Shown here piece by piece: positions 1 to 64,000 of a stretch of 64,000 nt of DNA. The translations under genes were made by a program, and so were the position numbers. The notes beneath the pieces are model-generated. The model was not told the origin of the DNA and made no database searches. It worked only from the letters and a program-made list of their open reading frames with translations. Source of the stretch: Agrococcus sp. ProA11. GTDB taxonomy: Bacteria > Actinomycetota > Actinomycetes > Actinomycetales > Microbacteriaceae. The stretch is taken from positions 1,612,001 to 1,676,000 of the forward strand of contig NZ_CP156989.1 of the NCBI RefSeq assembly GCF_039880525.1. The letters are read 5' to 3'. Every line of letters starts with the position of its first letter. Within the stretch, counting starts at the first letter, position 1.

Positions 1-800
1 CGCAGTTCATCGTCCGTCAGCTGGCTGCCGGGCCGGTGCGGATCGATCCGCCCGCGGAACAGCAGCTCCGCCCGGTAGACATTGCCGATCCCGGCGACGA
101 CCGACTGATCCATGAGCAGCTGCCCGATCGACTGGTTCGACCGAGAGGCGCGCGCAACGAAGCGATCCTCGGCCTGCGCCCGCGTCTCGGTGAGCGCCTG
201 CGGATCCGGCCCGAGCCTCGCGGCGAGCGCATGCACCTGCGCGTCGTCGAGCACCTCGCACACCGTCGGGCCGCGCAGGTCGGCGACCGCCATGGAGGTG
301 AGGATGCGCACCCGGACCTGACCGACGGGCTCCGGCGGGAAGTCCACGGCCTCGCTCACGCGCTCCTGCTCCCCCGCCCGTAGCCGCGCGAGCCGCGGCG
401 CGCCGATGGAGGCGATCGAGTCCTCGTGCTCGCCGTCGACGCCGGCACCGGTACCGGCACCGACACCGACACCGCGCATGCCTGTCTGGCCCATGCGGGC
501 AGCCCCGACAGCAGCCCTCGACGCGAGGATCGTGGGGTCGACCGAGATCGCACCCGCGAAGTCCCACGCGCCGTAGATGCCCAGGTGCACGTGCAGCACG
601 CGCTCCGGGTCGGCGGGCGTGCCGTCGAACCCCAGCAGCAGGTGCTTGCCGATCGCCTGCGACGACGTCATCGCTCGCCCGTCGAGCTCTGCCGCTCCCA
701 CCTCGAACCGCCCCTGCGGGCTCGACACCGCTGCCGTGCTGCCGACGAAGTTCGCGCCGAACTGGCGTGCGATGCGATGGACGGAATGCCCCTCAGGCAT
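1..800 (-). CDS. nei: Fpg/Nei-family DNA glycosylase/AP lyase, C-terminus beyond window
   Basis: This is a base-excision repair enzyme that removes oxidised bases and nicks the abasic site. The protein starts MPEGHSVHRI; in this family Pro2 is the nucleophile and Glu3 the acid, and both are present. The helix-two-turn-helix region is visible at about residues 218-245 and contains GIGNVYRAE. The zinc finger expected at the C-terminus would lie outside the window, so about 266 residues are seen. It is the last visible gene of a minus-strand group after the DsbA-like gene and rpiB. The start at 800 has GAGGAG four bases upstream. A triple repeat of the start sequence precedes it (see 793-831). 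Family assignment is firm; Nei2 versus Fpg specificity is inferred from the N-terminus. Confidence 0.88.
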   Translation of the reverse strand, partial: MPEGHSVHRIARQFGANFVGSTAAVSSPQGRFEVGAAELDGRAMTSSQAIGKHLLLGFDGTPADPERVLHVHLGIYGAWDFAGAISVDPTILASRAAVGAARMGQTGMRGVGVGAGTGAGVDGEHEDSIASIGAPRLARLRAGEQERVSEAVDFPPEPVGQVRVRILTSMAVADLRGPTVCEVLDDAQVHALAARLGPDPQALTETRAQAEDRFVARASRSNQSIGQLLMDQSVVAGIGNVYRAELLFRGRIDPHRPGSQLTDDEL

Positions 801-831
801 CAGACTCCTCAGGCATGGACCCCTCAGGCAT
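793..831 (-). repeat. Three copies of ATGCCTGAGG before nei, forming a 12-codon leader frame
   Basis: ATGCCTGAGG occurs three times, starting at 831, 816 and 800 on the minus strand. The third copy is the nei start. The first two are in one frame and encode MPEGSMPEESDA followed by a TGA at 795-793, which overlaps the nei start. The first ATG overlaps the rpiB stop codon. It looks like a local duplication of the nei translation start that now acts as ribosome-binding sequence or as a coupled leader peptide. Confidence 0.7.
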
Positions 832-1316
832 CAGACGATCTCGTGGCCGGCGATGGCGCCCGTCGTCTCGTACTCCCCGAGCTGCGCGATGCGGCGCGCG
901 TGGCGCTCCGCTCCCGAGAACGGTGTCGCGATGAAGGCGTCGATGATCTCGAGCATCTCCGGCTCGCTGTGCTGCCGAGCGCCGACCGCGACGACGTTCG
1001 CGTCGTTGTGCTCCCTGGCGAGCTGCGCGGTCGCGAGGCTCCACGCGAGCGCCGCGCGGGCCCCCTCGACCTTGTTCGCCGCCATCTGCTCGCCGTTGCC
1101 CGAGCCGCCGAAGACGACAGCCAGTGCGTCGACGCCTGCGCGCTGGTCCGCGACCACGGCACGCGCCGCGTTGATGCAGAACGCCGGGTAGTCGTCCTCG
1201 GCGTCGTAGGCAGTGGGGCCGTGATCGACGACCTCGTGCCCGTTGCCGGCGAGATGCTCGACGAGCCGCTTCGACATCTCGAAGCCTGCGTGGTCAGTCG
1301 CGACGTGGATGCGCAT
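831..1316 (-). CDS. rpiB: Ribose-5-phosphate isomerase B
   Basis: The enzyme interconverts ribose 5-phosphate and ribulose 5-phosphate in the pentose phosphate pathway, in the cytoplasm. The 161-residue length is normal for RpiB. The N-terminal VATDHAGFEM segment supplies substrate-binding residues. The loop GGSGNGEQMAANK is of the mycobacterial type, where a glutamate replaces the cysteine used as base by the E. coli enzyme. The ATG at 1316 overlaps the stop codon of the upstream DsbA-like gene (ATGA), and its own stop overlaps the leader before nei, so the three genes are probably cotranscribed and translationally coupled. Confidence 0.93.
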   Translation of the reverse strand: MRIHVATDHAGFEMSKRLVEHLAGNGHEVVDHGPTAYDAEDDYPAFCINAARAVVADQRAGVDALAVVFGGSGNGEQMAANKVEGARAALAWSLATAQLAREHNDANVVAVGARQHSEPEMLEIIDAFIATPFSGAERHARRIAQLGEYETTGAIAGHEIV

Positions 1317-1969
1317 CAGACCGCAGCCGCATCCGTGACGGACGCCGCCGGCGTGAACTGCGGCTTACGCGTGCGCGTGCGCTTCAGCTCGAAGAAGCCG
1401 TCGATCGACGCGGCCGCCACGATGCCGTCGAACAGCTGCAGCGCGGCCGCGCCGGTCGGCGCCGGCGTGACGACCGGGCCGAAGAACGCGACGTCGTCGA
1501 CGGCGATGACGGGCGTGCCGACCTCGTCGCCGACCAGGTCGATCGCAGTGCTGTGCGTTTCGCGCAGCGTCGCATCGTGGGCGTCGGTCTCCTCCACCAG
1601 CGCGGCGTCGAGCCCCGCCTCGGCGAGCGACTCGGCGATGATCGCATCGTCGTCCTTGCGGCCCTGGTGGTGGATGCGCTCACCGAGCGCGTCGTAGAGC
1701 GGCTTCACGACCGCGTCACCGCCGACGGCGCGCGCCGCGGTCACGAGGCGCGTCATCCGCATCGACCTCGGCATCAGCGACTCGTAGTTCGCCGACAGCT
1801 CACGCCCCTCGTTGAGGACGGCCAGGCTCATCACCTGCCAGTCGACGTCGAAGGCCCGCTCCTCGGCGACCTCGCCCAGCCAGCGGGAGGTCATCCACGC
1901 CCACGGGCACACCGGGTCGAACCACATCCGCACGCGCTGCGGATCCTGCTGCTGGAGCGTCTCAGTCAT
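1316..1969 (-). CDS. DsbA-family protein, mycothiol-dependent nitroreductase (Rv2466c)-like
   Basis: This is a thioredoxin-fold protein with an inserted helical domain, 217 residues, no signal peptide, so probably cytoplasmic. The active-site region near residue 20 reads FDPVCPWAWMTSRW, typical of the actinobacterial DsbA/FrnE-like group that includes the mycothiol-dependent reductase Rv2466c. The first cysteine is present but the second cysteine of a CxxC motif is replaced by alanine, so a monothiol or mycothiol-linked mechanism is more likely than a dithiol one. A cis-proline loop is seen as GTPVIAV. It heads the group leading to rpiB and nei and is divergent from pepN. Substrate is unknown. 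Confidence 0.75.
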   Translation of the reverse strand: MTETLQQQDPQRVRMWFDPVCPWAWMTSRWLGEVAEERAFDVDWQVMSLAVLNEGRELSANYESLMPRSMRMTRLVTAARAVGGDAVVKPLYDALGERIHHQGRKDDDAIIAESLAEAGLDAALVEETDAHDATLRETHSTAIDLVGDEVGTPVIAVDDVAFFGPVVTPAPTGAAALQLFDGIVAAASIDGFFELKRTRTRKPQFTPAASVTDAAAV

Positions 1970-2057
1970 GGTTCGATGCTATCGAGCGCTGACTGGACGC
2001 CCGGATCGGCGGCACTACGCTGGAGCGACCAGCACACCACTGCCAAAGGAGTCCAGC

Positions 2058-4595
2058 GTGCCCGGAGAGAACCTCACTCGCGCCGAAGCCCAGGAGCGCG
2101 CGTCGCTCGTGCAGGTCGAGAGCTACGACATCGCCCTCGACCTCACCGCCGGCGACGAGGTGTTCCGTTCGACCACGACGGTGCGCTTCACGGCGACGGA
2201 GGGCGCGTCGACGTTCATCGACCACATCTCCCGCACCGTGCACTCGGTCGTGCTGAACGGCGCCGAGCTCGACGCAGGCTCCGTCAACAACGGCGTGCGC
2301 ATCCAGCTCGACGGCCTCCAGGCGACCAACGAGCTGACCGTCGTCTCCGACGCGCTGTACGTGAACACCGGCGAGGGCCTGCACCGCTTCGTCGACCCGG
2401 TGGACGGCGAGGTCTACCTCTACTCGCAGTTCGAGGTGCCTGATTCGCGCCGCGTCTTCGCCGTCTTCGAGCAGCCCGACCTCAAGGCGACCTTCGCCTT
2501 CACGATCACGGCCCCGGCCGGCTGGCAGGTCGTCTCCAACCAGCCGACGCCGGAGCCGGTCATCACCGGTGACACCGGCACGTGGGCCTTCGAGCCCACC
2601 CCGCGCATCTCCAGCTACATCACCGCGCTCGTCGCCGGCCCCTACACGGTCACGCGCTCCGAGCTCACCTCCAGCAGCGGCCGCGTCGTGCCGCTGGGCA
2701 TCTTCTGCCGCGCCTCGCTTGCCGAGCACATGGACGCCGACTACCTCTTCGACATCACCCGCAAGGGCTTCGCGTTCTTCGAGGAGCAGTTCGACGTCGC
2801 CTACCCGTTCGACAAGTACGACCAGCTCTTCGTGCCGGAGTTCAACGCCGGCGCGATGGAGAACGCCGGATGCGTCACCTTCACCGAGTCGTACGTGTTC
2901 CGCGCCCAGGTGACCGACGCAATCCGTGAGCGCCGCGTCGTCACTGTGCTGCACGAGCTCGCCCACATGTGGTTCGGCGACCTCGTGACCATGAAGTGGT
3001 GGAACGACCTGTGGCTCAACGAGTCGTTCGCGGAGTGGGCGTCGACGCTCGCCACCGCCGAGGCGACCGAGTGGACGGGCGCCTGGACCACCTTCCAGGC
3101 GATGGAGAAGACCTGGGCCTACCGGCAGGACCAGCTGCCCTCCACGCACCCGATCGTCGCAGAGATCCGCGACCTCGACGATGTGCAGGTCAACTTCGAC
3201 GGCATCACGTACGCCAAGGGCGGCTCGGTGCTCAAGCAGCTCGTCGCCTGGGTGGGCATCGAGGCCTTCATGCAGGGCGTCGGCGCGTATTTCCGCAAGC
3301 ACGCGTGGGGCAACACCGAGCTGACCGACCTGCTCACCGAGCTGGAGGCCGCGAGCGGTCGCGAGCTCGGCGACTGGAGCAAGAAGTGGCTCGAGACCGC
3401 AGGCGTGAACACCTTGCGGCCGCGCATCGAGCTCACCGGCGACGGCATCATCTCGGGGTTCGCGATCGAGCAGACCGCACCCGCGGATTGGCCGACGCTG
3501 CGCCCGCATCGCCTCGCGGTCGGCTTCTACGAGTTCGAGGACGATGTGCTGCGTCGCACGCACCGCGTCGAGCTCGACATCGACGGCGCTCTCACCGAGG
3601 TGCCGCAGCTGCTCGGGCACCTGCGCCCGGCGCTCATCCTGCTCAACGACGACGACCTCGCCTACGCGAAGATCCGCCTCGACGAGCAGTCGATGTCGAC
3701 CGCGGTCGAGCGCCTGCGCGACATCGAGGACCCGCTCGCCCGCGCGCTCGTGTGGGGCGCGGCCTGGGACGCCACGCGCGACGCGGAGACACCCGCGAGC
3801 GACTACATCGAGCTCGTGCTGGCGAACATCGGCACCGAGACCGAATCCACCACCATCCGCCTCGCGCTCGCGCAGCTGATGCAGGCCGCCCGCACCTACG
3901 TGCACCCGACCCGCCGCGCCGCCACCATCGAGCGCGTCGGCGACGCGCTCTGGCAGCTCGCCGCAGCGGCCGCGCCCGGCTCCGACGCCCAGTTCCAGTT
4001 CGTCGGCGCGTTCGCCGGCATCGCCGCCACCGCCGAGCACGCCCGCATCCTGCAGGGATTGCTCGACGGCTCGAGCGCGCTCGACGGCCTGACCGTCGAC
4101 AGCGACCTGCGCTGGCAGCTGCTCGACGGCCTGGTGCTGAACGGTGCAGCCGGCGAGGCCGAGATCGCCGCAGAGCTCGCCTCCGACGACACCGCGACCG
4201 GCCGTCAGTTCGCCGCCAGTGCCCGCGCCACCATCCCCACGCGGGAGGCGAAGGAGAGCGCGTTCGCCTCGGTCGTCGACCAGGCGGGGGCGTCGAACAT
4301 GATCGTGCGCTACACCGGCCTCGGACTCCAGCATGTCAACGACCCGGCAGTGCTCGACGACATCGTCGACCGCTACCACGGCGCCATCCAGCAGATCTGG
4401 GACTCGCGCACGTACCAGGTGGCGGAGGGGCTGCTCGGCGGCCTCTACCCCGCAGTGGCGGCGAGCGAGACGCTGGCGACCGCGACGCGCGACTGGCTCG
4501 CCTCCCACGAGCCGGTGCCGGCGCTGCGCCGCATCATCGTCGAGCACCTCGCGGGGGTCGAGCGCGCCCTCGAGGCACAGCAGCGGGACGCGTGA
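2058..4595 (+). CDS. pepN: Aminopeptidase N (M1 metallopeptidase)
   Basis: This zinc aminopeptidase releases N-terminal residues from peptides in the cytoplasm. The 845-residue protein carries the exopeptidase motif GAMEN at about residues 265-269. The zinc site HELAH lies at about 299-303, followed by the third zinc ligand in LNESFAEW about 19 residues later. The C-terminal half is the ERAP1-like helical domain. The GTG at 2058 was chosen because AAAGGAG ends six bases before it and the conserved N-terminus begins there; the frame stays open upstream but without family similarity. MscS follows after only 12 bases, suggesting an operon. Confidence 0.95.
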   Translation: MPGENLTRAEAQERASLVQVESYDIALDLTAGDEVFRSTTTVRFTATEGASTFIDHISRTVHSVVLNGAELDAGSVNNGVRIQLDGLQATNELTVVSDALYVNTGEGLHRFVDPVDGEVYLYSQFEVPDSRRVFAVFEQPDLKATFAFTITAPAGWQVVSNQPTPEPVITGDTGTWAFEPTPRISSYITALVAGPYTVTRSELTSSSGRVVPLGIFCRASLAEHMDADYLFDITRKGFAFFEEQFDVAYPFDKYDQLFVPEFNAGAMENAGCVTFTESYVFRAQVTDAIRERRVVTVLHELAHMWFGDLVTMKWWNDLWLNESFAEWASTLATAEATEWTGAWTTFQAMEKTWAYRQDQLPSTHPIVAEIRDLDDVQVNFDGITYAKGGSVLKQLVAWVGIEAFMQGVGAYFRKHAWGNTELTDLLTELEAASGRELGDWSKKWLETAGVNTLRPRIELTGDGIISGFAIEQTAPADWPTLRPHRLAVGFYEFEDDVLRRTHRVELDIDGALTEVPQLLGHLRPALILLNDDDLAYAKIRLDEQSMSTAVERLRDIEDPLARALVWGAAWDATRDAETPASDYIELVLANIGTETESTTIRLALAQLMQAARTYVHPTRRAATIERVGDALWQLAAAAAPGSDAQFQFVGAFAGIAATAEHARILQGLLDGSSALDGLTVDSDLRWQLLDGLVLNGAAGEAEIAAELASDDTATGRQFAASARATIPTREAKESAFASVVDQAGASNMIVRYTGLGLQHVNDPAVLDDIVDRYHGAIQQIWDSRTYQVAEGLLGGLYPAVAASETLATATRDWLASHEPVPALRRIIVEHLAGVERALEAQQRDA

Positions 4596-4607
4596 TCGGA
4601 GCAGCAC

Positions 4608-5594
4608 GTGCGTGAGAGCGGCCAGAGGGGCCAGAGCGGCCAGATCGCCCAGAGCGAGCAGCTCGGCCAGATCGAGCAGAGCGGCCAGAGCGGCGACGTC
4701 GACTGGGAGGCCTTCGCCGAGTGGTGGGCGACCTGGGGCGCGCCGATCGGCGTGCTCCTGACGATCATCGGCGCGTTCATCGCGTACGCGATCGTCCGGG
4801 CCGTCATCGGCCGCGTCGTGCACGAGGTCGTCACCGGCGTGAAGCGCAAGGCCAACGCCGCCGACACCGAGGCTCTCTCCAATTCCCCGCTCGCGCAGGT
4901 GCGCGTCGTGCAGCGCACGCGCGCCATCGGCAGCGTGCTCAACACGCTGGCCGGCTGGCTCATCGGCGCGTTCGCGCTCATCCTGATCCTGAGCATCCTG
5001 GGCGTGAACCCGGCATCGCTCGTGGCGATGGCCGGCTTCCTGGGCGCCGCCGCCGGCATCGGCGCGCAGGGCGTCATCAAGGACTTCCTCAACGGCCTCT
5101 TCATGGTGTTCGAAGACCAGGTGGGCATCGGCGACACCGTCGACCTCGGCGCCGCCTCCGGGATCGTCGAGTCGGTCGGCATCCGCGTCACCCAGGTGCG
5201 CGACATCAACGGCACGCTCTGGTACGTGCGCAACGGCGAGATCGTGCGGGTCGGCAACGAGTCGCAGGGCTGGGCCCGCGTCGTGATCGACCAGGCGGTG
5301 CCCTACACCGCCGACATCGATGCGGTCTCGCAGCGACTCATCGACGTCGCCACCGAGATGAGCGAGGACGTCGACTGGCTCGGCCGCATCATCGACACGC
5401 CCGCCGTCTGGGGCATCGAGTCGATCTCCGCCGAGGCGGTGGTCGTGCGGCTGGTCGTCAAGACGCGCGCGAGCGCCAAGTACGAGGCCGCGCGCGAGCT
5501 GCGCCGCCGCGTCAAGGACGGGCTCGACGACCTCGGCGTGACGCTGCCCTCGCTGCAGAAGATCGTGGTCAAGGGGCTGGAGGAGCAGCGCTGA
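4608..5594 (+). CDS. Mechanosensitive ion channel, MscS family
   Basis: This is an inner-membrane channel that opens under membrane tension and protects against osmotic downshock. The protein is 328 residues. A Gln/Gly/Ser-rich N-terminal tail covers about residues 4-28. It is followed by membrane segments at about 45-65, 105-127 and the pore helix at about 130-155 (GFLGAAAGIGAQGVIKDFLN, the MscS signature region). A soluble beta and alpha/beta domain follows. The GTG start has GGAG six bases upstream. The TGA stop overlaps the ATG of the haemoglobin gene. The N-terminal tail is made of DNA repeats and is probably poorly conserved. Confidence 0.9.
   Translation: MRESGQRGQSGQIAQSEQLGQIEQSGQSGDVDWEAFAEWWATWGAPIGVLLTIIGAFIAYAIVRAVIGRVVHEVVTGVKRKANAADTEALSNSPLAQVRVVQRTRAIGSVLNTLAGWLIGAFALILILSILGVNPASLVAMAGFLGAAAGIGAQGVIKDFLNGLFMVFEDQVGIGDTVDLGAASGIVESVGIRVTQVRDINGTLWYVRNGEIVRVGNESQGWARVVIDQAVPYTADIDAVSQRLIDVATEMSEDVDWLGRIIDTPAVWGIESISAEAVVVRLVVKTRASAKYEAARELRRRVKDGLDDLGVTLPSLQKIVVKGLEEQR
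4620..4693 (+). repeat. GGCCAGAGC-type 9-bp repeats in the MscS N-terminus
   Basis: Imperfect copies of a 9-base unit close to GGCCAGAGC run through this stretch and encode a tail of alternating GQ, SGQ and EQ residues. The periodicity of nine keeps the reading frame, so copy number can change without loss of the protein. Confidence 0.7.
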
Positions 5595-5995
5595 TGACGA
5601 CGGATGCGCGCGCCCAGACCCTCTACGACGCCGTCGGCGGCGAGCGGTTCTTCCGTCGCCTCGTGCACGAGTTCTACGACCGCGTGTGGGCGGACGCGGT
5701 GCTGCACGCGATGTACCCGGAGCAGGACCGCGCCGGCGCCGAGGATCGCTTCAGCCTGTTCCTCATGCAGTACTGGGGCGGGCCGGGCACCTACAGCGAG
5801 CAGCGGGGCCACCCGCGGCTGCGCATGCGGCACCATCCGTTCCCCATCGACCACGATGCCCGCAACCGCTGGGTCGCCTGCATGACCGGCGCGCTCGACG
5901 CCGTCGACCCCGCGCCGCTGCATCGCGCCGAGCTCGAGGACTACTTCGACCGCGCCGCGACGGCGATGGTCAACCACAACCCCCTGATCCGCTGA
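5594..5995 (+). CDS. glbO: Group II truncated haemoglobin (trHbO)
   Basis: This small haem protein of 133 residues binds oxygen and is linked to aerobic respiration or handling of reactive species in actinobacteria. The proximal haem histidine lies in the LRMRHHPFPI motif, the expected group II sequence, and the tryptophan of NRWVACM matches the G8 tryptophan. Tyrosines in EFYDRVW and LMQYWGG match B10 and CD1 region residues. The ATG overlaps the MscS stop codon (TGATG) and has GGAGGAG upstream, so it is cotranscribed with pepN and MscS. Assignment to group II is strong; physiological role is inferred. Confidence 0.93.
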   Translation: MTTDARAQTLYDAVGGERFFRRLVHEFYDRVWADAVLHAMYPEQDRAGAEDRFSLFLMQYWGGPGTYSEQRGHPRLRMRHHPFPIDHDARNRWVACMTGALDAVDPAPLHRAELEDYFDRAATAMVNHNPLIR

Positions 5996-6024
5996 CGAGC
6001 ACGGTCGGACCGCGAGGAGGCACC

Positions 6025-7459
6025 ATGGCCGCGAACGACACCGACGTGATCGTGATCGGCAGCGGCCTCTCGGGCCTCGTCGCCGCCTGCACGGCACTCG
6101 ATCGCGGCCGCACGGTCACGATCGTCGACCAGGAGGGGCCGCAGTCGATCGGCGGACAGGCATTCTGGTCGTTCGGCGGTCTCTTCCTCGTCGACTCCCC
6201 CGAGCAGCGACGGCTCGGCATCGAGGACTCCCTCGAGCTCGCCTGGGAGGACTGGGAGCGCAGCGCGGGCTTCGGCCGCGACGAGGACGCGTGGGCTCGC
6301 CGCTGGGCCGATGCCTATCTCGACTTCTCACACCGCGACCTGCGTCCCTGGCTGCGCGAGCTCGGCATCCGGCTGTTCCCGATCGTGGGGCACGCCGAGC
6401 GCGGCGCCCGCACCGCCGGCGGCCACGGCAACACCGTGCCGCGATTCCACATCGTCTGGGGCACGGGCCCCGGCATCGTGGCACCGTTCACGCGGCGCTT
6501 GCGGGATGCCGTGCGGGACGGCAGCGCACGGCTCGCCTTCCTGCACCGAGTGACGCAGCTGCTCACCGAGGAGGGCCGGGTCGTCGGCGTCACCGGCACG
6601 CGGCTCGCCGACGACCTGACAGTGCGCGGCGAGCCCTCCGGTCGCGAGGTCGTCGGCGAGTTCGAGCTGCGCGCGACGAGCGTCGTGGTCGCCACGGGAG
6701 GCATCGGCGGCGACCTCGACCGGGTGCGCGCGCTCTGGCCCGCCTCGCTCGGCACCGCCCCGGAGACCGCCGTGCGCGGCGTCCCCGTGCAGGTCGACGG
6801 CTCCGGCCTCGACCTCGCCGTCACCGCCGGCGCCCGGGTCGTGGGCAGCGACCGCATGTGGCACTACACCGAGGGCATCAAGCATTGGGATCCGATCTGG
6901 CCCGACCACGGGATCCGGATCCTGCCGGGACCCTCGAGCCTCTGGCTCGACCATCGCGGCCGCAGGCTGCCCTCGCCCAACTATCCGGGCTTCGACACCC
7001 TGACGACGCTCGCGCAGCGCGTGCTGCCGGGGGCAGCCGCACCCGTGCAGGCGTTCCTCGACCATGGCGAGGACTTCATCGTCGCGCACGCGCTCACCGA
7101 GCTGCTCGACGGCATGGAGCGGCTGGGCAGGAGCGGCGACGGCACCACGATCGATCGCGCCGCGGTGGTCGCCGCCATCAACGAGCGCGACGACGCCGTC
7201 GCCGACCCCGACTCCCCCGACCCGCAAGCCGTCGAGATCCGCCGAGCCAGGCAGTACGTGGGCGACCGGCTGTTGCGCACCGCGGCACCGCACCGCATCC
7301 TCGATGAGGCGCACTGGCCGCTCATCGCCGTGCGGCTCCACACGCGTCGGCGAGGCCGCCGGCTTCGGCGGCGGGGGCGTGCACGGCTACCGGGCGCTCG
7401 AGGGCACCTTCCTGGGCGGATGCCTGCACACCGGGCTCCGCGCAGGCCGCGCCGCCTGA
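6025..7459 (+). pseudogene. FAD-binding dehydrogenase (fumarate reductase/ketosteroid dehydrogenase-like), frameshifted
   Basis: The reading frame begins at an ATG with GAGGAGG upstream and encodes a normal N-terminal FAD-binding motif (VIVIGSGLSGLVAA) and about 435 residues of a recognised oxidoreductase family. After PLIAVRLH near 7339 the homology stops. It resumes in another frame at about 7349 with GEAAGFGGGGVHGYRALEGT and ends in a stop at 7459. The segment that family members have between these points (roughly 33-35 residues ending PGLYAAGE) is missing. An out-of-frame deletion of about 100 bases explains this. The shifted frame continues to a stop at 7557 with an Arg/Pro-rich tail. 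The lost part contacts FAD, so activity is unlikely. Confidence 0.8.
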
Positions 7460-7470
7460 GCGTCGCCGCG

Positions 7471-7527
7471 CAACGCAGCGTGCCCCGCGCAACCCTGAGC
7501 GCCCCGCACAACGCAGAGCGCCCCGCT
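7471..7527. repeat. Three perfect-period 19-bp repeats after the FAD dehydrogenase
   Basis: Three copies of a 19-base unit (CAACGCAGCGTGCCCCGCG, positions 7471-7489, 7490-7508, 7509-7527) follow with no gaps and a few substitutions. The last copy supplies the left arm of the terminator at 7517-7547, so the repeat may have arisen by duplication of a terminator arm. Confidence 0.75.
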
Positions 7528-7547
7528 CCTGGAGGGAACGGGGCGCT
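7517..7547. terminator. Bidirectional terminator hairpin
   Basis: AGCGCCCCG (7517-7525) pairs with CGGGGCGCT (7539-7547) across a 13-base loop. It sits between the convergent FAD dehydrogenase remnant and ctaF and can serve both strands. Confidence 0.7.
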
Positions 7548-7563
7548 GCGTGGCTGAGCGTGC

Positions 7564-7980
7564 TCAGCGGACGAAGTTGCCTCGGTAGTGCTCGTAGACC
7601 CAGCCGACCATCATGACGATGACCAGCGCCGCGCCGATCGGCAGCAGGAACGTCGGGCCGGTGAAGGCGAGGAACAGCAGCGCGAGCGCGCCGGCCACGC
7701 CGATCGGCCACCAGCTCCACGGCGCGAAGTGCCCCTGCTCGGGGTCGTCGTCCTCGAGGTCGCCGTCGTGCCGGTCGGCCGCGATCTCACCCTGCTGACC
7801 GCGATAGACGAGCACCATGTAGAACCCGATGAGCGTGGCGAGCGCGCCGGTGAGGCCGAGCCCCAGCGTCCCGGTCCACTCGACCCAGCCCTCGCTCCCG
7901 AGATGCCACACGGTGTACACCGCAGAGCTGAGGTAGAAGAACGCGGCGAGGATCGCCAGGATGATGATGTTCGTGCGCAT
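7564..7980 (-). CDS. ctaF: Cytochrome c oxidase subunit 4 (actinobacterial type)
   Basis: This small membrane subunit of 138 residues belongs to the aa3-type cytochrome c oxidase in actinobacterial bc1-aa3 supercomplexes. Four membrane segments are visible at about residues 4-24, 38-60, 88-106 and 108-128, with a charged acidic loop in the middle (HDGDLEDDDPEQGHF). The start at 7980 is one base from the ctaD stop, so it is the last gene of ctaC-ctaD-ctaF. The order and spacing match other Microbacteriaceae. Confidence 0.92.
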   Translation of the reverse strand: MRTNIIILAILAAFFYLSSAVYTVWHLGSEGWVEWTGTLGLGLTGALATLIGFYMVLVYRGQQGEIAADRHDGDLEDDDPEQGHFAPWSWWPIGVAGALALLFLAFTGPTFLLPIGAALVIVMMVGWVYEHYRGNFVR

Positions 7981-7981
7981 G

Positions 7982-9703
7982 TCAGCGGACCTCGCCTGTC
8001 TTCGCGTCCTGCACCGGGCGGTCCGGCGCGTCCTTCAGGGGCCCGACGCCCACCTGCATGCCCGCGTTCGGGTGGTGCAGGTCGAATGCGGGCGACTCCG
8101 ACCGGATGCGCGGGATCGCGTGGAAGTTGTGTCGCGGCGGCGGGCAGCTGGTGGCCCACTCGAGCGAGCGGCCGGTGCCCCAGGGGTCGTCGACCTCCAC
8201 CTTCGGCGCGGTGCGCGCGGTGACCCACACGTTCCACAGGAACGGAATCATCGACAGGCCCAAGATCATCGCGCCGACCGTCGAGAGCTGGTTCAGCCAG
8301 GTGAACCCGTCCTCGGCGAGGTACGTGTAGTAGCGGCGCGGCATGCCGATCACGCCCAGCCAGTGCTGGATGAGGAAGGTGGTGTGGAAGCCGATGAACA
8401 GCATCCAGAAGTGCACGTGACCGAGGCGGTCGTTGAGCATCTTGCCGGTCCACTTCGGCCACCAGAAGTAGAAGCCCGAGAACATCGCGAACACGACGGT
8501 GCCGAAGACCACGTAGTGGAAGTGCGCCACCACGAAGTAGGTGTCGGAGATTTGGAAGTCGAGCGGCGGCGAGGCGAGGATGACGCCCGTGAGACCACCG
8601 AAGGTGAAGGTCACGAGGAATCCGAACGCCCACAGCATCGGCGACTCCCACGAGATGGAGCCGCGCCACATCGTGCCGATCCAGTTGAAGATCTTCACGC
8701 CGGTGGGCACCGCGATCAGCATCGTCATGAGCGCGAACCACGGCAGCAGCACCGTGCCGGTGACGTACATGTGGTGCGCCCACACCGTCACGGACAGCGC
8801 CGCGATGGCGATGGTGGCGCCGACGAGCGTGTTGTAGCCGAAGATCGGCTTGCGGCTGAAGACCGGGATGACCTCGGAGATGATGCCGAAGAACGGCAAC
8901 GCGATGATGTACACCTCCGGGTGGCCGAAGAACCAGAAGAGGTGCTGCCAGAGCACCGCTCCGCCGTTCGACGGGTCGTAGATGTGGCCGCCGAAGATGC
9001 GGTCGAGCGCCAGGCCGAAGAGCGCGGCCGCGAGCACCGGGAAGACGATGATCACGAGCAGCGACGTGATGAGCGCGTTCCACGTGAAGATCGACATCCG
9101 GAACATCGTCATGCCGGGGGCGCGCATGGTGATGATGGTGGTGATGAAGTTGACGCCACCGAGGATGGTGCCGAAGCCGGACAGCGCGAGGCCGAGCACC
9201 CAGAGGTTGCCGCCGATGCCGGGCGAGAACGCCGTGGTGCTGAGCGGGGTGTAGGCGAACCAGCCGAAGGAGGCTGCGCCCTGCGGCGTGAGGAAGCCGG
9301 CGAGCGCCATCATCGAGCCGAAGGAGAAGAGCCAGAACGCGAGCGCGTTCAGGCGCGGGAACGCGACGTCGGGTGCACCGATCTGCAGCGGCATGAGCAC
9401 GTTGGCGAAGCCCGCGAACAGCGGCGTCGCGAACATCAGCAGCATGATCGTGCCGTGCATGGTGAAGAGCTGGTTGTACTGCTCCTCGGTCGGCACGATC
9501 TCCAGGCCCGGCGCGAACAGCTGGGCGCGGATCAGCAGCGCCATGACGCCGCCGATCAGGAACATCAGGAACGATGCGATCAGGTACATGTACCCGATCG
9601 TCTTGTGGTCAGTGGAGGTGATCCAGCTGACCAGGACATTGCCCTTGCGCCCAGCGCTTGGGCTGATCGGCGCCTCGGGGGCGCGCGTGGCCGTGGCCGT
9701 CAT
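7982..9703 (-). CDS. ctaD: Cytochrome c oxidase subunit I
   Basis: This is the catalytic haem-copper subunit of the aa3 oxidase, reducing oxygen to water and pumping protons at the cytoplasmic membrane. It has 573 residues and twelve predicted membrane helices. Hallmarks are [15 protein letters not shown], which carries the CuB histidine and the cross-linked tyrosine, and [11 protein letters not shown] with the histidine ligands of haem a3 and haem a. The ATG overlaps the ctaC stop codon (ATGA). Subunit III (ctaE) is not in the window; in actinobacteria it usually lies with qcrCAB. Confidence 0.97.
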
Positions 9704-10581
9704 CAGTTGCCCTCGACTTCCTCGCTAGGGGCCTGCTCGAAGCCAGGCACGACAGGGTTGATCGACGCGTCGATCTCGCCGACGTTGCCGGCGGCCTCGA
9801 GGCTCTCGAGGTACGCGTCGTACTCCGCCGGGCTGACCAGCTCGACGTTGAAGAGCATCAGCGAGTGGTACTCGCCGCACAGCTCCGCGCACTTGCCGCG
9901 CAGGATTCGCTCCTCGGAACCGGTCTCGAAGTACATGCGGTTCGTGATGCCCGGCAGCATGTCCTTCTTGTAGAGGAACTCGACCACCCAGAACGAGTGC
10001 GCGACGTCGCGCGCCTCCAGGGTGATCTCGATGCTCGAGTCGGTCGGCAGGTAGAGCGTCGGCAGCGATTCGGGGTCGATGAGGTTCGACTCCGGGTCGT
10101 CCATCGCCTGCAGGCCCTGGTAGTACACCGGGTCCTGTCCCTCGCGCTCGTAGACGAAGTCCCACGCCCAGCGCTTGCCGTAGACCGTGATCGAGTAGTC
10201 AGGATCCTCGATGGGCGCCTCGATGATCGCCTGGTCGCGGGCGGTGAAGGCGAAGAACCCGGCCACGAGGATGAGCGGCACGACGGTGAAGAAGGTCTCG
10301 AGCGGCATGTGGTACCGCAGCTGCACCGGCAGGCCCGTCTGGCCCTTCCGGCGGCGGTAGGCGATGCCGGCCCAGAGCATCAGGCCCCACGTGAGCAGTC
10401 CCACGAGCATCAGGACGATCCAGGAGGTCGCCCACAGGCCCATGATCCGGTCGACGTGGTTCGTCAGGCCCGGCTCCGACGGCAGGTATCCCTGCAGCTG
10501 TGCCGGGGTGCATCCTGCGAGAGCGAGCGCCGCGACCACAGCGAGCGGGGCCGCGATCCAACGAGATCGACGAGTGCGCAA
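9703..10581 (-). CDS. ctaC: Cytochrome c oxidase subunit II, lipoprotein
   Basis: This subunit accepts electrons from cytochrome c through its CuA centre. The 292-residue protein begins with a signal peptide and a lipobox (ALAGC at about residues 20-24). Two membrane helices follow, and then an extracytoplasmic cupredoxin domain. The CuA ligands are in [12 protein letters not shown] near the C-terminus. I chose the TTG at 10581 because GGAGG lies six bases upstream and it gives a compact signal peptide; upstream alternatives add an arginine-rich segment without a ribosome site. It is the first gene of the oxidase operon. Confidence 0.93.
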
Positions 10582-10676
10582 TGTCTTCCTCCGGCTCTTG
10601 TGAACGTCTTCCTCGATCCTAGTACCCACAGACAGCGCCGAGGCTCCTGCCACGCCCCGCACAGCCGCCTCGGAAC

Positions 10677-10716
10677 GGCGAAGCGCCGCCGATCCGAAGA
10701 TCTGCGGCGCTTCGCC
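10677..10716. terminator. Strong hairpin terminator after erpA
   Basis: A perfect 13-bp stem (GGCGAAGCGCCGC, 10677-10689, with its complement at 10704-10716) closes a 14-base loop. It follows the erpA stop on the minus strand and separates it from the ctaC promoter region at 10582-10676. Confidence 0.8.
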
Positions 10717-10732
10717 TCATGGGTGCGTCGGG

Positions 10733-11074
10733 TCAGCTGAAGGAGTCGCCGCAGGCGCAGGAGCCCTGCGCGTTGGGGTTGTCCATCGTGAAGCCCTGCT
10801 TCTGGATCGTGTCCTCGAAATCGATCGTGGATCCGTCCAGGTACGGCACGCTCATCCGGTCGACGATGACCTCGACGCCGTCGTAGTCGCGGATCGCGTC
10901 GCCCTCGAGCTGACGCTCGTCGAAGTACAGCTGGTAGATCAGGCCGGAGCAGCCTCCCGGCTGCACCGCGACCCGCAGGCGCAGGTCATCGCGACCCTCC
11001 TGATCGAGCAGCCGGCGCACCTTGTCGGCGGCCGTGTCGGTGAGGTTGACGCCGTGCGTCATGACATCCGTCAT
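10733..11074 (-). CDS. erpA: Iron-sulfur cluster insertion/A-type carrier protein
   Basis: This A-type carrier hands iron-sulfur clusters to target proteins in the cytoplasm. It has 113 residues. The three conserved cluster-binding cysteines are seen in VQPGGCSGL and, near the C-terminus, GSCACGDSF. The start at 11074 has AGGAG five bases upstream. It lies downstream of the dipeptidase gene on the same strand and upstream of the respiratory oxidase operon, which also needs assembled cofactors, but it has its own terminator. Confidence 0.92.
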   Translation of the reverse strand: MTDVMTHGVNLTDTAADKVRRLLDQEGRDDLRLRVAVQPGGCSGLIYQLYFDERQLEGDAIRDYDGVEVIVDRMSVPYLDGSTIDFEDTIQKQGFTMDNPNAQGSCACGDSFS

Positions 11075-11121
11075 CGCAGCTCCTCTCGAAAGCTTCCGAG
11101 GGCTCAGCCCTCCCCGCCAGT

Positions 11122-12531
11122 CTACTCCTGGTGGTCTGCGGCCCGCGAGAGCAGCAGCGCCTCCGCCGCGATCGCCTTCCGCAGCACGCCGAGGTGCTGT
11201 GACTCGTTCGGGCTGTGCGCCATGGTGCCGGGGTCCTCGACGCCCGTGACCAGGATCTGCGCGTTCGGGAACTGCTGCACGAGGTCGGCGATGAACGGGA
11301 TCGAGCCGCCGATGCCGGCCTCCACGGGCTGCGCGCCCCAGGCATCGGCCATCGCCTGCTTCGCGGCCGTCGCTCCCCACCCCGTGGTGTCCACGAGGAA
11401 CGGGTCGCCGAGATCGACGCTGTCGTACGCGACGGCGGCGCAGAACGGCGTGTGCTGCTCGATGTGCCGCTGGAATGCCGCGAACGCATCCGCGGCCGTC
11501 TGGCCCGGCGCGATGCGGGCCGAGACGCGGAAGCGCACCGTCGGCAGGATCGTGTTGGATGCGTCGGGCACGCTCGGGGCGTCGACGCCGGTGATCGTGA
11601 TGGCGGGCTTGGCCCACACGCGCGAGAGCAGCGGCCCGCTGCCGATGAGGTCGACGCCGTCGAGCACGCCCGCCTCGTCGCGGACGTGCTGCTCGGTCTG
11701 CTCCGGCACCTCGAAGTCCGCCTCGGTGAGACCCTCGACCGCCACCGAGCCGTCCTCGTGCCAGAACGACGCCGCCAGCTTCGCGAATGCCATCATCGCG
11801 TCCGGGACGAGGCCTCCGACCATGCCCGAGTGGCTGGCGTGCTCGAGGGTCGTGACGCGCACGTTGAAGGCCGCGTTGCCGCGCAGGGCGACGGTGAGCG
11901 AGGGGATCTCGGTCGACCAGTTGTCGCTGTCGGCGACCACGATGAGGTCGGCGCTCAGCACATCGGCGTGCAGCTCCAGGAAGCGCTTGAAGGAGCGGGA
12001 GCCGTGCTCCTCCTCCCCCTCGATGAACAGCGCGAGGCCGATCTCGGGGTCGACGGTCTCGGCGAGCGCGCGGATCGCGGCGATGTGCGTGATGACGCCC
12101 GCCTTGTCGTCCGAGGCGCCGCGGCCGTAGAGGCGGCCGTCGATCTCGGTGGGCTCGAACGGCTCCGTGCGCCACAGCGCCTCGTCGCCCCACGGCTGCA
12201 CGTCGTGGTGCGCGTAGAGCAGCACCGAGGGCTTGCCGCCGCGCGCGGGCCGCACCGCCAGCACCGCCGGCTGCCCGAGCTCGTCGGAGTCGCCGATCGG
12301 TGCGCGCTCGATCGAGACGCGCTCGAAGACGCCGGTCCCCTCGGCGAGCGCGGCGACCGCCTCGGCGCTCGCCTGCACGTGCGCGGGGTCGTAGGAGTCC
12401 CACGCGACCGAGGGGATGCGCACGAGCGACTGCAGGTCTTCGAGCGCGCGCTCGAAGCCCGCGTCGACGGCGTCGAGGATGGCCTGGTCGCGCGCCGAGA
12501 GCGTGCCGGAATCAGCGGAGTGAGCAGTCAT
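11122..12531 (-). CDS. M20-family dipeptidase
   Basis: This cytoplasmic zinc metallopeptidase of 469 residues resembles carnosinase-like dipeptidases that cleave di- and tripeptides. The catalytic site is seen in LLYAHHDVQPWGD (metal histidine and the Asp two residues on), GRGASDDKAG (bridging aspartate) and EGEEEHGS (general base and ligand glutamates). The dimerisation domain separates the two halves of the catalytic domain. It precedes erpA on the same strand by about 50 bases and is divergent from the DUF3043 gene. Exact substrate cannot be told from sequence. Confidence 0.92.
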   Translation of the reverse strand: MTAHSADSGTLSARDQAILDAVDAGFERALEDLQSLVRIPSVAWDSYDPAHVQASAEAVAALAEGTGVFERVSIERAPIGDSDELGQPAVLAVRPARGGKPSVLLYAHHDVQPWGDEALWRTEPFEPTEIDGRLYGRGASDDKAGVITHIAAIRALAETVDPEIGLALFIEGEEEHGSRSFKRFLELHADVLSADLIVVADSDNWSTEIPSLTVALRGNAAFNVRVTTLEHASHSGMVGGLVPDAMMAFAKLAASFWHEDGSVAVEGLTEADFEVPEQTEQHVRDEAGVLDGVDLIGSGPLLSRVWAKPAITITGVDAPSVPDASNTILPTVRFRVSARIAPGQTAADAFAAFQRHIEQHTPFCAAVAYDSVDLGDPFLVDTTGWGATAAKQAMADAWGAQPVEAGIGGSIPFIADLVQQFPNAQILVTGVEDPGTMAHSPNESQHLGVLRKAIAAEALLLSRAADHQE

Positions 12532-12616
12532 GCGCTCGATCCTAGGCGGCGAGCCAGCATCGATGCGGCGGTACCATGGAGCGACCTCCCGCTCCGTTCA
12601 CTCGAAGGATCTCCCC

Positions 12617-13177
12617 GTGGCGCTGTTCAGCCGTTCTGCCGACGACAAGGCTCAGCCCGAGCCCGGGCCCGAGATCCGGCGTCGGCCCAAGCAGTCGGAG
12701 CAGGTCGCGCGCAACCGCCGGCCGCTCGTGCCCGAGGACCGCAAAGAGGCCAAGCGCCAGATGCAGGACAAGATGCGCGTCGAGCGCCAGAAGGCGCGGA
12801 TCGGCTTCGAGCGCGGCGAGGAGAAGTACCTGCCTGCGCGGGACAAGGGTCCCGTGCGCCGCTACGTGCGCGACTTCGTCGACGCCCGCCTGTCCATCGG
12901 CACGGCTGCGATGCCGGTGATGATCGTGGTGCTGGCGCTGACGTTCATCAACGACCCGCAGTGGCGGATCGTCGCGAACCTCGTGCTGTGGGGCTTCGTC
13001 GCCGTCGTGGTGCTCGACTCGATCCTGATGGCGTGGCAGCTGCGGCGCGCGATCCGCGCCAAGTTCGGCGAGAAGGATGCCAAGGGGCACGGCTGGTACG
13101 CGACCATGCGTTCGGTGCAGCTGCCCTTCATGCGCATGCCGAAGCCGCAGACGAAGCTCTTCAAGTACCCGGAATAG
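12617..13177 (+). CDS. DUF3043 family membrane protein
   Basis: This 186-residue actinobacterial protein of unknown function has a long charged N-terminus (about residues 1-90, Arg/Lys/Glu-rich). Two membrane helices at about 96-114 and 119-141 follow, and then a short basic cytoplasmic tail. The GTG at 12617 follows GAAGGA at a usable distance; a likely -10 box TACCAT lies at 12572-12577. Its role is not known; the family is widespread in Actinobacteria next to this dipeptidase. The stop overlaps the base of the downstream terminator. Confidence 0.85.
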   Translation: MALFSRSADDKAQPEPGPEIRRRPKQSEQVARNRRPLVPEDRKEAKRQMQDKMRVERQKARIGFERGEEKYLPARDKGPVRRYVRDFVDARLSIGTAAMPVMIVVLALTFINDPQWRIVANLVLWGFVAVVVLDSILMAWQLRRAIRAKFGEKDAKGHGWYATMRSVQLPFMRMPKPQTKLFKYPE

Positions 13178-13215
13178 CGTCCGGAGGGCTCACCCCTGTG
13201 AGCCCGGAGGACGCT
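13176..13215. terminator. Bidirectional terminator between DUF3043 gene and pyrD
   Basis: Inner stem GGGCTCAC/GTGAGCCC (13186-13193 and 13198-13205) with a CCCT loop is extended by AGCGTCC/GGACGCT (13176-13182 and 13209-13215) after a 3x3 internal loop. It lies between convergent genes. Confidence 0.8.
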
Positions 13216-13249
13216 AGGTCGAGGAGCGCGCCGGCGCAGCCGGCACGCG

Positions 13250-14293
13250 TCACGAGACCTCGCGCCGCGCCAGTCCGGTCGCCAGCAGTCCGCGGTTGAT
13301 CTCGCGCGCCCAGCCGGGGCCGCGGTAGATGAAGGCCGTGTAGCCCTGCACGAGCGAGGCCCCGGCATCGAGGCGCTCCCGCACCTGCAGCGCCGTCTCG
13401 ACCCCGCCGACCGAGATCACGTCCGACGATGCCGGCAGCGCGGCGCGCAGCAGGCGCAGCACCTGCAGCGACCGCTCGGCGACCGGCGGGCCCGACAGGC
13501 CACCGGCACCCGCGCTCGCGACCGTGGCGGCATCCGAGCGCAGGCCCGCGCGGCTGATGGTCGTGTTCGTGGCGATGACGCCCGCGAGCTCGAGCCTCGC
13601 GGCGAGCGCGGCGATGCCCTCCACCTGCTCGTCATCGAGGTCGGGGGCGATCTTCACCAGCACCGGTGTCTGCCCCGCTGCGCCGCGGATGGCGGCGAGC
13701 AGCGGCTCGAGCAGCCGCTCGTCCTGCAGCCCGCGCAGTCCGGGCGTGTTGGGCGAGGAGACGTTGACGGCCAGGTAGTCGGCGACCGGCGCGAGCACTC
13801 TCGCCGACTGCAGGTAGTCGCGCTCCACGGCGGCGGCGTCCTCGGCGTCGACGACGCGGCTCTTGCCGATGTTGACGCCGATGACGGGACGCGAGCGCGC
13901 CTCGCGCGCGGCGGCGATGCGGTCGGCGGCGGCCGCCGCTCCCCCGTTGTTGAAGCCCATGCGGTTGATGAGCGCGCGATCCTCGGTCAGCCGGAACAGC
14001 CGCGGCTGCGGGTTGCCGGGCTGCGCCTGCGCCGTGAGGGTGCCGACCTCGACATGGCCGAAGCCGATCGCGCCCAGTCCGGCGATCATCGTGGCGTCCT
14101 TGTCGAAGCCCGCGGCGACGCCGAACGGCGTCGGGAACTCCCTGCCGAGTGCGCGCACGCGCAGCGACGGGTCGGTGCGGACGCCTGGGCGGGTCGCGCC
14201 GATCGCCTTGATCGCGGCGGCACCCAGGTGGTGCGCCGCTTCCGGGTCGACCTTCGCGAAGCCGTGATCGAAGAGCAGGTCGTAGGCGGTCAC
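13250..14293 (-). CDS. pyrD: Quinone-dependent dihydroorotate dehydrogenase (class 2)
   Basis: This FMN enzyme oxidises dihydroorotate to orotate in pyrimidine synthesis, at the membrane with quinone as acceptor. It has 347 residues. Class 2 features are the N-terminal helical extension, [21 protein letters not shown] and [11 protein letters not shown], which holds the catalytic serine. The FMN phosphate site is in the C-terminal half. The GTG at 14293 overlaps the nrdR stop (GTGA), so translation is coupled. It is the last gene of the long minus-strand run that starts at mraZ. Confidence 0.95.
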
Positions 14294-14757
14294 TCGTCGC
14301 GCTCCAGCGGGGGCTTCGCCTCGCGCAGGGTGCGGATGGCCGCCTCGAAGTCGTCGAGCGAATCGAAGTTGTTGTAGACGCTTGCGAAGCGCAGGTACGC
14401 GACTTCGTCGAGCTCGCGCAGCGGCGGCAGCACCGCGAGGCCGATCTCGTTCGCGTCGATCTGGCTCGCACCGGTCGCGCGGATGGTCTCCTCCACCGAC
14501 TGCGCGACGGCCGCCAGGTCGGCATCCGTCACCGGACGCCCGCGCACAGCCTTCCGCACGCCCTCGATGACCTTCTCGCGCCGGAACGGCTCGAGCACGC
14601 CCGAGCGCTTCACGACCGAGAGGCTGGCGGTCTCGGTGGTGGTGAAGCGCCGGCCGCACTGCGTGCACTGACGGCGCCGGCGGATCGAGGTGCCGTCGTC
14701 GCTCGTGCGCGAGTCGACCACGCGGGAATCGGGGTTGCGGCAGAACGGGCAGTGCAT
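14290..14757 (-). CDS. nrdR: Transcriptional repressor NrdR
   Basis: NrdR represses ribonucleotide reductase genes when dATP is plentiful. The 155-residue protein has a zinc ribbon ([10 protein letters not shown] and CTQCGRRF, four cysteines) in the first 40 residues and an ATP-cone domain at about 50-140. No reductase genes or obvious NrdR boxes are nearby, so its targets lie elsewhere. Its ATG overlaps the hisD stop codon and its stop overlaps the pyrD start, making a coupled hisD-nrdR-pyrD set. Confidence 0.96.
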
Positions 14758-16070
14758 CAGCGCTCGCCGCCCTCGAAGCGCGCCTCGATCGCCGCGCCGT
14801 GCGCGGGCAGTCTCTCGGCGGCCGCCAGTGCCGTCACCTCGTCGCGCACCGCGGCGAGCGCCTCGTGGCTGTAGCGCACGACCTGCTGCGGGCGCAGGAA
14901 CGTCGCGGCGCCGAGCCCGGCGACGCGACGCGCCTGGCCACCGGTGGGCAGCACGTGGTTGGACCCGGCGGCGTAGTCGCCCAGGCTCACGGGCGTGTGC
15001 GGTCCGAGGAAGATGGCGCCCGCGTGGCGGATGCGCGCAAGCACCGACTCGTCGTCGTGCGTGATGATCTCGAGGTGCTCCGGCGCGTAGGCGTCGCTCA
15101 CGCGCGCGGCCGCAGCCAGGTCGGCCACCAGCACGATCGCCGACTGCACGCCCGACAGCGATGCCGCGACGCGCTCGGCCGCCGGTGTCGCGGCCGCGCG
15201 GCGGGCGACGGCTTCGGCCACCCGGTCGGCCAGCGCGGCCGAGTCGGTCACGAGCACCGCGGCCGCGAGCTCGTCGTGCTCCGCCTGGCTCACGAGGTCG
15301 GCGGCGACCAGCTCGGCGTCGGCGACGGCATCGGCGATCACGAGGATCTCGGTCGGACCGGCCTCGGCGTCGACGCGCACGGTGCCGGCGACGATGCGCT
15401 TGGCCGCAGCGACGAACACGTTGCCGGGCCCGGTGACGACGTCGACCGGTTCGAGCCCGATCGACGGGACGCCGTGGGCGAAGGCGCCGATCGCTCCCGC
15501 GCCGCCCATGGCATAGACCTCGTCGACGCCCAGCAGTGCGCACGCGGCGAGGATGGTCGGGTGCGGCAGCCCGTCGTGGTCGGCCTGCGCGGGGCTCGCG
15601 ACCGCGATCGAGCGGACGCCCGCGGCCTGCGCGGCGACCACGTTCATCACGACGCTCGAGGGGTAGACGGCCTTGCCGCCGGGCACGTAGAGGCCGACGC
15701 GCTCGACCGGCTGCCACCGCAGCTCGATCTCGGCGCCATCGGCGACGTGGGCGACCATCGGCGGCGGCACCTGTGCCCTCGAGCCGATCCGCACACGCTC
15801 GATGCTCGTCTCGAGTGCCGTGCGCACCTGCGGGTCGAGCGCTTCGAGTGCCTCCGTCAGCGCGGTGGTCTCGACCCGGAGCGCGGCGGGCCGCACGCGG
15901 TCGAAGCGCTCGGCCTGCTCGATGAGCGCGTCGGCGCCTCGCGAGCGCACGGCGTCGATGAGCTCGGCGGCTGCCGGCAGCGAGGCGGCGACGTCGACGG
16001 CGGGGCGCGGGAGCAGCGCGCGCAGCTCGCGGTCGGCGGGCAGCGTCGTCAGATCGATACGTCGGAGCAC
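14757..16070 (-). CDS. hisD: Histidinol dehydrogenase
   Basis: This zinc enzyme performs the last two steps of histidine synthesis, from histidinol to histidine with two NAD. The 437-residue length is standard. Family features seen are the [18 protein letters not shown] segment and the [10 protein letters not shown] region, and the zinc and catalytic residues in SQAEHDELA and YAPEHLEI. Other his genes are not here, so hisD is separate from the rest of the pathway. It is followed by nrdR with a one-base overlap of stop and start. Confidence 0.96.
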
Positions 16071-16117
16071 GGGATCTATCGTAGATCGCCTGCCCTTGGC
16101 CGAGGGACGCGAGACCC

Positions 16118-19100
16118 CTAGGCGATGGAGGCGGGGCCCAGCAGGGACTTGATCTCGCCGAACAGGTCGGAGGAGACGCGCACCTGCAGCGGCAGCGCGA
16201 AGACGCGCTCCAGGTCGGGCCGCTGCAGCGCGATGCGCACGTCGGTCGGGCCGGCGTGCCGCTCTAGCAGCCCCCGCAGCTCGCGCATCGCCGTCATCGA
16301 GGCGCGCCGCTCCGGGATGCGCAGCTCGAGCGGACGGGTCTCGTCGATCGGTTGCACGTCAGGGGTCTCGATCTGGTTCGCGCGCACCGTGATGCTGTCG
16401 TCGCGGGTCTGCGCGCGACCGCGCACCACGACGACCTGGTCTGCCACCAGCGCAGCCCGGAACTCCGTGTAGGTCTTGCCGAGCACCATGATCTCGAGCT
16501 CGCCGCTGAAGTCCTCCAGCGCGATGATCCCGTAGGGGTTGCCGGAGTTCCGGGCGACGCGGTGCTGCACGCTCGTGATCAGGCCCGCGAGACTGACGTG
16601 GTCGCCATCCTCGACCGACTCGTTCAGCTCCTGGATCTGGTGGGTCGCGTGCTTCGCGAGCTCCAGCTCGAGGCCGGACAGCGGATGGTCGGAGACGTAC
16701 AGGCCGAGCATCTCGCGCTCGAAGGCGAGCTTGTCCTGCTTGCCCCACTCCGGCCGCTCCGGCACCCGGTCGGCGACGGTGTCGAGGTCGTCGAAGATGT
16801 CGCCGAAGAGGTCGACCTGGCCATTGGCCTCGTTGCGCTTGATCGACACCGCGGCGTCGACCGCGTCCTCGTGGACCTCGAGCATCGCGCGGCGGGTGAC
16901 GCCCATGGTGTCGAAGCCGCCCGACTTGATGAGCGACTCGACCGTGCGCTTGTTGGCGACGCCCAGCGGCACCTTCTTCAGGAAGTCGTGGAACGACGCG
17001 AAAGCGCCCTCGCGCTCACGGGCAGCGATGATGCCGTCGACGACGCCGTCGCCGACGTTGCGCACGGCGCCGAGGCCGAAGCGGATGTCGTCGCCGACCG
17101 CCGTGAAGTAGAGGGTCGACTCGTTGACATCCGGCGGCAGCACCGTGATGCCCATGCGGCGGCACTCCGAGAGGTAGATGGCCATCTTGTCCTTGGAGTC
17201 GCCGACGCTCGTCAGCAGCGCGGCCATGTACTCGGCCGGGTAGTGCGCCTTGAGGAAGGCCGTCCAGTAGGAGATGACGCCATAGGCGGCAGAGTGCGCC
17301 TTGTTGAACGCGTAGTCGGAGAAGGGCAGCAGGATGTCCCACAGCGCCTTGACCGCCGCGGCCGAGTAGCCCCGCTCGAGCATGCCGCCGGAGAAGGCCT
17401 CGAACTGCTTGTCGAGCTCCTCCTTCTTCTTCTTGCCCATCGCGCGGCGCAGGATGTCGGCTTGGCCGAGCGAGTAGCCGGCGACCTTCTGCGCGACCGC
17501 CATCACCTGCTCCTGGTAGATGATGAGGCCGTAGGACTCCGAGAGGATCTCGGCCAGCGGCTCCTCGAGCTCCGGGTGGATGGGCGTGATCGCCTGCTGC
17601 CCGTTCTTGCGCAGCGCGTAGTTGGTGTGCGAGTCGGCGCCCATCGGGCCCGGGCGGTACAGCGCGATGACGGCCGAGATGTCGCCGAAGTTGTCGGGCT
17701 TCATGAGCCGCAGCAGCGAGCGCAGCGGGCCGCCGTCGAGCTGGAAGACGCCGAGCGTGTCGCCGCGGCCCAGCAGCTCGTAGGCGCCGCGGTCGTCGAG
17801 CGCCAGCGTCTCGAGGTCGATCTCCTCGCCGCGGTTCGCGCGGATGTTGTCGAGCGCGTCGGAGACGATGGTGAGGTTGCGCAGTCCCAGGAAGTCCATC
17901 TTAATGAGCCCCAGCGACTCGCAGGCCGGGTAGTCGAACTGGGTGATGATCGCGCCGTCCTGCTCGCGCTTCATGATCGGGATGATGTTGATGAGCGGGT
18001 CGGAGGACATGATGACGCCAGCCGCGTGCACGCCCCACTGCCGCTTCAGGTTCTCGAGCCCCAGCGCCGTCTCGTAGACGGTCTTCGCCTCGGGGTCCGA
18101 CTCGATGAGCGCGCGGAAGTCGCCCGCCTCCTTGTAGCGCTCGTGCGTCGGATCGGTGATTCCCGCGAGCGGGATGTCCTTCGCCATGATCGCCGGAGGC
18201 ATGGCCTTGGTGAGCTTGTCGCCCATCCCGAACGGGAACCCGAGCACGCGGCTGGCGTCCTTGAGCGCCTGCTTCTGCTTGATGGTGCCGTAGGTGACGA
18301 TCTGCGCGACGCGCTCCGAGCCGTACTTCTCGGTCACGTAGCGGATCACCTCGCCGCGACGGCGATCATCGAAGTCGATGTCGAAGTCGGGCATCGAGAC
18401 GCGATCGGGGTTCAGGAACCGCTCAAAGATGAGGCCGTGCTCGAGCGGGTCGAGGTCGGTGATGCGCATGGCGTACGCGGCCATCGAGCCCGCACCCGAG
18501 CCGCGACCGGGGCCGACGCGGATGCCGTTGTCCTTCGCCCAGTTGATGAAGTCGGCGACGACCAGGAAGTAGCCGGGGAACCCCATGCCAGAGATCACGC
18601 CGATCTCGTACTCCGCCTGCGTCTGCACGGCATCCGGGATGCCGCTGGGGTAGCGGCGCTCGAGCCCCGCCTGCACCTCGTGCCGGAACCAGGTGTGCTC
18701 GTCGTGGCCCTCCGGCACCGGGAAGCGCGGCATGTAGTTCGCGCTGGTGTCGAACTCGACCTCGCAGCGCTCGGCGATCAGCAGCGTGTTGTCGCACGCC
18801 TCGGGGAAGTCGCGGAAGAGGTGCCGCATCTCGGCGGCCGACTTCACGTAGTAGCCGCCGCCGTCGAGCCGGAACCGATTCGGATCGTCCATGGTCGAGC
18901 CCGACTGCACGCACAGCAGCGCGTCGTGGCTCTTGGCGTCGTCGGCGCGCGTGTAGTGCAGGTCGTTCGTGGCCAGCAGCGGCAGGCCGAGCTGCTTGCC
19001 GATGTCGAGCAGTCCCTGCTTCACGCGGCGCTCGATCTCGAGCCCGTGATCCATGAGCTCGAGGAAGTAGTTGTCGGCGCCGAACAGGTCGCGGTACGAG

Positions 19101-19627
19101 GCGGCCGCCGCGAGCGCCTCGTCGAACTGCCCGAGGCGCAGGCGCGTCTGCACCTCGCCGGAGGGGCAGCCGGTGGTCGCGATGAGCCCGCTCGAGTACT
19201 GCTCGAGCAGCTCGCGATCCATGCGGGGCTTGAAGTAGAAGCCCTCCATGGAGGCGTAGGAGGAGAGCCGGAAGAGGTTGTGCAGCCCCTCGTTGTTCTC
19301 GGCCAGCAGCGTCATGTGCGTGTAGGCGCCGCCACCGGAGACGTCGTCGCCGGAGGCGGTGCTCTGGTCGCCCCACTTCACCCGCGTCTTCTCGCTGCGG
19401 TGCGTGCCGGGGGTGATGTAGGCCTCGGTGCCGATGATCGGCTTCACGCCCTGCGCCTTCGCGGCCTTCCAGAACTCGAAGGCGCCGAAGACGTTCCCGT
19501 GGTCGGTCATCGCGACCGCCGGCATCCCCTCGTCCTCGACCGCCTGCATCAGGTCCTTGATGCGGGCAGCGCCATCCAGCATCGAGTATTCGGTGTGGAC
19601 GTGGAGGTGCGCGAAGTTCTCTGCCAT
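16118..19627 (-). CDS. dnaE: DNA polymerase III alpha subunit
   Basis: This is the replicative polymerase catalytic subunit, 1169 residues. The N-terminal PHP domain starts with [13 protein letters not shown] (about residues 7-19); PHP metal residues are retained, which in actinobacterial DnaE1 gives proofreading. The catalytic aspartates lie in [10 protein letters not shown] at about residue 410. The tau/beta-binding and OB-fold regions occupy the last third. This is the housekeeping DnaE1 type rather than the error-prone DnaE2. It lies between rluD and hisD with short gaps on both sides. Confidence 0.97.
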
Positions 19628-19673
19628 GGCACGTCGATCCTACTTCGCGGGGCCCACGCGCTGCGCCGAGGCG

Positions 19674-20594
19674 CTACTCCTCGCGGAGCACCTCGAGCGC
19701 GTGCGCGAGCTCCGGCGGGTACGCCGATTCGAAGCGCACCTGCTCCCCCGTCGCCGGGTGCGCGAAGCCCAGCCGCAGGGCGTGCAGCCACTGGCGGTGC
19801 AGCCCCAGCCGCTCGCTCACGGTCGGGTCGGCGCCGTACATCGCGTCGCCGAGGCACGGATGCTTCCTGGCCGCCATGTGCACGCGGATCTGGTGCGTGC
19901 GCCCGGTCTCGAGATTCACCTCCAGCAGGCTGCCGCCGCGGTAGGCCTCGAGCGTCTCGTAGTGGGTCACCGCGTGCTTGCCGCTGGAGACGACCGCGAA
20001 GCGCCACTCGTGGCTGGGGTGCCGGCCGACCGGCGCGTCGATCGTGCCCGTGAACGGGTCGGGGTGACCCTGCACGGCCGCGTGGTAGATCTTCGAGACC
20101 TTGCGGTCGTGGAACGCGGCCTTGAGGTGCGTGTAGGCGCGCTCGCTCTTCGCCACCACCATCAGTCCGCTCGTGCCGGCGTCGAGCCGGTGCACGACCC
20201 CCTGCCGCTCGGCGGCGCCGGAGGTGGCGATCTGGAAGCCCGCGGCGGCGAGCGCACCGACGACGGTGGGCCCCTGCCAACCGACCGAGGGGTGCGCCGC
20301 AACGCCCGCGGGCTTGTCGACGACCACGATGTCGTCGTCGTCATGCACGATGCCGAGATCCGGCACGGGAGTCGGGACGATCCTCGGCTCCTCGCGCGGC
20401 TGCCACGACAGGTCGAGCCACGCGTCGCCGTGCAAGCGGTCGGACTTGCCGAGCACCGAGCCGTCCTGCACCGCCCCGCCGGCATCCAGCATCCCGACCA
20501 CCGCGGTGCGCGACAGGCCCAGCAGCTTGGCCAGGCCCGCGTCGGCGCGCGCGCCGTCGAGCCCGGGCGGCACCTGCAGGAAGCGCGTCTCCAT
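19674..20594 (-). CDS. rluD: RluD-family 23S rRNA pseudouridine synthase
   Basis: This enzyme isomerises uridines in 23S rRNA. The 306-residue protein has an S4 RNA-binding domain at about residues 15-70 and the catalytic domain with [12 protein letters not shown], whose aspartate is the nucleophile. The [10 protein letters not shown] motif is also typical. Start at 20594 overlaps the lspA stop. The pair lspA-rluD is common in Actinobacteria and many other bacteria. Exact target uridines cannot be deduced. Confidence 0.93.
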
Positions 20595-21217
20595 CAGGGC
20601 CGGTCGTCCGGGTCGAGCGGCTGCGTCGCGTCGGGGTCGGCCTCGGCGTCTGCCTCGGCCTCGGCGAGCTTCGGCTCGTCCGTGTGGCGCGCGCCGTCGA
20701 GCCCGACGTTCGCCAGCACCAGCAGCACGACGCCGATCATCGACCCGACGATGCTGATGTCGGCGATGTTGAAGATCGCCGGGAAGCCCCAGACCTGGAT
20801 GAAGTCGATCACGTGGCCCACGAAGAACCCGGGCTCCCGCGTCAGACGGTCGGTCAGGTTGCCGAGCGTGCCGCCCAGCAGGCCGCCGAAGGCGATCGCC
20901 CAGCGGACGGAGCGGATGCGCCGCAGCTGGGTGACGATGAACACCACGACCGCGGCGGCCAGGATCGTGAAGATCCAGGTCGACCCCTCCGCGAAGGAGA
21001 ACGCGGCGCCGGGGTTGCGCACGAAGTGCCACTGCAGCACTTCCCCGAGCACCTGGCGCTGCTCGCCCTCCGTCATCGACGAGAGGACCCACTCCTTCGA
21101 GAGGAAGTCGGCCACCCACGCGACGACGGCGGTCGCGAGCACGAGACCCAGCATCCGCCAGGTGGTCGTGCGCGGGACCGCCGCTGCGCTGTGGCCGGGT
21201 GGGCGCTCGTGCGTCAC
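20594..21217 (-). CDS. lspA: Lipoprotein signal peptidase (signal peptidase II)
   Basis: This membrane aspartyl protease removes signal peptides from diacylated prolipoproteins. It has 207 residues and four membrane helices. The two catalytic aspartates are in GNLTDRL and FNIADI. An acidic C-terminal tail of about 35 residues (Glu/Asp/Ala-rich) extends beyond the usual enzyme. Lipoproteins in this window, such as CtaC, would be substrates. It follows divIVA by 8 bases and overlaps rluD. Confidence 0.96.
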
Positions 21218-21225
21218 CGAGCGGC

Positions 21226-22032
21226 TCAGTTGCCGCTCTGCCCGCCGAAGGCGAGCGAGGACGACCGGTCGAGGTCGCGCAGCTGGCTCTCGATGTAGCC
21301 GCGGAGCTTCAGTCGGTAGTCGCGCTCGAAGCTCTTCAGCTCGTCGATCTTCGTCTCGAGGCCTGCCTTGACCTCGTCGAGCTTGGCCTTCTTGTCGTCG
21401 AACTCGCCCTGCAGCACGACCTTGCGCTGCTCGGCGGCGTCCTCGATCTCCTGCGCGCGCGCCTCGGCGGCCGCGATCAGCTCGTCGCGCTTCTGCTCAC
21501 CGGCGGCGACGTGCTCGTCGTGCACGCGCTGCGCGAGGGCGAGGAGGCTGTCGGCGTTCCCCACGGACTGCGAAGCACCCTGCTCGGGGGCGTCGGCGGC
21601 CGCCACGGGCGCATCGGCCTCGGGCGCGGACTGCTCCGAACCGGCCTGCTCGCGCTCTGCCGCTGCCTGCGCTGCGGCCGCGTCGCGGTCGGCGAGCTCC
21701 TTCGCGAGGCGCTCGTTCTCGGCGCGCAGGCGCTCGAGCTCTGCGGCGTCGGCCTGCGCGGCCTCCGCCTGCTCGGCGCTCGCCTGCTCGGCGCTGGCCT
21801 GCTTGCTGGCCTGCTTGTCGTCCTGCTCGGGCGCGGCGACGGGTGCGGCAGCGGCGCCGCCCGACTTGAGCTGCTCGTTCTCGGCGCGGAGCGTCTCGTT
21901 CTCCTCCGTCAGGCGGCGAAGCTCCGTCACGACCTCGTCGAGGAAGTCGTCGACCTCGTCCTGGTCGTAGCCGTCCCGGAAGCGCGTCGTCTCGAAGCGC
22001 TTGTGGACGACGTCATCAGGAGTGAGAGCCAT
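21226..22032 (-). CDS. divIVA: DivIVA/Wag31 polar growth protein
   Basis: This coiled-coil scaffold binds curved membrane at poles and septum and directs peptidoglycan growth in actinobacteria. The 268-residue protein begins with the DivIVA lipid-binding domain ([20 protein letters not shown], residues 4-23) and a first coiled coil. A Gln/Ala/Glu-rich linker of about 110 residues follows, with repeated [18 protein letters not shown] segments, and then a C-terminal coiled coil. AAAGG lies six bases before the ATG at 22032. A possible own promoter lies upstream at 22084-22089. Linker length suggests variable copy number. Confidence 0.95.
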
Positions 22033-22083
22033 GGCGTGCCTTTCTAGGTCAGGGTCATGCCGGGAGGCAGACAGCACACGTTC

Positions 22084-22089
22084 ACTGTA
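22084..22089 (-). promoter_or_regulatory. Possible -10 box for divIVA
   Basis: On the minus strand this reads TACAGT, a good actinobacterial -10 match, about 52 bases before the divIVA start in the only sizeable gap (129 bases) between yggT and divIVA. The -35 element is not clear. Confidence 0.35.
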
Positions 22090-22161
22090 CCCGGCGTGGT
22101 TCGCTTCCGAGATCGTAGCGCCGCGTGCTCCCGGCGCGCTCCACGATGCAGCCGCGCCCGC

Positions 22162-22464
22162 CTAGACGAAGCGGAACGGGCTGACGATGGTCGTCAGGAG
22201 GAGCAGCGCCAGCAGCAGCACCAGCATCGCGATGTCGAGCATCGCGCCGCCGATGCGCACCGGCTTCACGAAGCGGCGCACGAAGCGCAGCGGAGGATCG
22301 GTGAGCCGCAGCAGCCACACCGAGATGAGCAGCCAGAAGCCGGTCGGCCGCCAGTCGCGCCTGATCTGCCGGACGAAGTCGAGGATGATCCGCGCCCAGA
22401 GGACGTAGAACGCGACCAGCAGTGCAGTGTGGACGACCCAGGCGAGGATCGAGACGATCGTCAC
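22162..22464 (-). CDS. YggT family membrane protein
   Basis: A 100-residue protein with two hydrophobic segments at about residues 6-28 and 74-95 and the conserved RLTDPPLRFVRR segment between them. YggT proteins are found next to sepF and divIVA in most Gram-positive bacteria and are thought to help division or membrane organisation; no activity is established. It is 4 bases downstream of the sepF stop. Confidence 0.92.
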   Translation of the reverse strand: MTIVSILAWVVHTALLVAFYVLWARIILDFVRQIRRDWRPTGFWLLISVWLLRLTDPPLRFVRRFVKPVRIGGAMLDIAMLVLLLALLLLTTIVSPFRFV

Positions 22465-22468
22465 CGCG

Positions 22469-22936
22469 TCAGTGGGCGAAGACGGCTGCGTCCGCGTCCT
22501 CGTCGACGCCGCGGCCTCCGGAGACCGCGATGTGCTCCGGCGTCAGCAGGTAGACCTTGGTCGTGACGCGCTCGATGCGGCCCTCCAGGCCCTGCGTCAG
22601 TCCTGCGGAGAAGTCGATCAGGCGACGGGCGTCGCCGTCAGTCATCTGCGACAGGTTGATGATCACGGGGGTGCCGTCGCGGAACGCCTCCGCAATGGCC
22701 TTCGCGTCCTTGTACTGCCGCGGATGCACGGTCAGGATCTCGCTCATGTCGCTCACCTTCTGTGCTGTGCGGAGCTTGGTGACGGGTGCACGGCGCGGCT
22801 CCTCGACGCGTTCGCGCGGCTGCTGCGGAGCACGCTCGTGCTCCTCGGCCCGCTCGACAGGTCGGACCTCCTGGGTCAGCTCATCTTCCTCGGCGAAGCC
22901 GAAGTAGATCGCCGCCTTCTTCAGTGCGTTGCTCAT
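22469..22936 (-). CDS. sepF: Cell division protein SepF
   Basis: SepF anchors FtsZ to the membrane, which is essential in actinobacteria that lack FtsA. The 155-residue protein has a short N-terminal amphipathic helix (about residues 2-14), an Arg/Pro/Glu-rich linker, and the SepF core at about 62-145 with RQYKDAKAIAEAFRDGTPVI. GAGGAGG precedes the ATG at 22936; an upstream in-frame ATG would add ten residues but lacks a ribosome site and would displace the membrane helix from the N-terminus. FtsA is absent from the window, which fits a SepF-based tether. Confidence 0.95.
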   Translation of the reverse strand: MSNALKKAAIYFGFAEEDELTQEVRPVERAEEHERAPQQPRERVEEPRRAPVTKLRTAQKVSDMSEILTVHPRQYKDAKAIAEAFRDGTPVIINLSQMTDGDARRLIDFSAGLTQGLEGRIERVTTKVYLLTPEHIAVSGGRGVDEDADAAVFAH

Positions 22937-22964
22937 GGGATCCTCCTCGTGGCGTGCGTTCACG

Positions 22965-23639
22965 CTATCCGCCGAGTGGGCGGTTTCCCGTGATTGCGGT
23001 ACCGATTCTCAGGTGTGTCGCGCCATGCTGGAGCGCCGCTCGCCAGTCGCCGCTCATGCCGGCCGAGATCCACTCGGCCGTCGGCTCGACGGCGCGGACG
23101 CGCTCGGCGTACGATGCGAGCCGCTCGAAGGCGGCGCCGGGCTCCTCGTCGAGCGGCGCGACGGCCATGACGCCGCGCAGGCGCAGGTGCTCGGCGGCGG
23201 CGACGCGCTCCGCCAGCGCTTCCAGGCCGGCGGGGTCGACGCCCCCGCGTGCGGGGTCGTTCGTCAGGTTGATCTGCACCAGTGCGTCGCGCACGGGGCG
23301 ATCGGCCTCCGGCTCCCCGCCCTCCAGCGCGTCGACGAGCTCGATGGAATCGACCGAGTGCAGCACGTCCGCATAGCGGGCGACCTGTCGGGCCTTCTTG
23401 CGCTGGAGCTGCCCGAGGAAGTGCCAGGTCAGGTCGAGGTCGGTGAGCGCGGCGGCCTTGTCGCGCGCCTCCGGGTGACGGTTCTCGCCGAAGTGGCGGT
23501 GCCCGGTCTCGGCGAGCGCGCGCACGAGCTCGACCGGGTGGAACTTCGTGACCACCACCACCGTGACGTCGCGCGCCTGGCGCGCCTGCTCGAGATCCTC
23601 GAGGAAGGCGGCCAGGCGCGCGGCGGGGGTGTCGGTCAC
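22965..23639 (-). CDS. YggS family PLP-binding protein
   Basis: A 224-residue PLP protein with the fold of alanine racemase N-domains, involved in B6 homeostasis. The PLP lysine is in VVVVTKFHPV near residue 33, and HFGENRHPEA and the glycine-rich phosphate site GTAITGNR are also present. It is normally located between ftsZ and sepF. Here it is 10 bases from the ftsZ stop; the pgeF/YfiH gene that usually lies between them is missing. Confidence 0.93.
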   Translation of the reverse strand: MTDTPAARLAAFLEDLEQARQARDVTVVVVTKFHPVELVRALAETGHRHFGENRHPEARDKAAALTDLDLTWHFLGQLQRKKARQVARYADVLHSVDSIELVDALEGGEPEADRPVRDALVQINLTNDPARGGVDPAGLEALAERVAAAEHLRLRGVMAVAPLDEEPGAAFERLASYAERVRAVEPTAEWISAGMSGDWRAALQHGATHLRIGTAITGNRPLGG

Positions 23640-23649
23640 GTCGGTGTCG

Positions 23650-24822
23650 TCAGCGCAGGAAGTCGGGGAGGAACTCGTCCTCCTCCTCGTCCACCTGGGT
23701 CAGCGGCTGCACGGGTCCCGTGAGGTGGTCGGCGACCGGCGGTGCGGGCACCGCGCGGCGCTCGGCCGGCTCTTCGACGCGGGGCGCCGACGGCGTGCTG
23801 GGCGCCGAGGCGCGCAGTCCCATCTCCTCGCGCGCGGCGGTGCGGATGACCGAGTCGTCGTCCTTCACGACCGGTCCGGTGCCGTCGAAGCCCGCAGCGA
23901 TGACCGTCACGCGCACCTCGTCGCCGAGCGTGTCGTCGATGACCGTGCCGAAGATGATGTTCGCCTCGGGGTGCACGGCCTCCTGCACGAGCTTCGCTGC
24001 GTCGTAGGTCTCATGGATGCCCAGGTTGCTGCCGGCCTGGATCGACAGCAGCACGCCGTGCGCACCGTCGATCTTGGCCTCCAGCAGCGGGCTGGCGACG
24101 GCGAGCTCCGCCGCCTTGATCGCGCGGTCCGCGCCGCGCGAGGAGCCGATGCCCATGAGGGCGCTGCCCGCGCCCTGCATGACCGACTTCACGTCAGCGA
24201 AGTCGACGTTGATGAGGCCCGGCGTGGTGATCAGGTCGGTGATGCCCTGGACGCCCGCGAGCAGCACCTGGTCGGCGGTCTCGAACGCCTCCACCATCGA
24301 GATGCCCATGTCGGAGATCTCGAGCAGTCGGTCGTTCGGCACCACGATGAGCGTGTCGACCTCGTTCTTGAGCGCTTCGACGCCGGTCTCGGCCTGCGCC
24401 TGCCGACGGCGGCCCTCGAACGAGAACGGCTTGGTCACCACACCGACGGTGAGCGCGCCGAGGCTCTTCGCGATGCGCGCCACGACCGGGGCGCCGCCCG
24501 TGCCGGTGCCGCCGCCCTCGCCCGCGGTGACGAAGACCATGTCGGCGCCCGAGAGCGCCTCCTCGATCTCCTCCGCGTGGTCCTCGGCTGCCCGCCTGCC
24601 CACCTCCGGGTCGGCACCAGCGCCGAGACCCTTCGTGAGCTCGCGGCCGACGTCGAGCTTGACGTCGGCGTCGCTGAGCAGCAGCGCCTGCGCGTCGGTG
24701 TTGATGGCGATGAACTCGACGCCTCGCAGGCCCAGATCGATCATGCGGTTGACGGCGTTCACACCGCCACCGCCTACGCCGACCACCTTGATGACGGCGA
24801 GGTAGTTGTTGTTGGAAGTCAC
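23650..24822 (-). CDS. ftsZ: Cell division protein FtsZ
   Basis: This tubulin-like GTPase forms the division ring. The 390-residue protein has the tubulin signature [10 protein letters not shown] at about residues 102-111 and the T7 loop NVDFADV near 205. The C-terminal partner-binding peptide ends [12 protein letters not shown] start at 24822 with GAGGGG eight bases upstream. The 179-base gap before it is AT-rich for this genome and holds a dyad shared with the resR-like gene. Strong conservation leaves no doubt. Confidence 0.98.
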
Positions 24823-24843
24823 GTGCCCGGCCCCTCGATCGAA

Positions 24844-24870
24844 CTCTCAACCTCTACTTGAAGTTTAGAG
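24844..24870 (-). promoter_or_regulatory. Dyad upstream of ftsZ, shared with resR-like gene
   Basis: CTCTCAACC (24844-24852) and AGTTTAGAG (24862-24870) form an imperfect dyad with 7 of 9 pairs, separated by nine bases. The centre CTTCAAGT and arm GGTTGAG are the same as in the dyad at 53681-53704. It lies 22-48 bases before the ftsZ start, where it would overlap the promoter or early transcript. In corynebacteria FtsR, a MerR-type protein, controls ftsZ, so this is a candidate site for FtsR or the ResR-like protein. Confidence 0.6.
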
Positions 24871-25001
24871 AATTCCTCATTTCATGCTGACAACTCCGAC
24901 GGTACGGGCGCGCATGGCACGAGCTCGGGACTGACGGGGCGTGTCGCGACCGGATCCGGCAAGAAAAAGAATCGTCAGGTTCGACGGCGTCGCGAGGACG
25001 C

Positions 25002-26219
25002 TCAGGACCCGCGCACCACGGGGTGCTCCGGGGCGCGCACGTCGAGCACGGCGGCGGCCGACGGGTCCTGCGTGGCCATCAGCGCGGCAACCACATCCGC
25101 CTTCAGCGGGCTCTGCTCGGCGCCGCCCCACTGCACGGTCTGCCCGGTGGTGAGGGTGAGGCGGATGTCAGACGGTGTCGACGCCTCGATGGTCTCGGTC
25201 TGCAGCAGCACGTCGCTCGGTACCGAGACCAGCACCGTCGCAACGGCGTCGAACTCGGGCGAGCCGAGCTCCACGTCGACCAGGCGCGGGAGCGCATCGC
25301 TCTCGGCGTCCACCGTGCCGAGCACCACGCCGGCCGCATCGATGACCGATGGCCCCTGTGCCCCGTCGACGATCGCCACCGGGCGCCGCTCGACGAGCCG
25401 CACGATGACCGACGAGGGCGGGACGACGTCGAGGCGGAAGGACTCGATCTGCGGGATGGCGCGCAGCCGCTCGGCGACCTCGGCCTCGGTGATGGTCGCG
25501 ATGGGCTCCCCCAGCTGATCGGCGAGCGCAGCCTGCACGACCGCGGGGTCGATCCGCTCGGCGCCCTCCACCTGCACGTCGCGCACCGACATCAGCGGCG
25601 ACCAGACCAGCCCGACGAGCAGCAGCATCGCGAGCACGAGTCCCCCGACCGAGAGCAGCGCAACGCGCAGCTGCCGTCGTCGGGCCGCGGTGAAGCGGCG
25701 GACCTCGGCACGCTCCGCGCGGATGCGGGCGCGCTTGGCTGCCCTGGCCTCCCGCCGGCTGTCCTTGAGCTCCTCGCGATCGAGCCTGCGCTGCTCCCGC
25801 TGGGCGAGCCGCCACGCTCGGTCGACCCGCTGCGCGTGCGAGCCGCGCTCCCCCGACGCGGCACCGGTGGCTGCGGCGGCGCCGGGACCGCTCGCGACCC
25901 CGTCGTCCGCGCCGCGAGCACGCGCGCCGAGGTCATGCGCGCCGAGCTCGACCGTGTCGCCGGCCTCCTGGTCGGCATCGCCCTGGCCAGCATCGTCCGG
26001 GTCAGCATCGTCCAGGTCGGCGTAGGCGCTCAGCGCCCAGCGGCGCGGCTCCTCGTCCTCCTGCGCAGGCAGCTCCGCCTGCTCGCGGCGGCGCCGGAGC
26101 GCCTCCAGCCGCACGACCTCGCGCACCTCGGCGGCCACGTCGCGCCGGGACGGCTCCGGCGACCGCTGCGCGGCCGCCGGCTCGTCGTCCGGGCGATCGA
26201 AGCCGTCGGGGCGCCTCAC
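25002..26219 (-). CDS. ftsQ: Cell division protein FtsQ
   Basis: FtsQ is a bitopic divisome protein that links FtsZ-ring proteins to FtsW/FtsI. The 405-residue product has an unusually long cytoplasmic part (about residues 1-185) that is Arg/Asp/Ala-rich and charged. One membrane helix at about 186-206 follows, then the POTRA domain at about 208-280 ([14 protein letters not shown]) and the FtsQ beta domain. The GTG at 26219 overlaps the murC stop (GTGA); the long N-terminus is therefore likely real, though a downstream start cannot be excluded. ddl, often between murC and ftsQ, is not present. Confidence 0.88.
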
Positions 26220-27631
26220 GCGTCGTCGCCGCCCTCGAGGGCCGACAGCACCTGCGGGATGATCCGGTAGACGTCGCCGCACGAGAGGGTGACGATGATG
26301 TCGCCCTCCTGCGCGATCGCCGCGGCGCGCTCGGCGGCCGCCTGCCAGTCGGGCAGGAAGTCGACATCCGTCGCATCGGAGAAGCGGTCGGCGACCAGCG
26401 CCCCCGTGACGCCCGGGATCGGGTCCTCGCGGGCGCCGTACACGTCGAGCACGACCGTGTGGTCGGCGACGCGCTCGTAGACGGCGGCGAACTCGCCCGC
26501 CATGTCGCGGGTGCGCGTGTAGAGGTGCGGCTGGTGGATGGCGATGATGCGGCCGGAGCCGATGACGGTGCGGGCCGCGGTGAGCGCGGCGTCGACCTCC
26601 GCCGGGTGGTGCGCGTAGTCGTCGAAGACCCGCACGCCGCGGCGCTCGCCGTGGAGCTCGAAGCGTCGCCCGGTGCCGCGGAAGGCGGCGAGCGCGTGCG
26701 CGATGTCGGCTGGCGCGAAACCGAGCGCGAGCAGGGTGGCGAGGGCGCCGGCGGCGTTCACGGCGTTGTGGCGCCCCGGCACCCCCACCTCGAGCTCGAT
26801 GCGTTCGCCACCGACCGACAGCGCGCACGACGCGGTCGTGCCGGTGCGGATCTCGAGGATCCGCACATCCGCGTCCTCATGATCGCCGAAGGTCACGACG
26901 CGCTCGTGCTGGATCAGCCGGCGCAGCCGCTGTGCGCCCTCGTCGTCGGCAGAGATCACCACGGCCTCGCTCGCCCGGTTTGCGAACGCCGCGAACGCCT
27001 CGTCGAACGCCTCCGGCGTGCCGTAGTGATCGAGGTGATCGGTGTCGACGTTGGTGATGAGCGCGACGGCCACGTCATAGAGCAGGAAGGAGCCGTCGGA
27101 CTCATCCGCCTCGAGCACGAACATGTCGGAGGTGCCGTGGCCGCTGGAGGTGTCGAGTCCGGCGATCACGCCGCCGTTCACGAAGCCGGCGTCGACGCCG
27201 AGCCCGTGCAGGCCGACGACGAGCATGCCCGTCGTGGTGGTCTTGCCGTGCGCGCCGCCGACGGCGACGACGCGCTTGCCGCGCGCGAGCACGTGCAGCG
27301 CCTGCGATCGATGCAGCACCGGGATGCCGTGCTCGCGCGCGGCGAGCAGCTCCGGGTTGTCAGGCCACAGGGCACTCGTGACGACCACGGCGTCGACGCG
27401 CTCCTCCCCCTCGACGGGGACGTGCTCGGCCGCGTGGCCGACCGCGATCGTCGCGCCGCGCTCGATGAGCCGGTCGACGGTCGCCGAGCCGGACCGGTCG
27501 GAGCCCGAGACCGCGATGGACTCGTCGAGCATCATGTGGGCGATGCCGGACATGCCGGAGCCGCCGATGCCGATGAAGTGGACCCGTTGGATCCGCTCAG
27601 GGATGGGCTGGGTGAAGTCCGGTTCGATCAC
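26216..27631 (-). CDS. murC: UDP-N-acetylmuramate-L-alanine ligase
   Basis: MurC adds L-alanine to UDP-MurNAc, starting the peptide stem. The 471-residue protein has the N-terminal UDP site [15 protein letters not shown] and the ATP P-loop [10 protein letters not shown] at about residues 123-132. The GTG at 27631 is preceded by GGAGG and overlaps the murG stop (GTGA). Its stop overlaps the ftsQ start. Normal length for the family. Confidence 0.97.
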
Positions 27632-28710
27632 GACTGCCTCCTCGTGGCTGCGGCCCGCTCGATGAGATCGCACATGCGGTCGCTGCCGTCGATCGCTCCG
27701 GCTCCCGCACTCGCGGAGGCCATCTCGGCGAGACGATCGGCGTCCCGCAGCAGCGGCACGAGCTGCGCCTCGACCCATTCTGCCGTGAACGCGCCGTCGT
27801 CGACCAGCAGTGCGCCACCAGCGGAAACCTGGTCGGCGGCATTCATGCCCTGCTCGCCGTTGCCGTAGGGCAGCGGCACGTAGATCGCGGGCAGGCCGAC
27901 GGCCATGAGTTCGGAGACGGTGAGGCTGCCGGCACGGCAGACGACCAGGTCGGCGGCGGCGAGCGCCAAGTGCATGCGATCGAGGTACTCGATCGCGACG
28001 TAGTAGTCGATCGTGGCGGGCTCGAAGTCGGTCTGCCGGCCGCCGGAGAGGTGCAGGATCTGCCAGCCCGCGTCCACGATCGCCTGCGCCGCGGCGACGA
28101 TCGTGCGGTTGATCGAGCGGGCTCCCTGCGAGCCGCCCGTGACGAGCAGCGTGGGCCGCTGCGGGTCGAGGCCGAGCTCGACGACGGCCTCGGCGCGCAG
28201 GCCCACGCGATCCAGGCTCGTGATCTCGGGGCGCAGCGGCATGCCGACGAGCTCGCCTGCGAGCGTGGTCGATCGGTAGGAGAGCCCGACGAAGTCACTC
28301 CAGCGCGCGCCGAGCACGTTCGCCATCCCGGGCTTCGCATTCGCCTCGTGGATGGCGATCGGCACGCGCTCGAGGTGCGCGGCCCGATACGCGGGAGCGG
28401 CGGCATAGCCGCCGAAGCCCACCACCACATCGAAGCCGCGCTCGCGGAGCAGCGCGCGAACCTCCCGAACGGCCCGTCGCCATCGGCTCGGGAACCGCAG
28501 CGCAGCACCGTCGGGTCTGCGCGGGAAGGGGAGCTTGGCGATCGTGACGAGCTCCAGGCCGGCGCGCGGCACGAGCTCGCGCTCGAGCCCCTCCGCGGTG
28601 CCGAGCACGGTGATCTCGACGTCGGGATGACGGTCGCGCAGCCGCTGGGCGGTCGCCAGCAGCGGATTGACATGGCCGGCGGTGCCACCGCCGGCAAGGA
28701 GCACGCGCAT
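27628..28710 (-). CDS. murG: Lipid II synthase (UDP-GlcNAc transferase)
   Basis: MurG adds GlcNAc to lipid I on the inner face of the membrane to make lipid II. The 360-residue GT28-type protein has the glycine-rich [17 protein letters not shown]-terminal loop and the second loop [12 protein letters not shown]. The donor-site motif [24 protein letters not shown] is clear. Start is 4 bases beyond the ftsW stop; the stop overlaps the murC start. Confidence 0.97.
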
Positions 28711-28713
28711 CCG

Positions 28714-29973
28714 TCAGTCCTTCATCGCAGCGGTCGCGGGTCTCTCGCCCCTGACCTTGGGATTGTCGACCCGCTCGAGCGAGAGGACGATGCCGACGAT
28801 GAGCAGCGCGGCGATGAGCTGCGAGCCGCCGGAGGAGATGAACGGGAGCGGCACGCCGAGCACCGGCAGCAGGCCGAGCACGACCCCGATGTTGACCAGT
28901 GCTTGGCCGACCAGCCAGACCATGGCGGCGCCGGTGACGACGCGCGTCATCTGCGAGCGCGCCTGGCGCACGATGCGCAGCAGCGTCCACGCCAGCAGCG
29001 CGAACAGCGCGAGCACGACGACGGCGCCCAGCAGCCCCAGCTCCTCGCCGATGATCGCGTAGATGTAGTCGTTGTCGGCTTCCGGGAGCCAGGACCACTT
29101 CGCGCGCGAGTTGCCGAGCCCTACGCCGAAGAGGCCGCCGGCCGACAGCGCCCACGTGCCGTGCAGCTGCTGCCAGCAGCCGGAGTAGTAGTCGGCGTCC
29201 GTGCAGCCCTGCACGAAGGCGCTGATGCGGCGCACGCGCGAGGGGCTCGAGAGCACCACCGGCACGGCGAGCACGACGAGACCCGCGACCGGCAGCAGCA
29301 GGTGCCACCATCGCACGCCGGCGAACCACAGCGCGCCGAAGGCGAGCGCCACCATGATCACCACGGTGCCGAGGTCGCTGCCGAGCAGCACGAGGCCGAT
29401 GGAGAGGCCCGCGACGGGAGCCGCCGGGATCCACGCCTGCCAGAAGCTGTCGATGTGCTTCTGCTTGCGCGTCATGATCATCGCCAGCCACACGCACAGC
29501 GCGACCTTGACGAACTCCGACGGCTGCAGCGAGAAGCCACCGATGCCGATCCAGTTGCGGTTGCCGTTCGCGCCGAAGCCGAGCGGGGTGAAGACCAGTA
29601 TCTGCAGCGCGATGCCCAGCATGATCGCGGCCCAGGCGACGCGCTGCCAGGTGCTGGCGGGCATGCGCGAGGCGATCAGCATCAGCACGATGCCGATCGA
29701 CGCGAACGCGGCCTGCTTCACGAAGTCGGTGAAGAACGAGTTGTTCGCGACGTAGCTCTCGACCGACGAGGAGGAGAGCACCATGATCAGCCCGAAGACG
29801 ACCAGGAAGAGCGTCGTGCCCATGAGCAGCGCGGCATTGAGCGTCGGGGCGCCGAAGATGGAGCGCACGCGCACCAGCGCGCGCCTGCCCATCCGCTCCG
29901 CGCGCCCGACGTGGAGCTCAGCGGCGCTGGGTCGGTCAGGCGCGCTGGGTCGGGGTGCCGTCGTCGTGGCCAT
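28714..29973 (-). CDS. ftsW: Peptidoglycan glycosyltransferase FtsW
   Basis: FtsW is the SEDS-family polymerase that makes septal glycan strands together with FtsI. The 419-residue protein has about ten membrane helices and the family signature NIGVVLGLLPVLGVPLPFIS. The large extracellular loop contains two cysteines (VQGCTDADYYSGCWQQ). Its start lies 38 bases inside the end of murD, in another frame, an overlap common in this cluster. The catalytic aspartate is expected in the DNDYIYAIIGEELG region. Confidence 0.96.
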   Translation of the reverse strand: MATTTAPRPSAPDRPSAAELHVGRAERMGRRALVRVRSIFGAPTLNAALLMGTTLFLVVFGLIMVLSSSSVESYVANNSFFTDFVKQAAFASIGIVLMLIASRMPASTWQRVAWAAIMLGIALQILVFTPLGFGANGNRNWIGIGGFSLQPSEFVKVALCVWLAMIMTRKQKHIDSFWQAWIPAAPVAGLSIGLVLLGSDLGTVVIMVALAFGALWFAGVRWWHLLLPVAGLVVLAVPVVLSSPSRVRRISAFVQGCTDADYYSGCWQQLHGTWALSAGGLFGVGLGNSRAKWSWLPEADNDYIYAIIGEELGLLGAVVVLALFALLAWTLLRIVRQARSQMTRVVTGAAMVWLVGQALVNIGVVLGLLPVLGVPLPFISSGGSQLIAALLIVGIVLSLERVDNPKVRGERPATAAMKD

Positions 29974-31435
29974 GGGCTCCCCTCTCCCGGACCGCGTCGG
30001 CGAATCGATCGCCGCGCTCCGCGTAGTCCTTGAACTGGTCCATGGATGCCGCCGCCGGCGCCAGCAGGACCGTCACGCCGGGCGCGGCGTGCGATGCGGC
30101 CGCCTCCAGGGCCAGTCGCATCACCGCACCAGTGTCCGCCGTGTCGACCTCGACCAGCGGGATGCCGGGCGCGTGTCGCGCGAACGCCTCGCGCACGGGG
30201 CCGCGGTCGACGCCGATCGCCACGGCAGCGACGATGCGCGACGCGTGCCGCTCGACCAGCGGCGCGACGTCGGCGCCCTTGAAGAGCCCGCCGACGATCC
30301 ACACCACGCGGTCGAACGCGCTCAGGCTGCCCTCGGCCGCGTGCGGGTTCGTGGCCTTGGAGTCGTCGACGAAGCGCACGCCGCCCTGCTCGGCGACGAG
30401 CTCGGTGCGGTGGCGGTCGAGCGAGAAGGAGCGGATCGCGTCCCGCACGTGCGCGGGCTCGGCACCGAACGCGCGGGCGAGTGCCGCCGCCGCGAGCACG
30501 TTGCGCGTCATGTGCGGCGAGCGGAGCCCCGCGGGCTCGAGGTCGGCGAGGCTCGCGAGCTCGAGCGCCTGCGTGTGCCGCGCATCGAGGAATGCCCGGT
30601 CGACGAGCACGTCCTCGACCATCCCGAGGTCGCTCGGACCGGGGACGCCGAGGGAGAAGCCGATGGCGCGGCAGCCCTCCACCACCTCCGCGTCCTCCAC
30701 CATGTGCATCGTGACGGCGTCGTCACCGTTGTAGACCGCGGCGACGCGGGCGTTCGCGTAGACCTTCGCCTTCGCCGCCCGGTACGCGGCAGCGGAGCCG
30801 TGCCAGTCGATGTGGTCGTCGTCGATGTTCAGCACCGCGGCGGAGTGCGGCCAGAGCGCGCCGGCGCCCGCGCCGGCGATGGCGTGCAGCTGGAAGCTCG
30901 AGAGCTCGACCACCAGCACGTCGAAGCCGGCCGGGTCGCGCACCGCGTCGAGCACCGGCGTGCCGATGTTGCCGACCGGCGCGACGCGGAAGCCGGCCTC
31001 GCGCAGCATGTGCGCGGTGAGCTGCGTCGTGGTGGTCTTGCCGTTCGTGCCGGTGACCAGGATCCACTCGGCGGCGGCGACCTTGTCGCGCACGCGCCAG
31101 GCGAGCTCGATGTCGCCCCAGACCGCGATGCCGCGCGCTGCGGCGGCGGCGAGCCACGGGTGATCCGGGCGCAGGCCGGGCGAGGCGACCACGACCTCCG
31201 CCTCGGTGATCGCCTCTGGCAGCTCTGCGGCTCCAGCCTCGACGACGGGGACCGCGAGCACGTCGAGGATCGTGCGACGTTCGTCGTCGACCGCTTCGGC
31301 GACCACGGTCACCGCGGCGCCCAGCTCCGCGAGCGTGTCGGCGGCGGCGAAGCCGGTGACGCCGAGGCCGAGCACCGCGACGCGCAGGCCCGTCCAGTCG
31401 GCGTGCCAGGAAGTGAGGCTCTCGAGTCGATCCAT
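29936..31435 (-). CDS. murD: UDP-N-acetylmuramoylalanine-D-glutamate ligase
   Basis: MurD adds D-glutamate to UDP-MurNAc-L-Ala. The 499-residue protein has the N-terminal GLGVTGFAAADTL site, the ATP P-loop GTNGKTTTTQL at about 126-136 and the SSFQL motif. Start ATG at 31435 overlaps the mraY stop (ATGA). The last 38 bases overlap ftsW. Slightly longer than the usual 450 residues because of inserted loops and a C-terminal tail (HGHDDGTPTQRA). Confidence 0.96.
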   Translation of the reverse strand: MDRLESLTSWHADWTGLRVAVLGLGVTGFAAADTLAELGAAVTVVAEAVDDERRTILDVLAVPVVEAGAAELPEAITEAEVVVASPGLRPDHPWLAAAAARGIAVWGDIELAWRVRDKVAAAEWILVTGTNGKTTTTQLTAHMLREAGFRVAPVGNIGTPVLDAVRDPAGFDVLVVELSSFQLHAIAGAGAGALWPHSAAVLNIDDDHIDWHGSAAAYRAAKAKVYANARVAAVYNGDDAVTMHMVEDAEVVEGCRAIGFSLGVPGPSDLGMVEDVLVDRAFLDARHTQALELASLADLEPAGLRSPHMTRNVLAAAALARAFGAEPAHVRDAIRSFSLDRHRTELVAEQGGVRFVDDSKATNPHAAEGSLSAFDRVVWIVGGLFKGADVAPLVERHASRIVAAVAIGVDRGPVREAFARHAPGIPLVEVDTADTGAVMRLALEAAASHAAPGVTVLLAPAAASMDQFKDYAERGDRFADAVRERGAHGHDDGTPTQRA

Positions 31436-32523
31436 CAGCTGCGCAGCGCCCACTCGAAGTAGAACAGGCCCAGGCCGGAGGCGACGAACAGGCCGGCGAC
31501 GATCCAGAAGCGCACCACGATCGTCACCTCCGCCCAGCCCTTGAGCTCGAAGTGGTGGTGCAGCGGGGTCATGAGGAACACGCGCTTGCCGCCCGTCGCC
31601 TTGAAGTAGGCGCGCTGCACGATGACGCTGCCGGTGACGATGATGGGCAGGCCCGCCATGAGGATGAGCAGCAGGTGCGTGTCGGTCATGATCGCGAAGC
31701 CAGCGAGGGCGCCGCCGAGGGCGAGCGAGCCGACGTCGCCCATGAAGATCTGCGCCGGGCTGGTGTTCCACCACAGGAAGCCGATGAGCGCCGCGACGAC
31801 CGTCGCCGCGAGCGTCGCCACGTCCAGCGGCTGCAGCACGTCGTAGCAGCCGGGGCCGGCGTCGGCGGTGAAGCACGACTGGTTGAACTGCCAGAAGGCC
31901 ACGAACGCGAAGCCCATCGTCGACAGGATGACGGCACCGGTGGCGAGGCCGTCCAACCCGTCCGTGACGTTCACGGCGTTCGACGCCGAGACGTTCATGA
32001 TCAGGATCCAGACCACGAAGAGGATCCCGCCGAGCGCGCCCCAGGCGGTGAAGTCGAGCCAGGCGATGTCGCGCAGGCCGGAGATCGCCGGGTTCACGAC
32101 CGTGCGCTCCCCACCGCGGTAGGACTGCGTGATCGCGAGCGCGCCGAACACCACCGACACCACGACCTGTCCGGCGATCTTCGCCCAGCCGCCGAGGCCG
32201 AGCGAGCGCTGGTTGGAGATCTTCAGGAAGTCGTCGACGAAGCCGACTGCGCCCATGCCGACCATCAGCAGCAGGATGAGCAGTGCCGGCTGCGTGGGCG
32301 CGTCCTGCCCGAGCAGCTTGCCGCCGAAGTAGCCCAGCAGGGTCGCCACGATGAAGATGAGGCCGCCCATCGTGGGCGTGCCGCGCTTCACGTGGTGCGA
32401 CTGCGGGCCGTCGTCGCGGATGAACTGTCCCCAGCCGATGCGCGCGAAGCCGCGGATGAACAGCGGTGTCGCGAGCAGCGAGACGAGCAGCGCGATGCCT
32501 GCGGATGCCAGCAGTACGAGCAT
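31435..32523 (-). CDS. mraY: Phospho-MurNAc-pentapeptide translocase
   Basis: MraY transfers phospho-MurNAc-pentapeptide to undecaprenyl phosphate, producing lipid I. It has 362 residues and ten membrane helices. Catalytic features are the VDDFLKISNQRSLGL aspartates, NAVNVTDGLDGLATG and MTPLHHHFELKGW, the conserved histidine loop. Both ends overlap neighbours by single-base stop/start sharing (murF stop and murD start), so the run is translationally coupled. Confidence 0.98.
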   Translation of the reverse strand: MLVLLASAGIALLVSLLATPLFIRGFARIGWGQFIRDDGPQSHHVKRGTPTMGGLIFIVATLLGYFGGKLLGQDAPTQPALLILLLMVGMGAVGFVDDFLKISNQRSLGLGGWAKIAGQVVVSVVFGALAITQSYRGGERTVVNPAISGLRDIAWLDFTAWGALGGILFVVWILIMNVSASNAVNVTDGLDGLATGAVILSTMGFAFVAFWQFNQSCFTADAGPGCYDVLQPLDVATLAATVVAALIGFLWWNTSPAQIFMGDVGSLALGGALAGFAIMTDTHLLLILMAGLPIIVTGSVIVQRAYFKATGGKRVFLMTPLHHHFELKGWAEVTIVVRFWIVAGLFVASGLGLFYFEWALRS

Positions 32524-33926
32524 CAGAGGCCCCCGATCCGCTCCGCCAGGGCCTGGAGCCCCGACACGTTCGATGACTTGAAGAGTACGACGTCGCCCTC
32601 GCGCAGCTCGCCGCGCAGCAGCGCCTCGGCCTCGTCGGCGGTCGCGACCCAGGTGGTCTCCTGGCCGAAGGACGATTCGAGCTCTGCGGCGTCGTGGATC
32701 GCCTTGGCGCCGGCGCCGACCACCACGAGCCGGTCGATGCGCAGCCGCACCGCCTGGCGTCCGAGGCGATCGTGCTCCTCGACCGCGTGCGGGCCCAGCT
32801 CGGCCATCTCGCCGAGCACGGCGACGGAGCGGCGGCCGGCCTGCCGCGTCATGTGCGCGAGCGAGCGCAGCGCCGCCGCGGTCGAATCCGGGCTGGCGTT
32901 GTAGGCGTCGTTGATGACGGTGATGCCACCGCCGGGCTCGAGCAGCTCCATGCGGCCGCGCTCGGCGCGCTGCATGCCGGCGAGCGTCTCGATCGCCGGA
33001 GCCAGCGGGATGCCGAGCGCGTCCGCGACCGTGAGCGCTGCCAGCGCGTTCATGACGTGGTGCTCGCCGAGGATCCGCATGCGCAGCGGCCAGGACTCCT
33101 CGCCCCGATGGATCGTGGCGACCGTGCCCTGGAGCGTGGAGTCGACACCGTCGGCCCAGAGGGTGCTCGGCGCGTCGACCGGCCCCGGCTCGGTGCCGAA
33201 CCAGGCGATCCGGGCGCGCGTCGCCCGGGCCATGCCGCGCACCCGCTCGTCGTCGCGGTTGAGCACGGCGATGCCGTCCTCCGACAGGTCGCGCACCATC
33301 TCGGTCTTGGCGCGCGTGGTCGTCTCGATGCCGCCGAACTCGCCGGCGTGCGCGAGCCCGACCTTGAGCACGACCCCGACATCCGGATGCGACATGGCCG
33401 TCAGTCGAGCGATGTCGCCCTCGACGCTCGCGCCCATCTCCAGCACCAGGTAGCGCGTCGACTCGTCGATGCGGAGCATCGTCATCGGCGCGCCGACCTC
33501 GTTGTTGAACGACTTGACGGGCGTGACGGTCGGCCCGTGCTGCTCCAGGATCGACTGCAGCATGTTCTTGGTGGTGGTCTTGCCGTTCGAGCCCGTGACA
33601 CCCACGACGGTGAGCGACCCGGGCTCGCGCACCCGGCGGATGACGGCGGCGGCGAGCGCGCCGAGCGCCACGACGCCCTCCGCGACGAGCACGTGCGGCA
33701 CATCCTGGTCGAGCGGGCGCTCGGCGACGATGAGCGCCGCCCCCTGCGCGATGGCCGCGTCGATGAAGCGGTGCCCATCGGTCGCCTCGCCGGGCATGGC
33801 GAAGAAGACGCCGCCGGCGCTCACGAGCCGCGAGTCGGTCTCGACGGAACCCGTCACCAGCACGTCCTCGCCGTGGAGCGCACCGTCGACGGCCGACGCG
33901 ATCTCGCTCGCGCGCATCCGCAGCAT
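32523..33926 (-). CDS. murF: UDP-MurNAc-tripeptide-D-Ala-D-Ala ligase
   Basis: MurF adds D-Ala-D-Ala to complete the stem pentapeptide. The 467-residue protein has the N-terminal murein-precursor domain (DSRLVSAGGVFFAMPG) and the ATP P-loop GSNGKTTTKNM at about 111-121. I chose ATG 33926, 11 bases beyond the murE stop; a second in-frame ATG at 33917 is also possible. An ATG that overlaps the murE stop at 33940 is in another frame and ends after four codons. Confidence 0.95.
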   Translation of the reverse strand: MLRMRASEIASAVDGALHGEDVLVTGSVETDSRLVSAGGVFFAMPGEATDGHRFIDAAIAQGAALIVAERPLDQDVPHVLVAEGVVALGALAAAVIRRVREPGSLTVVGVTGSNGKTTTKNMLQSILEQHGPTVTPVKSFNNEVGAPMTMLRIDESTRYLVLEMGASVEGDIARLTAMSHPDVGVVLKVGLAHAGEFGGIETTTRAKTEMVRDLSEDGIAVLNRDDERVRGMARATRARIAWFGTEPGPVDAPSTLWADGVDSTLQGTVATIHRGEESWPLRMRILGEHHVMNALAALTVADALGIPLAPAIETLAGMQRAERGRMELLEPGGGITVINDAYNASPDSTAAALRSLAHMTRQAGRRSVAVLGEMAELGPHAVEEHDRLGRQAVRLRIDRLVVVGAGAKAIHDAAELESSFGQETTWVATADEAEALLRGELREGDVVLFKSSNVSGLQALAERIGGL

Positions 33927-33939
33927 CAGCAGCCGCCCA

Positions 33940-35532
33940 TCAGCGCTTGTCCCCGAACGGGGAGTCCTGGTCGCGGCGCCGGTCGGCGTCGGTCGACCAG
34001 CCGGCCTCGTGCAGTGCGAGCCTCGCCTCGTCGCGCGCCACGAACGGCTGGCGCACGCCCGCGACCTCGCGGTAGTCGGCATCGCCGGGCCCGGCCCACA
34101 GCACGGTGTCGCCCGGCTCGGCCAGCTCGAGCGCCTGCCGGATGGCAGCCTCCTCCGGCGACGACTCGAGCACGGGCTTGTCACCGGCGGCCGCGCGGGC
34201 GCCCTGGATCACCTGCGCGCGGATCGTGGCGGCATCCTCGGAGCGCGGGTTGAAGTCGGTGACGATCACCACGTCGGCGAGCTCGGCCGCGATGCGACCC
34301 ATGTCGGCCCGCTTCGTGGCGTCGCGGTCGCCGTCCGCCCCGAAGAGCATGATGAGTCGGCCCTCGGTGACGCGGCGCAGCGCCGTCAGCGTCTGCTCGA
34401 AGGCGTCAGGACTGTGCCCGTAGTCGACGAAGACCGCGGGGCCCTCCGCGCCGGAGACGCGCTCGATGCGCCCCGGCAGCGTGTTGCGCATGCCGCGGTC
34501 GATCGTCTCGGCGATGGCCTCGAGCTCGAAGCCGTCCTCGACCAGCATGAGGATGGCGATCGCCGCATCCACCGCCATGTGGCGGCCGATGAACGGCACC
34601 TGCACCTCGATGGCGCCGCCGTCGATGCCCGTGAGCGTGAACGAGGTCGAGACGGGCGTCTCCTCCCAGATGTCGATGCGCCAGTCGGCGGATCGCTCGG
34701 GGTCGCTCGTGACGGTCGTGACGGGGATGCGGCTGCGCTCCGCGATCCGCGCACCCCAGTCGGTGTCGACGCACACGACGCCGCGCACCGCGCGGTCGGG
34801 GCTGAAGAGCGCGAGCTTGACGTCGAAGTACGCCTCCATCGTGCCGTAGTCGTCGAGGTGATCGTGGCTGAGGTTCGTGAACCCCACCACGTCGAAGAGC
34901 ACACCGTCGACCCGATGGCGCTCGATGGCCTGCGCGCTCACCTCGAGCACGGCGGCGCGGACCCCTGCCTCCTGCATGCGCGCCAGCAGCGCGTGCAGCT
35001 CGCTCGCCTCCGGCGTCGTCAGCTTGGATGTGACGACGAGATCGCCGACGTGGCGCTCGGCGGTGGTGGAGAGCCCGGTGACGAAGCCGAGATCGGCCAG
35101 CAGCCCCTCGAGCATGAACGAGGTCGACGTCTTGCCGTTCGTGCCGGTGATGCCGAAGAGCTTCGGCGGCTGCTCGCTGGTGCGGTAGACCCAGGCCGCG
35201 ATCTCGCCGAGCGCGGCACGCGGGTCGTCGACCACGATCACGGGCGTGGCGGTCTCGAGCAGCGCGGCGCCGGCGGCGTCGGTGACGACCGCGCTGGCTC
35301 CCCGCTCGATCGCGGCACCGGCGAACTCCGCGCCGTGCCGCTTCGCGCCCGGCAGCGCCGCGAACAGGTCGCCCGGCTGCACGTCGGAGGAGTCGTTCGT
35401 GATCCCGGAGACCTCGATGCCATCCAGGTCTCCGCCGACGTCGAGGCCGAACTCCTCCACGAGGCCCGCAAGGGGCCGGGGTGCGGGATGCTCGGGTCGC
35501 AGGATCCTCGGGGTCACGCCCGCCACGGACAT
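33940..35532 (-). CDS. murE: UDP-MurNAc-tripeptide synthetase, diamino acid-adding enzyme
   Basis: MurE adds the third, diamino acid residue to UDP-MurNAc-L-Ala-D-Glu. The 530-residue protein has the P-loop GTNGKTSTSFM at about 128-138 and ISNDSS-like region VSGITNDSSDVQPG. The amino-acid specificity motif, DNPR in meso-diaminopimelate enzymes, reads DFNPRSED here at about residue 425. Many Microbacteriaceae use diaminobutyrate, ornithine or lysine instead, so the change fits a different substrate. GGAGG lies five bases before ATG 35532. Confidence 0.95.
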   Translation of the reverse strand: MSVAGVTPRILRPEHPAPRPLAGLVEEFGLDVGGDLDGIEVSGITNDSSDVQPGDLFAALPGAKRHGAEFAGAAIERGASAVVTDAAGAALLETATPVIVVDDPRAALGEIAAWVYRTSEQPPKLFGITGTNGKTSTSFMLEGLLADLGFVTGLSTTAERHVGDLVVTSKLTTPEASELHALLARMQEAGVRAAVLEVSAQAIERHRVDGVLFDVVGFTNLSHDHLDDYGTMEAYFDVKLALFSPDRAVRGVVCVDTDWGARIAERSRIPVTTVTSDPERSADWRIDIWEETPVSTSFTLTGIDGGAIEVQVPFIGRHMAVDAAIAILMLVEDGFELEAIAETIDRGMRNTLPGRIERVSGAEGPAVFVDYGHSPDAFEQTLTALRRVTEGRLIMLFGADGDRDATKRADMGRIAAELADVVIVTDFNPRSEDAATIRAQVIQGARAAAGDKPVLESSPEEAAIRQALELAEPGDTVLWAGPGDADYREVAGVRQPFVARDEARLALHEAGWSTDADRRRDQDSPFGDKR

Positions 35533-35619
35533 CTTCTCCTCCATGTGTCGGCCGGCAGGTCGCGGTCGGCAGATGCCGCTCGGCATGTGTCGTCCATCAC
35601 CCTGTCTGCCGATCGGTGT

Positions 35620-37422
35620 CTAGGGCTGATCCGCTGTCCACTCCAGCGGCACGTTCGATGCTGGCGTCGTGCTCGGAGGGATGTCGTACTGGCGGATCAG
35701 AAGGTTCACCATATCGTGGAAGGCGGGGATCGCCCCCGCGCTGGTGCGCTCGGTCTGCGGGCTGTCGTACAGCGTGACGATCACGAATTCGGGATCGTCG
35801 ACCGGGAAGACGCCCGCCACCGAGATCATCATGCGGCTGGGGTCGTAGCCGCTGCCGTTCTCGTACGCCATCTGCGCGGTGCCCGTCTTCGCCGCGATCC
35901 GGTAGCCCTCGATCGGGAAGGTGTCGTAGCCGTAGTCGGTGACCACGTGCTCCAGCACCTCGAGCGTCTGCGTCGCGGTCTGCTGGCTGACGACGCGCTC
36001 GCCCTGGGCCTGCTCCGGCTGGGTGACCTCGCCATCGGCGCTCGTGCATCCCGCGATCAGCTGCACCGGCAGCCGCACGCCGCCGTTCGCCATCGCCTGG
36101 TAGGCCGACGCCAGCTGCATCGGCGTCGCCGCGATGCCCTGCCCGAACAGCGATGTGAGGCTGGTCTGCGGGTCGAGCCCGGTCGGGTCGTGCACGACGC
36201 CCGCCTGCTCGCCCGCGAAGCCGACCTCGGTGCGCTCGCCGAAGCCGAACCGGTCGAGGTAGTCGTAGTAGTCGACGCGGTCCATGGTCTCCGCCAGCCG
36301 CGACATGCCCGAGTTGGAGGAGTTGACGAGGATGCCCGCGGCCGTCCACTGCTCGACCGGGTGCGAGTGCGCGTCGCGCACGCGCGCGCCACCGGCCTCG
36401 TACACCCATGGCACGCTCAGCTCCTGCGTGCGCTCGATCAGCCCGAGATCCAGCATCGCCGCCCAGGCGAAGGTCTTGAAGATGGAGCCGGGCTCGTAGG
36501 CAGCGGTGAACGCCCGCGAGCCGCGGTCACGGCTCGCTGCGGCCGTCGGGTCGTTCGGGTCCACGGTGGGCGACTCGGCGACGGCGACCACGCTGCCGTC
36601 GGTGCGCATGATGACGGTCGTGCCGCTGCGCGCGCGCAGCTGCGAGGTGTACTGCGCCGTGAGCTGCTGCACCTGGTACTGCACGTCGGCGTCGATCGTG
36701 AGCTCCACCGTGCCGCCGTCGACCGCGGGGTCGGTGAGCACCGATCCGGGGATCGGGGTGCCGTCGGCCGAGCGGTCGAAGGTGCGCGAGCCCGACTCCG
36801 CGGCGAGGCAGGCGTCCTGGCTGCGCTCGACGCCCGCGAGCGGGTCGTCGGTGCCCATGAAGCCGACCAGGTTGCCGGCGACGGCGCCCGACGGGTAGAC
36901 GCGCTGCGGGTTGAGGCGCAGGTAGACCCACGGGATGCCGAGGTCGCGCACCGCCTCGTACTGCCGCACATCCAGCCCCGTCGTGAGCATCATGTAGTCC
37001 GAGTCGGGGTTGCGATCGAGCTCCGCATAGATCTGCGCCTGCAGGTCGTGGGGGTCGTCGCCGGTGATGCCGGCGATGCGGATGAGCGCGTCGCCGACGG
37101 TGAGCGTCTCATCCACGCCGTCGACGCCGGGCTGGAGATCGCGCGTGTAGCGCGGCGACACCGTGAGGTCCCAGCGGTCGACGCTCTCGGCGAGCACGCT
37201 GCCGGACGCGTCCACGATCTGTCCGCGCGTGCCGAACAGGGTCTGCGAGACCCCGCGGCGCCCATCCGCCTCGTCGTTGAGCGCCTCGGCGCGGACGAGC
37301 TGGATGTCTGCCAGGCGCACCATGAACGTCGCCAGCAGCGCGAAGGTCAGGATCGCGACCATCGCCGTGCGCACCGCGGTGCGGGATCGCTTCCGCTTGC
37401 TCACCACCGTCACCCCTGCCAT
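35620..37422 (-). CDS. ftsI: Septal penicillin-binding protein FtsI (PBP3)
   Basis: FtsI is the class B transpeptidase that crosslinks septal peptidoglycan with FtsW. The 600-residue protein has a short Arg/Lys-rich cytoplasmic end, one membrane helix at about 18-38 and a dimerisation domain. The transpeptidase motifs are SIFK (about residues 313-316), SSN (about 369) and KTGT (about 511-514). No PASTA domain follows, as usual for this clade. The gap of about 90 bases after ftsL-like carries no clear promoter. Confidence 0.96.
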   Translation of the reverse strand: MAGVTVVSKRKRSRTAVRTAMVAILTFALLATFMVRLADIQLVRAEALNDEADGRRGVSQTLFGTRGQIVDASGSVLAESVDRWDLTVSPRYTRDLQPGVDGVDETLTVGDALIRIAGITGDDPHDLQAQIYAELDRNPDSDYMMLTTGLDVRQYEAVRDLGIPWVYLRLNPQRVYPSGAVAGNLVGFMGTDDPLAGVERSQDACLAAESGSRTFDRSADGTPIPGSVLTDPAVDGGTVELTIDADVQYQVQQLTAQYTSQLRARSGTTVIMRTDGSVVAVAESPTVDPNDPTAAASRDRGSRAFTAAYEPGSIFKTFAWAAMLDLGLIERTQELSVPWVYEAGGARVRDAHSHPVEQWTAAGILVNSSNSGMSRLAETMDRVDYYDYLDRFGFGERTEVGFAGEQAGVVHDPTGLDPQTSLTSLFGQGIAATPMQLASAYQAMANGGVRLPVQLIAGCTSADGEVTQPEQAQGERVVSQQTATQTLEVLEHVVTDYGYDTFPIEGYRIAAKTGTAQMAYENGSGYDPSRMMISVAGVFPVDDPEFVIVTLYDSPQTERTSAGAIPAFHDMVNLLIRQYDIPPSTTPASNVPLEWTADQP

Positions 37423-37514
37423 CTCTCGCGCCGCGAGTCGTCGTCGATCATGACCGCGACCGCGGTCCAGGGCACGGTATCCACCGGCGAGCCATCATCG
37501 GCGCCGCCACGCCC

Positions 37515-38150
37515 TCACTCCGCCGCGGCGGTCGGCAGCAGCGTGCCGGGCGCCGCCTGCTCGACGGTCTCGGCCGGGGCCGGCGCGGGCGCTGCCGGGG
37601 TCGCGACCTCGCCCGCCGGCAGCAGCATGCCGGGGTGCGGACGCACGGCGGCGGCCGCGACCTCCTGCACGACGGCCGCGGCCTGCGGCTGCGTCTCGAG
37701 GAGCGCGTTCGGCACGTACATGCCGAACTGATCCAGGGCCGGTGCCTGCATGTGCAGCGCATCCGGGCCGCCGGCGGTGGCGACGCCGGAGAGGGTCAGG
37801 AACTGGGAGGGCTGGCCGGCGAGCATCCCCAACTCGTCCGCCGCGACCGCCACGTGCTGCGGCGATGACAGCACCGCGACATCCTCGGCGAGCGACTGCT
37901 CGGTGCGCGCGAGCGCGCTCGACTCCCCCTGCAGCGCCGAGAGCGTGTAGGCACCCTCGCTGATCACCACGGTGAGCCCGAGCTGCACGATGACGATGCC
38001 GGTGAGCCCCGCCAGCGCGAGCACGCCGTGCACGAGCCGCGGCGCGCGCCGCACGCTCGGCGCCGCGACCGCCCTGAGGTGGCGCTCGCGCGTCGGCTGG
38101 TGCTGCGGCTGGGGCGCGGCCTGGATGCTGGCGATGGCGACGGTGCTCAT
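37515..38150 (-). CDS. FtsL-like divisome protein
   Basis: A 211-residue bitopic protein in the position of ftsL between rsmH and ftsI. It has a basic cytoplasmic end, one membrane helix at about residues 42-65 and a coiled-coil stretch at about 75-105. An Ala/Pro/Glu-rich extracytoplasmic tail follows that is poorly conserved. Overall sequence identity in this family is low, so the call rests on position, topology and coiled coil. The ATG overlaps the rsmH stop (ATGA). The Mycobacterium equivalent is Rv2164c. Confidence 0.82.
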   Translation of the reverse strand: MSTVAIASIQAAPQPQHQPTRERHLRAVAAPSVRRAPRLVHGVLALAGLTGIVIVQLGLTVVISEGAYTLSALQGESSALARTEQSLAEDVAVLSSPQHVAVAADELGMLAGQPSQFLTLSGVATAGGPDALHMQAPALDQFGMYVPNALLETQPQAAAVVQEVAAAAVRPHPGMLLPAGEVATPAAPAPAPAETVEQAAPGTLLPTAAAE

Positions 38151-39151
38151 GGCTGCTTCCTTCGGTTCTGGCTGGAGGGGTGCGATGCTGCGGGTCGGAT
38201 GCGCTCGGCGGCGCGCAGCCGCACGGGCGTGGAGCGCGGGTTGGCGGCGCGCTCCGCCTCATCGGCGAGCTCGGCGCCGCGCACGAGCAGGGTCAGGTGC
38301 GGGGCGTGCTCGGGCAGCTCGACCGGCAGGTCGCGGGGCGAGGTCGAGCTGGCCGCGGCCTGCAGCGCGCGCTTGACGATGCGATCCTCGAGCGACTGGT
38401 AGGCGAGCACGACCAGGCGCCCGCCGACCGCGAGCGCGTCGATCGCCGCGGGCATCGTGCGCTCGAGGATCGCGAGCTCCTGGTTGACCTCGATGCGCAG
38501 CGCCTGGAAGACGCGCTTCGCCGGGTGCCCCTGGTTGGCGAGCGCGCGCGGCGTCGCGGCCTGCAGGATGTCGACCAGCTGCGCCGAGGTCTCGATGGGC
38601 GCCTCGGCGCGCGCGGCGACGATCGCCCGGGCGTAGCGGTCGGCGAGCTTCTCGTCGCCGTAGACCTTGAACAGCCGGGAGAGCTCGCGATCGCTGCGCT
38701 CGGCGAGGATCGAGGCGGCGGTCACGTCGCCCGCCTGGCCCATGCGCATGTCGAGCGGCGCATCCTTGGCGTAGGCGAAGCCTCGGTCGGCGGCGTCGAG
38801 CTGCAGGCTGGAGACGCCGAGGTCGAGCAGGATCCCGTCCGCGGCGTCGACGCTGGCGGCAGCGACGGCGAGGTCGATGCGGTCGTAGGTGGTCTCGACC
38901 GGGCGGAACCGGTCGCCGAAGCGAGCGAGCCGCGCGCCGGCGAGCCGGATGGCGTCCGGGTCGCGGTCGATGCCGGCGACCACCAGGGTCGGGTGCGCGG
39001 CGAGCATCGCCTCGGTGTGGCCGCCCATGCCGAGGGTGCCGTCGACGACGACGGGGGTACGACCGGCGGCGACCGCCGTGTCGATGGCGGGTGCTAGCAG
39101 CTTGAGCGTGCGCTCGAGCATGACCGGGGTGTGGAGTGCGGATGCGTCCAT
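38147..39151 (-). CDS. rsmH: 16S rRNA (cytosine-N4) methyltransferase RsmH
   Basis: RsmH methylates C1402 in 16S rRNA. The 334-residue enzyme has the SAM-binding motif VVDGTLGMGGHTEAML and the HTPVML N-terminus typical of the family. The characteristic GILLDLGVSSLQLD and HPAKRVFQALRIEVN segments are intact. Start ATG 39151 chosen because MDASALHTPVML fits the family; an upstream start adds 17 residues. It is second in the division cluster after mraZ. Confidence 0.96.
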   Translation of the reverse strand: MDASALHTPVMLERTLKLLAPAIDTAVAAGRTPVVVDGTLGMGGHTEAMLAAHPTLVVAGIDRDPDAIRLAGARLARFGDRFRPVETTYDRIDLAVAAASVDAADGILLDLGVSSLQLDAADRGFAYAKDAPLDMRMGQAGDVTAASILAERSDRELSRLFKVYGDEKLADRYARAIVAARAEAPIETSAQLVDILQAATPRALANQGHPAKRVFQALRIEVNQELAILERTMPAAIDALAVGGRLVVLAYQSLEDRIVKRALQAAASSTSPRDLPVELPEHAPHLTLLVRGAELADEAERAANPRSTPVRLRAAERIRPAASHPSSQNRRKQP

Positions 39152-39247
39152 GTCGTTCCCGTCCCGTCTCGGCTCCTGATCCCCATCCGCGCGACGCGAC
39201 ACCGGGGAAGGTGTGTCGCGGCGCCCAGCTGAGGGTCACGAGCCGAG

Positions 39248-39679
39248 TCAGAAGATGCCGGGGATCACCTCCTCCGTCGTGCTCGCGAAGTCGGCTTCCT
39301 TTGCCGCGTAGTAGTCGTTCCAGGCCTGCGTGTCCCAGATCTCGGCGCGGCTGCCGGCACCGATCACCGTGAGGTCGCGGCCGAGGCCGGCGTAGTCGCG
39401 CAGGTTCGCCGGGATCGTCACGCGGTGCTGGCTGTCGGGCTGCTCGCTGGAGGCGCCGGAGAGGAAGAGTCGCAGGAAGTCGCGCGCACCGGCCGAGGTG
39501 AGCGGTGCCTGGCGGATCTGGTCGTGGACGCGCTCGAACTCGCGCATCGAGAAGACGTAGACGCAGCGCTCCTGACCGCGCGTGAGCACGAGTCCGCCCT
39601 CGAGCTCCTGCCGGAAGCGGGCGGGGAGAATGACGCGGCCCTTGTCGTCGAGCTTGGGCGTATGGGTGCCGAGGAACAC
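39248..39679 (-). CDS. mraZ: Transcriptional regulator MraZ
   Basis: MraZ is a SpoVT-AbrB fold repressor of its own cluster. The 143-residue protein has two AbrB-like halves with the conserved [11 protein letters not shown] and [15 protein letters not shown] motifs (DxGR and related). The start is a GTG at 39679, four bases after AGGGGG; an out-of-frame ATG overlaps it two bases upstream. Its direct-repeat operator lies 52-77 bases upstream. It is the first gene of the division and cell-wall cluster. Confidence 0.97.
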
Positions 39680-39730
39680 ATCGCCCCCTCTCGTCCGGCC
39701 TCAAGAGATCCACCGACGTCTGCCGATTTC

Positions 39731-39756
39731 CTCCACCGTACTCCACTTCCCGCCAC
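39731..39756 (-). promoter_or_regulatory. MraZ boxes: three direct repeats with 10-bp period
   Basis: On the minus strand three boxes GTGGCG, GTGGAG and GTGGAG lie exactly 10 bases apart (39756-39751, 39746-39741, 39736-39731). MraZ is known to bind direct GTGGNG-type repeats of this period upstream of its own gene, so this is the autoregulatory operator of the division cluster. Confidence 0.85.
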
Positions 39757-39810
39757 TCGGACAGAGAACTGCGTCATATTTGCGGCGTGTTCCCTGTATT
39801 CGTCGGGAGA

Positions 39811-39837
39811 AACTCGGTGGAGGAACTCTGCCGAGTT
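39811..39837. repeat. Inverted repeat AACTCGG/CCGAGTT upstream of mraZ
   Basis: A perfect 7-bp inverted repeat (39811-39817 and 39831-39837) with a 13-base centre containing GTGGAG on the plus strand. It lies in the 296-base gap between mraZ and the DUF3040 gene, upstream of the mraZ operator. Function unknown; a regulator site or weak hairpin is possible. Confidence 0.4.
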
Positions 39838-39921
39838 GCGGGCGCGCGAATGCCCTGCGGGCGTGGCCTCGCTTGCGTCGCCCTCCGGGAGTCGGGCGCG
39901 GACTGTGCTGCGGCAACGAGA

Positions 39922-39950
39922 AAGGGCCGACTCTGCTCGAGTCGACCCTT
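39922..39950 (-). terminator. Terminator of the DUF3040 gene
   Basis: AAGGG plus CGACTC pair with GAGTCG plus CCCTT around one C/A mismatch, loop TGCTC. The hairpin lies 26 bases beyond the DUF3040 stop on the minus strand and shields mraZ transcription. Confidence 0.75.
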
Positions 39951-39975
39951 CGTGTGGAGCGAAGTGGAGTGGCGG

Positions 39976-40356
39976 CTACCGCTGCTGGTTGCGGTCGTCC
40001 CACTCCTGCGAGAGACGGTCCATCAGGCTCTGCGACTGCTTCGGCGCTGCCGGCCCCTTCGCCGCCTGCCCGCCAGCGGCTGCTTCCTCGCCGGTGGCCG
40101 GCCGCGAGGCCGAGAGCGCCCAGAGCGCGCCCACCACGGCGACCGCGAATCCGGCGACGCCGATGAGGGCGAGCTTCATGCTGACGCCGACGACGATGAG
40201 CACCAGGCCGACGACGACGCCGAGCAGCCCGACGGCCACCTTTGTGTAGTCGACGGTGCGCGGACCCGACGAGGTGTTGACGATGTCTGCCTCGTGCTTG
40301 TAGAGATTGCGCTCCATCTCGTCGAGCAATCGCTGCTCGTGCTCTGAGAGGCCCAT
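39976..40356 (-). CDS. DUF3040 family membrane protein
   Basis: A 126-residue actinobacterial protein with a charged N-terminus (MGLSEHEQRLLDEMERNLY, typical of DUF3040), two membrane helices at about residues 40-60 and 62-82, and an Ala/Gln-rich cytoplasmic tail. Function is unknown. The M. tuberculosis counterpart Rv2169c also lies between mraZ and the polyprenyl synthase region. It has its own terminator. Confidence 0.9.
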   Translation of the reverse strand: MGLSEHEQRLLDEMERNLYKHEADIVNTSSGPRTVDYTKVAVGLLGVVVGLVLIVVGVSMKLALIGVAGFAVAVVGALWALSASRPATGEEAAAGGQAAKGPAAPKQSQSLMDRLSQEWDDRNQQR

Positions 40357-40433
40357 CTCGCACCCCCTTCGGTCAACCGGTGCGGTTGTTCAGTCTACGT
40401 GGTTCGGCTGTCAATCGCATGTGGCTCAATAGC

Positions 40434-41555
40434 ATGGTGCCTGTGTCAGCACAGCAGCGCTTCGCCCTGGCCGTCGAGGCCGCCATCCACGCCTACCTGG
40501 ACGAGCGCGAGCGCGCGCTGCGCGAGATCTCGGCCGATGCCGCGCCGCTGCTGGCCCTGGTGCGCGAGATGGTCTCGGGCGGCAAGCGGGTGCGGAGCGC
40601 CTTCGTGCTCTGGGGCTGGCGCGCCGTCCGCGGCGCAGCGCCCGACGCATCCCACACCGCCGGCACGGAGCAGGATCCCGAGTGGGCCGACGTGATCGGC
40701 ATCGCGACCGCGATGGAGCTCTTCCACGCGGCGGCGCTCGTGCACGACGACATCATCGACCAGTCCGACACCCGCAGGGGCAAGCCGGCGATGCATCGCG
40801 CGCTCGAGGCGATGCACCGTGACGGCGAATGGGTCGGCACGGCCGGCGCCTGGGGCGAGCATGCCGCGGTGCTGGTCGGCGATCTGCTGCTCAACTGGGC
40901 GGACGACCGGATGCTGCTCGCCTGCCGCGGCGCGATGCACGGCGACGCGGTGCACGACGCCTACCGCCGCATGCGCGAGGAGGTCACCTTCGGGCAGTAC
41001 CTCGACGTGCTCGAGGAGGCCGCGTGGATCCGCCAGGAGTCGACCGCGCTGCTGGACCGTGCGCACACCGTCGCGGTCTACAAGTCGGCGAAGTACTCGG
41101 TCGAGGCGCCGCTCACCCTCGGCGCGCTGCTCGCGGGCGCCGCGCCCGCGCAGCTCGACGCGCTCGCCGGCTACGGGCTGCCGGTCGGCGTCGCCTTCCA
41201 GATGCGCGACGACCTGCTGGGGGTCTTCGGCGACCCGGAGGTGACGGGCAAGCCCGCCGGCGACGATCTCCGCGAGGGCAAGCGCACGGTGCTGATCGAG
41301 ATCGCGCGGCAGCGGCTCTCCTCCGGCGTGCGCACCATGCTCGACGAGCTGCTCGGCGACCGGGAGCTCGACGAGCGCCAGATCGCGCTGCTGCAGGATG
41401 CCATCCAGCGCTCCGAGGCGCCGGAGCGCATCGAGGCGCTCATCGACCGCGCGGTCGGCGAAGCGCTCGAGTCGCTGCACGAGGTGGAGCTGTCGCGCGC
41501 GGCCGTGCTCGAGCTCGAGCGACTGGCCGACACGGTCGCGAAGCGCGACCGCTAG
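40434..41555 (+). CDS. Polyprenyl (geranylgeranyl-type) diphosphate synthase
   Basis: This prenyl transferase condenses isopentenyl diphosphate units to make linear isoprenoids for carrier lipids, quinones or carotenoids. The 373-residue protein has the first aspartate-rich motif DDIID at about 105-109 and the second DDLLGVFGD near 259. Position near DUF3040, Rv2175c-like and the kinase matches idsA2 in M. tuberculosis. The start is uncertain: ATG 40434, GTG 40437 or GTG 40443, with no ribosome site before any of them, so the transcript may be leaderless. Chain length is not predictable. Confidence 0.88.
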   Translation: MVPVSAQQRFALAVEAAIHAYLDERERALREISADAAPLLALVREMVSGGKRVRSAFVLWGWRAVRGAAPDASHTAGTEQDPEWADVIGIATAMELFHAAALVHDDIIDQSDTRRGKPAMHRALEAMHRDGEWVGTAGAWGEHAAVLVGDLLLNWADDRMLLACRGAMHGDAVHDAYRRMREEVTFGQYLDVLEEAAWIRQESTALLDRAHTVAVYKSAKYSVEAPLTLGALLAGAAPAQLDALAGYGLPVGVAFQMRDDLLGVFGDPEVTGKPAGDDLREGKRTVLIEIARQRLSSGVRTMLDELLGDRELDERQIALLQDAIQRSEAPERIEALIDRAVGEALESLHEVELSRAAVLELERLADTVAKRDR

Positions 41556-41590
41556 CCCGGCGCTGCAGCCGCAACCCGAGCGAGGCTAGC
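41551..41590. terminator. Inverted repeat spanning two convergent stop codons
   Basis: GCTAGCC (41551-41557) and GGCTAGC (41584-41590) pair perfectly across 26 bases. Each arm contains a stop codon, TAG of the synthase and TAG of the Rv2175c-like gene. The long loop makes terminator strength doubtful. Confidence 0.4.
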
Positions 41591-41948
41591 CCTGCAGCTG
41601 CGCGGCGCGACGGACCTCGGCCTTGCGGCCCTGGCGCATCGCGGCGAGCGGCGTCGTACCGAGCGCGTCGTCCTCGCCGATCAGCCAGTCGATCGCCTCT
41701 TCCTCGGTGAACCCCAGATCGAGCAGCACGAGCAGCGTGCCCCGCACCTCACTCATGGGCTCGCCGTCGCGCAGCACCGCGGCCGGCACCTGGACCGGCC
41801 CGTTCCTGCGCGTCGCCGGAAGCCGATGCTCCTCGATCAGGCGGTGGATGCGGCCAACGGGCTGGCCGAGGATCTCGACCAGGTCGGGCACGGTGAGCCA
41901 CTCGGGCTCGGGGTTGGCGGTGTCCTGGGTCAGTGGGTCGTGCGTCAC
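41586..41948 (-). CDS. Rv2175c-family DNA-binding protein
   Basis: A 120-residue protein with a winged-helix-like N-terminal domain (VPDLVEILGQPVGRIHRLIEEHRLPA) and a C-terminal helical part. The mycobacterial homologue Rv2175c binds DNA and is phosphorylated by the adjacent kinase PknL; here the kinase is divergently transcribed 78 bases away, so the same pairing is likely. The GTG at 41948 lies directly after GGAGGG, an unusually short spacing, so the start is less certain. No clear phosphorylation site can be pointed out. Confidence 0.85.
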   Translation of the reverse strand: MTHDPLTQDTANPEPEWLTVPDLVEILGQPVGRIHRLIEEHRLPATRRNGPVQVPAAVLRDGEPMSEVRGTLLVLLDLGFTEEEAIDWLIGEDDALGTTPLAAMRQGRKAEVRRAAQLQG

Positions 41949-42014
41949 CCCTCCATCATGCCTTGACTCGGCAGCCGGTCGGCGTGGAGCACCGCAGATC
42001 GGCCCCGCAGCGCC

Positions 42015-42020
42015 TAGTCT
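42015..42020 (+). promoter_or_regulatory. -10 box for leaderless kinase transcript
   Basis: TAGTCT ends six bases before the GTG start of the kinase gene. No ribosome site fits between, so transcription probably begins at the start codon. Confidence 0.5.
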
Positions 42021-42026
42021 CGCTGC

Positions 42027-43937
42027 GTGCCCGTCGACTCCCGCGATCCCGTCATCGGACGGACGATCGACCGTCGCTACGAGGTGGGCGATCGGATCGC
42101 GCGCGGCGGCATGGCGAGCGTGTACATCGGGCTCGACCTGCGACTCGACCGCAAGGTGGCGGTCAAGGTCATGCACCCGCATCTGGGCGACGACCCGGAG
42201 TTCCGCGAGCGCTTCATCCAGGAGGCGAAGGCCGCGGCACGGCTGGCGCACCCGAACGTCGTCAACACCTACGACCAGGGCGAGGACGGCGACCTGGCCT
42301 GGCTGGTGATGGAGCTCGTGCCCTCGATCACGCTGCGCGACCTGCTCGCCGAGCGCGGCCGCATCACCGCCGAGCAGTCGCTCGACGTGCTGGAGGCGGT
42401 GCTCGCGGGTCTCGCGGCGGCGCACCGCGCCGGGATCGTGCACCGCGACCTGAAGCCCGAGAACATCCTGCTCGCCCACGACGGCCGCATCAAGATCGGC
42501 GACTTCGGGCTGGCTCGCGCGGCGAGCGCGAACACCGCGACCGGGAAGGCACTGCTGGGCACGATCGCGTACCTCTCCCCCGAGCTCGTGACGCGCGGCA
42601 TCGCCGACACCCGCAGCGACATCTACGCGGTCGGCATCATGCTGTTCGAGATGCTCACCGGCACGCAGCCGTTCACGGGCGACGAGCCGATGCAGATCGC
42701 CTACCAGCACGCGAACGACGAGGTGCCGCTGCCGTCGAGCGTCGCCGGCGGCATCCCGGAGGCGCTCGACTCCCTCGTGCACTGGGCGACCCAGCGCGAT
42801 GCGAACCTGCGGCCGGCGGATGCGGGCGAGATGCTCGCAGAGCTGCACGCGATCCGCGAGCGGGGCATGCACGTGCCGACGACGGCGCTGCCGTTCCTCT
42901 CGGAGGACGACCGCTCGACGACCGTGATCGAGCGGCCGAGGAAGCCGCGCCGCACGATGGCCGCCGCGCCCGCGGTCGTGCAGGACGCCGGCGACGGCGT
43001 CGCGACGACCGCGCTGACGCGCCGAGTGACCGTGCGTCGCAGGCGCGGCATGCTGTGGCTGGGCCTCGTGCTGCTGGGCGCGCTGCTCGCCGCCGGGGTC
43101 GGCTGGTGGTTCAACCTCGGGCCCGGCGGCGACGTGACGGTGCCGCCGGTCGCGGGCGAGACCGAGCAGGCGGCGCTCGCGCTGCTGGAGGACTACGAGG
43201 TCGAGGTCGTCACCGACCACGACTACGACACCCCCGTCGGGCGCGCGCTGCGCACCGACCCCGCCGCCGGCGCCGTGCTCGGCAGAGGCGATCCCGTGCA
43301 GCTCGTGCTCTCCTCGGGCCGTCGCCAGCTGCCGCTGCCGGCCGTGGCCGGCACACCCGTCGATGAGGCTCGCACCGCCATCGCCGACGCGGGCTTCACG
43401 GTCGCTGACGAGCTCGACGAGGTCTTCCACGACTCGGCCGCCGGCACGGTCATCGCCGCCTACGCCGACGGCACCGACATCAGCCAGCTGGAGACCCTCG
43501 AGGAGCGCTCGCCGATCGCGATGCGGGTGTCGCTCGGATCGATCCCGGTGGCCGCGGGGCAGCCCGCCGACGACGCGCGGGCCGCCCTCGAGGCCGCGGG
43601 GCTCGAGGCCGACTTCAGCGCCGAGGAGCACTCCACCGAGGTGCCGACGGGCCACCTCATCCGCGTGAGCATCCCGGAGGGGCTGATCCGCACGGGCGAG
43701 ACCGTCTCCGGCGTCGTCTCGCTCGGGCCGCGCATGGTCACGGTGCCGGATGTCGTGGGCAAGCCCATCCCCGAGGCGCTCGAGGAGCTCCGTGCCGCAG
43801 GACTCGTGCCGGAGCTCGAGACGAACATCCCGGAACCGCTGTGGAGCTTCCCCGGCTCGAACATCCGCTCGCAGGGCACCGAGCCCGGCACCTCGGTCGA
43901 GGAGAACGCGACCGTGGCGCTCGACGCGACCTACTGA
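42027..43937 (+). CDS. PASTA-domain serine/threonine kinase, PknL/PknB-like
   Basis: This membrane receptor kinase is thought to sense cell-wall muropeptides. The 636-residue protein has a kinase domain at about residues 18-275 with Lys47, HRDLKPEN at 139-146 and DFGLA at 159-163. A basic juxtamembrane region follows and one membrane helix at about 342-361. Four PASTA repeats occupy the rest. It is divergent from the Rv2175c-like gene and convergent with aroG. By location it matches PknL; M. tuberculosis PknL lacks PASTA repeats, so architecture is more like PknB or Staphylococcus PrkC. GarA at 54.5 kb is a likely substrate. Confidence 0.93.
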   Translation: MPVDSRDPVIGRTIDRRYEVGDRIARGGMASVYIGLDLRLDRKVAVKVMHPHLGDDPEFRERFIQEAKAAARLAHPNVVNTYDQGEDGDLAWLVMELVPSITLRDLLAERGRITAEQSLDVLEAVLAGLAAAHRAGIVHRDLKPENILLAHDGRIKIGDFGLARAASANTATGKALLGTIAYLSPELVTRGIADTRSDIYAVGIMLFEMLTGTQPFTGDEPMQIAYQHANDEVPLPSSVAGGIPEALDSLVHWATQRDANLRPADAGEMLAELHAIRERGMHVPTTALPFLSEDDRSTTVIERPRKPRRTMAAAPAVVQDAGDGVATTALTRRVTVRRRRGMLWLGLVLLGALLAAGVGWWFNLGPGGDVTVPPVAGETEQAALALLEDYEVEVVTDHDYDTPVGRALRTDPAAGAVLGRGDPVQLVLSSGRRQLPLPAVAGTPVDEARTAIADAGFTVADELDEVFHDSAAGTVIAAYADGTDISQLETLEERSPIAMRVSLGSIPVAAGQPADDARAALEAAGLEADFSAEEHSTEVPTGHLIRVSIPEGLIRTGETVSGVVSLGPRMVTVPDVVGKPIPEALEELRAAGLVPELETNIPEPLWSFPGSNIRSQGTEPGTSVEENATVALDATY

Positions 43938-43953
43938 TCGCGCGGCCGCACCG

Positions 43954-45351
43954 TCACGGACGGGATGCGGCGCGCAGCTCCTCGGCGACCAGGAACGCGA
44001 GCTCCAGCGACTGCATGTGGTTCAGGCGCGGGTCGCACAGCGACTCGTAGCGGCTCTCCAGGGCGATCTCGTCGATCTCGGAGGAGCCGCCCAGGCACTC
44101 GGTCACGTCGTCGCCCGTGAGCTCGACGTGGATGCCGCCCGGGAACGTGCCGACCTGCTTGTGCGCCTCGAAGAAGCCGCGCACCTCGTCGACCACGTCG
44201 TCGAAGCGACGCGACTTGTAGCCGTTCTTGGTGGTGATGCCGTTGCCGTGCATGGGGTCGGTGACCCACAGCGGGGTCGACTCGAGCGACTTCGAGGCCT
44301 CGAGCAGGCCCGGCAGCACGTCGCGGATCCTGCCGGCGCCCATGCGGGTGATGAACGTCAGCCGGCCCGGCTCGCGCTCGGGATCGAGCTTGTCGACCAG
44401 CGCCTCCATGTCGGCGGGCGTCGTCGTCGGTCCGAGCTTGATGCCGATGGGGTTGCGCACCCGCGAGAAGAAGTCGACGTGCGCGCCATCGAGCTCGCGC
44501 GTGCGCTCACCGATCCACTGGAAGTGGCTGGAGGTGTTGTAGGCCAGGCCCGTGCGCGAGTCGATGCGCGTCAGGGGGCGCTCGTAGTCGAGCAGCAGGC
44601 CCTCGTGCCCGGTGAAGAACTCGACGCCCTTGAGCTCGTCGAAGTTGGCGCCGGCGGCCTCCATGAAGCGCACCGCCCGGTCGATCTCACCGGCGAGCGC
44701 CTCGTAGCGGGCGAAGGAGGGGTTCTCGGCGAAGCCCTTGTTCCACGAGTGCACCTGGCGCAGGTCGGCGAAGCCACCCTGCGTGAACGCGCGAACCAGG
44801 TTCAGCGTCGATGCGGCCATGTGGTAGCCGCGCAGGATGCGCTGCGGGTCGGCCGCGCGCGACTCCGGCGTGAAGTCGAAGCCGTTGACGATGTCGCCGC
44901 GGTACGCCGGCAGCGTGAGGTCGCCGCGCGTCTCGCTGTCGCTCGAGCGGGGCTTGGCGAACTGCCCGGCCATGCGGCCCATCTTGATGACGGGCATGGC
45001 GGCGCCGTAGGTCAGCACGACCGCCATCTGCAGGATGGTCTTGACACGGTTGCGGATGTTGTCGGCCGTGGCGCCCGCGAAGGTCTCGGCGCAGTCGCCG
45101 CCCTGCAGCAGGAAGGCCTCGCCGCGAGCGGCTGCCGCGAGCCGGTCGCGCAGCATGTCGACCTCGCCGGCGAACACCAGCGGCGGCGCGCTGCGCAGCT
45201 CTCGGCGCACCCGCTCGATGGCGTCCTCGTCCTGCCACGTCGGCTGCTGCTTGACCGGCAGCGCGCGATACGCATCCAGGCCCCGCTCGATCGCGGAGGG
45301 CTCGCCGAAGCCGCTCTCCAGGAGTTCGGGGATCGTGATCGCGTCAGTCAT
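43954..45351 (-). CDS. aroG: Class II DAHP synthase
   Basis: This metal enzyme condenses phosphoenolpyruvate and erythrose 4-phosphate, the first step of the shikimate pathway. The 465-residue protein is of the plant/actinobacterial type II, with QGGDCAETF (metal cysteine), GRMAGQFAKPRS, and the C-terminal DPMHGN and ECLGG motifs. It lies 16 bases from the kinase stop on the opposite strand; no clear terminator separates them. Next to plsC, as in M. tuberculosis Rv2178c. Confidence 0.97.
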   Translation of the reverse strand: MTDAITIPELLESGFGEPSAIERGLDAYRALPVKQQPTWQDEDAIERVRRELRSAPPLVFAGEVDMLRDRLAAAARGEAFLLQGGDCAETFAGATADNIRNRVKTILQMAVVLTYGAAMPVIKMGRMAGQFAKPRSSDSETRGDLTLPAYRGDIVNGFDFTPESRAADPQRILRGYHMAASTLNLVRAFTQGGFADLRQVHSWNKGFAENPSFARYEALAGEIDRAVRFMEAAGANFDELKGVEFFTGHEGLLLDYERPLTRIDSRTGLAYNTSSHFQWIGERTRELDGAHVDFFSRVRNPIGIKLGPTTTPADMEALVDKLDPEREPGRLTFITRMGAGRIRDVLPGLLEASKSLESTPLWVTDPMHGNGITTKNGYKSRRFDDVVDEVRGFFEAHKQVGTFPGGIHVELTGDDVTECLGGSSEIDEIALESRYESLCDPRLNHMQSLELAFLVAEELRAASRP

Positions 45352-45415
45352 GCATGCCTCAATGCTCTCGCGGCGCGCTCTGCACCACGCTCCAGTCTAC
45401 CGGCGCGCACGTGCG

Positions 45416-46123
45416 TCAGCGTCGGTCGGCCAGCGCCTTGCGCTCCGCCTCGACGCGAGCCTTCACGCTCGAGGCATAGGCATCGACGTACTCCTGGTCG
45501 GAGAGCCGGTTGATGGTGACCATGATCTCGTCCGTGATGGAGCGGAGCACGAAGCGGTCGCCCTCGAGGTTGTAGTAGCGCGAGAAGTCGATCGGCTCGC
45601 CGAAGATCATCCCGATCCGTCCGACGCGCGGGAGCCGACGACCGATGGGCATGATCTTCTCGGTGTCGACCATGACGCACGGGATGACCGGGACTCGCGC
45701 GTCGAGCACCATGCGCGCCACGCCCGTGCGGCCGCGGTAGAGCTTGCCGTCGGGGCTGCGGGTGCCCTCGGGGTAGATCCCGATCAGCTGCCCGCCCTGC
45801 AGGTGCTCGAGCGCCGCGTTCAGGCTCTGCGAGCTCTTCTCGCCACCGGAGCGATCCATCGGCAGCTGCCCGACCGCCAGGAAGAACCAGCGCAGGAGCC
45901 GGCCCTTGACGCCCTTGCCGTTGAAGTAGTCGGACTTGGCGAGGAAGTACACCCGCCGATGGAGCACGAGCGGCATGAGGAACGAGTCGATGACGGAGAG
46001 GTGGTTGCCGGCGATGATCGCGCCGCCCTGCTCGGGCACGTTGTCCAGGCCGACGACCCACGGCCGGAACACGCGGGTCATGTAGGGGCCGACGACCCAA
46101 TGCCGCAGCAGCCAGTAGATCAT
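45416..46123 (-). CDS. plsC: 1-acylglycerol-3-phosphate acyltransferase, PlsC family
   Basis: This membrane-associated enzyme acylates lysophosphatidate in phospholipid synthesis. The 235-residue protein has the catalytic NHLSVIDS (HX4D) at about 40-47 and the substrate motif PEGTRSPDG at about 117. I chose ATG 46123 because AAAGGAGG lies five bases upstream; a GTG six bases earlier overlaps that site. Divergent from the acyl-CoA synthetase gene, giving a lipid-metabolism pair as in M. tuberculosis Rv2182c/fadD15. Confidence 0.93.
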   Translation of the reverse strand: MIYWLLRHWVVGPYMTRVFRPWVVGLDNVPEQGGAIIAGNHLSVIDSFLMPLVLHRRVYFLAKSDYFNGKGVKGRLLRWFFLAVGQLPMDRSGGEKSSQSLNAALEHLQGGQLIGIYPEGTRSPDGKLYRGRTGVARMVLDARVPVIPCVMVDTEKIMPIGRRLPRVGRIGMIFGEPIDFSRYYNLEGDRFVLRSITDEIMVTINRLSDQEYVDAYASSVKARVEAERKALADRR

Positions 46124-46226
46124 CGCCACCTCCTTTGGCAGTCGAGCCTAGGGCAGGCCGCTCACCCGCACCGACATGCCGGGCACGGACGAGCACGCCC
46201 GTGAGAGATCCTCGGCCGTCCGACCG

Positions 46227-46232
46227 TAGACT
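46227..46232 (+). promoter_or_regulatory. -10 box of fadD15
   Basis: TAGACT, a standard actinobacterial -10, about 33 bases before the fadD15 GTG and ahead of its GAAGGAG ribosome site. The -35 is unclear. Confidence 0.5.
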
Positions 46233-46264
46233 GATGCCAACGCACGACCGCCGAAGGAGTCCAA

Positions 46265-48100
46265 GTGCCTCAGTTCACCGCCCCCGAGGGTGTCATCCCT
46301 CCTGTCGTCGCACCCGACCCGGACGCGAACATCACCGACCTGCTCGAGGACACCGTGCGGGCCACGCCCGACACCCCGCTCTTCGCGGTGCCGGACGGCG
46401 AGGGCTGGCGCGACATCTCCGCAGCGGAGTTCCGCCGCCAGGTCATCGCGCTCGCCAAGGGCTTCGTCGCCGCGGGCGTGCAGCCCGGTGACGGCGTGGG
46501 CTTCATGTGCAAGGTGCGCTACGAGTTCTCGCTCGTGGACTTCGCGCTCTTCTACGCCGGCGCGCACATGGTGCCGGTCTACGAGACCTCGGCGCCGTCG
46601 CAGATCCAGTGGATCCTCTCCGACAGCGGCGCCAACCGCGTCATCCTGGAGGACGCCGACCTGCTCGCGCGCTTCGACGAGGCGCACGGCGACCTGCCGA
46701 ACGTGACCGACGTGTGGCGCATCGACCGCGGCGACCTCGACCGGCTCGTCGAGCAGGGGGCCGAGGTCTCCGACGAGGAGATCGAGCGTCGCCGCAGCAA
46801 GGATGTCGGCAGCGACCTCGCCACCCTCATCTACACGTCCGGCTCCACCGGCCGCCCCAAGGGCACGATCCTCACCCACTCCAACTTCGTCGAGCTCTGC
46901 CGCAACGCGAAGCACGAGATGGCCGAGGTCGTCTCTCCCGGCGCGTCGACCCTGCTGTTCGTCACCCAGGCGCACGTGTTCGCGCGCTTCATCTCGGTGC
47001 TCGGCATCGCCTCCGGCGTGCGCGTCGGCCACCAGTGCGACACCACGAAGCTGCTGCCGTCGATGGCGTCCTTCAAGCCCACGTTCTTCCTCGCGGTGCC
47101 GCGCGTGTTCGAGAAGGTCTACAACGCCAGCGAGCAGAAGGCCGAGGCGGGCGGCAAGGGCAAGATCTTCCGCGCCGCGGCGCAGGCCGCCGTGGAGCAC
47201 TCCAAGGCGCTGGATGCCGGCTCGGTGCCGCTGGGCCTCAAGCTGCGCTTCGCGGTGCTCGACGCGCTGGTGCTGAAGAAACTGCGCGTCGCGCTTGGCG
47301 GCAACGTCAAGTACGCCGTCTCCGGCTCCGCACCGCTCGGCTCGTTCCTGGCGCACTTCTACCGCTCGCTCGGCATCCAGATCCTGGAGGGCTACGGGCT
47401 CACCGAGACCACCGCACCGCTGACGGTCAACGTGCCCTCGAAGTTCAAGATCGGCACGGTCGGGCCCGCGCTGCCCGGCAACGGCGTGAAGATCGCGGAG
47501 GATGGCGAGATCCTGGGCAAGGGCTTCGCGGTGTTCCCCGGCTACTGGCAGAACGACGCGGCCACGAAGGAATCGTTCACCGAGGACGGCTGGTTCCACA
47601 CCGGCGACATCGGTCAGCTCGACGAGGACGGCTACCTCACCATCACGGGCCGCAAGAAGGAGCTCATCGTCACCGCCGGCGGCAAGAACGTCGCCCCGAA
47701 CACGCTCGAGGACCCGATCCGCTCGAACACGATCATCGGTCAGCCGGTCATCGTCGGCGATCAGCGCAAGTTCATCGCCGCCCTCATCACGCTCGACGCC
47801 GACATGCTCGCCACCTGGTTGCAGAACCACGGCCACGACGCCTCGATGTCGTTGGAGGAGGCCGCGGCGTTCCCGCCGGTGATCGACGAGGTGCGATCCG
47901 CCATCCAGCGCGCCAACAAGCAGGTCTCGCGCGCGGAGTCGGTGCGCAGGTTCGCGATCCTGCCGGTGGAGTTCGTCGAGGCGAACGGCCACCTGACGCC
48001 GAAGATGTCGATCAAGCGGCACAACATCCTGCAGGACTTCTCCTCGCAGATCGAGGACATCTACGCGTCGAACTCGACCGCGCACGACGTCGGCGAGTGA
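46265..48100 (+). CDS. fadD15: Long-chain fatty acid-CoA ligase (FadD15-like)
   Basis: This enzyme activates fatty acids to acyl-CoA using ATP. The 611-residue protein has the AMP-binding motif YTSGSTGRPKGT at about residues 190-201, GYGLTETTAP and the A8-type GWFHTGDIG segment. GTG start with GAAGGAG five bases upstream and TAGACT -10. Divergent from plsC, so activated acyl chains may feed phospholipid synthesis. Followed by a very strong bidirectional terminator. Confidence 0.94.
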   Translation: MPQFTAPEGVIPPVVAPDPDANITDLLEDTVRATPDTPLFAVPDGEGWRDISAAEFRRQVIALAKGFVAAGVQPGDGVGFMCKVRYEFSLVDFALFYAGAHMVPVYETSAPSQIQWILSDSGANRVILEDADLLARFDEAHGDLPNVTDVWRIDRGDLDRLVEQGAEVSDEEIERRRSKDVGSDLATLIYTSGSTGRPKGTILTHSNFVELCRNAKHEMAEVVSPGASTLLFVTQAHVFARFISVLGIASGVRVGHQCDTTKLLPSMASFKPTFFLAVPRVFEKVYNASEQKAEAGGKGKIFRAAAQAAVEHSKALDAGSVPLGLKLRFAVLDALVLKKLRVALGGNVKYAVSGSAPLGSFLAHFYRSLGIQILEGYGLTETTAPLTVNVPSKFKIGTVGPALPGNGVKIAEDGEILGKGFAVFPGYWQNDAATKESFTEDGWFHTGDIGQLDEDGYLTITGRKKELIVTAGGKNVAPNTLEDPIRSNTIIGQPVIVGDQRKFIAALITLDADMLATWLQNHGHDASMSLEEAAAFPPVIDEVRSAIQRANKQVSRAESVRRFAILPVEFVEANGHLTPKMSIKRHNILQDFSSQIEDIYASNSTAHDVGE

Positions 48101-48110
48101 TGCGCTGAGC

Positions 48111-48146
48111 ACGAAGGGGCCCCTGCCGACGCAGGGGCCCCTTCGT
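48111..48146. terminator. Strong bidirectional terminator, 16-bp perfect stem
   Basis: ACGAAGGGGCCCCTGC (48111-48126) is perfectly complementary to 48131-48146 around the loop CGAC. It lies between convergent fadD15 and def and ends with TTCGT on either strand. Confidence 0.9.
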
Positions 48147-48151
48147 CGTGT

Positions 48152-48643
48152 TCAGTACCAGTCGGCCTTGCGGACCTCCGCCATGGCGACCCGACGCATG
48201 TCCTTGTCGAGAGCCTGCAGGTAGAGACGGCCGTCGAGGTGACCCATCTCGTGCTGCAGCATCTGCGCCATGAGCCCCTCGCCCTCCAGCACCACTTCGT
48301 CGCCCGCGGTGTCGACGCCGATCACACGGCAGAACGGGTGGCGCGGCGTGGGGAAGCCGAGCTCCGGCACCGACAGGCAGCCCTCGTCGACCAGCTCGGG
48401 CTCTCCCCGCACCTCGTCGATGCGCGGGTTCAGGATGTAGCCGAGCTCCCCGTCGACGAGGTAGGCGAATGCCGCCTTCGCCACGCCGATCTGACAGCCG
48501 GCGACGCCGGCGCGACCCGGCACCTGCACGGTGTCGAGCAGGTCCTGCACGAGCGCTGCGGTGCTGGCGGACGTGGGGTCGACCCGGCTGGCGCGCTCGC
48601 GCAGCACCGGGTCGCCGAAGATCCGGATCTCGCGGACGCTCAC
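48152..48643 (-). CDS. def: Peptide deformylase
   Basis: This metal enzyme removes the formyl group from nascent peptides. The 163-residue protein has the EGCLSVPE motif with the metal cysteine and HEMGHLDG near residue 136 with the metal histidines and catalytic glutamate. The first motif, normally GxGxAAxQ, reads GVAGCQIG, and the aspartate of HExDH is glycine, as in some actinobacterial deformylases. The start at 48643 overlaps the pyc stop, so it is cotranscribed with pyc. Confidence 0.93.
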   Translation of the reverse strand: MSVREIRIFGDPVLRERASRVDPTSASTAALVQDLLDTVQVPGRAGVAGCQIGVAKAAFAYLVDGELGYILNPRIDEVRGEPELVDEGCLSVPELGFPTPRHPFCRVIGVDTAGDEVVLEGEGLMAQMLQHEMGHLDGRLYLQALDKDMRRVAMAEVRKADWY

Positions 48644-51600
48644 GCCGGCTGCACCACCACGATGAGATCGCCAGCCTCGACGGGCGTCGTGCCGGAGAGC
48701 GCGAGTCGCTGCACCGTGCCAGCCACGGGCGTCGTGATCGCGGCCTCCATCTTCATGGCCTCGATCGTCGCCACCGCGTCGCCTGCCTCGAGCGTGTCGC
48801 CCTCGGAGACCTTGACGGTGACCGCACCGGCGAACGGCGCGGCGACCTGACCCGGCACCTGCGCATCCGCCTTCTCGGCCTTCGGCTTGTCGACCGTGAC
48901 GCTGCGGTCGCGCACGTAGACCGGACGCAGCTGGCCGTTGAGCACCGTCATGACGGTCACCATGCCGTCGTCGTCGGGCTCGCCCACCGCCTCCAGCTCC
49001 ACGTTGAGGGTGACGCCGCGGCCGATGCCGACCTGGTGCTCCTCCCCCGCCTGCATGCCGTAGAGGTAGTCGATCGTGTCGACGACGCCGAGGTCGCCGT
49101 ACTGCTCGCGGCTCTCGTCGAACGCCTGCGTGGGGCCGGGGAACAGCAGCTCGTTGAGCGCGTGCTGCCGGTCGGCGCCGGGCGTCTGCAGGCGCTCGGC
49201 CTGCGCGGGCTCGAGCGGGGTGACGGAGATGTCGACGGTGCGGCCCTCGAGCACCTTCGAGCGGAACGGCTCCGGCCAGCCGCCGGGCAGATCGCCGAGC
49301 TCGCCGGCCATGAATCCGATCACGGAGTCAGGGATGTCGAACTTGCGCGGGTCGCGCTCGAACTCCTCCGGGTCGACATTCTGCGCCACGAGCTGCAGCG
49401 CCAGATCGCCGACGACCTTCGAGGAGGGCGTGACCTTGGTGGGACGACCGAGGATGCGCGACGCCGCCGCGTACCAGTCCTCGATCTTCTCGAAGTCGTC
49501 GGCCATCCCGAGCGCGATCGCCTGCTGGCGCAGGTTGGAGAGCTGGCCGCCGGGGATCTCGTGGTGGTAGACGCGGCCGGTGGGTCCTGGCAGGCCCGAC
49601 TCGAACGGCTTGTACAGCCGTCGCACGGCCTCCCAGTAGGGCTCGAGGTCGCTCACGGCACCCAGCGACATGCCCGTGTCGCGCTCGGTGTGCGCCACGG
49701 CCGCGACGAGCGCGGAGAACGAGGGCTGGCTGGTGGTGCCCGCCATGGGCGCGCTCGCGACGTCCACCGCGTCGACTCCCGCGGCCGACGCGGCCAGCAG
49801 CGTGGCGAGCTGGCCGCCGGCGGTGTCGTGCGTGTGCAGGTGCACGGGCAGGTCGAAGCGCTCGCGCAGCGCGGCGACCAGGGTCGAGGCCCCTCCCGCC
49901 CGCAGCAGGCCGGCCATGTCCTTGATCGCCAGCACGTGCGCGCCGGCGTCGACGATGCGCTCGGCGAGGCGCAGGTAGTAGTCGAGCGTGTAGAGGTCCT
50001 CGGCCGGGTCGAGCAGGTCGCCGGAGTAGCACAGCGCCACCTCCGCGACCGAGGTGCCGGTCTCGAGCACCGCATCGATCGCGGGGCGCATCTGATCCAC
50101 GTCGTTGAGCGCGTCGAAGATGCGGAAGACGTCGATGCCGGTCGCGGCCGCCTCCTGCACGAACGCCGTCGTCACCTCGGTCGGGTAGGGCGTGTAGCCG
50201 ACCGTGTTGCGGCCGCGCAGCAGCATCTGCAGCGGAATGTTGGGCATCGCCTCGCGCAGGCGCGCCAGGCGCTCCCACGGATCCTCGCTCAGGAAGCGGA
50301 GCGCGACGTCGTACGTGGCGCCGCCCCACGCCTCCATCGAGAGCAGCCGCGGCGTCATGCGCGCGACGTACGGCGCGACGGCGACCAGGTCGGCGGTGCG
50401 CACGCGGGTCGCGAGCAGCGACTGGTGGGCGTCGCGGAACGTCGTCTCGGTCACCGCGAGCGAGGTGCGCTCTCGCAGCGCGCTCGCCCAGCCCGCCGGG
50501 CCGAGCTCCAGCAGCCGCTGGCGCTCGCCGTCCGGCTCGGGCGAGTCGAGATCGATCGCCGGCAGCTTGATCGCCGGGTTGATCGCACCGTCGGCCGAGC
50601 CGTGCGGCTTGTTGACCGTCACGTCGGCCAGCCAGGACAGCACCTTGGATGCGCGATCCTTCGGCGGGTTGATGCGCGTCAGCTCCGGGTGCTCATCGAT
50701 GAAGTTCGTCGAGACGTCGCCGTCGCGGAACTCCTGGTTGTCGAGCAGGTTGAGCAGGAACGGGATGTTCGAGGCCACGCCGCGGATGCGGAACTCGCTC
50801 ACGGCGCGGTGCGCGCGCCGGATCGCGGTGTCGAGGTCGCGCCCGCGGCAGGTGACCTTCGCGAGCATCGAGTCGAAGTGCGGGCTGACCTCGGTGCCGG
50901 GATTGATCGTGCCGCCGTCGAGGCGGACGCCCGCGCCGCCGGGCGAGCGGTAGGCCGTGATGCGCCCGGTGTCGGGACGGAAGCCGTCGGCGGGGTTCTC
51001 GGTCGTCACGCGGCACTGCAGCGCGGCGCCGTGCATCTCGATGCTCTCCTGCAGCAGGCCAAGCTCTGCCAGCGTCTCCCCCGCGGCGATGCGGATCTGG
51101 CTGCCGACCAGGTCGACGTCGGTGATCTCCTCCGTGACGGTGTGCTCCACCTGGATGCGCGGGTTCATCTCGATGAACACGTGCTCGCCGGCTCGCTCGC
51201 CGGCGGTGTCGAGCAGGAACTCGACGGTGCCGGCGTTGACGTAGCCGATCGACTTCGCGAACGCCACCGCATCCCGGTAGAGGTTCGCGCGCTGCTCGTC
51301 GCTCAGGTTCGGCGCCGGCGCGATCTCGACCACCTTCTGATGCCGTCGCTGCACCGAGCAGTCGCGCTCAAACAGGTGCACCGTCTCACCCGTCGCGTCG
51401 GCGAGGATCTGCACCTCGATGTGGCGGGGGCGCACGACCGCCTGCTCGATGAACATCGTGTCGTCGCCGAAGGCGCTGTCCGCCTCGCGCATCGCGGCCT
51501 CGAGCGCCTCCCGGAGATCCTCGCGCCGCTGCACCAGCCGCATCCCTCGCCCGCCGCCACCGGCGACCGCCTTGCAGAAGACCGGGAAGCCGATCTCGTC

Positions 51601-52044
51601 GGCACCGGAGATCAGCACGTCGAGGTCGTTGGTCGCCGGAGTGGAGCGCAGCACCGGGACGCCGGCGGCGATCGCGTGCTCCTTGGCGGTCACCTTGTTG
51701 CCGGCCATCGCGAGCACCGACGGGCCGGGCCCGATGAACGTGATGCCGGCGGCGGCGGCCGCGGTGGCCAGCTCCGGGTTCTCGCTCAGGAAGCCGTAGC
51801 CGGGGTAGATGGCATCCGCTCCCGCGTCCTGCGCGACCCGGATGATCTCGCTCACCGTCAGGTAGGCGCGCACCGGGCGACCCGGTTCACCGATCTGGTA
51901 GGCCTCGTCGGCCTTCTGGCAGTGCAGCGAGTTGCGGTCCTCGTGAGCGTAGACCGCGACGGTCTTCACGCCGAGTTCGTTGGCCGCCCGGAAGGCGCGG
52001 ATCGCGATCTCGCCGCGGTTGGCGACGAGCAGCTTCGTGAACAT
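48640..52044 (-). CDS. pyc: Pyruvate carboxylase
   Basis: This biotin enzyme carboxylates pyruvate to oxaloacetate, feeding the citrate cycle and glutamate family amino acids. The 1134-residue protein has the biotin carboxylase domain at about 1-450 (GGGGRGMRLV ATP loop, EMNPRIQVEHTVTE), the carboxyltransferase domain at about 520-800, and a C-terminal biotinyl domain with AMKM near residue 1095. Full length. Starts 63 bases from parA, divergently. GarA-type control of central carbon metabolism nearby is suggestive but not shown. Confidence 0.97.
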   Translation of the reverse strand: MFTKLLVANRGEIAIRAFRAANELGVKTVAVYAHEDRNSLHCQKADEAYQIGEPGRPVRAYLTVSEIIRVAQDAGADAIYPGYGFLSENPELATAAAAAGITFIGPGPSVLAMAGNKVTAKEHAIAAGVPVLRSTPATNDLDVLISGADEIGFPVFCKAVAGGGGRGMRLVQRREDLREALEAAMREADSAFGDDTMFIEQAVVRPRHIEVQILADATGETVHLFERDCSVQRRHQKVVEIAPAPNLSDEQRANLYRDAVAFAKSIGYVNAGTVEFLLDTAGERAGEHVFIEMNPRIQVEHTVTEEITDVDLVGSQIRIAAGETLAELGLLQESIEMHGAALQCRVTTENPADGFRPDTGRITAYRSPGGAGVRLDGGTINPGTEVSPHFDSMLAKVTCRGRDLDTAIRRAHRAVSEFRIRGVASNIPFLLNLLDNQEFRDGDVSTNFIDEHPELTRINPPKDRASKVLSWLADVTVNKPHGSADGAINPAIKLPAIDLDSPEPDGERQRLLELGPAGWASALRERTSLAVTETTFRDAHQSLLATRVRTADLVAVAPYVARMTPRLLSMEAWGGATYDVALRFLSEDPWERLARLREAMPNIPLQMLLRGRNTVGYTPYPTEVTTAFVQEAAATGIDVFRIFDALNDVDQMRPAIDAVLETGTSVAEVALCYSGDLLDPAEDLYTLDYYLRLAERIVDAGAHVLAIKDMAGLLRAGGASTLVAALRERFDLPVHLHTHDTAGGQLATLLAASAAGVDAVDVASAPMAGTTSQPSFSALVAAVAHTERDTGMSLGAVSDLEPYWEAVRRLYKPFESGLPGPTGRVYHHEIPGGQLSNLRQQAIALGMADDFEKIEDWYAAASRILGRPTKVTPSSKVVGDLALQLVAQNVDPEEFERDPRKFDIPDSVIGFMAGELGDLPGGWPEPFRSKVLEGRTVDISVTPLEPAQAERLQTPGADRQHALNELLFPGPTQAFDESREQYGDLGVVDTIDYLYGMQAGEEHQVGIGRGVTLNVELEAVGEPDDDGMVTVMTVLNGQLRPVYVRDRSVTVDKPKAEKADAQVPGQVAAPFAGAVTVKVSEGDTLEAGDAVATIEAMKMEAAITTPVAGTVQRLALSGTTPVEAGDLIVVVQPA

Positions 52045-52093
52045 CAGGGATACCTCCGAGGTGTGGCGCGCTTGGCCTCCAATGTAGTGCCGC

Positions 52094-52099
52094 TAGGCT
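52094..52099 (+). promoter_or_regulatory. -10 box for leaderless parA transcript
   Basis: TAGGCT ends eight bases before the parA GTG, and no ribosome site is present, so the mRNA probably begins at or next to the start codon. Confidence 0.5.
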
Positions 52100-52107
52100 T
52101 AGCCGCC

Positions 52108-53043
52108 GTGCACGTACTCTCCATCAGCTCTCTCAAGGGCGGCGTCGGCAAGACCACCGTGACGCTCGGTCTCGCCTCCGCCGCATTCGCGAAGGGCCTC
52201 CGCACGCTTGTGGTGGACCTCGACCCGCAGTCCGATGCCTCGACGGGCATGGACATCGAGATCGAGGGGCGGCTGAACATCGCCGATGTGCTCTCGAACC
52301 CGAAGGACAAGGTCGTCCAGCAGGCGATCTCGCCCTCGGGCTGGACGCACGGCCACGGCGGCACGATCGACGTGCTGATCGGCAGCCCCTCCGCGATCAA
52401 CTTCGACGGTCCGCACCCGACCATCAAGGACATCTGGAAGCTCGAGACGGCGCTGACGACCGTCGAGAACGACTACGACATCGTGCTGGTCGACTGCGCC
52501 CCCTCGCTGAACGCGCTCACCCGCACCGCGTGGGCTGCCTCCGACCGCGTGCTCGTGGTGACGGAGCCTGGCCTGTTCTCGGTCGCCGCCGCCGACCGCG
52601 CACTGCGCGCGATCGAGGAGATCCGCCGCGGCCTCAGCCCGCGCCTGCAGCCGCTCGGCATCGTCGTGAACCGCGCGCGCCCGCAGTCGCTCGAGCACCA
52701 GTACCGCATCCAGGAGCTGAAGGACATGTTCGGGCCGCTCGTGCTCGACACGGTGCTGCCGGAGCGCACCTCCATGCAGCAGGCGCAGGGCGCTGCCCGG
52801 CCGTTGCACGTGTGGCCCGGCGAGGGCGCGCAGGAGATGGCGCTGCAGTTCGACGAGCTGCTGCAGACGGTGCTCACCTCCGCCGGGCGCATGGGTGACG
52901 AGGCTGCCTCCGGGCGCAGGATCCCCGCGCCGACGGCTGCCGTCGACGCGACCGCAGCCGCGGAACTCGACGAGGCCGCTGCTGCCGACGCAGCCGAGGC
53001 CGAGGGCGCCGAGCACGGCTCGGCCGACTCCTCCAAGCCGTAG
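52108..53043 (+). CDS. Orphan ParA/MinD-family ATPase
   Basis: A Walker-type ATPase of the chromosome/cargo positioning family. The 311-residue protein has the deviant Walker A SLKGGVGKTTVTL at about 8-20, the Walker A' aspartate LVVDLDPQ, and the Walker B VLVDCAPS. The last 50 residues are Ala/Glu/Asp-rich and low complexity. No parB or parS-like site is nearby and the chromosomal ParA has a different context near the origin, so this is an accessory homologue, like M. tuberculosis Rv1708. The GTG start lacks a ribosome site. Cargo unknown. Confidence 0.85.
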   Translation: MHVLSISSLKGGVGKTTVTLGLASAAFAKGLRTLVVDLDPQSDASTGMDIEIEGRLNIADVLSNPKDKVVQQAISPSGWTHGHGGTIDVLIGSPSAINFDGPHPTIKDIWKLETALTTVENDYDIVLVDCAPSLNALTRTAWAASDRVLVVTEPGLFSVAAADRALRAIEEIRRGLSPRLQPLGIVVNRARPQSLEHQYRIQELKDMFGPLVLDTVLPERTSMQQAQGAARPLHVWPGEGAQEMALQFDELLQTVLTSAGRMGDEAASGRRIPAPTAAVDATAAAELDEAAAADAAEAEGAEHGSADSSKP

Positions 53044-53092
53044 CCGCAGCCACGCAGTAGCCGTAGCCGCAGCCGCAGCCGCAGCCAGGCCG
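53042..53092. repeat. GCAGCC hexamer repeats after parA
   Basis: Repeated units close to CCGCAG or CCGTAG fill the stretch between the parA stop and the resR-like stop (about eight copies in 51 bases). It is a short-sequence repeat that may differ in length between strains and has no clear hairpin. Confidence 0.65.
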
Positions 53093-53093
53093 A

Positions 53094-53657
53094 TCAGGCC
53101 GTGCGGCTCCTGCGAGCGCGGCGCGCGGCGAGCTCGTCGACTGGCTGCTGCTCGACGGGCGTGACCTCGAGCTCGATCAGCTGCGTCTCCACCTCGCGGA
53201 GCACCTTGCCGACAGCGATGCCGAACACGCCCTGGCCGCGGCCGAGCAGGTCGATCACCTCGTCGCTGGAGGTGCAGAGGTAGACGCTCGCGCCGTCGGA
53301 GATCAGGGTCGTCTGCGTCAGGTCGCGCACACCGGCGTCATGCAGCTGCTGGATGGCGACGCGGATCTGCTGCAGCGAGATGCCGGTGTCGAGCAGGCGC
53401 TTGACGAGCTTGAGCACCAGGATGTCGCGGAACGAGTAGAGGCGCTGGCTGCCGGAGCCGTGCGCGGGCCGGATCGTCGGCTCGACGAGCCCGGTGCGGG
53501 CCCAGTAGTCGAGCTGCCGGTAGGTGATGCCCGCGGCGTCCGCGGCGATGGCACCCTTGTAGCCAACGGCGTCACGCTCCTGCGGAAGGCCGTCGGTGAA
53601 CAGCAGACCGAGGTCCTGGCCGCTCTGGCCGCCCTGGTCTTCGATGCCGTCGCGCAT
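53094..53657 (-). CDS. MerR-family regulator, ResR/McdR (Rv1830)-like
   Basis: A 187-residue DNA-binding protein with a MerR winged helix at about residues 35-105 (ADAAGITYRQLDYWARTGLVEP, then SQRLYSFRDILVLKLVKRLL) and a short C-terminal effector part. Homologues Rv1830 (ResR/McdR) control cell growth and division in mycobacteria. It lies downstream of the FtsR-like gene on the same strand with a 161-base gap. That gap holds a dyad 24-47 bases before the start that matches one before ftsZ, suggesting autoregulation or control by FtsR. Confidence 0.85.
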   Translation of the reverse strand: MRDGIEDQGGQSGQDLGLLFTDGLPQERDAVGYKGAIAADAAGITYRQLDYWARTGLVEPTIRPAHGSGSQRLYSFRDILVLKLVKRLLDTGISLQQIRVAIQQLHDAGVRDLTQTTLISDGASVYLCTSSDEVIDLLGRGQGVFGIAVGKVLREVETQLIELEVTPVEQQPVDELAARRARRSRTA

Positions 53658-53680
53658 GGCCGTCCCTTCGCTCTGCCGAA

Positions 53681-53704
53681 CTCAACCTTCAAGTCGTGGT
53701 TGAG
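53681..53704 (-). promoter_or_regulatory. Perfect dyad upstream of the ResR-like gene, matching the ftsZ site
   Basis: CTCAACC (53681-53687) and GGTTGAG (53698-53704) form a perfect 7-bp dyad with the centre TTCAAGTCGT. The ftsZ upstream site has the same arms and CTTCAAGT centre at nearly the same distance from its start. It is most likely the binding site of a MerR-type regulator. Confidence 0.65.
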
Positions 53705-53818
53705 TGTTGGCCCACCGTATCGACTCGATGCCCCGAGATCGTGCATCCGACGGTCGGCGCGGCGTGTCGGGCCGAGTCTACGCCCTGCCTCCGACGAGAG
53801 ACAGGGGCGCGCGGTGCG

Positions 53819-54502
53819 TCATGCCCCGAGCGCCTCGCGCGTGAGCAGGTCGCGCACCGACTGGATCTGGCTCGCGAGGTCGCGCGCCGCCTCCGCAGCC
53901 TTCGCCTGGCTGCCTGTCTCCCGGCGACCGCGCATGGGCTTGAGCGCCGACTCGATGAGCGCCGCCTCGCGCTGCGCCGACTGCCGCATGCCACGGAGGT
54001 GCCGGGGCTCGATGCCGAAGCGCTGCAGCTCCACGAGCGCCTTGAGCGACTGCACGGCGGCGTCGCCGAACGGCTCGGAGCCGGGGAGCAGCTGCGCGGA
54101 GATCGCGTCGGTGAGCAGCTGCTTGGTCGCCCCCGCCTCGGCCTGCAGCTCCGCACGCGAGAGCCTGCGGTCGACGGCCAGGATCGAGGGCGCCTCGACG
54201 CGCACGTTGGCGCCGGGCACCTGCGGGGTGCGACCAGCGTCGATGTCCTCGAGATGCCCGAGGATCACCTTCAGCGGCAGGTAGTGGTCGCGCTGCAGCG
54301 TGAGGATGTAGCGGAGCCGCTCGAGATCCGCGGCATCGAACTTGCGGTAGCCGCTGGCGGTGCGCTGCGGCGAGATGAGCCCCTGGTCCTCGAGGAATCG
54401 CAGCTTCGACGGCGACAGGTCCGGGAACTCGGGGCCGAGCTTCGCCAGCACCTGCCCGATCGAGAGCAGGCCCGCGGGCTTCCGCGCAGCCTGCGCGCTC
54501 AC
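53819..54502 (-). CDS. ftsR: MerR-family regulator FtsR (Rv1828)-like
   Basis: A 227-residue regulator with a MerR winged helix at about 12-80 (LSIGQVLAKLGPEFPDLSPSK, SGYRKFDAADLERLRYIL) and a helical C-terminus. FtsR in Corynebacterium activates ftsZ; the mycobacterial homologue is Rv1828. It follows the GarA-like gene with a four-base overlap (start at 54502, GarA stop at 54499), the same order as Rv1827-Rv1828. The nuclease Rv1829, which usually lies between the two MerR genes, is missing here. Confidence 0.9.
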   Translation of the reverse strand: MSAQAARKPAGLLSIGQVLAKLGPEFPDLSPSKLRFLEDQGLISPQRTASGYRKFDAADLERLRYILTLQRDHYLPLKVILGHLEDIDAGRTPQVPGANVRVEAPSILAVDRRLSRAELQAEAGATKQLLTDAISAQLLPGSEPFGDAAVQSLKALVELQRFGIEPRHLRGMRQSAQREAALIESALKPMRGRRETGSQAKAAEAARDLASQIQSVRDLLTREALGA

Positions 54503-54954
54503 GCTCGCTGCTCGAGGTCGAGGCGCGAGCGGTAGAAGGTCAGACGGAACTTGCCGACCTGCACCTCCGCGCCGTCCCGCAGCTCGACCGCGTCGACGCG
54601 CTCGCCGTCGTGATAGGTGCCGTTGAGCGAACCGAGGTCGCGCAGTGCGAAGTCCGTGCCGGTGCGCACGAACTCCGCGTGCCGGCGGGAGACGGTGACG
54701 TCGTCGAGGAAGATGTCGGCGTCCGGGTGGCGTCCGGCGACCGTCGAGTCCTGGTCGAGGAGGAAGCGGGCCCCGACGTTGGGGCCGCGGCGCACGACGA
54801 GGATCGCTGAGCCCGAGGGCAGCGACGCGACGGCGTCCCGATCCTCAGCGGTGGTGCCTTCGATCATGGCTGCCAGCTGCGCGCGGTAGTCGTCACCCCA
54901 CGACTGCGTGCTCTCGCCGTCCCTGCCCGGCTTCCGGGCGTCGTGCTCAGTCAT
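54499..54954 (-). CDS. garA: FHA-domain protein GarA/OdhI-like
   Basis: A small cytoplasmic FHA protein, 151 residues, that in mycobacteria and corynebacteria inhibits 2-oxoglutarate dehydrogenase and adjusts glutamate metabolism, switched off by kinase phosphorylation of an N-terminal threonine pair. Here the N-terminal EGTTAEDRD has the threonine pair. The FHA domain is at about residues 65-140 with AGRHPDADIFLDDVTVSRRH and LGSLNGTYHDG. GGAGG precedes ATG 54954; a longer start upstream lacks support. The PASTA kinase at 42 kb could be its kinase. Confidence 0.93.
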   Translation of the reverse strand: MTEHDARKPGRDGESTQSWGDDYRAQLAAMIEGTTAEDRDAVASLPSGSAILVVRRGPNVGARFLLDQDSTVAGRHPDADIFLDDVTVSRRHAEFVRTGTDFALRDLGSLNGTYHDGERVDAVELRDGAEVQVGKFRLTFYRSRLDLEQRA

Positions 54955-55096
54955 GCGTTTCCTCCACGCGGACGGTGCCGGCGAGTGCCGGCGGACGATC
55001 AGCATAGCGATCGAGCCTGTGCTCCAGCGATGCCGGAACGGCAGGCGCTCATCGCCTGAGAGGCCACCCTAGCGAACGCTGGAGCGGCGCGTCGCC

Positions 55097-55411
55097 TCAG
55101 GCGAGCCCCGCGAAGCGACGCAGCAGCGCGGCGACCACGGCGGCCGCGATCACGGCGACGATGAACGGCGCTCGCACCGCGAACAGGCCGGCGGCGACGA
55201 GCACCGCAGGGATGCGCGCATCGAGCACGATCCCCCCTGTGCCACCCAGCGACTGCACCGCGACGAGGCCGGCCAAGAGCGACACCGTCAGCAGCTCGAG
55301 CGTGCGTCGCGGGCGCGGCTGCTCGAAGATGCGCTGCGGCACCGCGTAGCCGACGAGCTTGATCGCGAGCACCGCGATGGATGCGAGCAGGATGGCGTGC
55401 CAGAGGGTCAT
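55097..55411 (-). CDS. azlD: AzlD family transporter subunit
   Basis: A 104-residue membrane protein with three hydrophobic helices that forms a branched-chain amino acid exporter with AzlC. The sequence MTLWHAILLASIAVLAIKLVGY is typical of AzlD N-termini. The ATG at 55411 overlaps the azlC stop (ATGA). Substrate specificity cannot be told. Confidence 0.88.
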   Translation of the reverse strand: MTLWHAILLASIAVLAIKLVGYAVPQRIFEQPRPRRTLELLTVSLLAGLVAVQSLGGTGGIVLDARIPAVLVAAGLFAVRAPFIVAVIAAAVVAALLRRFAGLA

Positions 55412-56136
55412 GCGTGCTTCCCTCCCGGATGGTCCCGCCCGCCCGGGTCGGGCAGCGCCGACTCGTGCCTGGGACCGAACCAGTTCGTCAGGCCGATGAC
55501 GATGCCCACGGATGCAGCGACGATCACCGGCATGCCGGCGGGCAGCGCGGGCAGCAGGGCAGCCGCGAGCACCGCGCTGGCACCCGCGACCGCGATGGCT
55601 TGGCGGCTTCGCAGCCGCGGCCACAGCAGTCCCACGAATGCCGCGGCCGCTGCCGCGTCGAGCCCCCACCGCGTGGGGTCGCCGAGCGCGTCGCCGAGCA
55701 GCGCGCCCGCGAGCGTGGCGGCGTTCCAGCCGAGGTAGATGCCGATGCCGGTCACCCAGAACCCCACGCGCTGCGCCCGTTGCCCTGTCTGCGCGAGCGC
55801 CACCGCGGTGGACTCGTCGATCGTGACGTGCGCGGTCAGCGGCACCATGGCCGGCCGCGGCTGCAGCACGCCTCGCATGCTCATGCCGTAGAGGCCGTTC
55901 CGCAGGCCGAGCATGGCCGCGCTCGCAACGCCCGCGAGCGCGCCGCCGGAGGCGACGACGCCGATGAAGGCGAACTGCGAGCCGCCCGAGAACATCAGCA
56001 GGCTCAGCACCATCGTCTGCCACAGGTCCAGCCCGCTGACGATCGCGAGCGCGCCGAAGGAGAGGCCGTATGCGCTCGTCGCCACAGCGACCGAGAGGCC
56101 TTCCTTCCAGGCGCGGCCCGCCGCATCCGTCTGCAC
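55408..56136 (-). CDS. azlC: AzlC family transporter subunit
   Basis: A 242-residue membrane protein of the branched-chain amino acid exporter family, with six to seven hydrophobic helices and the family segments SYGLSFGALA and MFSGGSQFAFIGV. It pairs with AzlD in the next gene. Divergent from tag, with a gap of 57 bases. Confidence 0.92.
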   Translation of the reverse strand: MQTDAAGRAWKEGLSVAVATSAYGLSFGALAIVSGLDLWQTMVLSLLMFSGGSQFAFIGVVASGGALAGVASAAMLGLRNGLYGMSMRGVLQPRPAMVPLTAHVTIDESTAVALAQTGQRAQRVGFWVTGIGIYLGWNAATLAGALLGDALGDPTRWGLDAAAAAAFVGLLWPRLRSRQAIAVAGASAVLAAALLPALPAGMPVIVAASVGIVIGLTNWFGPRHESALPDPGGRDHPGGKHA

Positions 56137-56180
56137 CGAACCAGCCTATGCGCGCGGCGTGCACGGGCTCGCTGCGCGGC

Positions 56181-56186
56181 TAGCCT
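56181..56186 (+). promoter_or_regulatory. -10 box for leaderless tag transcript
   Basis: TAGCCT ends seven bases before the tag ATG, with no ribosome site between, so the transcript is probably leaderless. Confidence 0.5.
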
Positions 56187-56193
56187 GGACGGC

Positions 56194-56814
56194 ATGCATC
56201 CGATCGTCGGCGAGGACGGCCTCTCGCGCCCGACCTGGGCCGCGGTCGACCCGATGCTGCGCGAGTACTACGACCACGAGTGGGGCATGCCGGTGCGCGA
56301 CGAGACCGGACTGTTCGAGCGCCTGTCGCTGGAAGCATTCCAGTCGGGGCTGTCGTGGGCCACGATCCTGCGCAAGCGACCCGCGTTCCGCGAGGCGTTC
56401 GCGGGCTTCAATCCGGATGCCGTCGCGCGCTTCGACGAGACCGATGCCGCGCGCCTGATGGCGGACACCGGCATCGTGCGCAACCGGCGGAAGATCGACG
56501 CCACGATCCAGAACGCGCGCGCCACGATCGACCTCCGTGACGGCCCCGGGCTCGCGGGCCTCATCTGGTCGTTCCAGCCCGCCACGACGCCGAGGCCCGA
56601 GACCGCCGCCGACGTGCCCACGACGAGCCCGGAGTCGATCGCGCTCGCGAAGGAGCTGCGACGACGCGGCTTCGCGCACGTGGGGCCCACGACCATGTTC
56701 GCGCTCATGGAGGCGGTCGGCATCGTCGACACCCACCTGCTCGGCTCGTATCGGCGTGGCGCGAGCGGCATCTGGGCGGCGGACGGAACCCGAGCAAAGC
56801 GAGGCAGCCAGTGA
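56194..56814 (+). CDS. tag: 3-methyladenine DNA glycosylase I (Tag), zinc ligands lost
   Basis: This repair enzyme removes 3-methyladenine from DNA. The 206-residue protein has the YYDHEWGMPV and LSLEAFQSGLSWATIL segments that define Tag. In E. coli two cysteines and two histidines bind zinc; here the histidines are retained (DHEWG and VDTHLLGS) but no cysteine is present in the whole protein. The zinc clamp must be replaced or absent. First gene of a three-gene operon; its stop overlaps the next start (GTGA). Confidence 0.92.
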   Translation: MHPIVGEDGLSRPTWAAVDPMLREYYDHEWGMPVRDETGLFERLSLEAFQSGLSWATILRKRPAFREAFAGFNPDAVARFDETDAARLMADTGIVRNRRKIDATIQNARATIDLRDGPGLAGLIWSFQPATTPRPETAADVPTTSPESIALAKELRRRGFAHVGPTTMFALMEAVGIVDTHLLGSYRRGASGIWAADGTRAKRGSQ

Positions 56815-57530
56815 GAAGGATCCTGATCGTGCAGTCGCGACCGGAGGATGCGGTCGCCGACGCGGAGCTCGAGGCCATGGTGCGCTTCGGCGGGCTCGAC
56901 GAGGCCCGCGTGCAGCGGTTGCGGCTCGACCGGGAGCAGCCGACGATCGATCTGCGCGCCGTGGACGGCGTGCTGGTCGGCGGCGGGCCGCCCAACTTCA
57001 GCGACGAGCACGGGCGGGACCCCTCCCATGCCAGGACGATCACCTGGCTCACCGACCTCGCACGCCAGGTGATCCGCGACGACGTTCCCTACCTGGGCGC
57101 ATGCCTGGGGCTGGGCGCCCTGGTGCATGCGCTCGGCGACCGCATGGTGCGCGGCATCGCGGAGTCGGTGGCGCCGGTGGAGGTGAGCCTGGTCGGCAAC
57201 GACTGGCTCACCGACGGCCTGCCGCGGGCCTTCACCGCGTTCGGCGGCCACAAGGAGGGCATCGCCGAGGCACCGGAGGGTGCGACGACGCTCGCGGTCT
57301 CCGCCACCTGCGTGCACATGCTGCGCGTCGGCCAGCACGTGGTCGGCACGCAGTTCCACCCGGAGCTGGACAGCGCGGGGCTGGAGCAGCGCATCCGCAC
57401 CTACCGCGATCACGGCTACTTCTCCCCGGAAGAGGTCGACGACCTCGTCGAGGCGGGCCGGGCCGCGCAGGTCGCGCACCCGCAGACGATCCTCGCTCGC
57501 TTCAGCGAGCGCTACGGGCTGACGCGATGA
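56811..57530 (+). CDS. Class I glutamine amidotransferase-like protein
   Basis: A 239-residue cytoplasmic protein. The catalytic triad of class I amidotransferases is present: Cys in YLGACLGLGAL at about residue 98 and His/Glu in QFHPELDS near residue 185. The GMP synthase-type glutaminase fold without a synthetase domain suggests a stand-alone glutaminase or gamma-glutamyl hydrolase of unknown substrate. GTG start overlaps the tag stop and its stop overlaps the glycerate kinase start, so all three are coupled. Confidence 0.85.
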   Translation: MRRILIVQSRPEDAVADAELEAMVRFGGLDEARVQRLRLDREQPTIDLRAVDGVLVGGGPPNFSDEHGRDPSHARTITWLTDLARQVIRDDVPYLGACLGLGALVHALGDRMVRGIAESVAPVEVSLVGNDWLTDGLPRAFTAFGGHKEGIAEAPEGATTLAVSATCVHMLRVGQHVVGTQFHPELDSAGLEQRIRTYRDHGYFSPEEVDDLVEAGRAAQVAHPQTILARFSERYGLTR

Positions 57531-58660
57531 CGTCGCTGCGGGCAGTGGTCGCCTTCGACTCGTTCAAGGGCAGCCTGACCGCAGCGGAGGCGTGCGAGGC
57601 TGCCGCGCGCGGCATCCGCTCCGCCCTGCCCGGCGCGGTCGTCGTCGCGGTGCCGATGGCCGACGGCGGTGAGGGATCCCTGGATGCCCTGCTCGCGCGC
57701 GGCGGCAGGGAGGTCGTGACGGACACGGTCGACGCGATCGGGCGTCCGGCGCGAGCGCGATGGGCGCTCGACGGCACGCATGCGGTCATCGAGCTCGCGC
57801 AGGCGGCGGGACTACCGCAGGTCGCCGATGTCGCGTTGCAGCCGCTCGCGGCATCCACCGCGGGCGTCGGCCGGGTCGTGCTCGAGGCGCTCGACCGTGG
57901 CGCGACCGAGCTCACCCTGCTGCTGGGCGGGTCGGCCACCACGGACGGCGGCGCCGGCATCCTCACCGCTCTCGGCGCGGCGCTCACGGATGCGGCGGGC
58001 GCACCCGTCGGCCCGGGTGGCGGCGGCCTGTCGACGATCGCGCGTGTCGACACTGCGGGCATCGATCCGCGCGCGCTCACCGCGACCTGGCGCTTCGTGA
58101 CCGACGTCGATGCGCCGCTGGTGGGCCCACGGGGCGCGGCGGCCGTGTTCGGACCGCAGAAGGGCGCGAGCTCCGACGACGTGGCGCTGCTCGATGCCGC
58201 GCTCGCACGCTTCGCGCGCATCGGAGCGGAGGCGATGGGTGTCGCTGTCGAATCGGTCGCCGACCTGCCGGGCGCGGGAGCCGCGGGGGGTGTCGCGAGC
58301 GTGCTACGCGCGGCGACGGGCGGCGAGATCGTCGCTGGCAGTGCCTGGTTCGCGGCGCTCGTCGGCCTCGACGCCGCCATCGCCAACGCCGATCTCGTGC
58401 TCTCCGGAGAGGGCAGCTTCGACGCGCAGTCGGCCGATGGGAAGGTCGTCTCGGCCGTGCACGCCGCCTGCCGGCACCACGGCGTGCCGCTCGTGGTCAT
58501 CGCTGGCGCCGTCGATGCGCCTGCGGCGGAGCAGCTGGGCGTCCCGGCCTTCTCACTCGCGGCAGGACCCGCGACTCTGGCGGAGCTGCAGCGCGGCGCC
58601 GGTGACCTGATCGCTGCCACCGCTGCATCCGTCGCGAGGCTGGCAAGCAGCCAACGCTGA
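57527..58660 (+). CDS. glxK: Glycerate kinase
   Basis: This enzyme phosphorylates D-glycerate to 2- or 3-phosphoglycerate. The 377-residue protein has the type II glycerate kinase features VAFDSFKGSLTA and GGSATTDGGAG. The start ATG overlaps the preceding stop by one base (ATGA). It converges with the flavin oxidoreductase gene with only three bases between stops and no strong terminator. Confidence 0.92.
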   Translation: MTSLRAVVAFDSFKGSLTAAEACEAAARGIRSALPGAVVVAVPMADGGEGSLDALLARGGREVVTDTVDAIGRPARARWALDGTHAVIELAQAAGLPQVADVALQPLAASTAGVGRVVLEALDRGATELTLLLGGSATTDGGAGILTALGAALTDAAGAPVGPGGGGLSTIARVDTAGIDPRALTATWRFVTDVDAPLVGPRGAAAVFGPQKGASSDDVALLDAALARFARIGAEAMGVAVESVADLPGAGAAGGVASVLRAATGGEIVAGSAWFAALVGLDAAIANADLVLSGEGSFDAQSADGKVVSAVHAACRHHGVPLVVIAGAVDAPAAEQLGVPAFSLAAGPATLAELQRGAGDLIAATAASVARLASSQR

Positions 58661-58663
58661 ACG

Positions 58664-59662
58664 CTACGCCGCAGCGTCGGCCAGGCCGCCAGCCGCCTCG
58701 ATGAGCTCGAGCGCGCGCACGCGCTGCGCCGTCTGGCCGTGCACCGCCATGATGAGCTCGTCGGCGTCGGCCTCGATCTGGAACCGGCGCAGGGTGCTGA
58801 CCGCCTGGTCGCCGGTGCCCATCGCGGTGTGCTGCGCCATCTTCATGATGCCCGCGGCCTGGGGGCTGCGCGCGAGGGCGTCGAGCTCGTCGTCGCTCAC
58901 CTGCTGCGCCACCGGGCTGTCGCGCAGCAGGATCCCGCGCACGCGAGCGCGGATCGCCTCGCGCTGCATCGTCTCCGCGGCCTCGCGGGTGTCCGCCACG
59001 ACGGCATTGATGCCAGCGATCACGGAGGGCGCCTCCAGCTGCTCGCTGGGCTCGAAGCGCTCGCGGTAGACAGCCACGGCCTGCTGCAGCGCATCGGGCG
59101 CGAAGTGCGACGCGAAGGCGTAGGGCAGACCGAGCGCGGCCGCGAGCTGCGCACCGAAGAGCGAGGAGCCGAGGATGGTCAGCGGCACCTTGGTGCCGTG
59201 GCCGGGCACGGCGGTGATGCCGGGCACGACCGACGCTCCTGCGAGGTAGCCGCGCAGCTCCACGACGTCCTGCGGGAACTGCTCGGAGGCGCGGATGTCG
59301 CGGCGCAGCGCTGCCCAGGTGCGCTGGTCGGTGCCGGGCGCCCGACCGAGACCGAGGTCGATGCGGCCCGGATGCAGCTCGGCGAGCGTGCCGAACTGCT
59401 CGGCGATCACGAGCGGCGAGTGGTTCGGCAGCATGACGCCTCCGGCGCCGAGCCGGATGCTCGTGGTGTGCGCGGCCACGTGGGCGATGAGCACGCTCGT
59501 GGCGCTCGAAGCGATCGTCGCCATGTTGTGGTGCTCGGCATACCAGACGCGCGCGAAGCCGAGCCGTTCCGCGGCCTGCGCGAGCTCGACGGAGCCGGCG
59601 AGGCTCTGCGCCGCCGTCTCTCCCGGGTGGATGGGGGCAAGATCCAGCACAGACAGACGCAC
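58664..59662 (-). CDS. LLM-class flavin-dependent oxidoreductase
   Basis: A 332-residue luciferase-like monooxygenase or F420/FMN oxidoreductase with the TIM-barrel fold. Features are [14 protein letters not shown] at the N-terminus, [14 protein letters not shown] and [17 protein letters not shown], typical of the LuxA-like MsnO8 branch. Cofactor and substrate cannot be assigned from sequence. A 2 x 13-base direct repeat (GCGGAAGACCCAG, 59714-59739) lies between it and the thiolase gene. Confidence 0.85.
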
Positions 59663-59713
59663 CCGCCCAGCCTATGCCGGGCGGGTGCGCCGCCTGCTGT
59701 CGATCCGCTCTGG

Positions 59714-59739
59714 GCGGAAGACCCAGGCGGAAGACCCAG
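59714..59739. repeat. Two perfect 13-bp direct repeats
   Basis: GCGGAAGACCCAG occurs twice in tandem (59714-59726 and 59727-59739) in the 86-base gap between the luciferase-like gene and the thiolase stop. A recent slippage duplication is the simplest explanation. Confidence 0.7.
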
Positions 59740-59748
59740 ACCGAGCGC

Positions 59749-60927
59749 TCAGATGGCTTCGAGCACCACCGCGGAGCCCTGGCCGCCGCCGCCGCAGATG
59801 CCGCTGGCACCGATCGAGCCGGAGCCCAGCTGCTGCAGCCGGCGAGCGAGGTGTCCGACGATGCGCAGACCGGACGCGCCGATGGGGTGCCCCATCGAGA
59901 TCGCGCCGCCGTTCGCGTTCACGATCTCGGGGTCGACGCCCAGCTGCCGCGTCGATGCGATGCCGACGGCGGCGAACGCCTCGTTGATCTCGACCGCCTG
60001 CAGGTCGCTCGTCGACTTGCCCGCTCGCTCGAGCGCCCGCTCGATGGCGTCCGCGGGCTGCGAGTGCAGCGAGACGTCCGCGCCCGCGACGAAGCCGGTG
60101 GCGAGGATCTTGGCGAGCCCAGCGATGCCGTGCTCGGCCGCGTAGGTGTCGGAGACGAGCACGACGGCGGCAGCGCCATCCGTGATCTGCGATGCGTTGC
60201 CGGCGGTCACGGTGCCGTCGGGCGTGAACGCCGGCCGCAGGCCAGCGAGCGACTCCGCGGTGGTGTCGGCCCGCACACCGTCGTCGGCGGCGACGGTGAC
60301 GAGCTTGCGGCCCGCCTTCGCCTCGATCGGCACGATCTCGTCGTCGAGCGAGCCGTTGCCCTGTGCGCGCGCGAGCCGCGCGTGCGATGCTGCCGCGAAC
60401 TCGTCCTGCTGCTCGCGGGTGATGTCGAACTCGGTGTTGTACTGATCGGTCGACTCGCCCATCGCGACCCGATCGAAGGCATCCGTCAACCCGTCGAACT
60501 GCATGGTGTCGATCAGGTTCGTGCTGCCGAACTTGCTGCCGGCCCGCATCGGTGCCGCATGCGGCGCGAGGGTCATCGACTCCTGGCCGACGGCGACGAC
60601 CACCTCGGCCTCGCCGAGCTGAATCATGCGGTGCCCGGCGACGATCGCCTCGGTGCCCGACAGGCACACCGCGTTGACGCCGAGGGCCGGCACGGTCATC
60701 GGGATGCCCGCACCGACAGCCGTCTGCCGCGGCGGGTTCTGGCCCACCGTCGCCTGCAGCACCTGGCCGACGACCACGGCGTCGACCGCGGCGGCATCGA
60801 CCCCGGCCTTCTCGAGCGCGTGCTTCGCGGCGTGCGCGCCCAGCTCCGTCGAGGGCGTCTGCGCCAGCTGCCCGAGGAACTTGGCGAACGGTGTGCGGGC
60901 GTAGCCGGCGATGATCGTCTCTGGCAT
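59749..60927 (-). CDS. Acetyl-CoA C-acetyltransferase (thiolase)
   Basis: This enzyme condenses or cleaves acetyl-CoA units. The 392-residue protein has the nucleophilic cysteine in [10 protein letters not shown] at about residue 87, the GHPIGASG histidine near 348, and the final CGGGGQG with the second active cysteine. AAGGAG precedes ATG 60927. Specificity between beta-oxidation and acetoacetyl-CoA synthesis cannot be told, as no other beta-oxidation genes are near. Confidence 0.95.
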
Positions 60928-61070
60928 GGGGCTGCTCCTTCGCGGGTGGGGTACGACCACGCCAGCGTACTCGCGGCGCGCGCGACTGCGGTGGACGACC
61001 CGGCCGGTCGGGACTCGCCTGCGCGCCGGGTTCCCGATAGACATGGAAGCCCGACGACAGGAGACCAACG

Positions 61071-61253
61071 ATGAGCGAGCACGAGCACCACGAGGAGCAC
61101 GAGCACACGGAGCACACCGACGACGGCGCGCACGTGGAGCACGAGCGCACCGAGACGCACGAGCACACCGAGACGCACGAGCGCGAGACCAACTCCGACT
61201 CCATGCACGACCCGGAGACCGAAGGGGACACCGCCTCCGGCGGTCCCGCCTGA
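61071..61253 (+). CDS. Small His/Glu/Thr-rich protein of unknown function
   Basis: A 60-residue very acidic, low-complexity protein. It has about 13 histidines and 16 glutamates, with repeated HEHTE, HEHHEEHEH and THEHTETHE patterns, no hydrophobic core, signal peptide or cysteine. AGGAG lies seven bases before ATG 61071. The His-Glu pattern suggests disorder and possible binding of metal ions such as nickel, zinc or cobalt, but no known family is recognised. It stands alone between the thiolase and the VOC gene. Confidence 0.6.
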   Translation: MSEHEHHEEHEHTEHTDDGAHVEHERTETHEHTETHERETNSDSMHDPETEGDTASGGPA

Positions 61254-61269
61254 CCGGTCCCGCCTGACC
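61242..61269. repeat. 14-bp tandem duplication over the stop codon of the His/Glu-rich gene
   Basis: GGTCCCGCCTGACC occurs twice in tandem (61242-61255, 61256-61269). The first copy contains the stop codon TGA, so the second is a duplicated gene end. Confidence 0.75.
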
Positions 61270-61271
61270 GG
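61254..61271. terminator. Possible weak terminator
   Basis: CCGGTC (61254-61259) pairs with GACCGG (61266-61271) around CCGCCT, between the convergent small gene and the VOC gene. The short stem makes it weak. Confidence 0.35.
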
Positions 61272-61276
61272 CAGCG

Positions 61277-61702
61277 CTAGGCGTCGGCGGGCGCGGCCGT
61301 CCCTGCGATGTTCACCAGCCAGGTCACGCCCCAACGGTCGACGAGCATGCCGAACGCGTCGCCCCAGGGCGCGCGCTCGAGCGGCTCGACGACGCGCCCG
61401 CCCTCGCTGAGCGCCTCCCAGTAGCGGGTGAGCCGCTCGGCGTCATCACCCGAGAGCGAGACCTGCTGGCCCTGCGGCGCGAGCTGCCCGTGCACGAGCG
61501 AGTCGCTCGCCATCAGGGTGTGCCCCTCCGCGGAGGTCAGCTGCGCGTGCATCACCCGATACGCGTCCTCGGGAGCGTGCGGCATCCCACCCTCGGCGAA
61601 GGTCGTCGTGACCAGGTCGCCGCCGAAGACGCCGTGATAGAAGTTCATGGCCTCGCGCGCCTCGCGCTGGAAGGCCAGGTAGGGGTTCAGCACCGTCGTC
61701 AT
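61277..61702 (-). CDS. VOC superfamily protein, PhnB/3-demethylubiquinone methyltransferase-like
   Basis: A 141-residue glyoxalase-fold protein with PhnB-type features (NPYLAFQREAREAMNFYHGVFGGDL at the start, AFGMLVDRWGVTWLVNI at the end). PhnB-like proteins bind metals or small ligands; no enzymatic function is known for most. It lies alone between the small gene and the flavin oxidoreductase. Confidence 0.9.
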   Translation of the reverse strand: MTTVLNPYLAFQREAREAMNFYHGVFGGDLVTTTFAEGGMPHAPEDAYRVMHAQLTSAEGHTLMASDSLVHGQLAPQGQQVSLSGDDAERLTRYWEALSEGGRVVEPLERAPWGDAFGMLVDRWGVTWLVNIAGTAAPADA

Positions 61703-61785
61703 GGTCGGCTCCTCTCGGTGGCCGCGCGGCCGCCGGCTCCAGCATGGCGCAGCACCAGGGCTGTCACCAGCGCCGGCCGGGCGAT

Positions 61786-63756
61786 TCAGCCCGCGGTGGT
61801 GAGCGCGAAGCGCCAGCCCTCGGCGATGGCTGCGTCGATGCCGCGCGGTGCGACCGCGTCGCCGACGGCGGCGACCGGGATGTCGAGCGCCGCTTCGAGC
61901 GCCTCGGTGGTCAGGCCGTCGACGGTGACCGATGCCCGCGGCGTGAGGGCGACGATCGCGCTGGGCGAGACGAGCGGCAGGGTCCCGCCCGTGAGCAGAT
62001 CGACGGCGACCGGCGTCTCGCCCTCCACCCGCACGGTGGCGCTCGTGACCCGATCGAACCGACCATCGGCGAGCGTGCGCAGCACGAGCTGCCGCTCGTA
62101 GCCCGTGCCGACGTGCGGCAGCAGCTGCTCGAACGGCGTCACCACCTGCACGGCAGCGCCGGAGGCGACCAGGCGCAGCAGCACGCCAGAGGCATACGCC
62201 GTGCCGTCGTCGTCGACCACCAGCACGTGATCGCCCAGGCTCGCCGGGTCGTCCATGGCCGTGAACGCATCGACGGTCGCGGGCCGCCGGCCCGAGAACG
62301 CGCCGTCGATCGCGAGCGCGCTCGTCGCCGGCGCGACGGCACCGGTCGCCAGCAGCACCCCGGCCGGCTCGGTCGCGGCGATCGTCTCGACCGTTGCGGC
62401 GGTGCCGAGCCGCAGCTCGACGCCGGCGGCGCGTGCATCGCGCTCGAGATCGGCGACCAGCAGCGACACCGATCCGCGCCCCGGCACCCGGGCGGCGCGC
62501 AGCAGCTGCCCTCCCAGGTGCTCCTCGCGCTCCAGCAGCGTCACCGTGTGCCCGAGCCCGGCGAGGTCGATCGCCGCGCGCAGCCCGGCGGGCCCTCCGC
62601 CGACGACCGTCCAGCGAGCCGGCGCCGCCGCGCGCTCCGGTCGCTGCTCAAGCTCGCGACCGGCGGCGGGGTTGACCGTGCACGAGACCGCCAGGCCCTG
62701 GCTGCCCCGGCCCAGGCATCCCTGGTTCAAGCGGATGCAGTGGCGGATGCCCTCGGTCGCTCCGGTGAGCAGCCTGCTCGCCAGATCCGGGTCGGCGAGC
62801 TGCCCGCGCGTGAGCGCCACCATGTCGGCGATGCCGCTCGCGAGCACTTCCTCGGCCTCCTCGACGCTCGTCGCGCTGCCCACCCCGAAGACCGGGATAT
62901 CCGGGTTCGCCTGCTTGAGCGCGGCGACGTCGTCGCGCAGCCACGCGGCCGGCATCGCCGACGACGGGAAGACCCAGTGCACGTCGTGATAGCCGCCGGC
63001 CGCGGTGTCGAGGAAGTCGATGCTCGCCTCTGCCCGCAGCGCCTGGACGATCTCGCGGCAGGCCGCGGCGTCGAGGCCAGCGTCGTTGTGCTCGTTCACC
63101 ACGATGCGGATGCCGACGGTGAAGTCCTCGCCGACGCGGTCGCGCACGGCCCGCAGCACCTCGCGCGGGAACCGCGTGCGCCCCTCGACGTCGCCGCCGT
63201 AGGCGTCGGTGCGCCGGTTGTAGAGCGGGCTGAGGAACTGGTGCAGCAGGTAGCCGTGCGCGAGGTGGATCTCCACACCGTCGAACCCGCCCAGCCGCGA
63301 TCGCTCCGCGGCATCCGCCCACGCCTCCACGAAGCCGGCGATGTCGCGCGCGCTGGCAGCTCGGGTCGCGACGCCCGTGGAGGGAGAAAGGATGCGGCTC
63401 GGCGCGAAGACCGGTCGCGGCCCGTCCGGTCCCTCCGGAGCGGCCTGCGCGCCGTGGTGGTTGAGCTGCACGACGACGCGGGCGCCCGCCTCGTGGATCG
63501 CATCGGTCATGCGCCGGTTGGCGTCGACCGCCTCGGGTCGCCAGGCGTCCTCGAACCCGCGCGTCGACGCCGTGGGATGCACGAGGTGGTTGCCCGCGAC
63601 GAAGAGCCCGCAGCCGCCCTGCGCGCGGCGCACGAAGTAGGCGGTCTCGCGATCGGATTCGACCCGGTCGGAGAACTGCTTCGAGTGCGCGGCCTGCATG
63701 ATGCGGTTCGGTGCCTGGAAGCTGCCGATGCGCAGCGGCTGAGCGAGGAGGTTCAC
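61786..63756 (-). CDS. NADH:flavin oxidoreductase/dienoyl-CoA reductase-like protein, one iron-sulfur cysteine replaced
   Basis: A large 656-residue flavoprotein with an N-terminal old-yellow-enzyme barrel (about 1-340; QLNHHGAQA, HLAHGYLLHQFLSP) and a C-terminal FAD/NAD(P) module (VVGGGPAGLRAAIDL near 395). The linker normally carries a 4Fe-4S site of four cysteines, CxxCNxxC then C. Here it reads CIRLNQGC and later SC, so the second cysteine is leucine. The cluster may be incomplete or differ. GTG at 63756 chosen; an upstream start would add 14 residues. Substrate unknown. Confidence 0.88.
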   Translation of the reverse strand: MNLLAQPLRIGSFQAPNRIMQAAHSKQFSDRVESDRETAYFVRRAQGGCGLFVAGNHLVHPTASTRGFEDAWRPEAVDANRRMTDAIHEAGARVVVQLNHHGAQAAPEGPDGPRPVFAPSRILSPSTGVATRAASARDIAGFVEAWADAAERSRLGGFDGVEIHLAHGYLLHQFLSPLYNRRTDAYGGDVEGRTRFPREVLRAVRDRVGEDFTVGIRIVVNEHNDAGLDAAACREIVQALRAEASIDFLDTAAGGYHDVHWVFPSSAMPAAWLRDDVAALKQANPDIPVFGVGSATSVEEAEEVLASGIADMVALTRGQLADPDLASRLLTGATEGIRHCIRLNQGCLGRGSQGLAVSCTVNPAAGRELEQRPERAAAPARWTVVGGGPAGLRAAIDLAGLGHTVTLLEREEHLGGQLLRAARVPGRGSVSLLVADLERDARAAGVELRLGTAATVETIAATEPAGVLLATGAVAPATSALAIDGAFSGRRPATVDAFTAMDDPASLGDHVLVVDDDGTAYASGVLLRLVASGAAVQVVTPFEQLLPHVGTGYERQLVLRTLADGRFDRVTSATVRVEGETPVAVDLLTGGTLPLVSPSAIVALTPRASVTVDGLTTEALEAALDIPVAAVGDAVAPRGIDAAIAEGWRFALTTAG

Positions 63757-63835
63757 CCCTCGATCCAAGCACCCACCCCCCAGCGCGCGGCTCCGCACCC
63801 GCGCGCATGTACCCCGGCACCGGTCATCGCTCCCG

Positions 63836-63841
63836 TATCAT
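63836..63841 (+). promoter_or_regulatory. Possible -10 box for the last gene
   Basis: TATCAT lies 38 bases before the GTG at 63880 in the gap between divergent genes, and is followed by GAGG nine bases before the start codon. The -35 is not evident. Confidence 0.35.
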
Positions 63842-63879
63842 GGAGGTGCACATCCAGCACGAACGCGAGGTCTTCACGG

Positions 63880-64000
63880 GTGGACGAGCAACCGGAGCGC
63901 GGGCCGTCGGGTTCTGCGGAGGCCGAGGCACGACGTCGCGTCGCGACGCTCGCCGAGCTGCATCGTCGCCGGCGCCACCGGCGCTGGACGGTCGGCATCG
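63880..64000 (+). CDS. N-terminus of an unidentified basic protein (cut by window end)
   Basis: A GTG at 63880 opens a frame that stays open to the window end, about 40 codons. It encodes an acidic first part and then a strongly basic RRRRHRRW stretch just before the window edge, as in cytoplasmic regions of membrane proteins. GAGG lies nine bases upstream. Too little is visible to name a family. Confidence 0.55.
   Translation, partial: MDEQPERGPSGSAEAEARRRVATLAELHRRRRHRRWTVGI

Follow-up and report, generated by a model that had tools for sequence, protein, structure and literature searches.

Similar sites precede ftsZ and a MerR-type regulator gene

Two genes lying 29 kb apart in Agrococcus sp. 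ProA11, ftsZ and a gene for a MerR-type regulator, are each preceded by a similar dyad, which raises the question of which protein reads both sites and what it would control through them. The pair had been reported in an earlier note on this DNA, and both dyads are indeed present in the window, the whole 64-kb stretch of DNA that was analysed. The two genes and the sites before them are as follows.

23650..24822, minus strand: ftsZ, 390 aa, GTG start, with Tubulin and FtsZ_C domains
24842..24866, minus strand: candidate FtsR box before ftsZ, AAACTTCAAGTAGAGGTTGAGAGTT on the minus strand
24848-24872: second 25-mer at ftsZ, overlapping the first
53094..53657, minus strand: resR/mcdR-like gene of a MerR-type regulator, 187 aa, MerR_1 domain, named from its place in the garA-ftsR-resR cluster, no named ResR model being reached in NCBIfam
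53684..53708, strand given as '.': candidate FtsR box before resR, AACCTTCAAGTCGTGGTTGAGTGTT on the plus strand

The two sites had been described as having the same arms (CTCAACC and GGTTGAG) and the same centre. One arm and the centre are common to both, but the right arm at ftsZ is TTTAGAG rather than GGTTGAG: the resR side carries an exact dyad, CTCAACCTTCAAGTCGTGGTTGAG (53681-53704), and the ftsZ side reads CTCAACCTCTACTTGAAGTTTAGAG (24846-24870). When the 25-mers were aligned without gaps (24842-24866 on the minus strand, 53684-53708 on the plus strand), 21 of 25 bases were identical, in keeping with the roughly 20 of about 25 given before, and the start codons of ftsZ and resR lie 19 and 26 bases, respectively, past the ends of the 25-mers. 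A wide dyad appears at ftsZ because two 25-mers overlap there with an offset of 6 bases. At resR, the wide arm GGTTGAG/CTCAACC is changed in 8 of the 18 genus sites compared (L039, L040, and L042-L047), and the 25-mer is kept in these sites. The wide dyad CTCAACC-N10-GGTTGAG, which the earlier note had taken as the unit, was rejected on these grounds, and the 25-mer took its place as the conserved unit.

Both 25-mers match the FtsR box, and FtsR is encoded beside resR

FtsR of Corynebacterium glutamicum (Cg1631) binds and activates ftsZ, and a similar motif stands before ftsZ in all promoters analysed in that work (Kraxner et al. 2019, PMC6683498). The box in question is a 25-bp inverted repeat like AACCCTAAAGTAAAGGTTGAGGGTA. 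We found such a repeat before ftsZ, where 19 of 25 bases are identical to the C. glutamicum ftsZ FtsR site, and again at resR, where 18 of 25 are identical and the repeat is conserved; the next-best 25-mers on either strand of the window share 15. The 64-kb window was also scanned with a position weight matrix (PWM) built from three published FtsR sites only (C. glutamicum ftsZ and cop1, and Mycobacterium tuberculosis ftsZ; PMC6683498), and the ftsZ site (30.9) and the resR site (21.2) ranked first and second among separate places, the next one scoring 4.2. The second, overlapping 25-mer at ftsZ scored 23.4. The ftsZ site belongs to a known class, FtsR boxes before ftsZ, and was to be expected, because C. 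glutamicum FtsR binds and activates ftsZ and similar motifs precede the ftsZ genes analysed there.

The genes upstream of resR were then identified.

53819..54502, minus strand: ftsR, 227 aa, full-length match to NCBIfam NF050798 (TF_FtsR_Actino), 241 bits against a cut-off of 150
54499..55005, minus strand: garA/odhI-like FHA gene overlapping ftsR, with an FHA domain; OdhI model 164.5 bits, under its cut-off of 200

As judged from the NF050798 match, gene 53819-54502 is a true FtsR gene, which bears out the earlier statement that an FtsR-type gene lies just upstream of the ResR-like one. Residues 112-219 of the protein match the Rv1828 structure 5ydc. The gene comes after garA/odhI, and the gap of 161 bases between ftsR and resR holds no nuclease gene. 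The DNA-binding region of FtsR is 59-83% identical in the 12 other lineages compared, the C-terminal part is 29-63% identical, and FtsR was found in 119 of 120 family genomes.

A regulator of the right family is encoded in the cluster itself, and it is very probable that both sites are bound by an FtsR dimer, so that FtsR would control ftsZ, as in Corynebacterium, and, in this lineage, resR/mcdR as well. It would in this way provide a common input to FtsZ supply and to a conserved ResR-WhiB division circuit. The suggestion that FtsR or ResR controls both genes is upheld in its FtsR half by the motif in register, its conservation, and the identity of FtsR; the ResR half is taken up below. The two genes had further been joined in one loop. 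No box was found before ftsR or garA, no other separate place in the window scoring above 4.2, and therefore the FtsR part is a fan-out to ftsZ and resR, not a loop. FtsR autoregulation in the window genome was rejected on the same score. In a genus genome in which garA-ftsR lies apart from resR (G022), a 19.1-bit FtsR-type box occurs upstream of garA (L405:1361-1385), where autoregulation is possible; in G005, no site above 9 bits was found upstream of garA-ftsR.

The box is kept at ftsZ in nearly all family genomes examined and at resR in a part of them

Conservation was examined in 70 family loci, made up of the 30 best FtsR matches (the own genome and two others of the genus included) and 40 chosen by hand, not by box. 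At ftsZ, a box of at least 12 bits is present in 69 of the 70 genomes: in all 58 with a parsed leader and in 11 of the other 12, in which the start pattern was not found and the locus was scanned whole, coding part included (L305 reached only 7.0). Permuted PWMs gave a mean of 2.07 and a maximum of 31 of 58 in 200 trials. At resR, for which 69 of the 70 loci were parsed (L258 is without ResR), a box of at least 12 bits was found in 41 genomes and the other 28 scored 4.8 bits or less; symmetric permuted PWMs gave a mean of 1.15 and a maximum of 16 of 69 in 200 trials.

Within the genus, the resR box is present at no less than 15.7 bits in all 21 genomes in which resR was parsed beside ftsR, and also in the remaining three, in which resR lies on another contig than ftsR (24/24). 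Two of the draft assemblies, G005 and G022, have no ResR within about 1.5 kb after ftsR, garA-ftsR being on another contig; resR remains about 30 kb from ftsZ in both, and the boxes are kept at resR (19.9 and 17.2 bits) as well as at ftsZ (22.8 and 25.4 bits). The G011 contig stops after ftsR and gives no information on relocation.

Among named records, many of them near relatives, 54 of the 64 parsed loci (out of 65; L155 is cut off) carry the resR box, including Leucobacter, Aquiluna, a Nocardioides metagenome-assembled genome, and a Corynebacterium record; in three AT-rich records, an equal score was reached by 1-2 of 100 shuffles. Another FtsR-type box, of 20.9-24.8 bits, lies 325 bases ahead of the resR leader in four Aquiluna-type records (L146, L149, L151, and L152). 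For a wider sample, we took from 148 phylum genomes the 20 best matches to FtsR, leaving aside the own genome. Four of these are genomes in the same order, where the resR box reaches 12 bits or more in two and 11.2 in another, and none was found in the five genomes of one other family (8-10 Mb, probably Streptomyces-like) or in the four of another (5-6 Mb, probably Mycobacterium-like). The other seven of the 20 include L362 (13.1), L364 (15.6), L361 (10.2), and L363, in which ResR was not parsed and a 24.7-bit site is present. The resR box is patchy beyond the family. A quick tree of 87 FtsR+ResR rows, with 11 changes of box presence (18 with position), was discarded, 14 rows having been picked with knowledge of the box and long-branch warnings having been raised.

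How much does the resR site matter? FtsR might bind both sites while its control of ftsZ alone counts, the resR site having little or no effect. The 28 of 69 family genomes without the box are consistent with this, as is C. glutamicum, where resR (cg1633) does not appear among the nine strong FtsR ChAP-Seq peaks (PMC6683498). Yet the box is kept in every genus genome, even with ftsR on another contig, and many resR boxes score in the range of ftsZ boxes. We regard a silent resR site as unlikely, and a working FtsR box there looks like a new FtsR target, kept in many related bacteria.

ResR appears to read a different motif, before whiB

The second half of the earlier suggestion was that ResR itself binds both sites. 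In mycobacteria, the ResR/McdR motif is AATnACAnnnnTGTnATT (PMC9040748). With up to 2 mismatches, it occurs at seven places in the Agrococcus genome, versus one for the reversed control; all seven lie outside the window, and the motif was not found at the two sites. One of the places precedes a WhiB gene recognised by Pfam in the own genome, which we infer to be whiB2. Its promoter (L311:1463-1518; G000:C1:640079) shows GACACGC and then the ResR-type motif AACTACACCGGTGTAATT. Of the 23 genus loci examined, own genome included, 16 have a WhiB-like gene preceded by a ResR-type motif, with GACACGC at most 80 bases upstream. One locus was taken per genome, which is why the other seven do not count as cases of absence, and WhiB-like was called by cysteine pattern, with Pfam applied in the own genome only. 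The two marks of a ResR/McdR regulator, a MerR-type protein in the cluster and the motif before a whiB gene, were both found. ResR seems to have kept its published specificity, because near-matches to AATnACAnnnnTGTnATT precede a WhiB-like gene in the genus, and the conserved motifs suggest a loop only between ResR and WhiB.

ResR as the binder, controlling its own gene and ftsZ, would suit a MerR-type protein with a site before its own gene. Against it, the published motif differs and sits before the WhiB-like gene, both sites fit the FtsR motif instead, and 28 of 69 family resR genes are without the box though ResR is present. We judge this reading improbable, and FtsR remains our candidate for both sites.

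The resR box may lie over the transcription start

Promoter elements around the two boxes were compared next. In mycobacteria, GACACGC is the WhiB2 element of the mcdR promoter (PMC9040748); in Streptomyces, the WhiA element is GACAC, which GACACGC includes, and ftsZ is a WhiA target (PMC3781837).

24939..24945, minus strand: GACACGC, WhiA/WhiB2-type element upstream of ftsZ
24899..24904, minus strand: putative -10 (TACCGT) of a distal ftsZ promoter, assigned by consensus and conservation only
53762..53768, minus strand: GACACGC, WhiA/WhiB2-type element upstream of resR
53714..53719, minus strand: putative -10 (TACGGT) of resR, 5 bases upstream of the FtsR box, assigned by consensus (TAnnnT) and conservation only

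The pattern of a WhiA/WhiB2 promoter, cGACACGc upstream of a -10, is represented by an element that is present and conserved and by -10 hexamers that are putative; sigma-70 scans of the resR and ftsZ regions returned no promoter and neither of the two hexamers. At ftsZ, 45 of 58 parsed family leaders have GACACGC at a distance of 73-94 bases upstream of the start of the box, the distance being 79 or 80 in 25 of these 45. At resR, it is present in 68 of 69 family genomes, and most boxed genomes have the box 53-86 bases downstream of it. In Leucobacter and a few others, the resR box lies just upstream of GACACGC (GACACGC at +24 to +33, counted from the start of the box). Between ftsQ and ftsZ, a terminator-like hairpin with a T-run is present on the minus strand of the window (24973-24986); shuffles give 0.2 on average.

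The start of the resR box 5 bases after the putative -10 suggests that FtsR would sit over the transcription start of resR and most likely lower or gate initiation, by gating or repression. For relatives with the box just upstream of GACACGC, activation is the likelier outcome.

The dyads might instead act in RNA, forming a hairpin in the leader or a terminator, before ftsZ in one case and between ftsR and resR in the other. This is very improbable: the resR dyad can form an 8-pair stem, but neither box has a terminator-like site, the folding z-scores are just -1.5 and -1.0, 8 of 18 genus sites have a changed outer stem arm, and some genomes, Leucobacter among them, have the box immediately upstream of GACACGC.

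The two sites stand out in the genome

The core CTTCAAGTNNNGGTTGAG has exactly two exact matches in the 2.67-Mb genome, at the ftsZ and resR sites; when 3 mismatches are allowed, it occurs no more often than the reversed control. We also built a sequence-only model from 52 boxes, picked from this analysis with a preference for high scorers and including both window sites, and 150 of 192 first-look candidates in the genome were scored with it. Among those scored, with its own sites in the model, the ftsZ site came first in the genome (21.2 bits, E 0.001) and the resR site second (16.5 bits, E 0.036), followed by places before a parA-like gene (15.7 bits) and before the gene of an apparent secreted protein (12.9 bits). 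Leaders accounted for 143 places of at least 12 bits in 27,550 positions, and the rest of the same loci for 19 in 552,189. The absence of the resR box from 28 of 69 family genomes would suit chance resemblance or neutral DNA held in common, but such an origin is hardly credible given two exact cores in 2.67 Mb, both before these genes, and a conservation that greatly exceeds that of shuffles, of flanking DNA, and, on average, of permuted PWMs. Lack of conservation and many chance copies, which the earlier note had named as evidence against its reading, were found neither in the genus nor for most family genomes.

A third FtsR-type box (17.7 bits) lies outside the window before the parA-like gene (G000:C1:1709619-1709638; L317:1497-1521). 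The gene matches the ParA model at 110 bits, below cut-off, and its neighbour resembles XerD by eye. A match over the same span, at 15.5-15.7 bits, was found in 13 of 24 genus genomes, the neighbour gene being checked in G000 and G014 only. As a family-wide target, the gene was rejected: 60 family genomes were searched and 30 examined, of which only 6, two from the genus included, reach at least 12 bits before it. It is kept as a genus-level lead. A weak FtsR-type box of 15.0 bits (L319:1498-1522; G000:C1:628353) stands directly before an apparent secreted-protein gene without an NCBIfam match.

DISCUSSION

From the observed sites, with their motif identity, conservation, and positions, we infer binding by FtsR in Agrococcus, occupancy by WhiA/WhiB2 and ResR, and the sign of control. 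WhiA/WhiB2 would act on ftsZ, resR, and whiB through GACACGC, and ResR would feed back on whiB; the arrows from FtsR to ftsZ and resR draw on published FtsR work together with the sites described here, and the other arrows on motif conservation. A larger scheme is possible, and we offer it tentatively: in Microbacteriaceae, FtsR, ResR, and WhiA/WhiB2 might form one division-control circuit, in which FtsR and WhiA/WhiB2 feed ftsZ and resR via paired elements and ResR feeds back on whiB2. During evolution, the FtsR box of resR would have moved between two places, one upstream of the WhiA element and one over the transcription start, turning FtsR from activator to repressor, and the parA-like chromosome-segregation gene would be a further target in the genus.

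Regulation of actinobacterial cell division is little known, and FtsR targets other than ftsZ must exist, as Kraxner et al. conclude (PMC6683498). In this lineage, resR is a candidate for such a target, although cg1633 gave no strong peak in C. glutamicum. A conserved direct link from FtsR to resR, if true, would join FtsR, studied for division in C. glutamicum, with ResR/McdR, studied for division and drug resilience in mycobacteria, which have been treated apart so far. Exact DNA sites are now defined for testing in actinobacteria. Microbacter-, Leifsonia, and Clavibacter receive no mention in the main text of PMC6683498, and our search, outside of which most subscription papers lay, found no literature joining FtsR (Rv1828) with resR/McdR (Rv1830). 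We class the ftsZ site with a known type of site and see in the resR link a known regulator wired in a new way.

The closest known system is that of Cg1631 and Rv1828 (PMC6683498). As in its ftsZ promoters, a 25-bp imperfect inverted repeat stands before ftsZ in the same register, and a regulator of the same family is encoded in a garA-ftsR-resR cluster. In contrast to the Cg1631 system, Agrococcus has a second strong site before resR, and its ftsZ box is near the start codon, whereas that of C. glutamicum, where FtsR activates, is at -73 from the transcript start; unlike in Cg1631 and Rv1828, resR follows ftsR by 161 bases without an intervening nuclease gene. The mycobacterial McdR/ResR-WhiB2 feedback loop (PMC9040748) is similar in its ResR-type motif before whiB and in GACACGC before resR, but the Agrococcus resR has an added FtsR box, absent from all four genomes of the probably Mycobacterium-like family, and GACACGC here also precedes ftsZ and whiB. 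Finally, the WhiA/WhiB promoters of Streptomyces (PMC3781837) have the GACAC element in common with those described here, ftsZ being a WhiA target there, whereas the element in our genomes is held at a near-fixed distance from the FtsR box of ftsZ.
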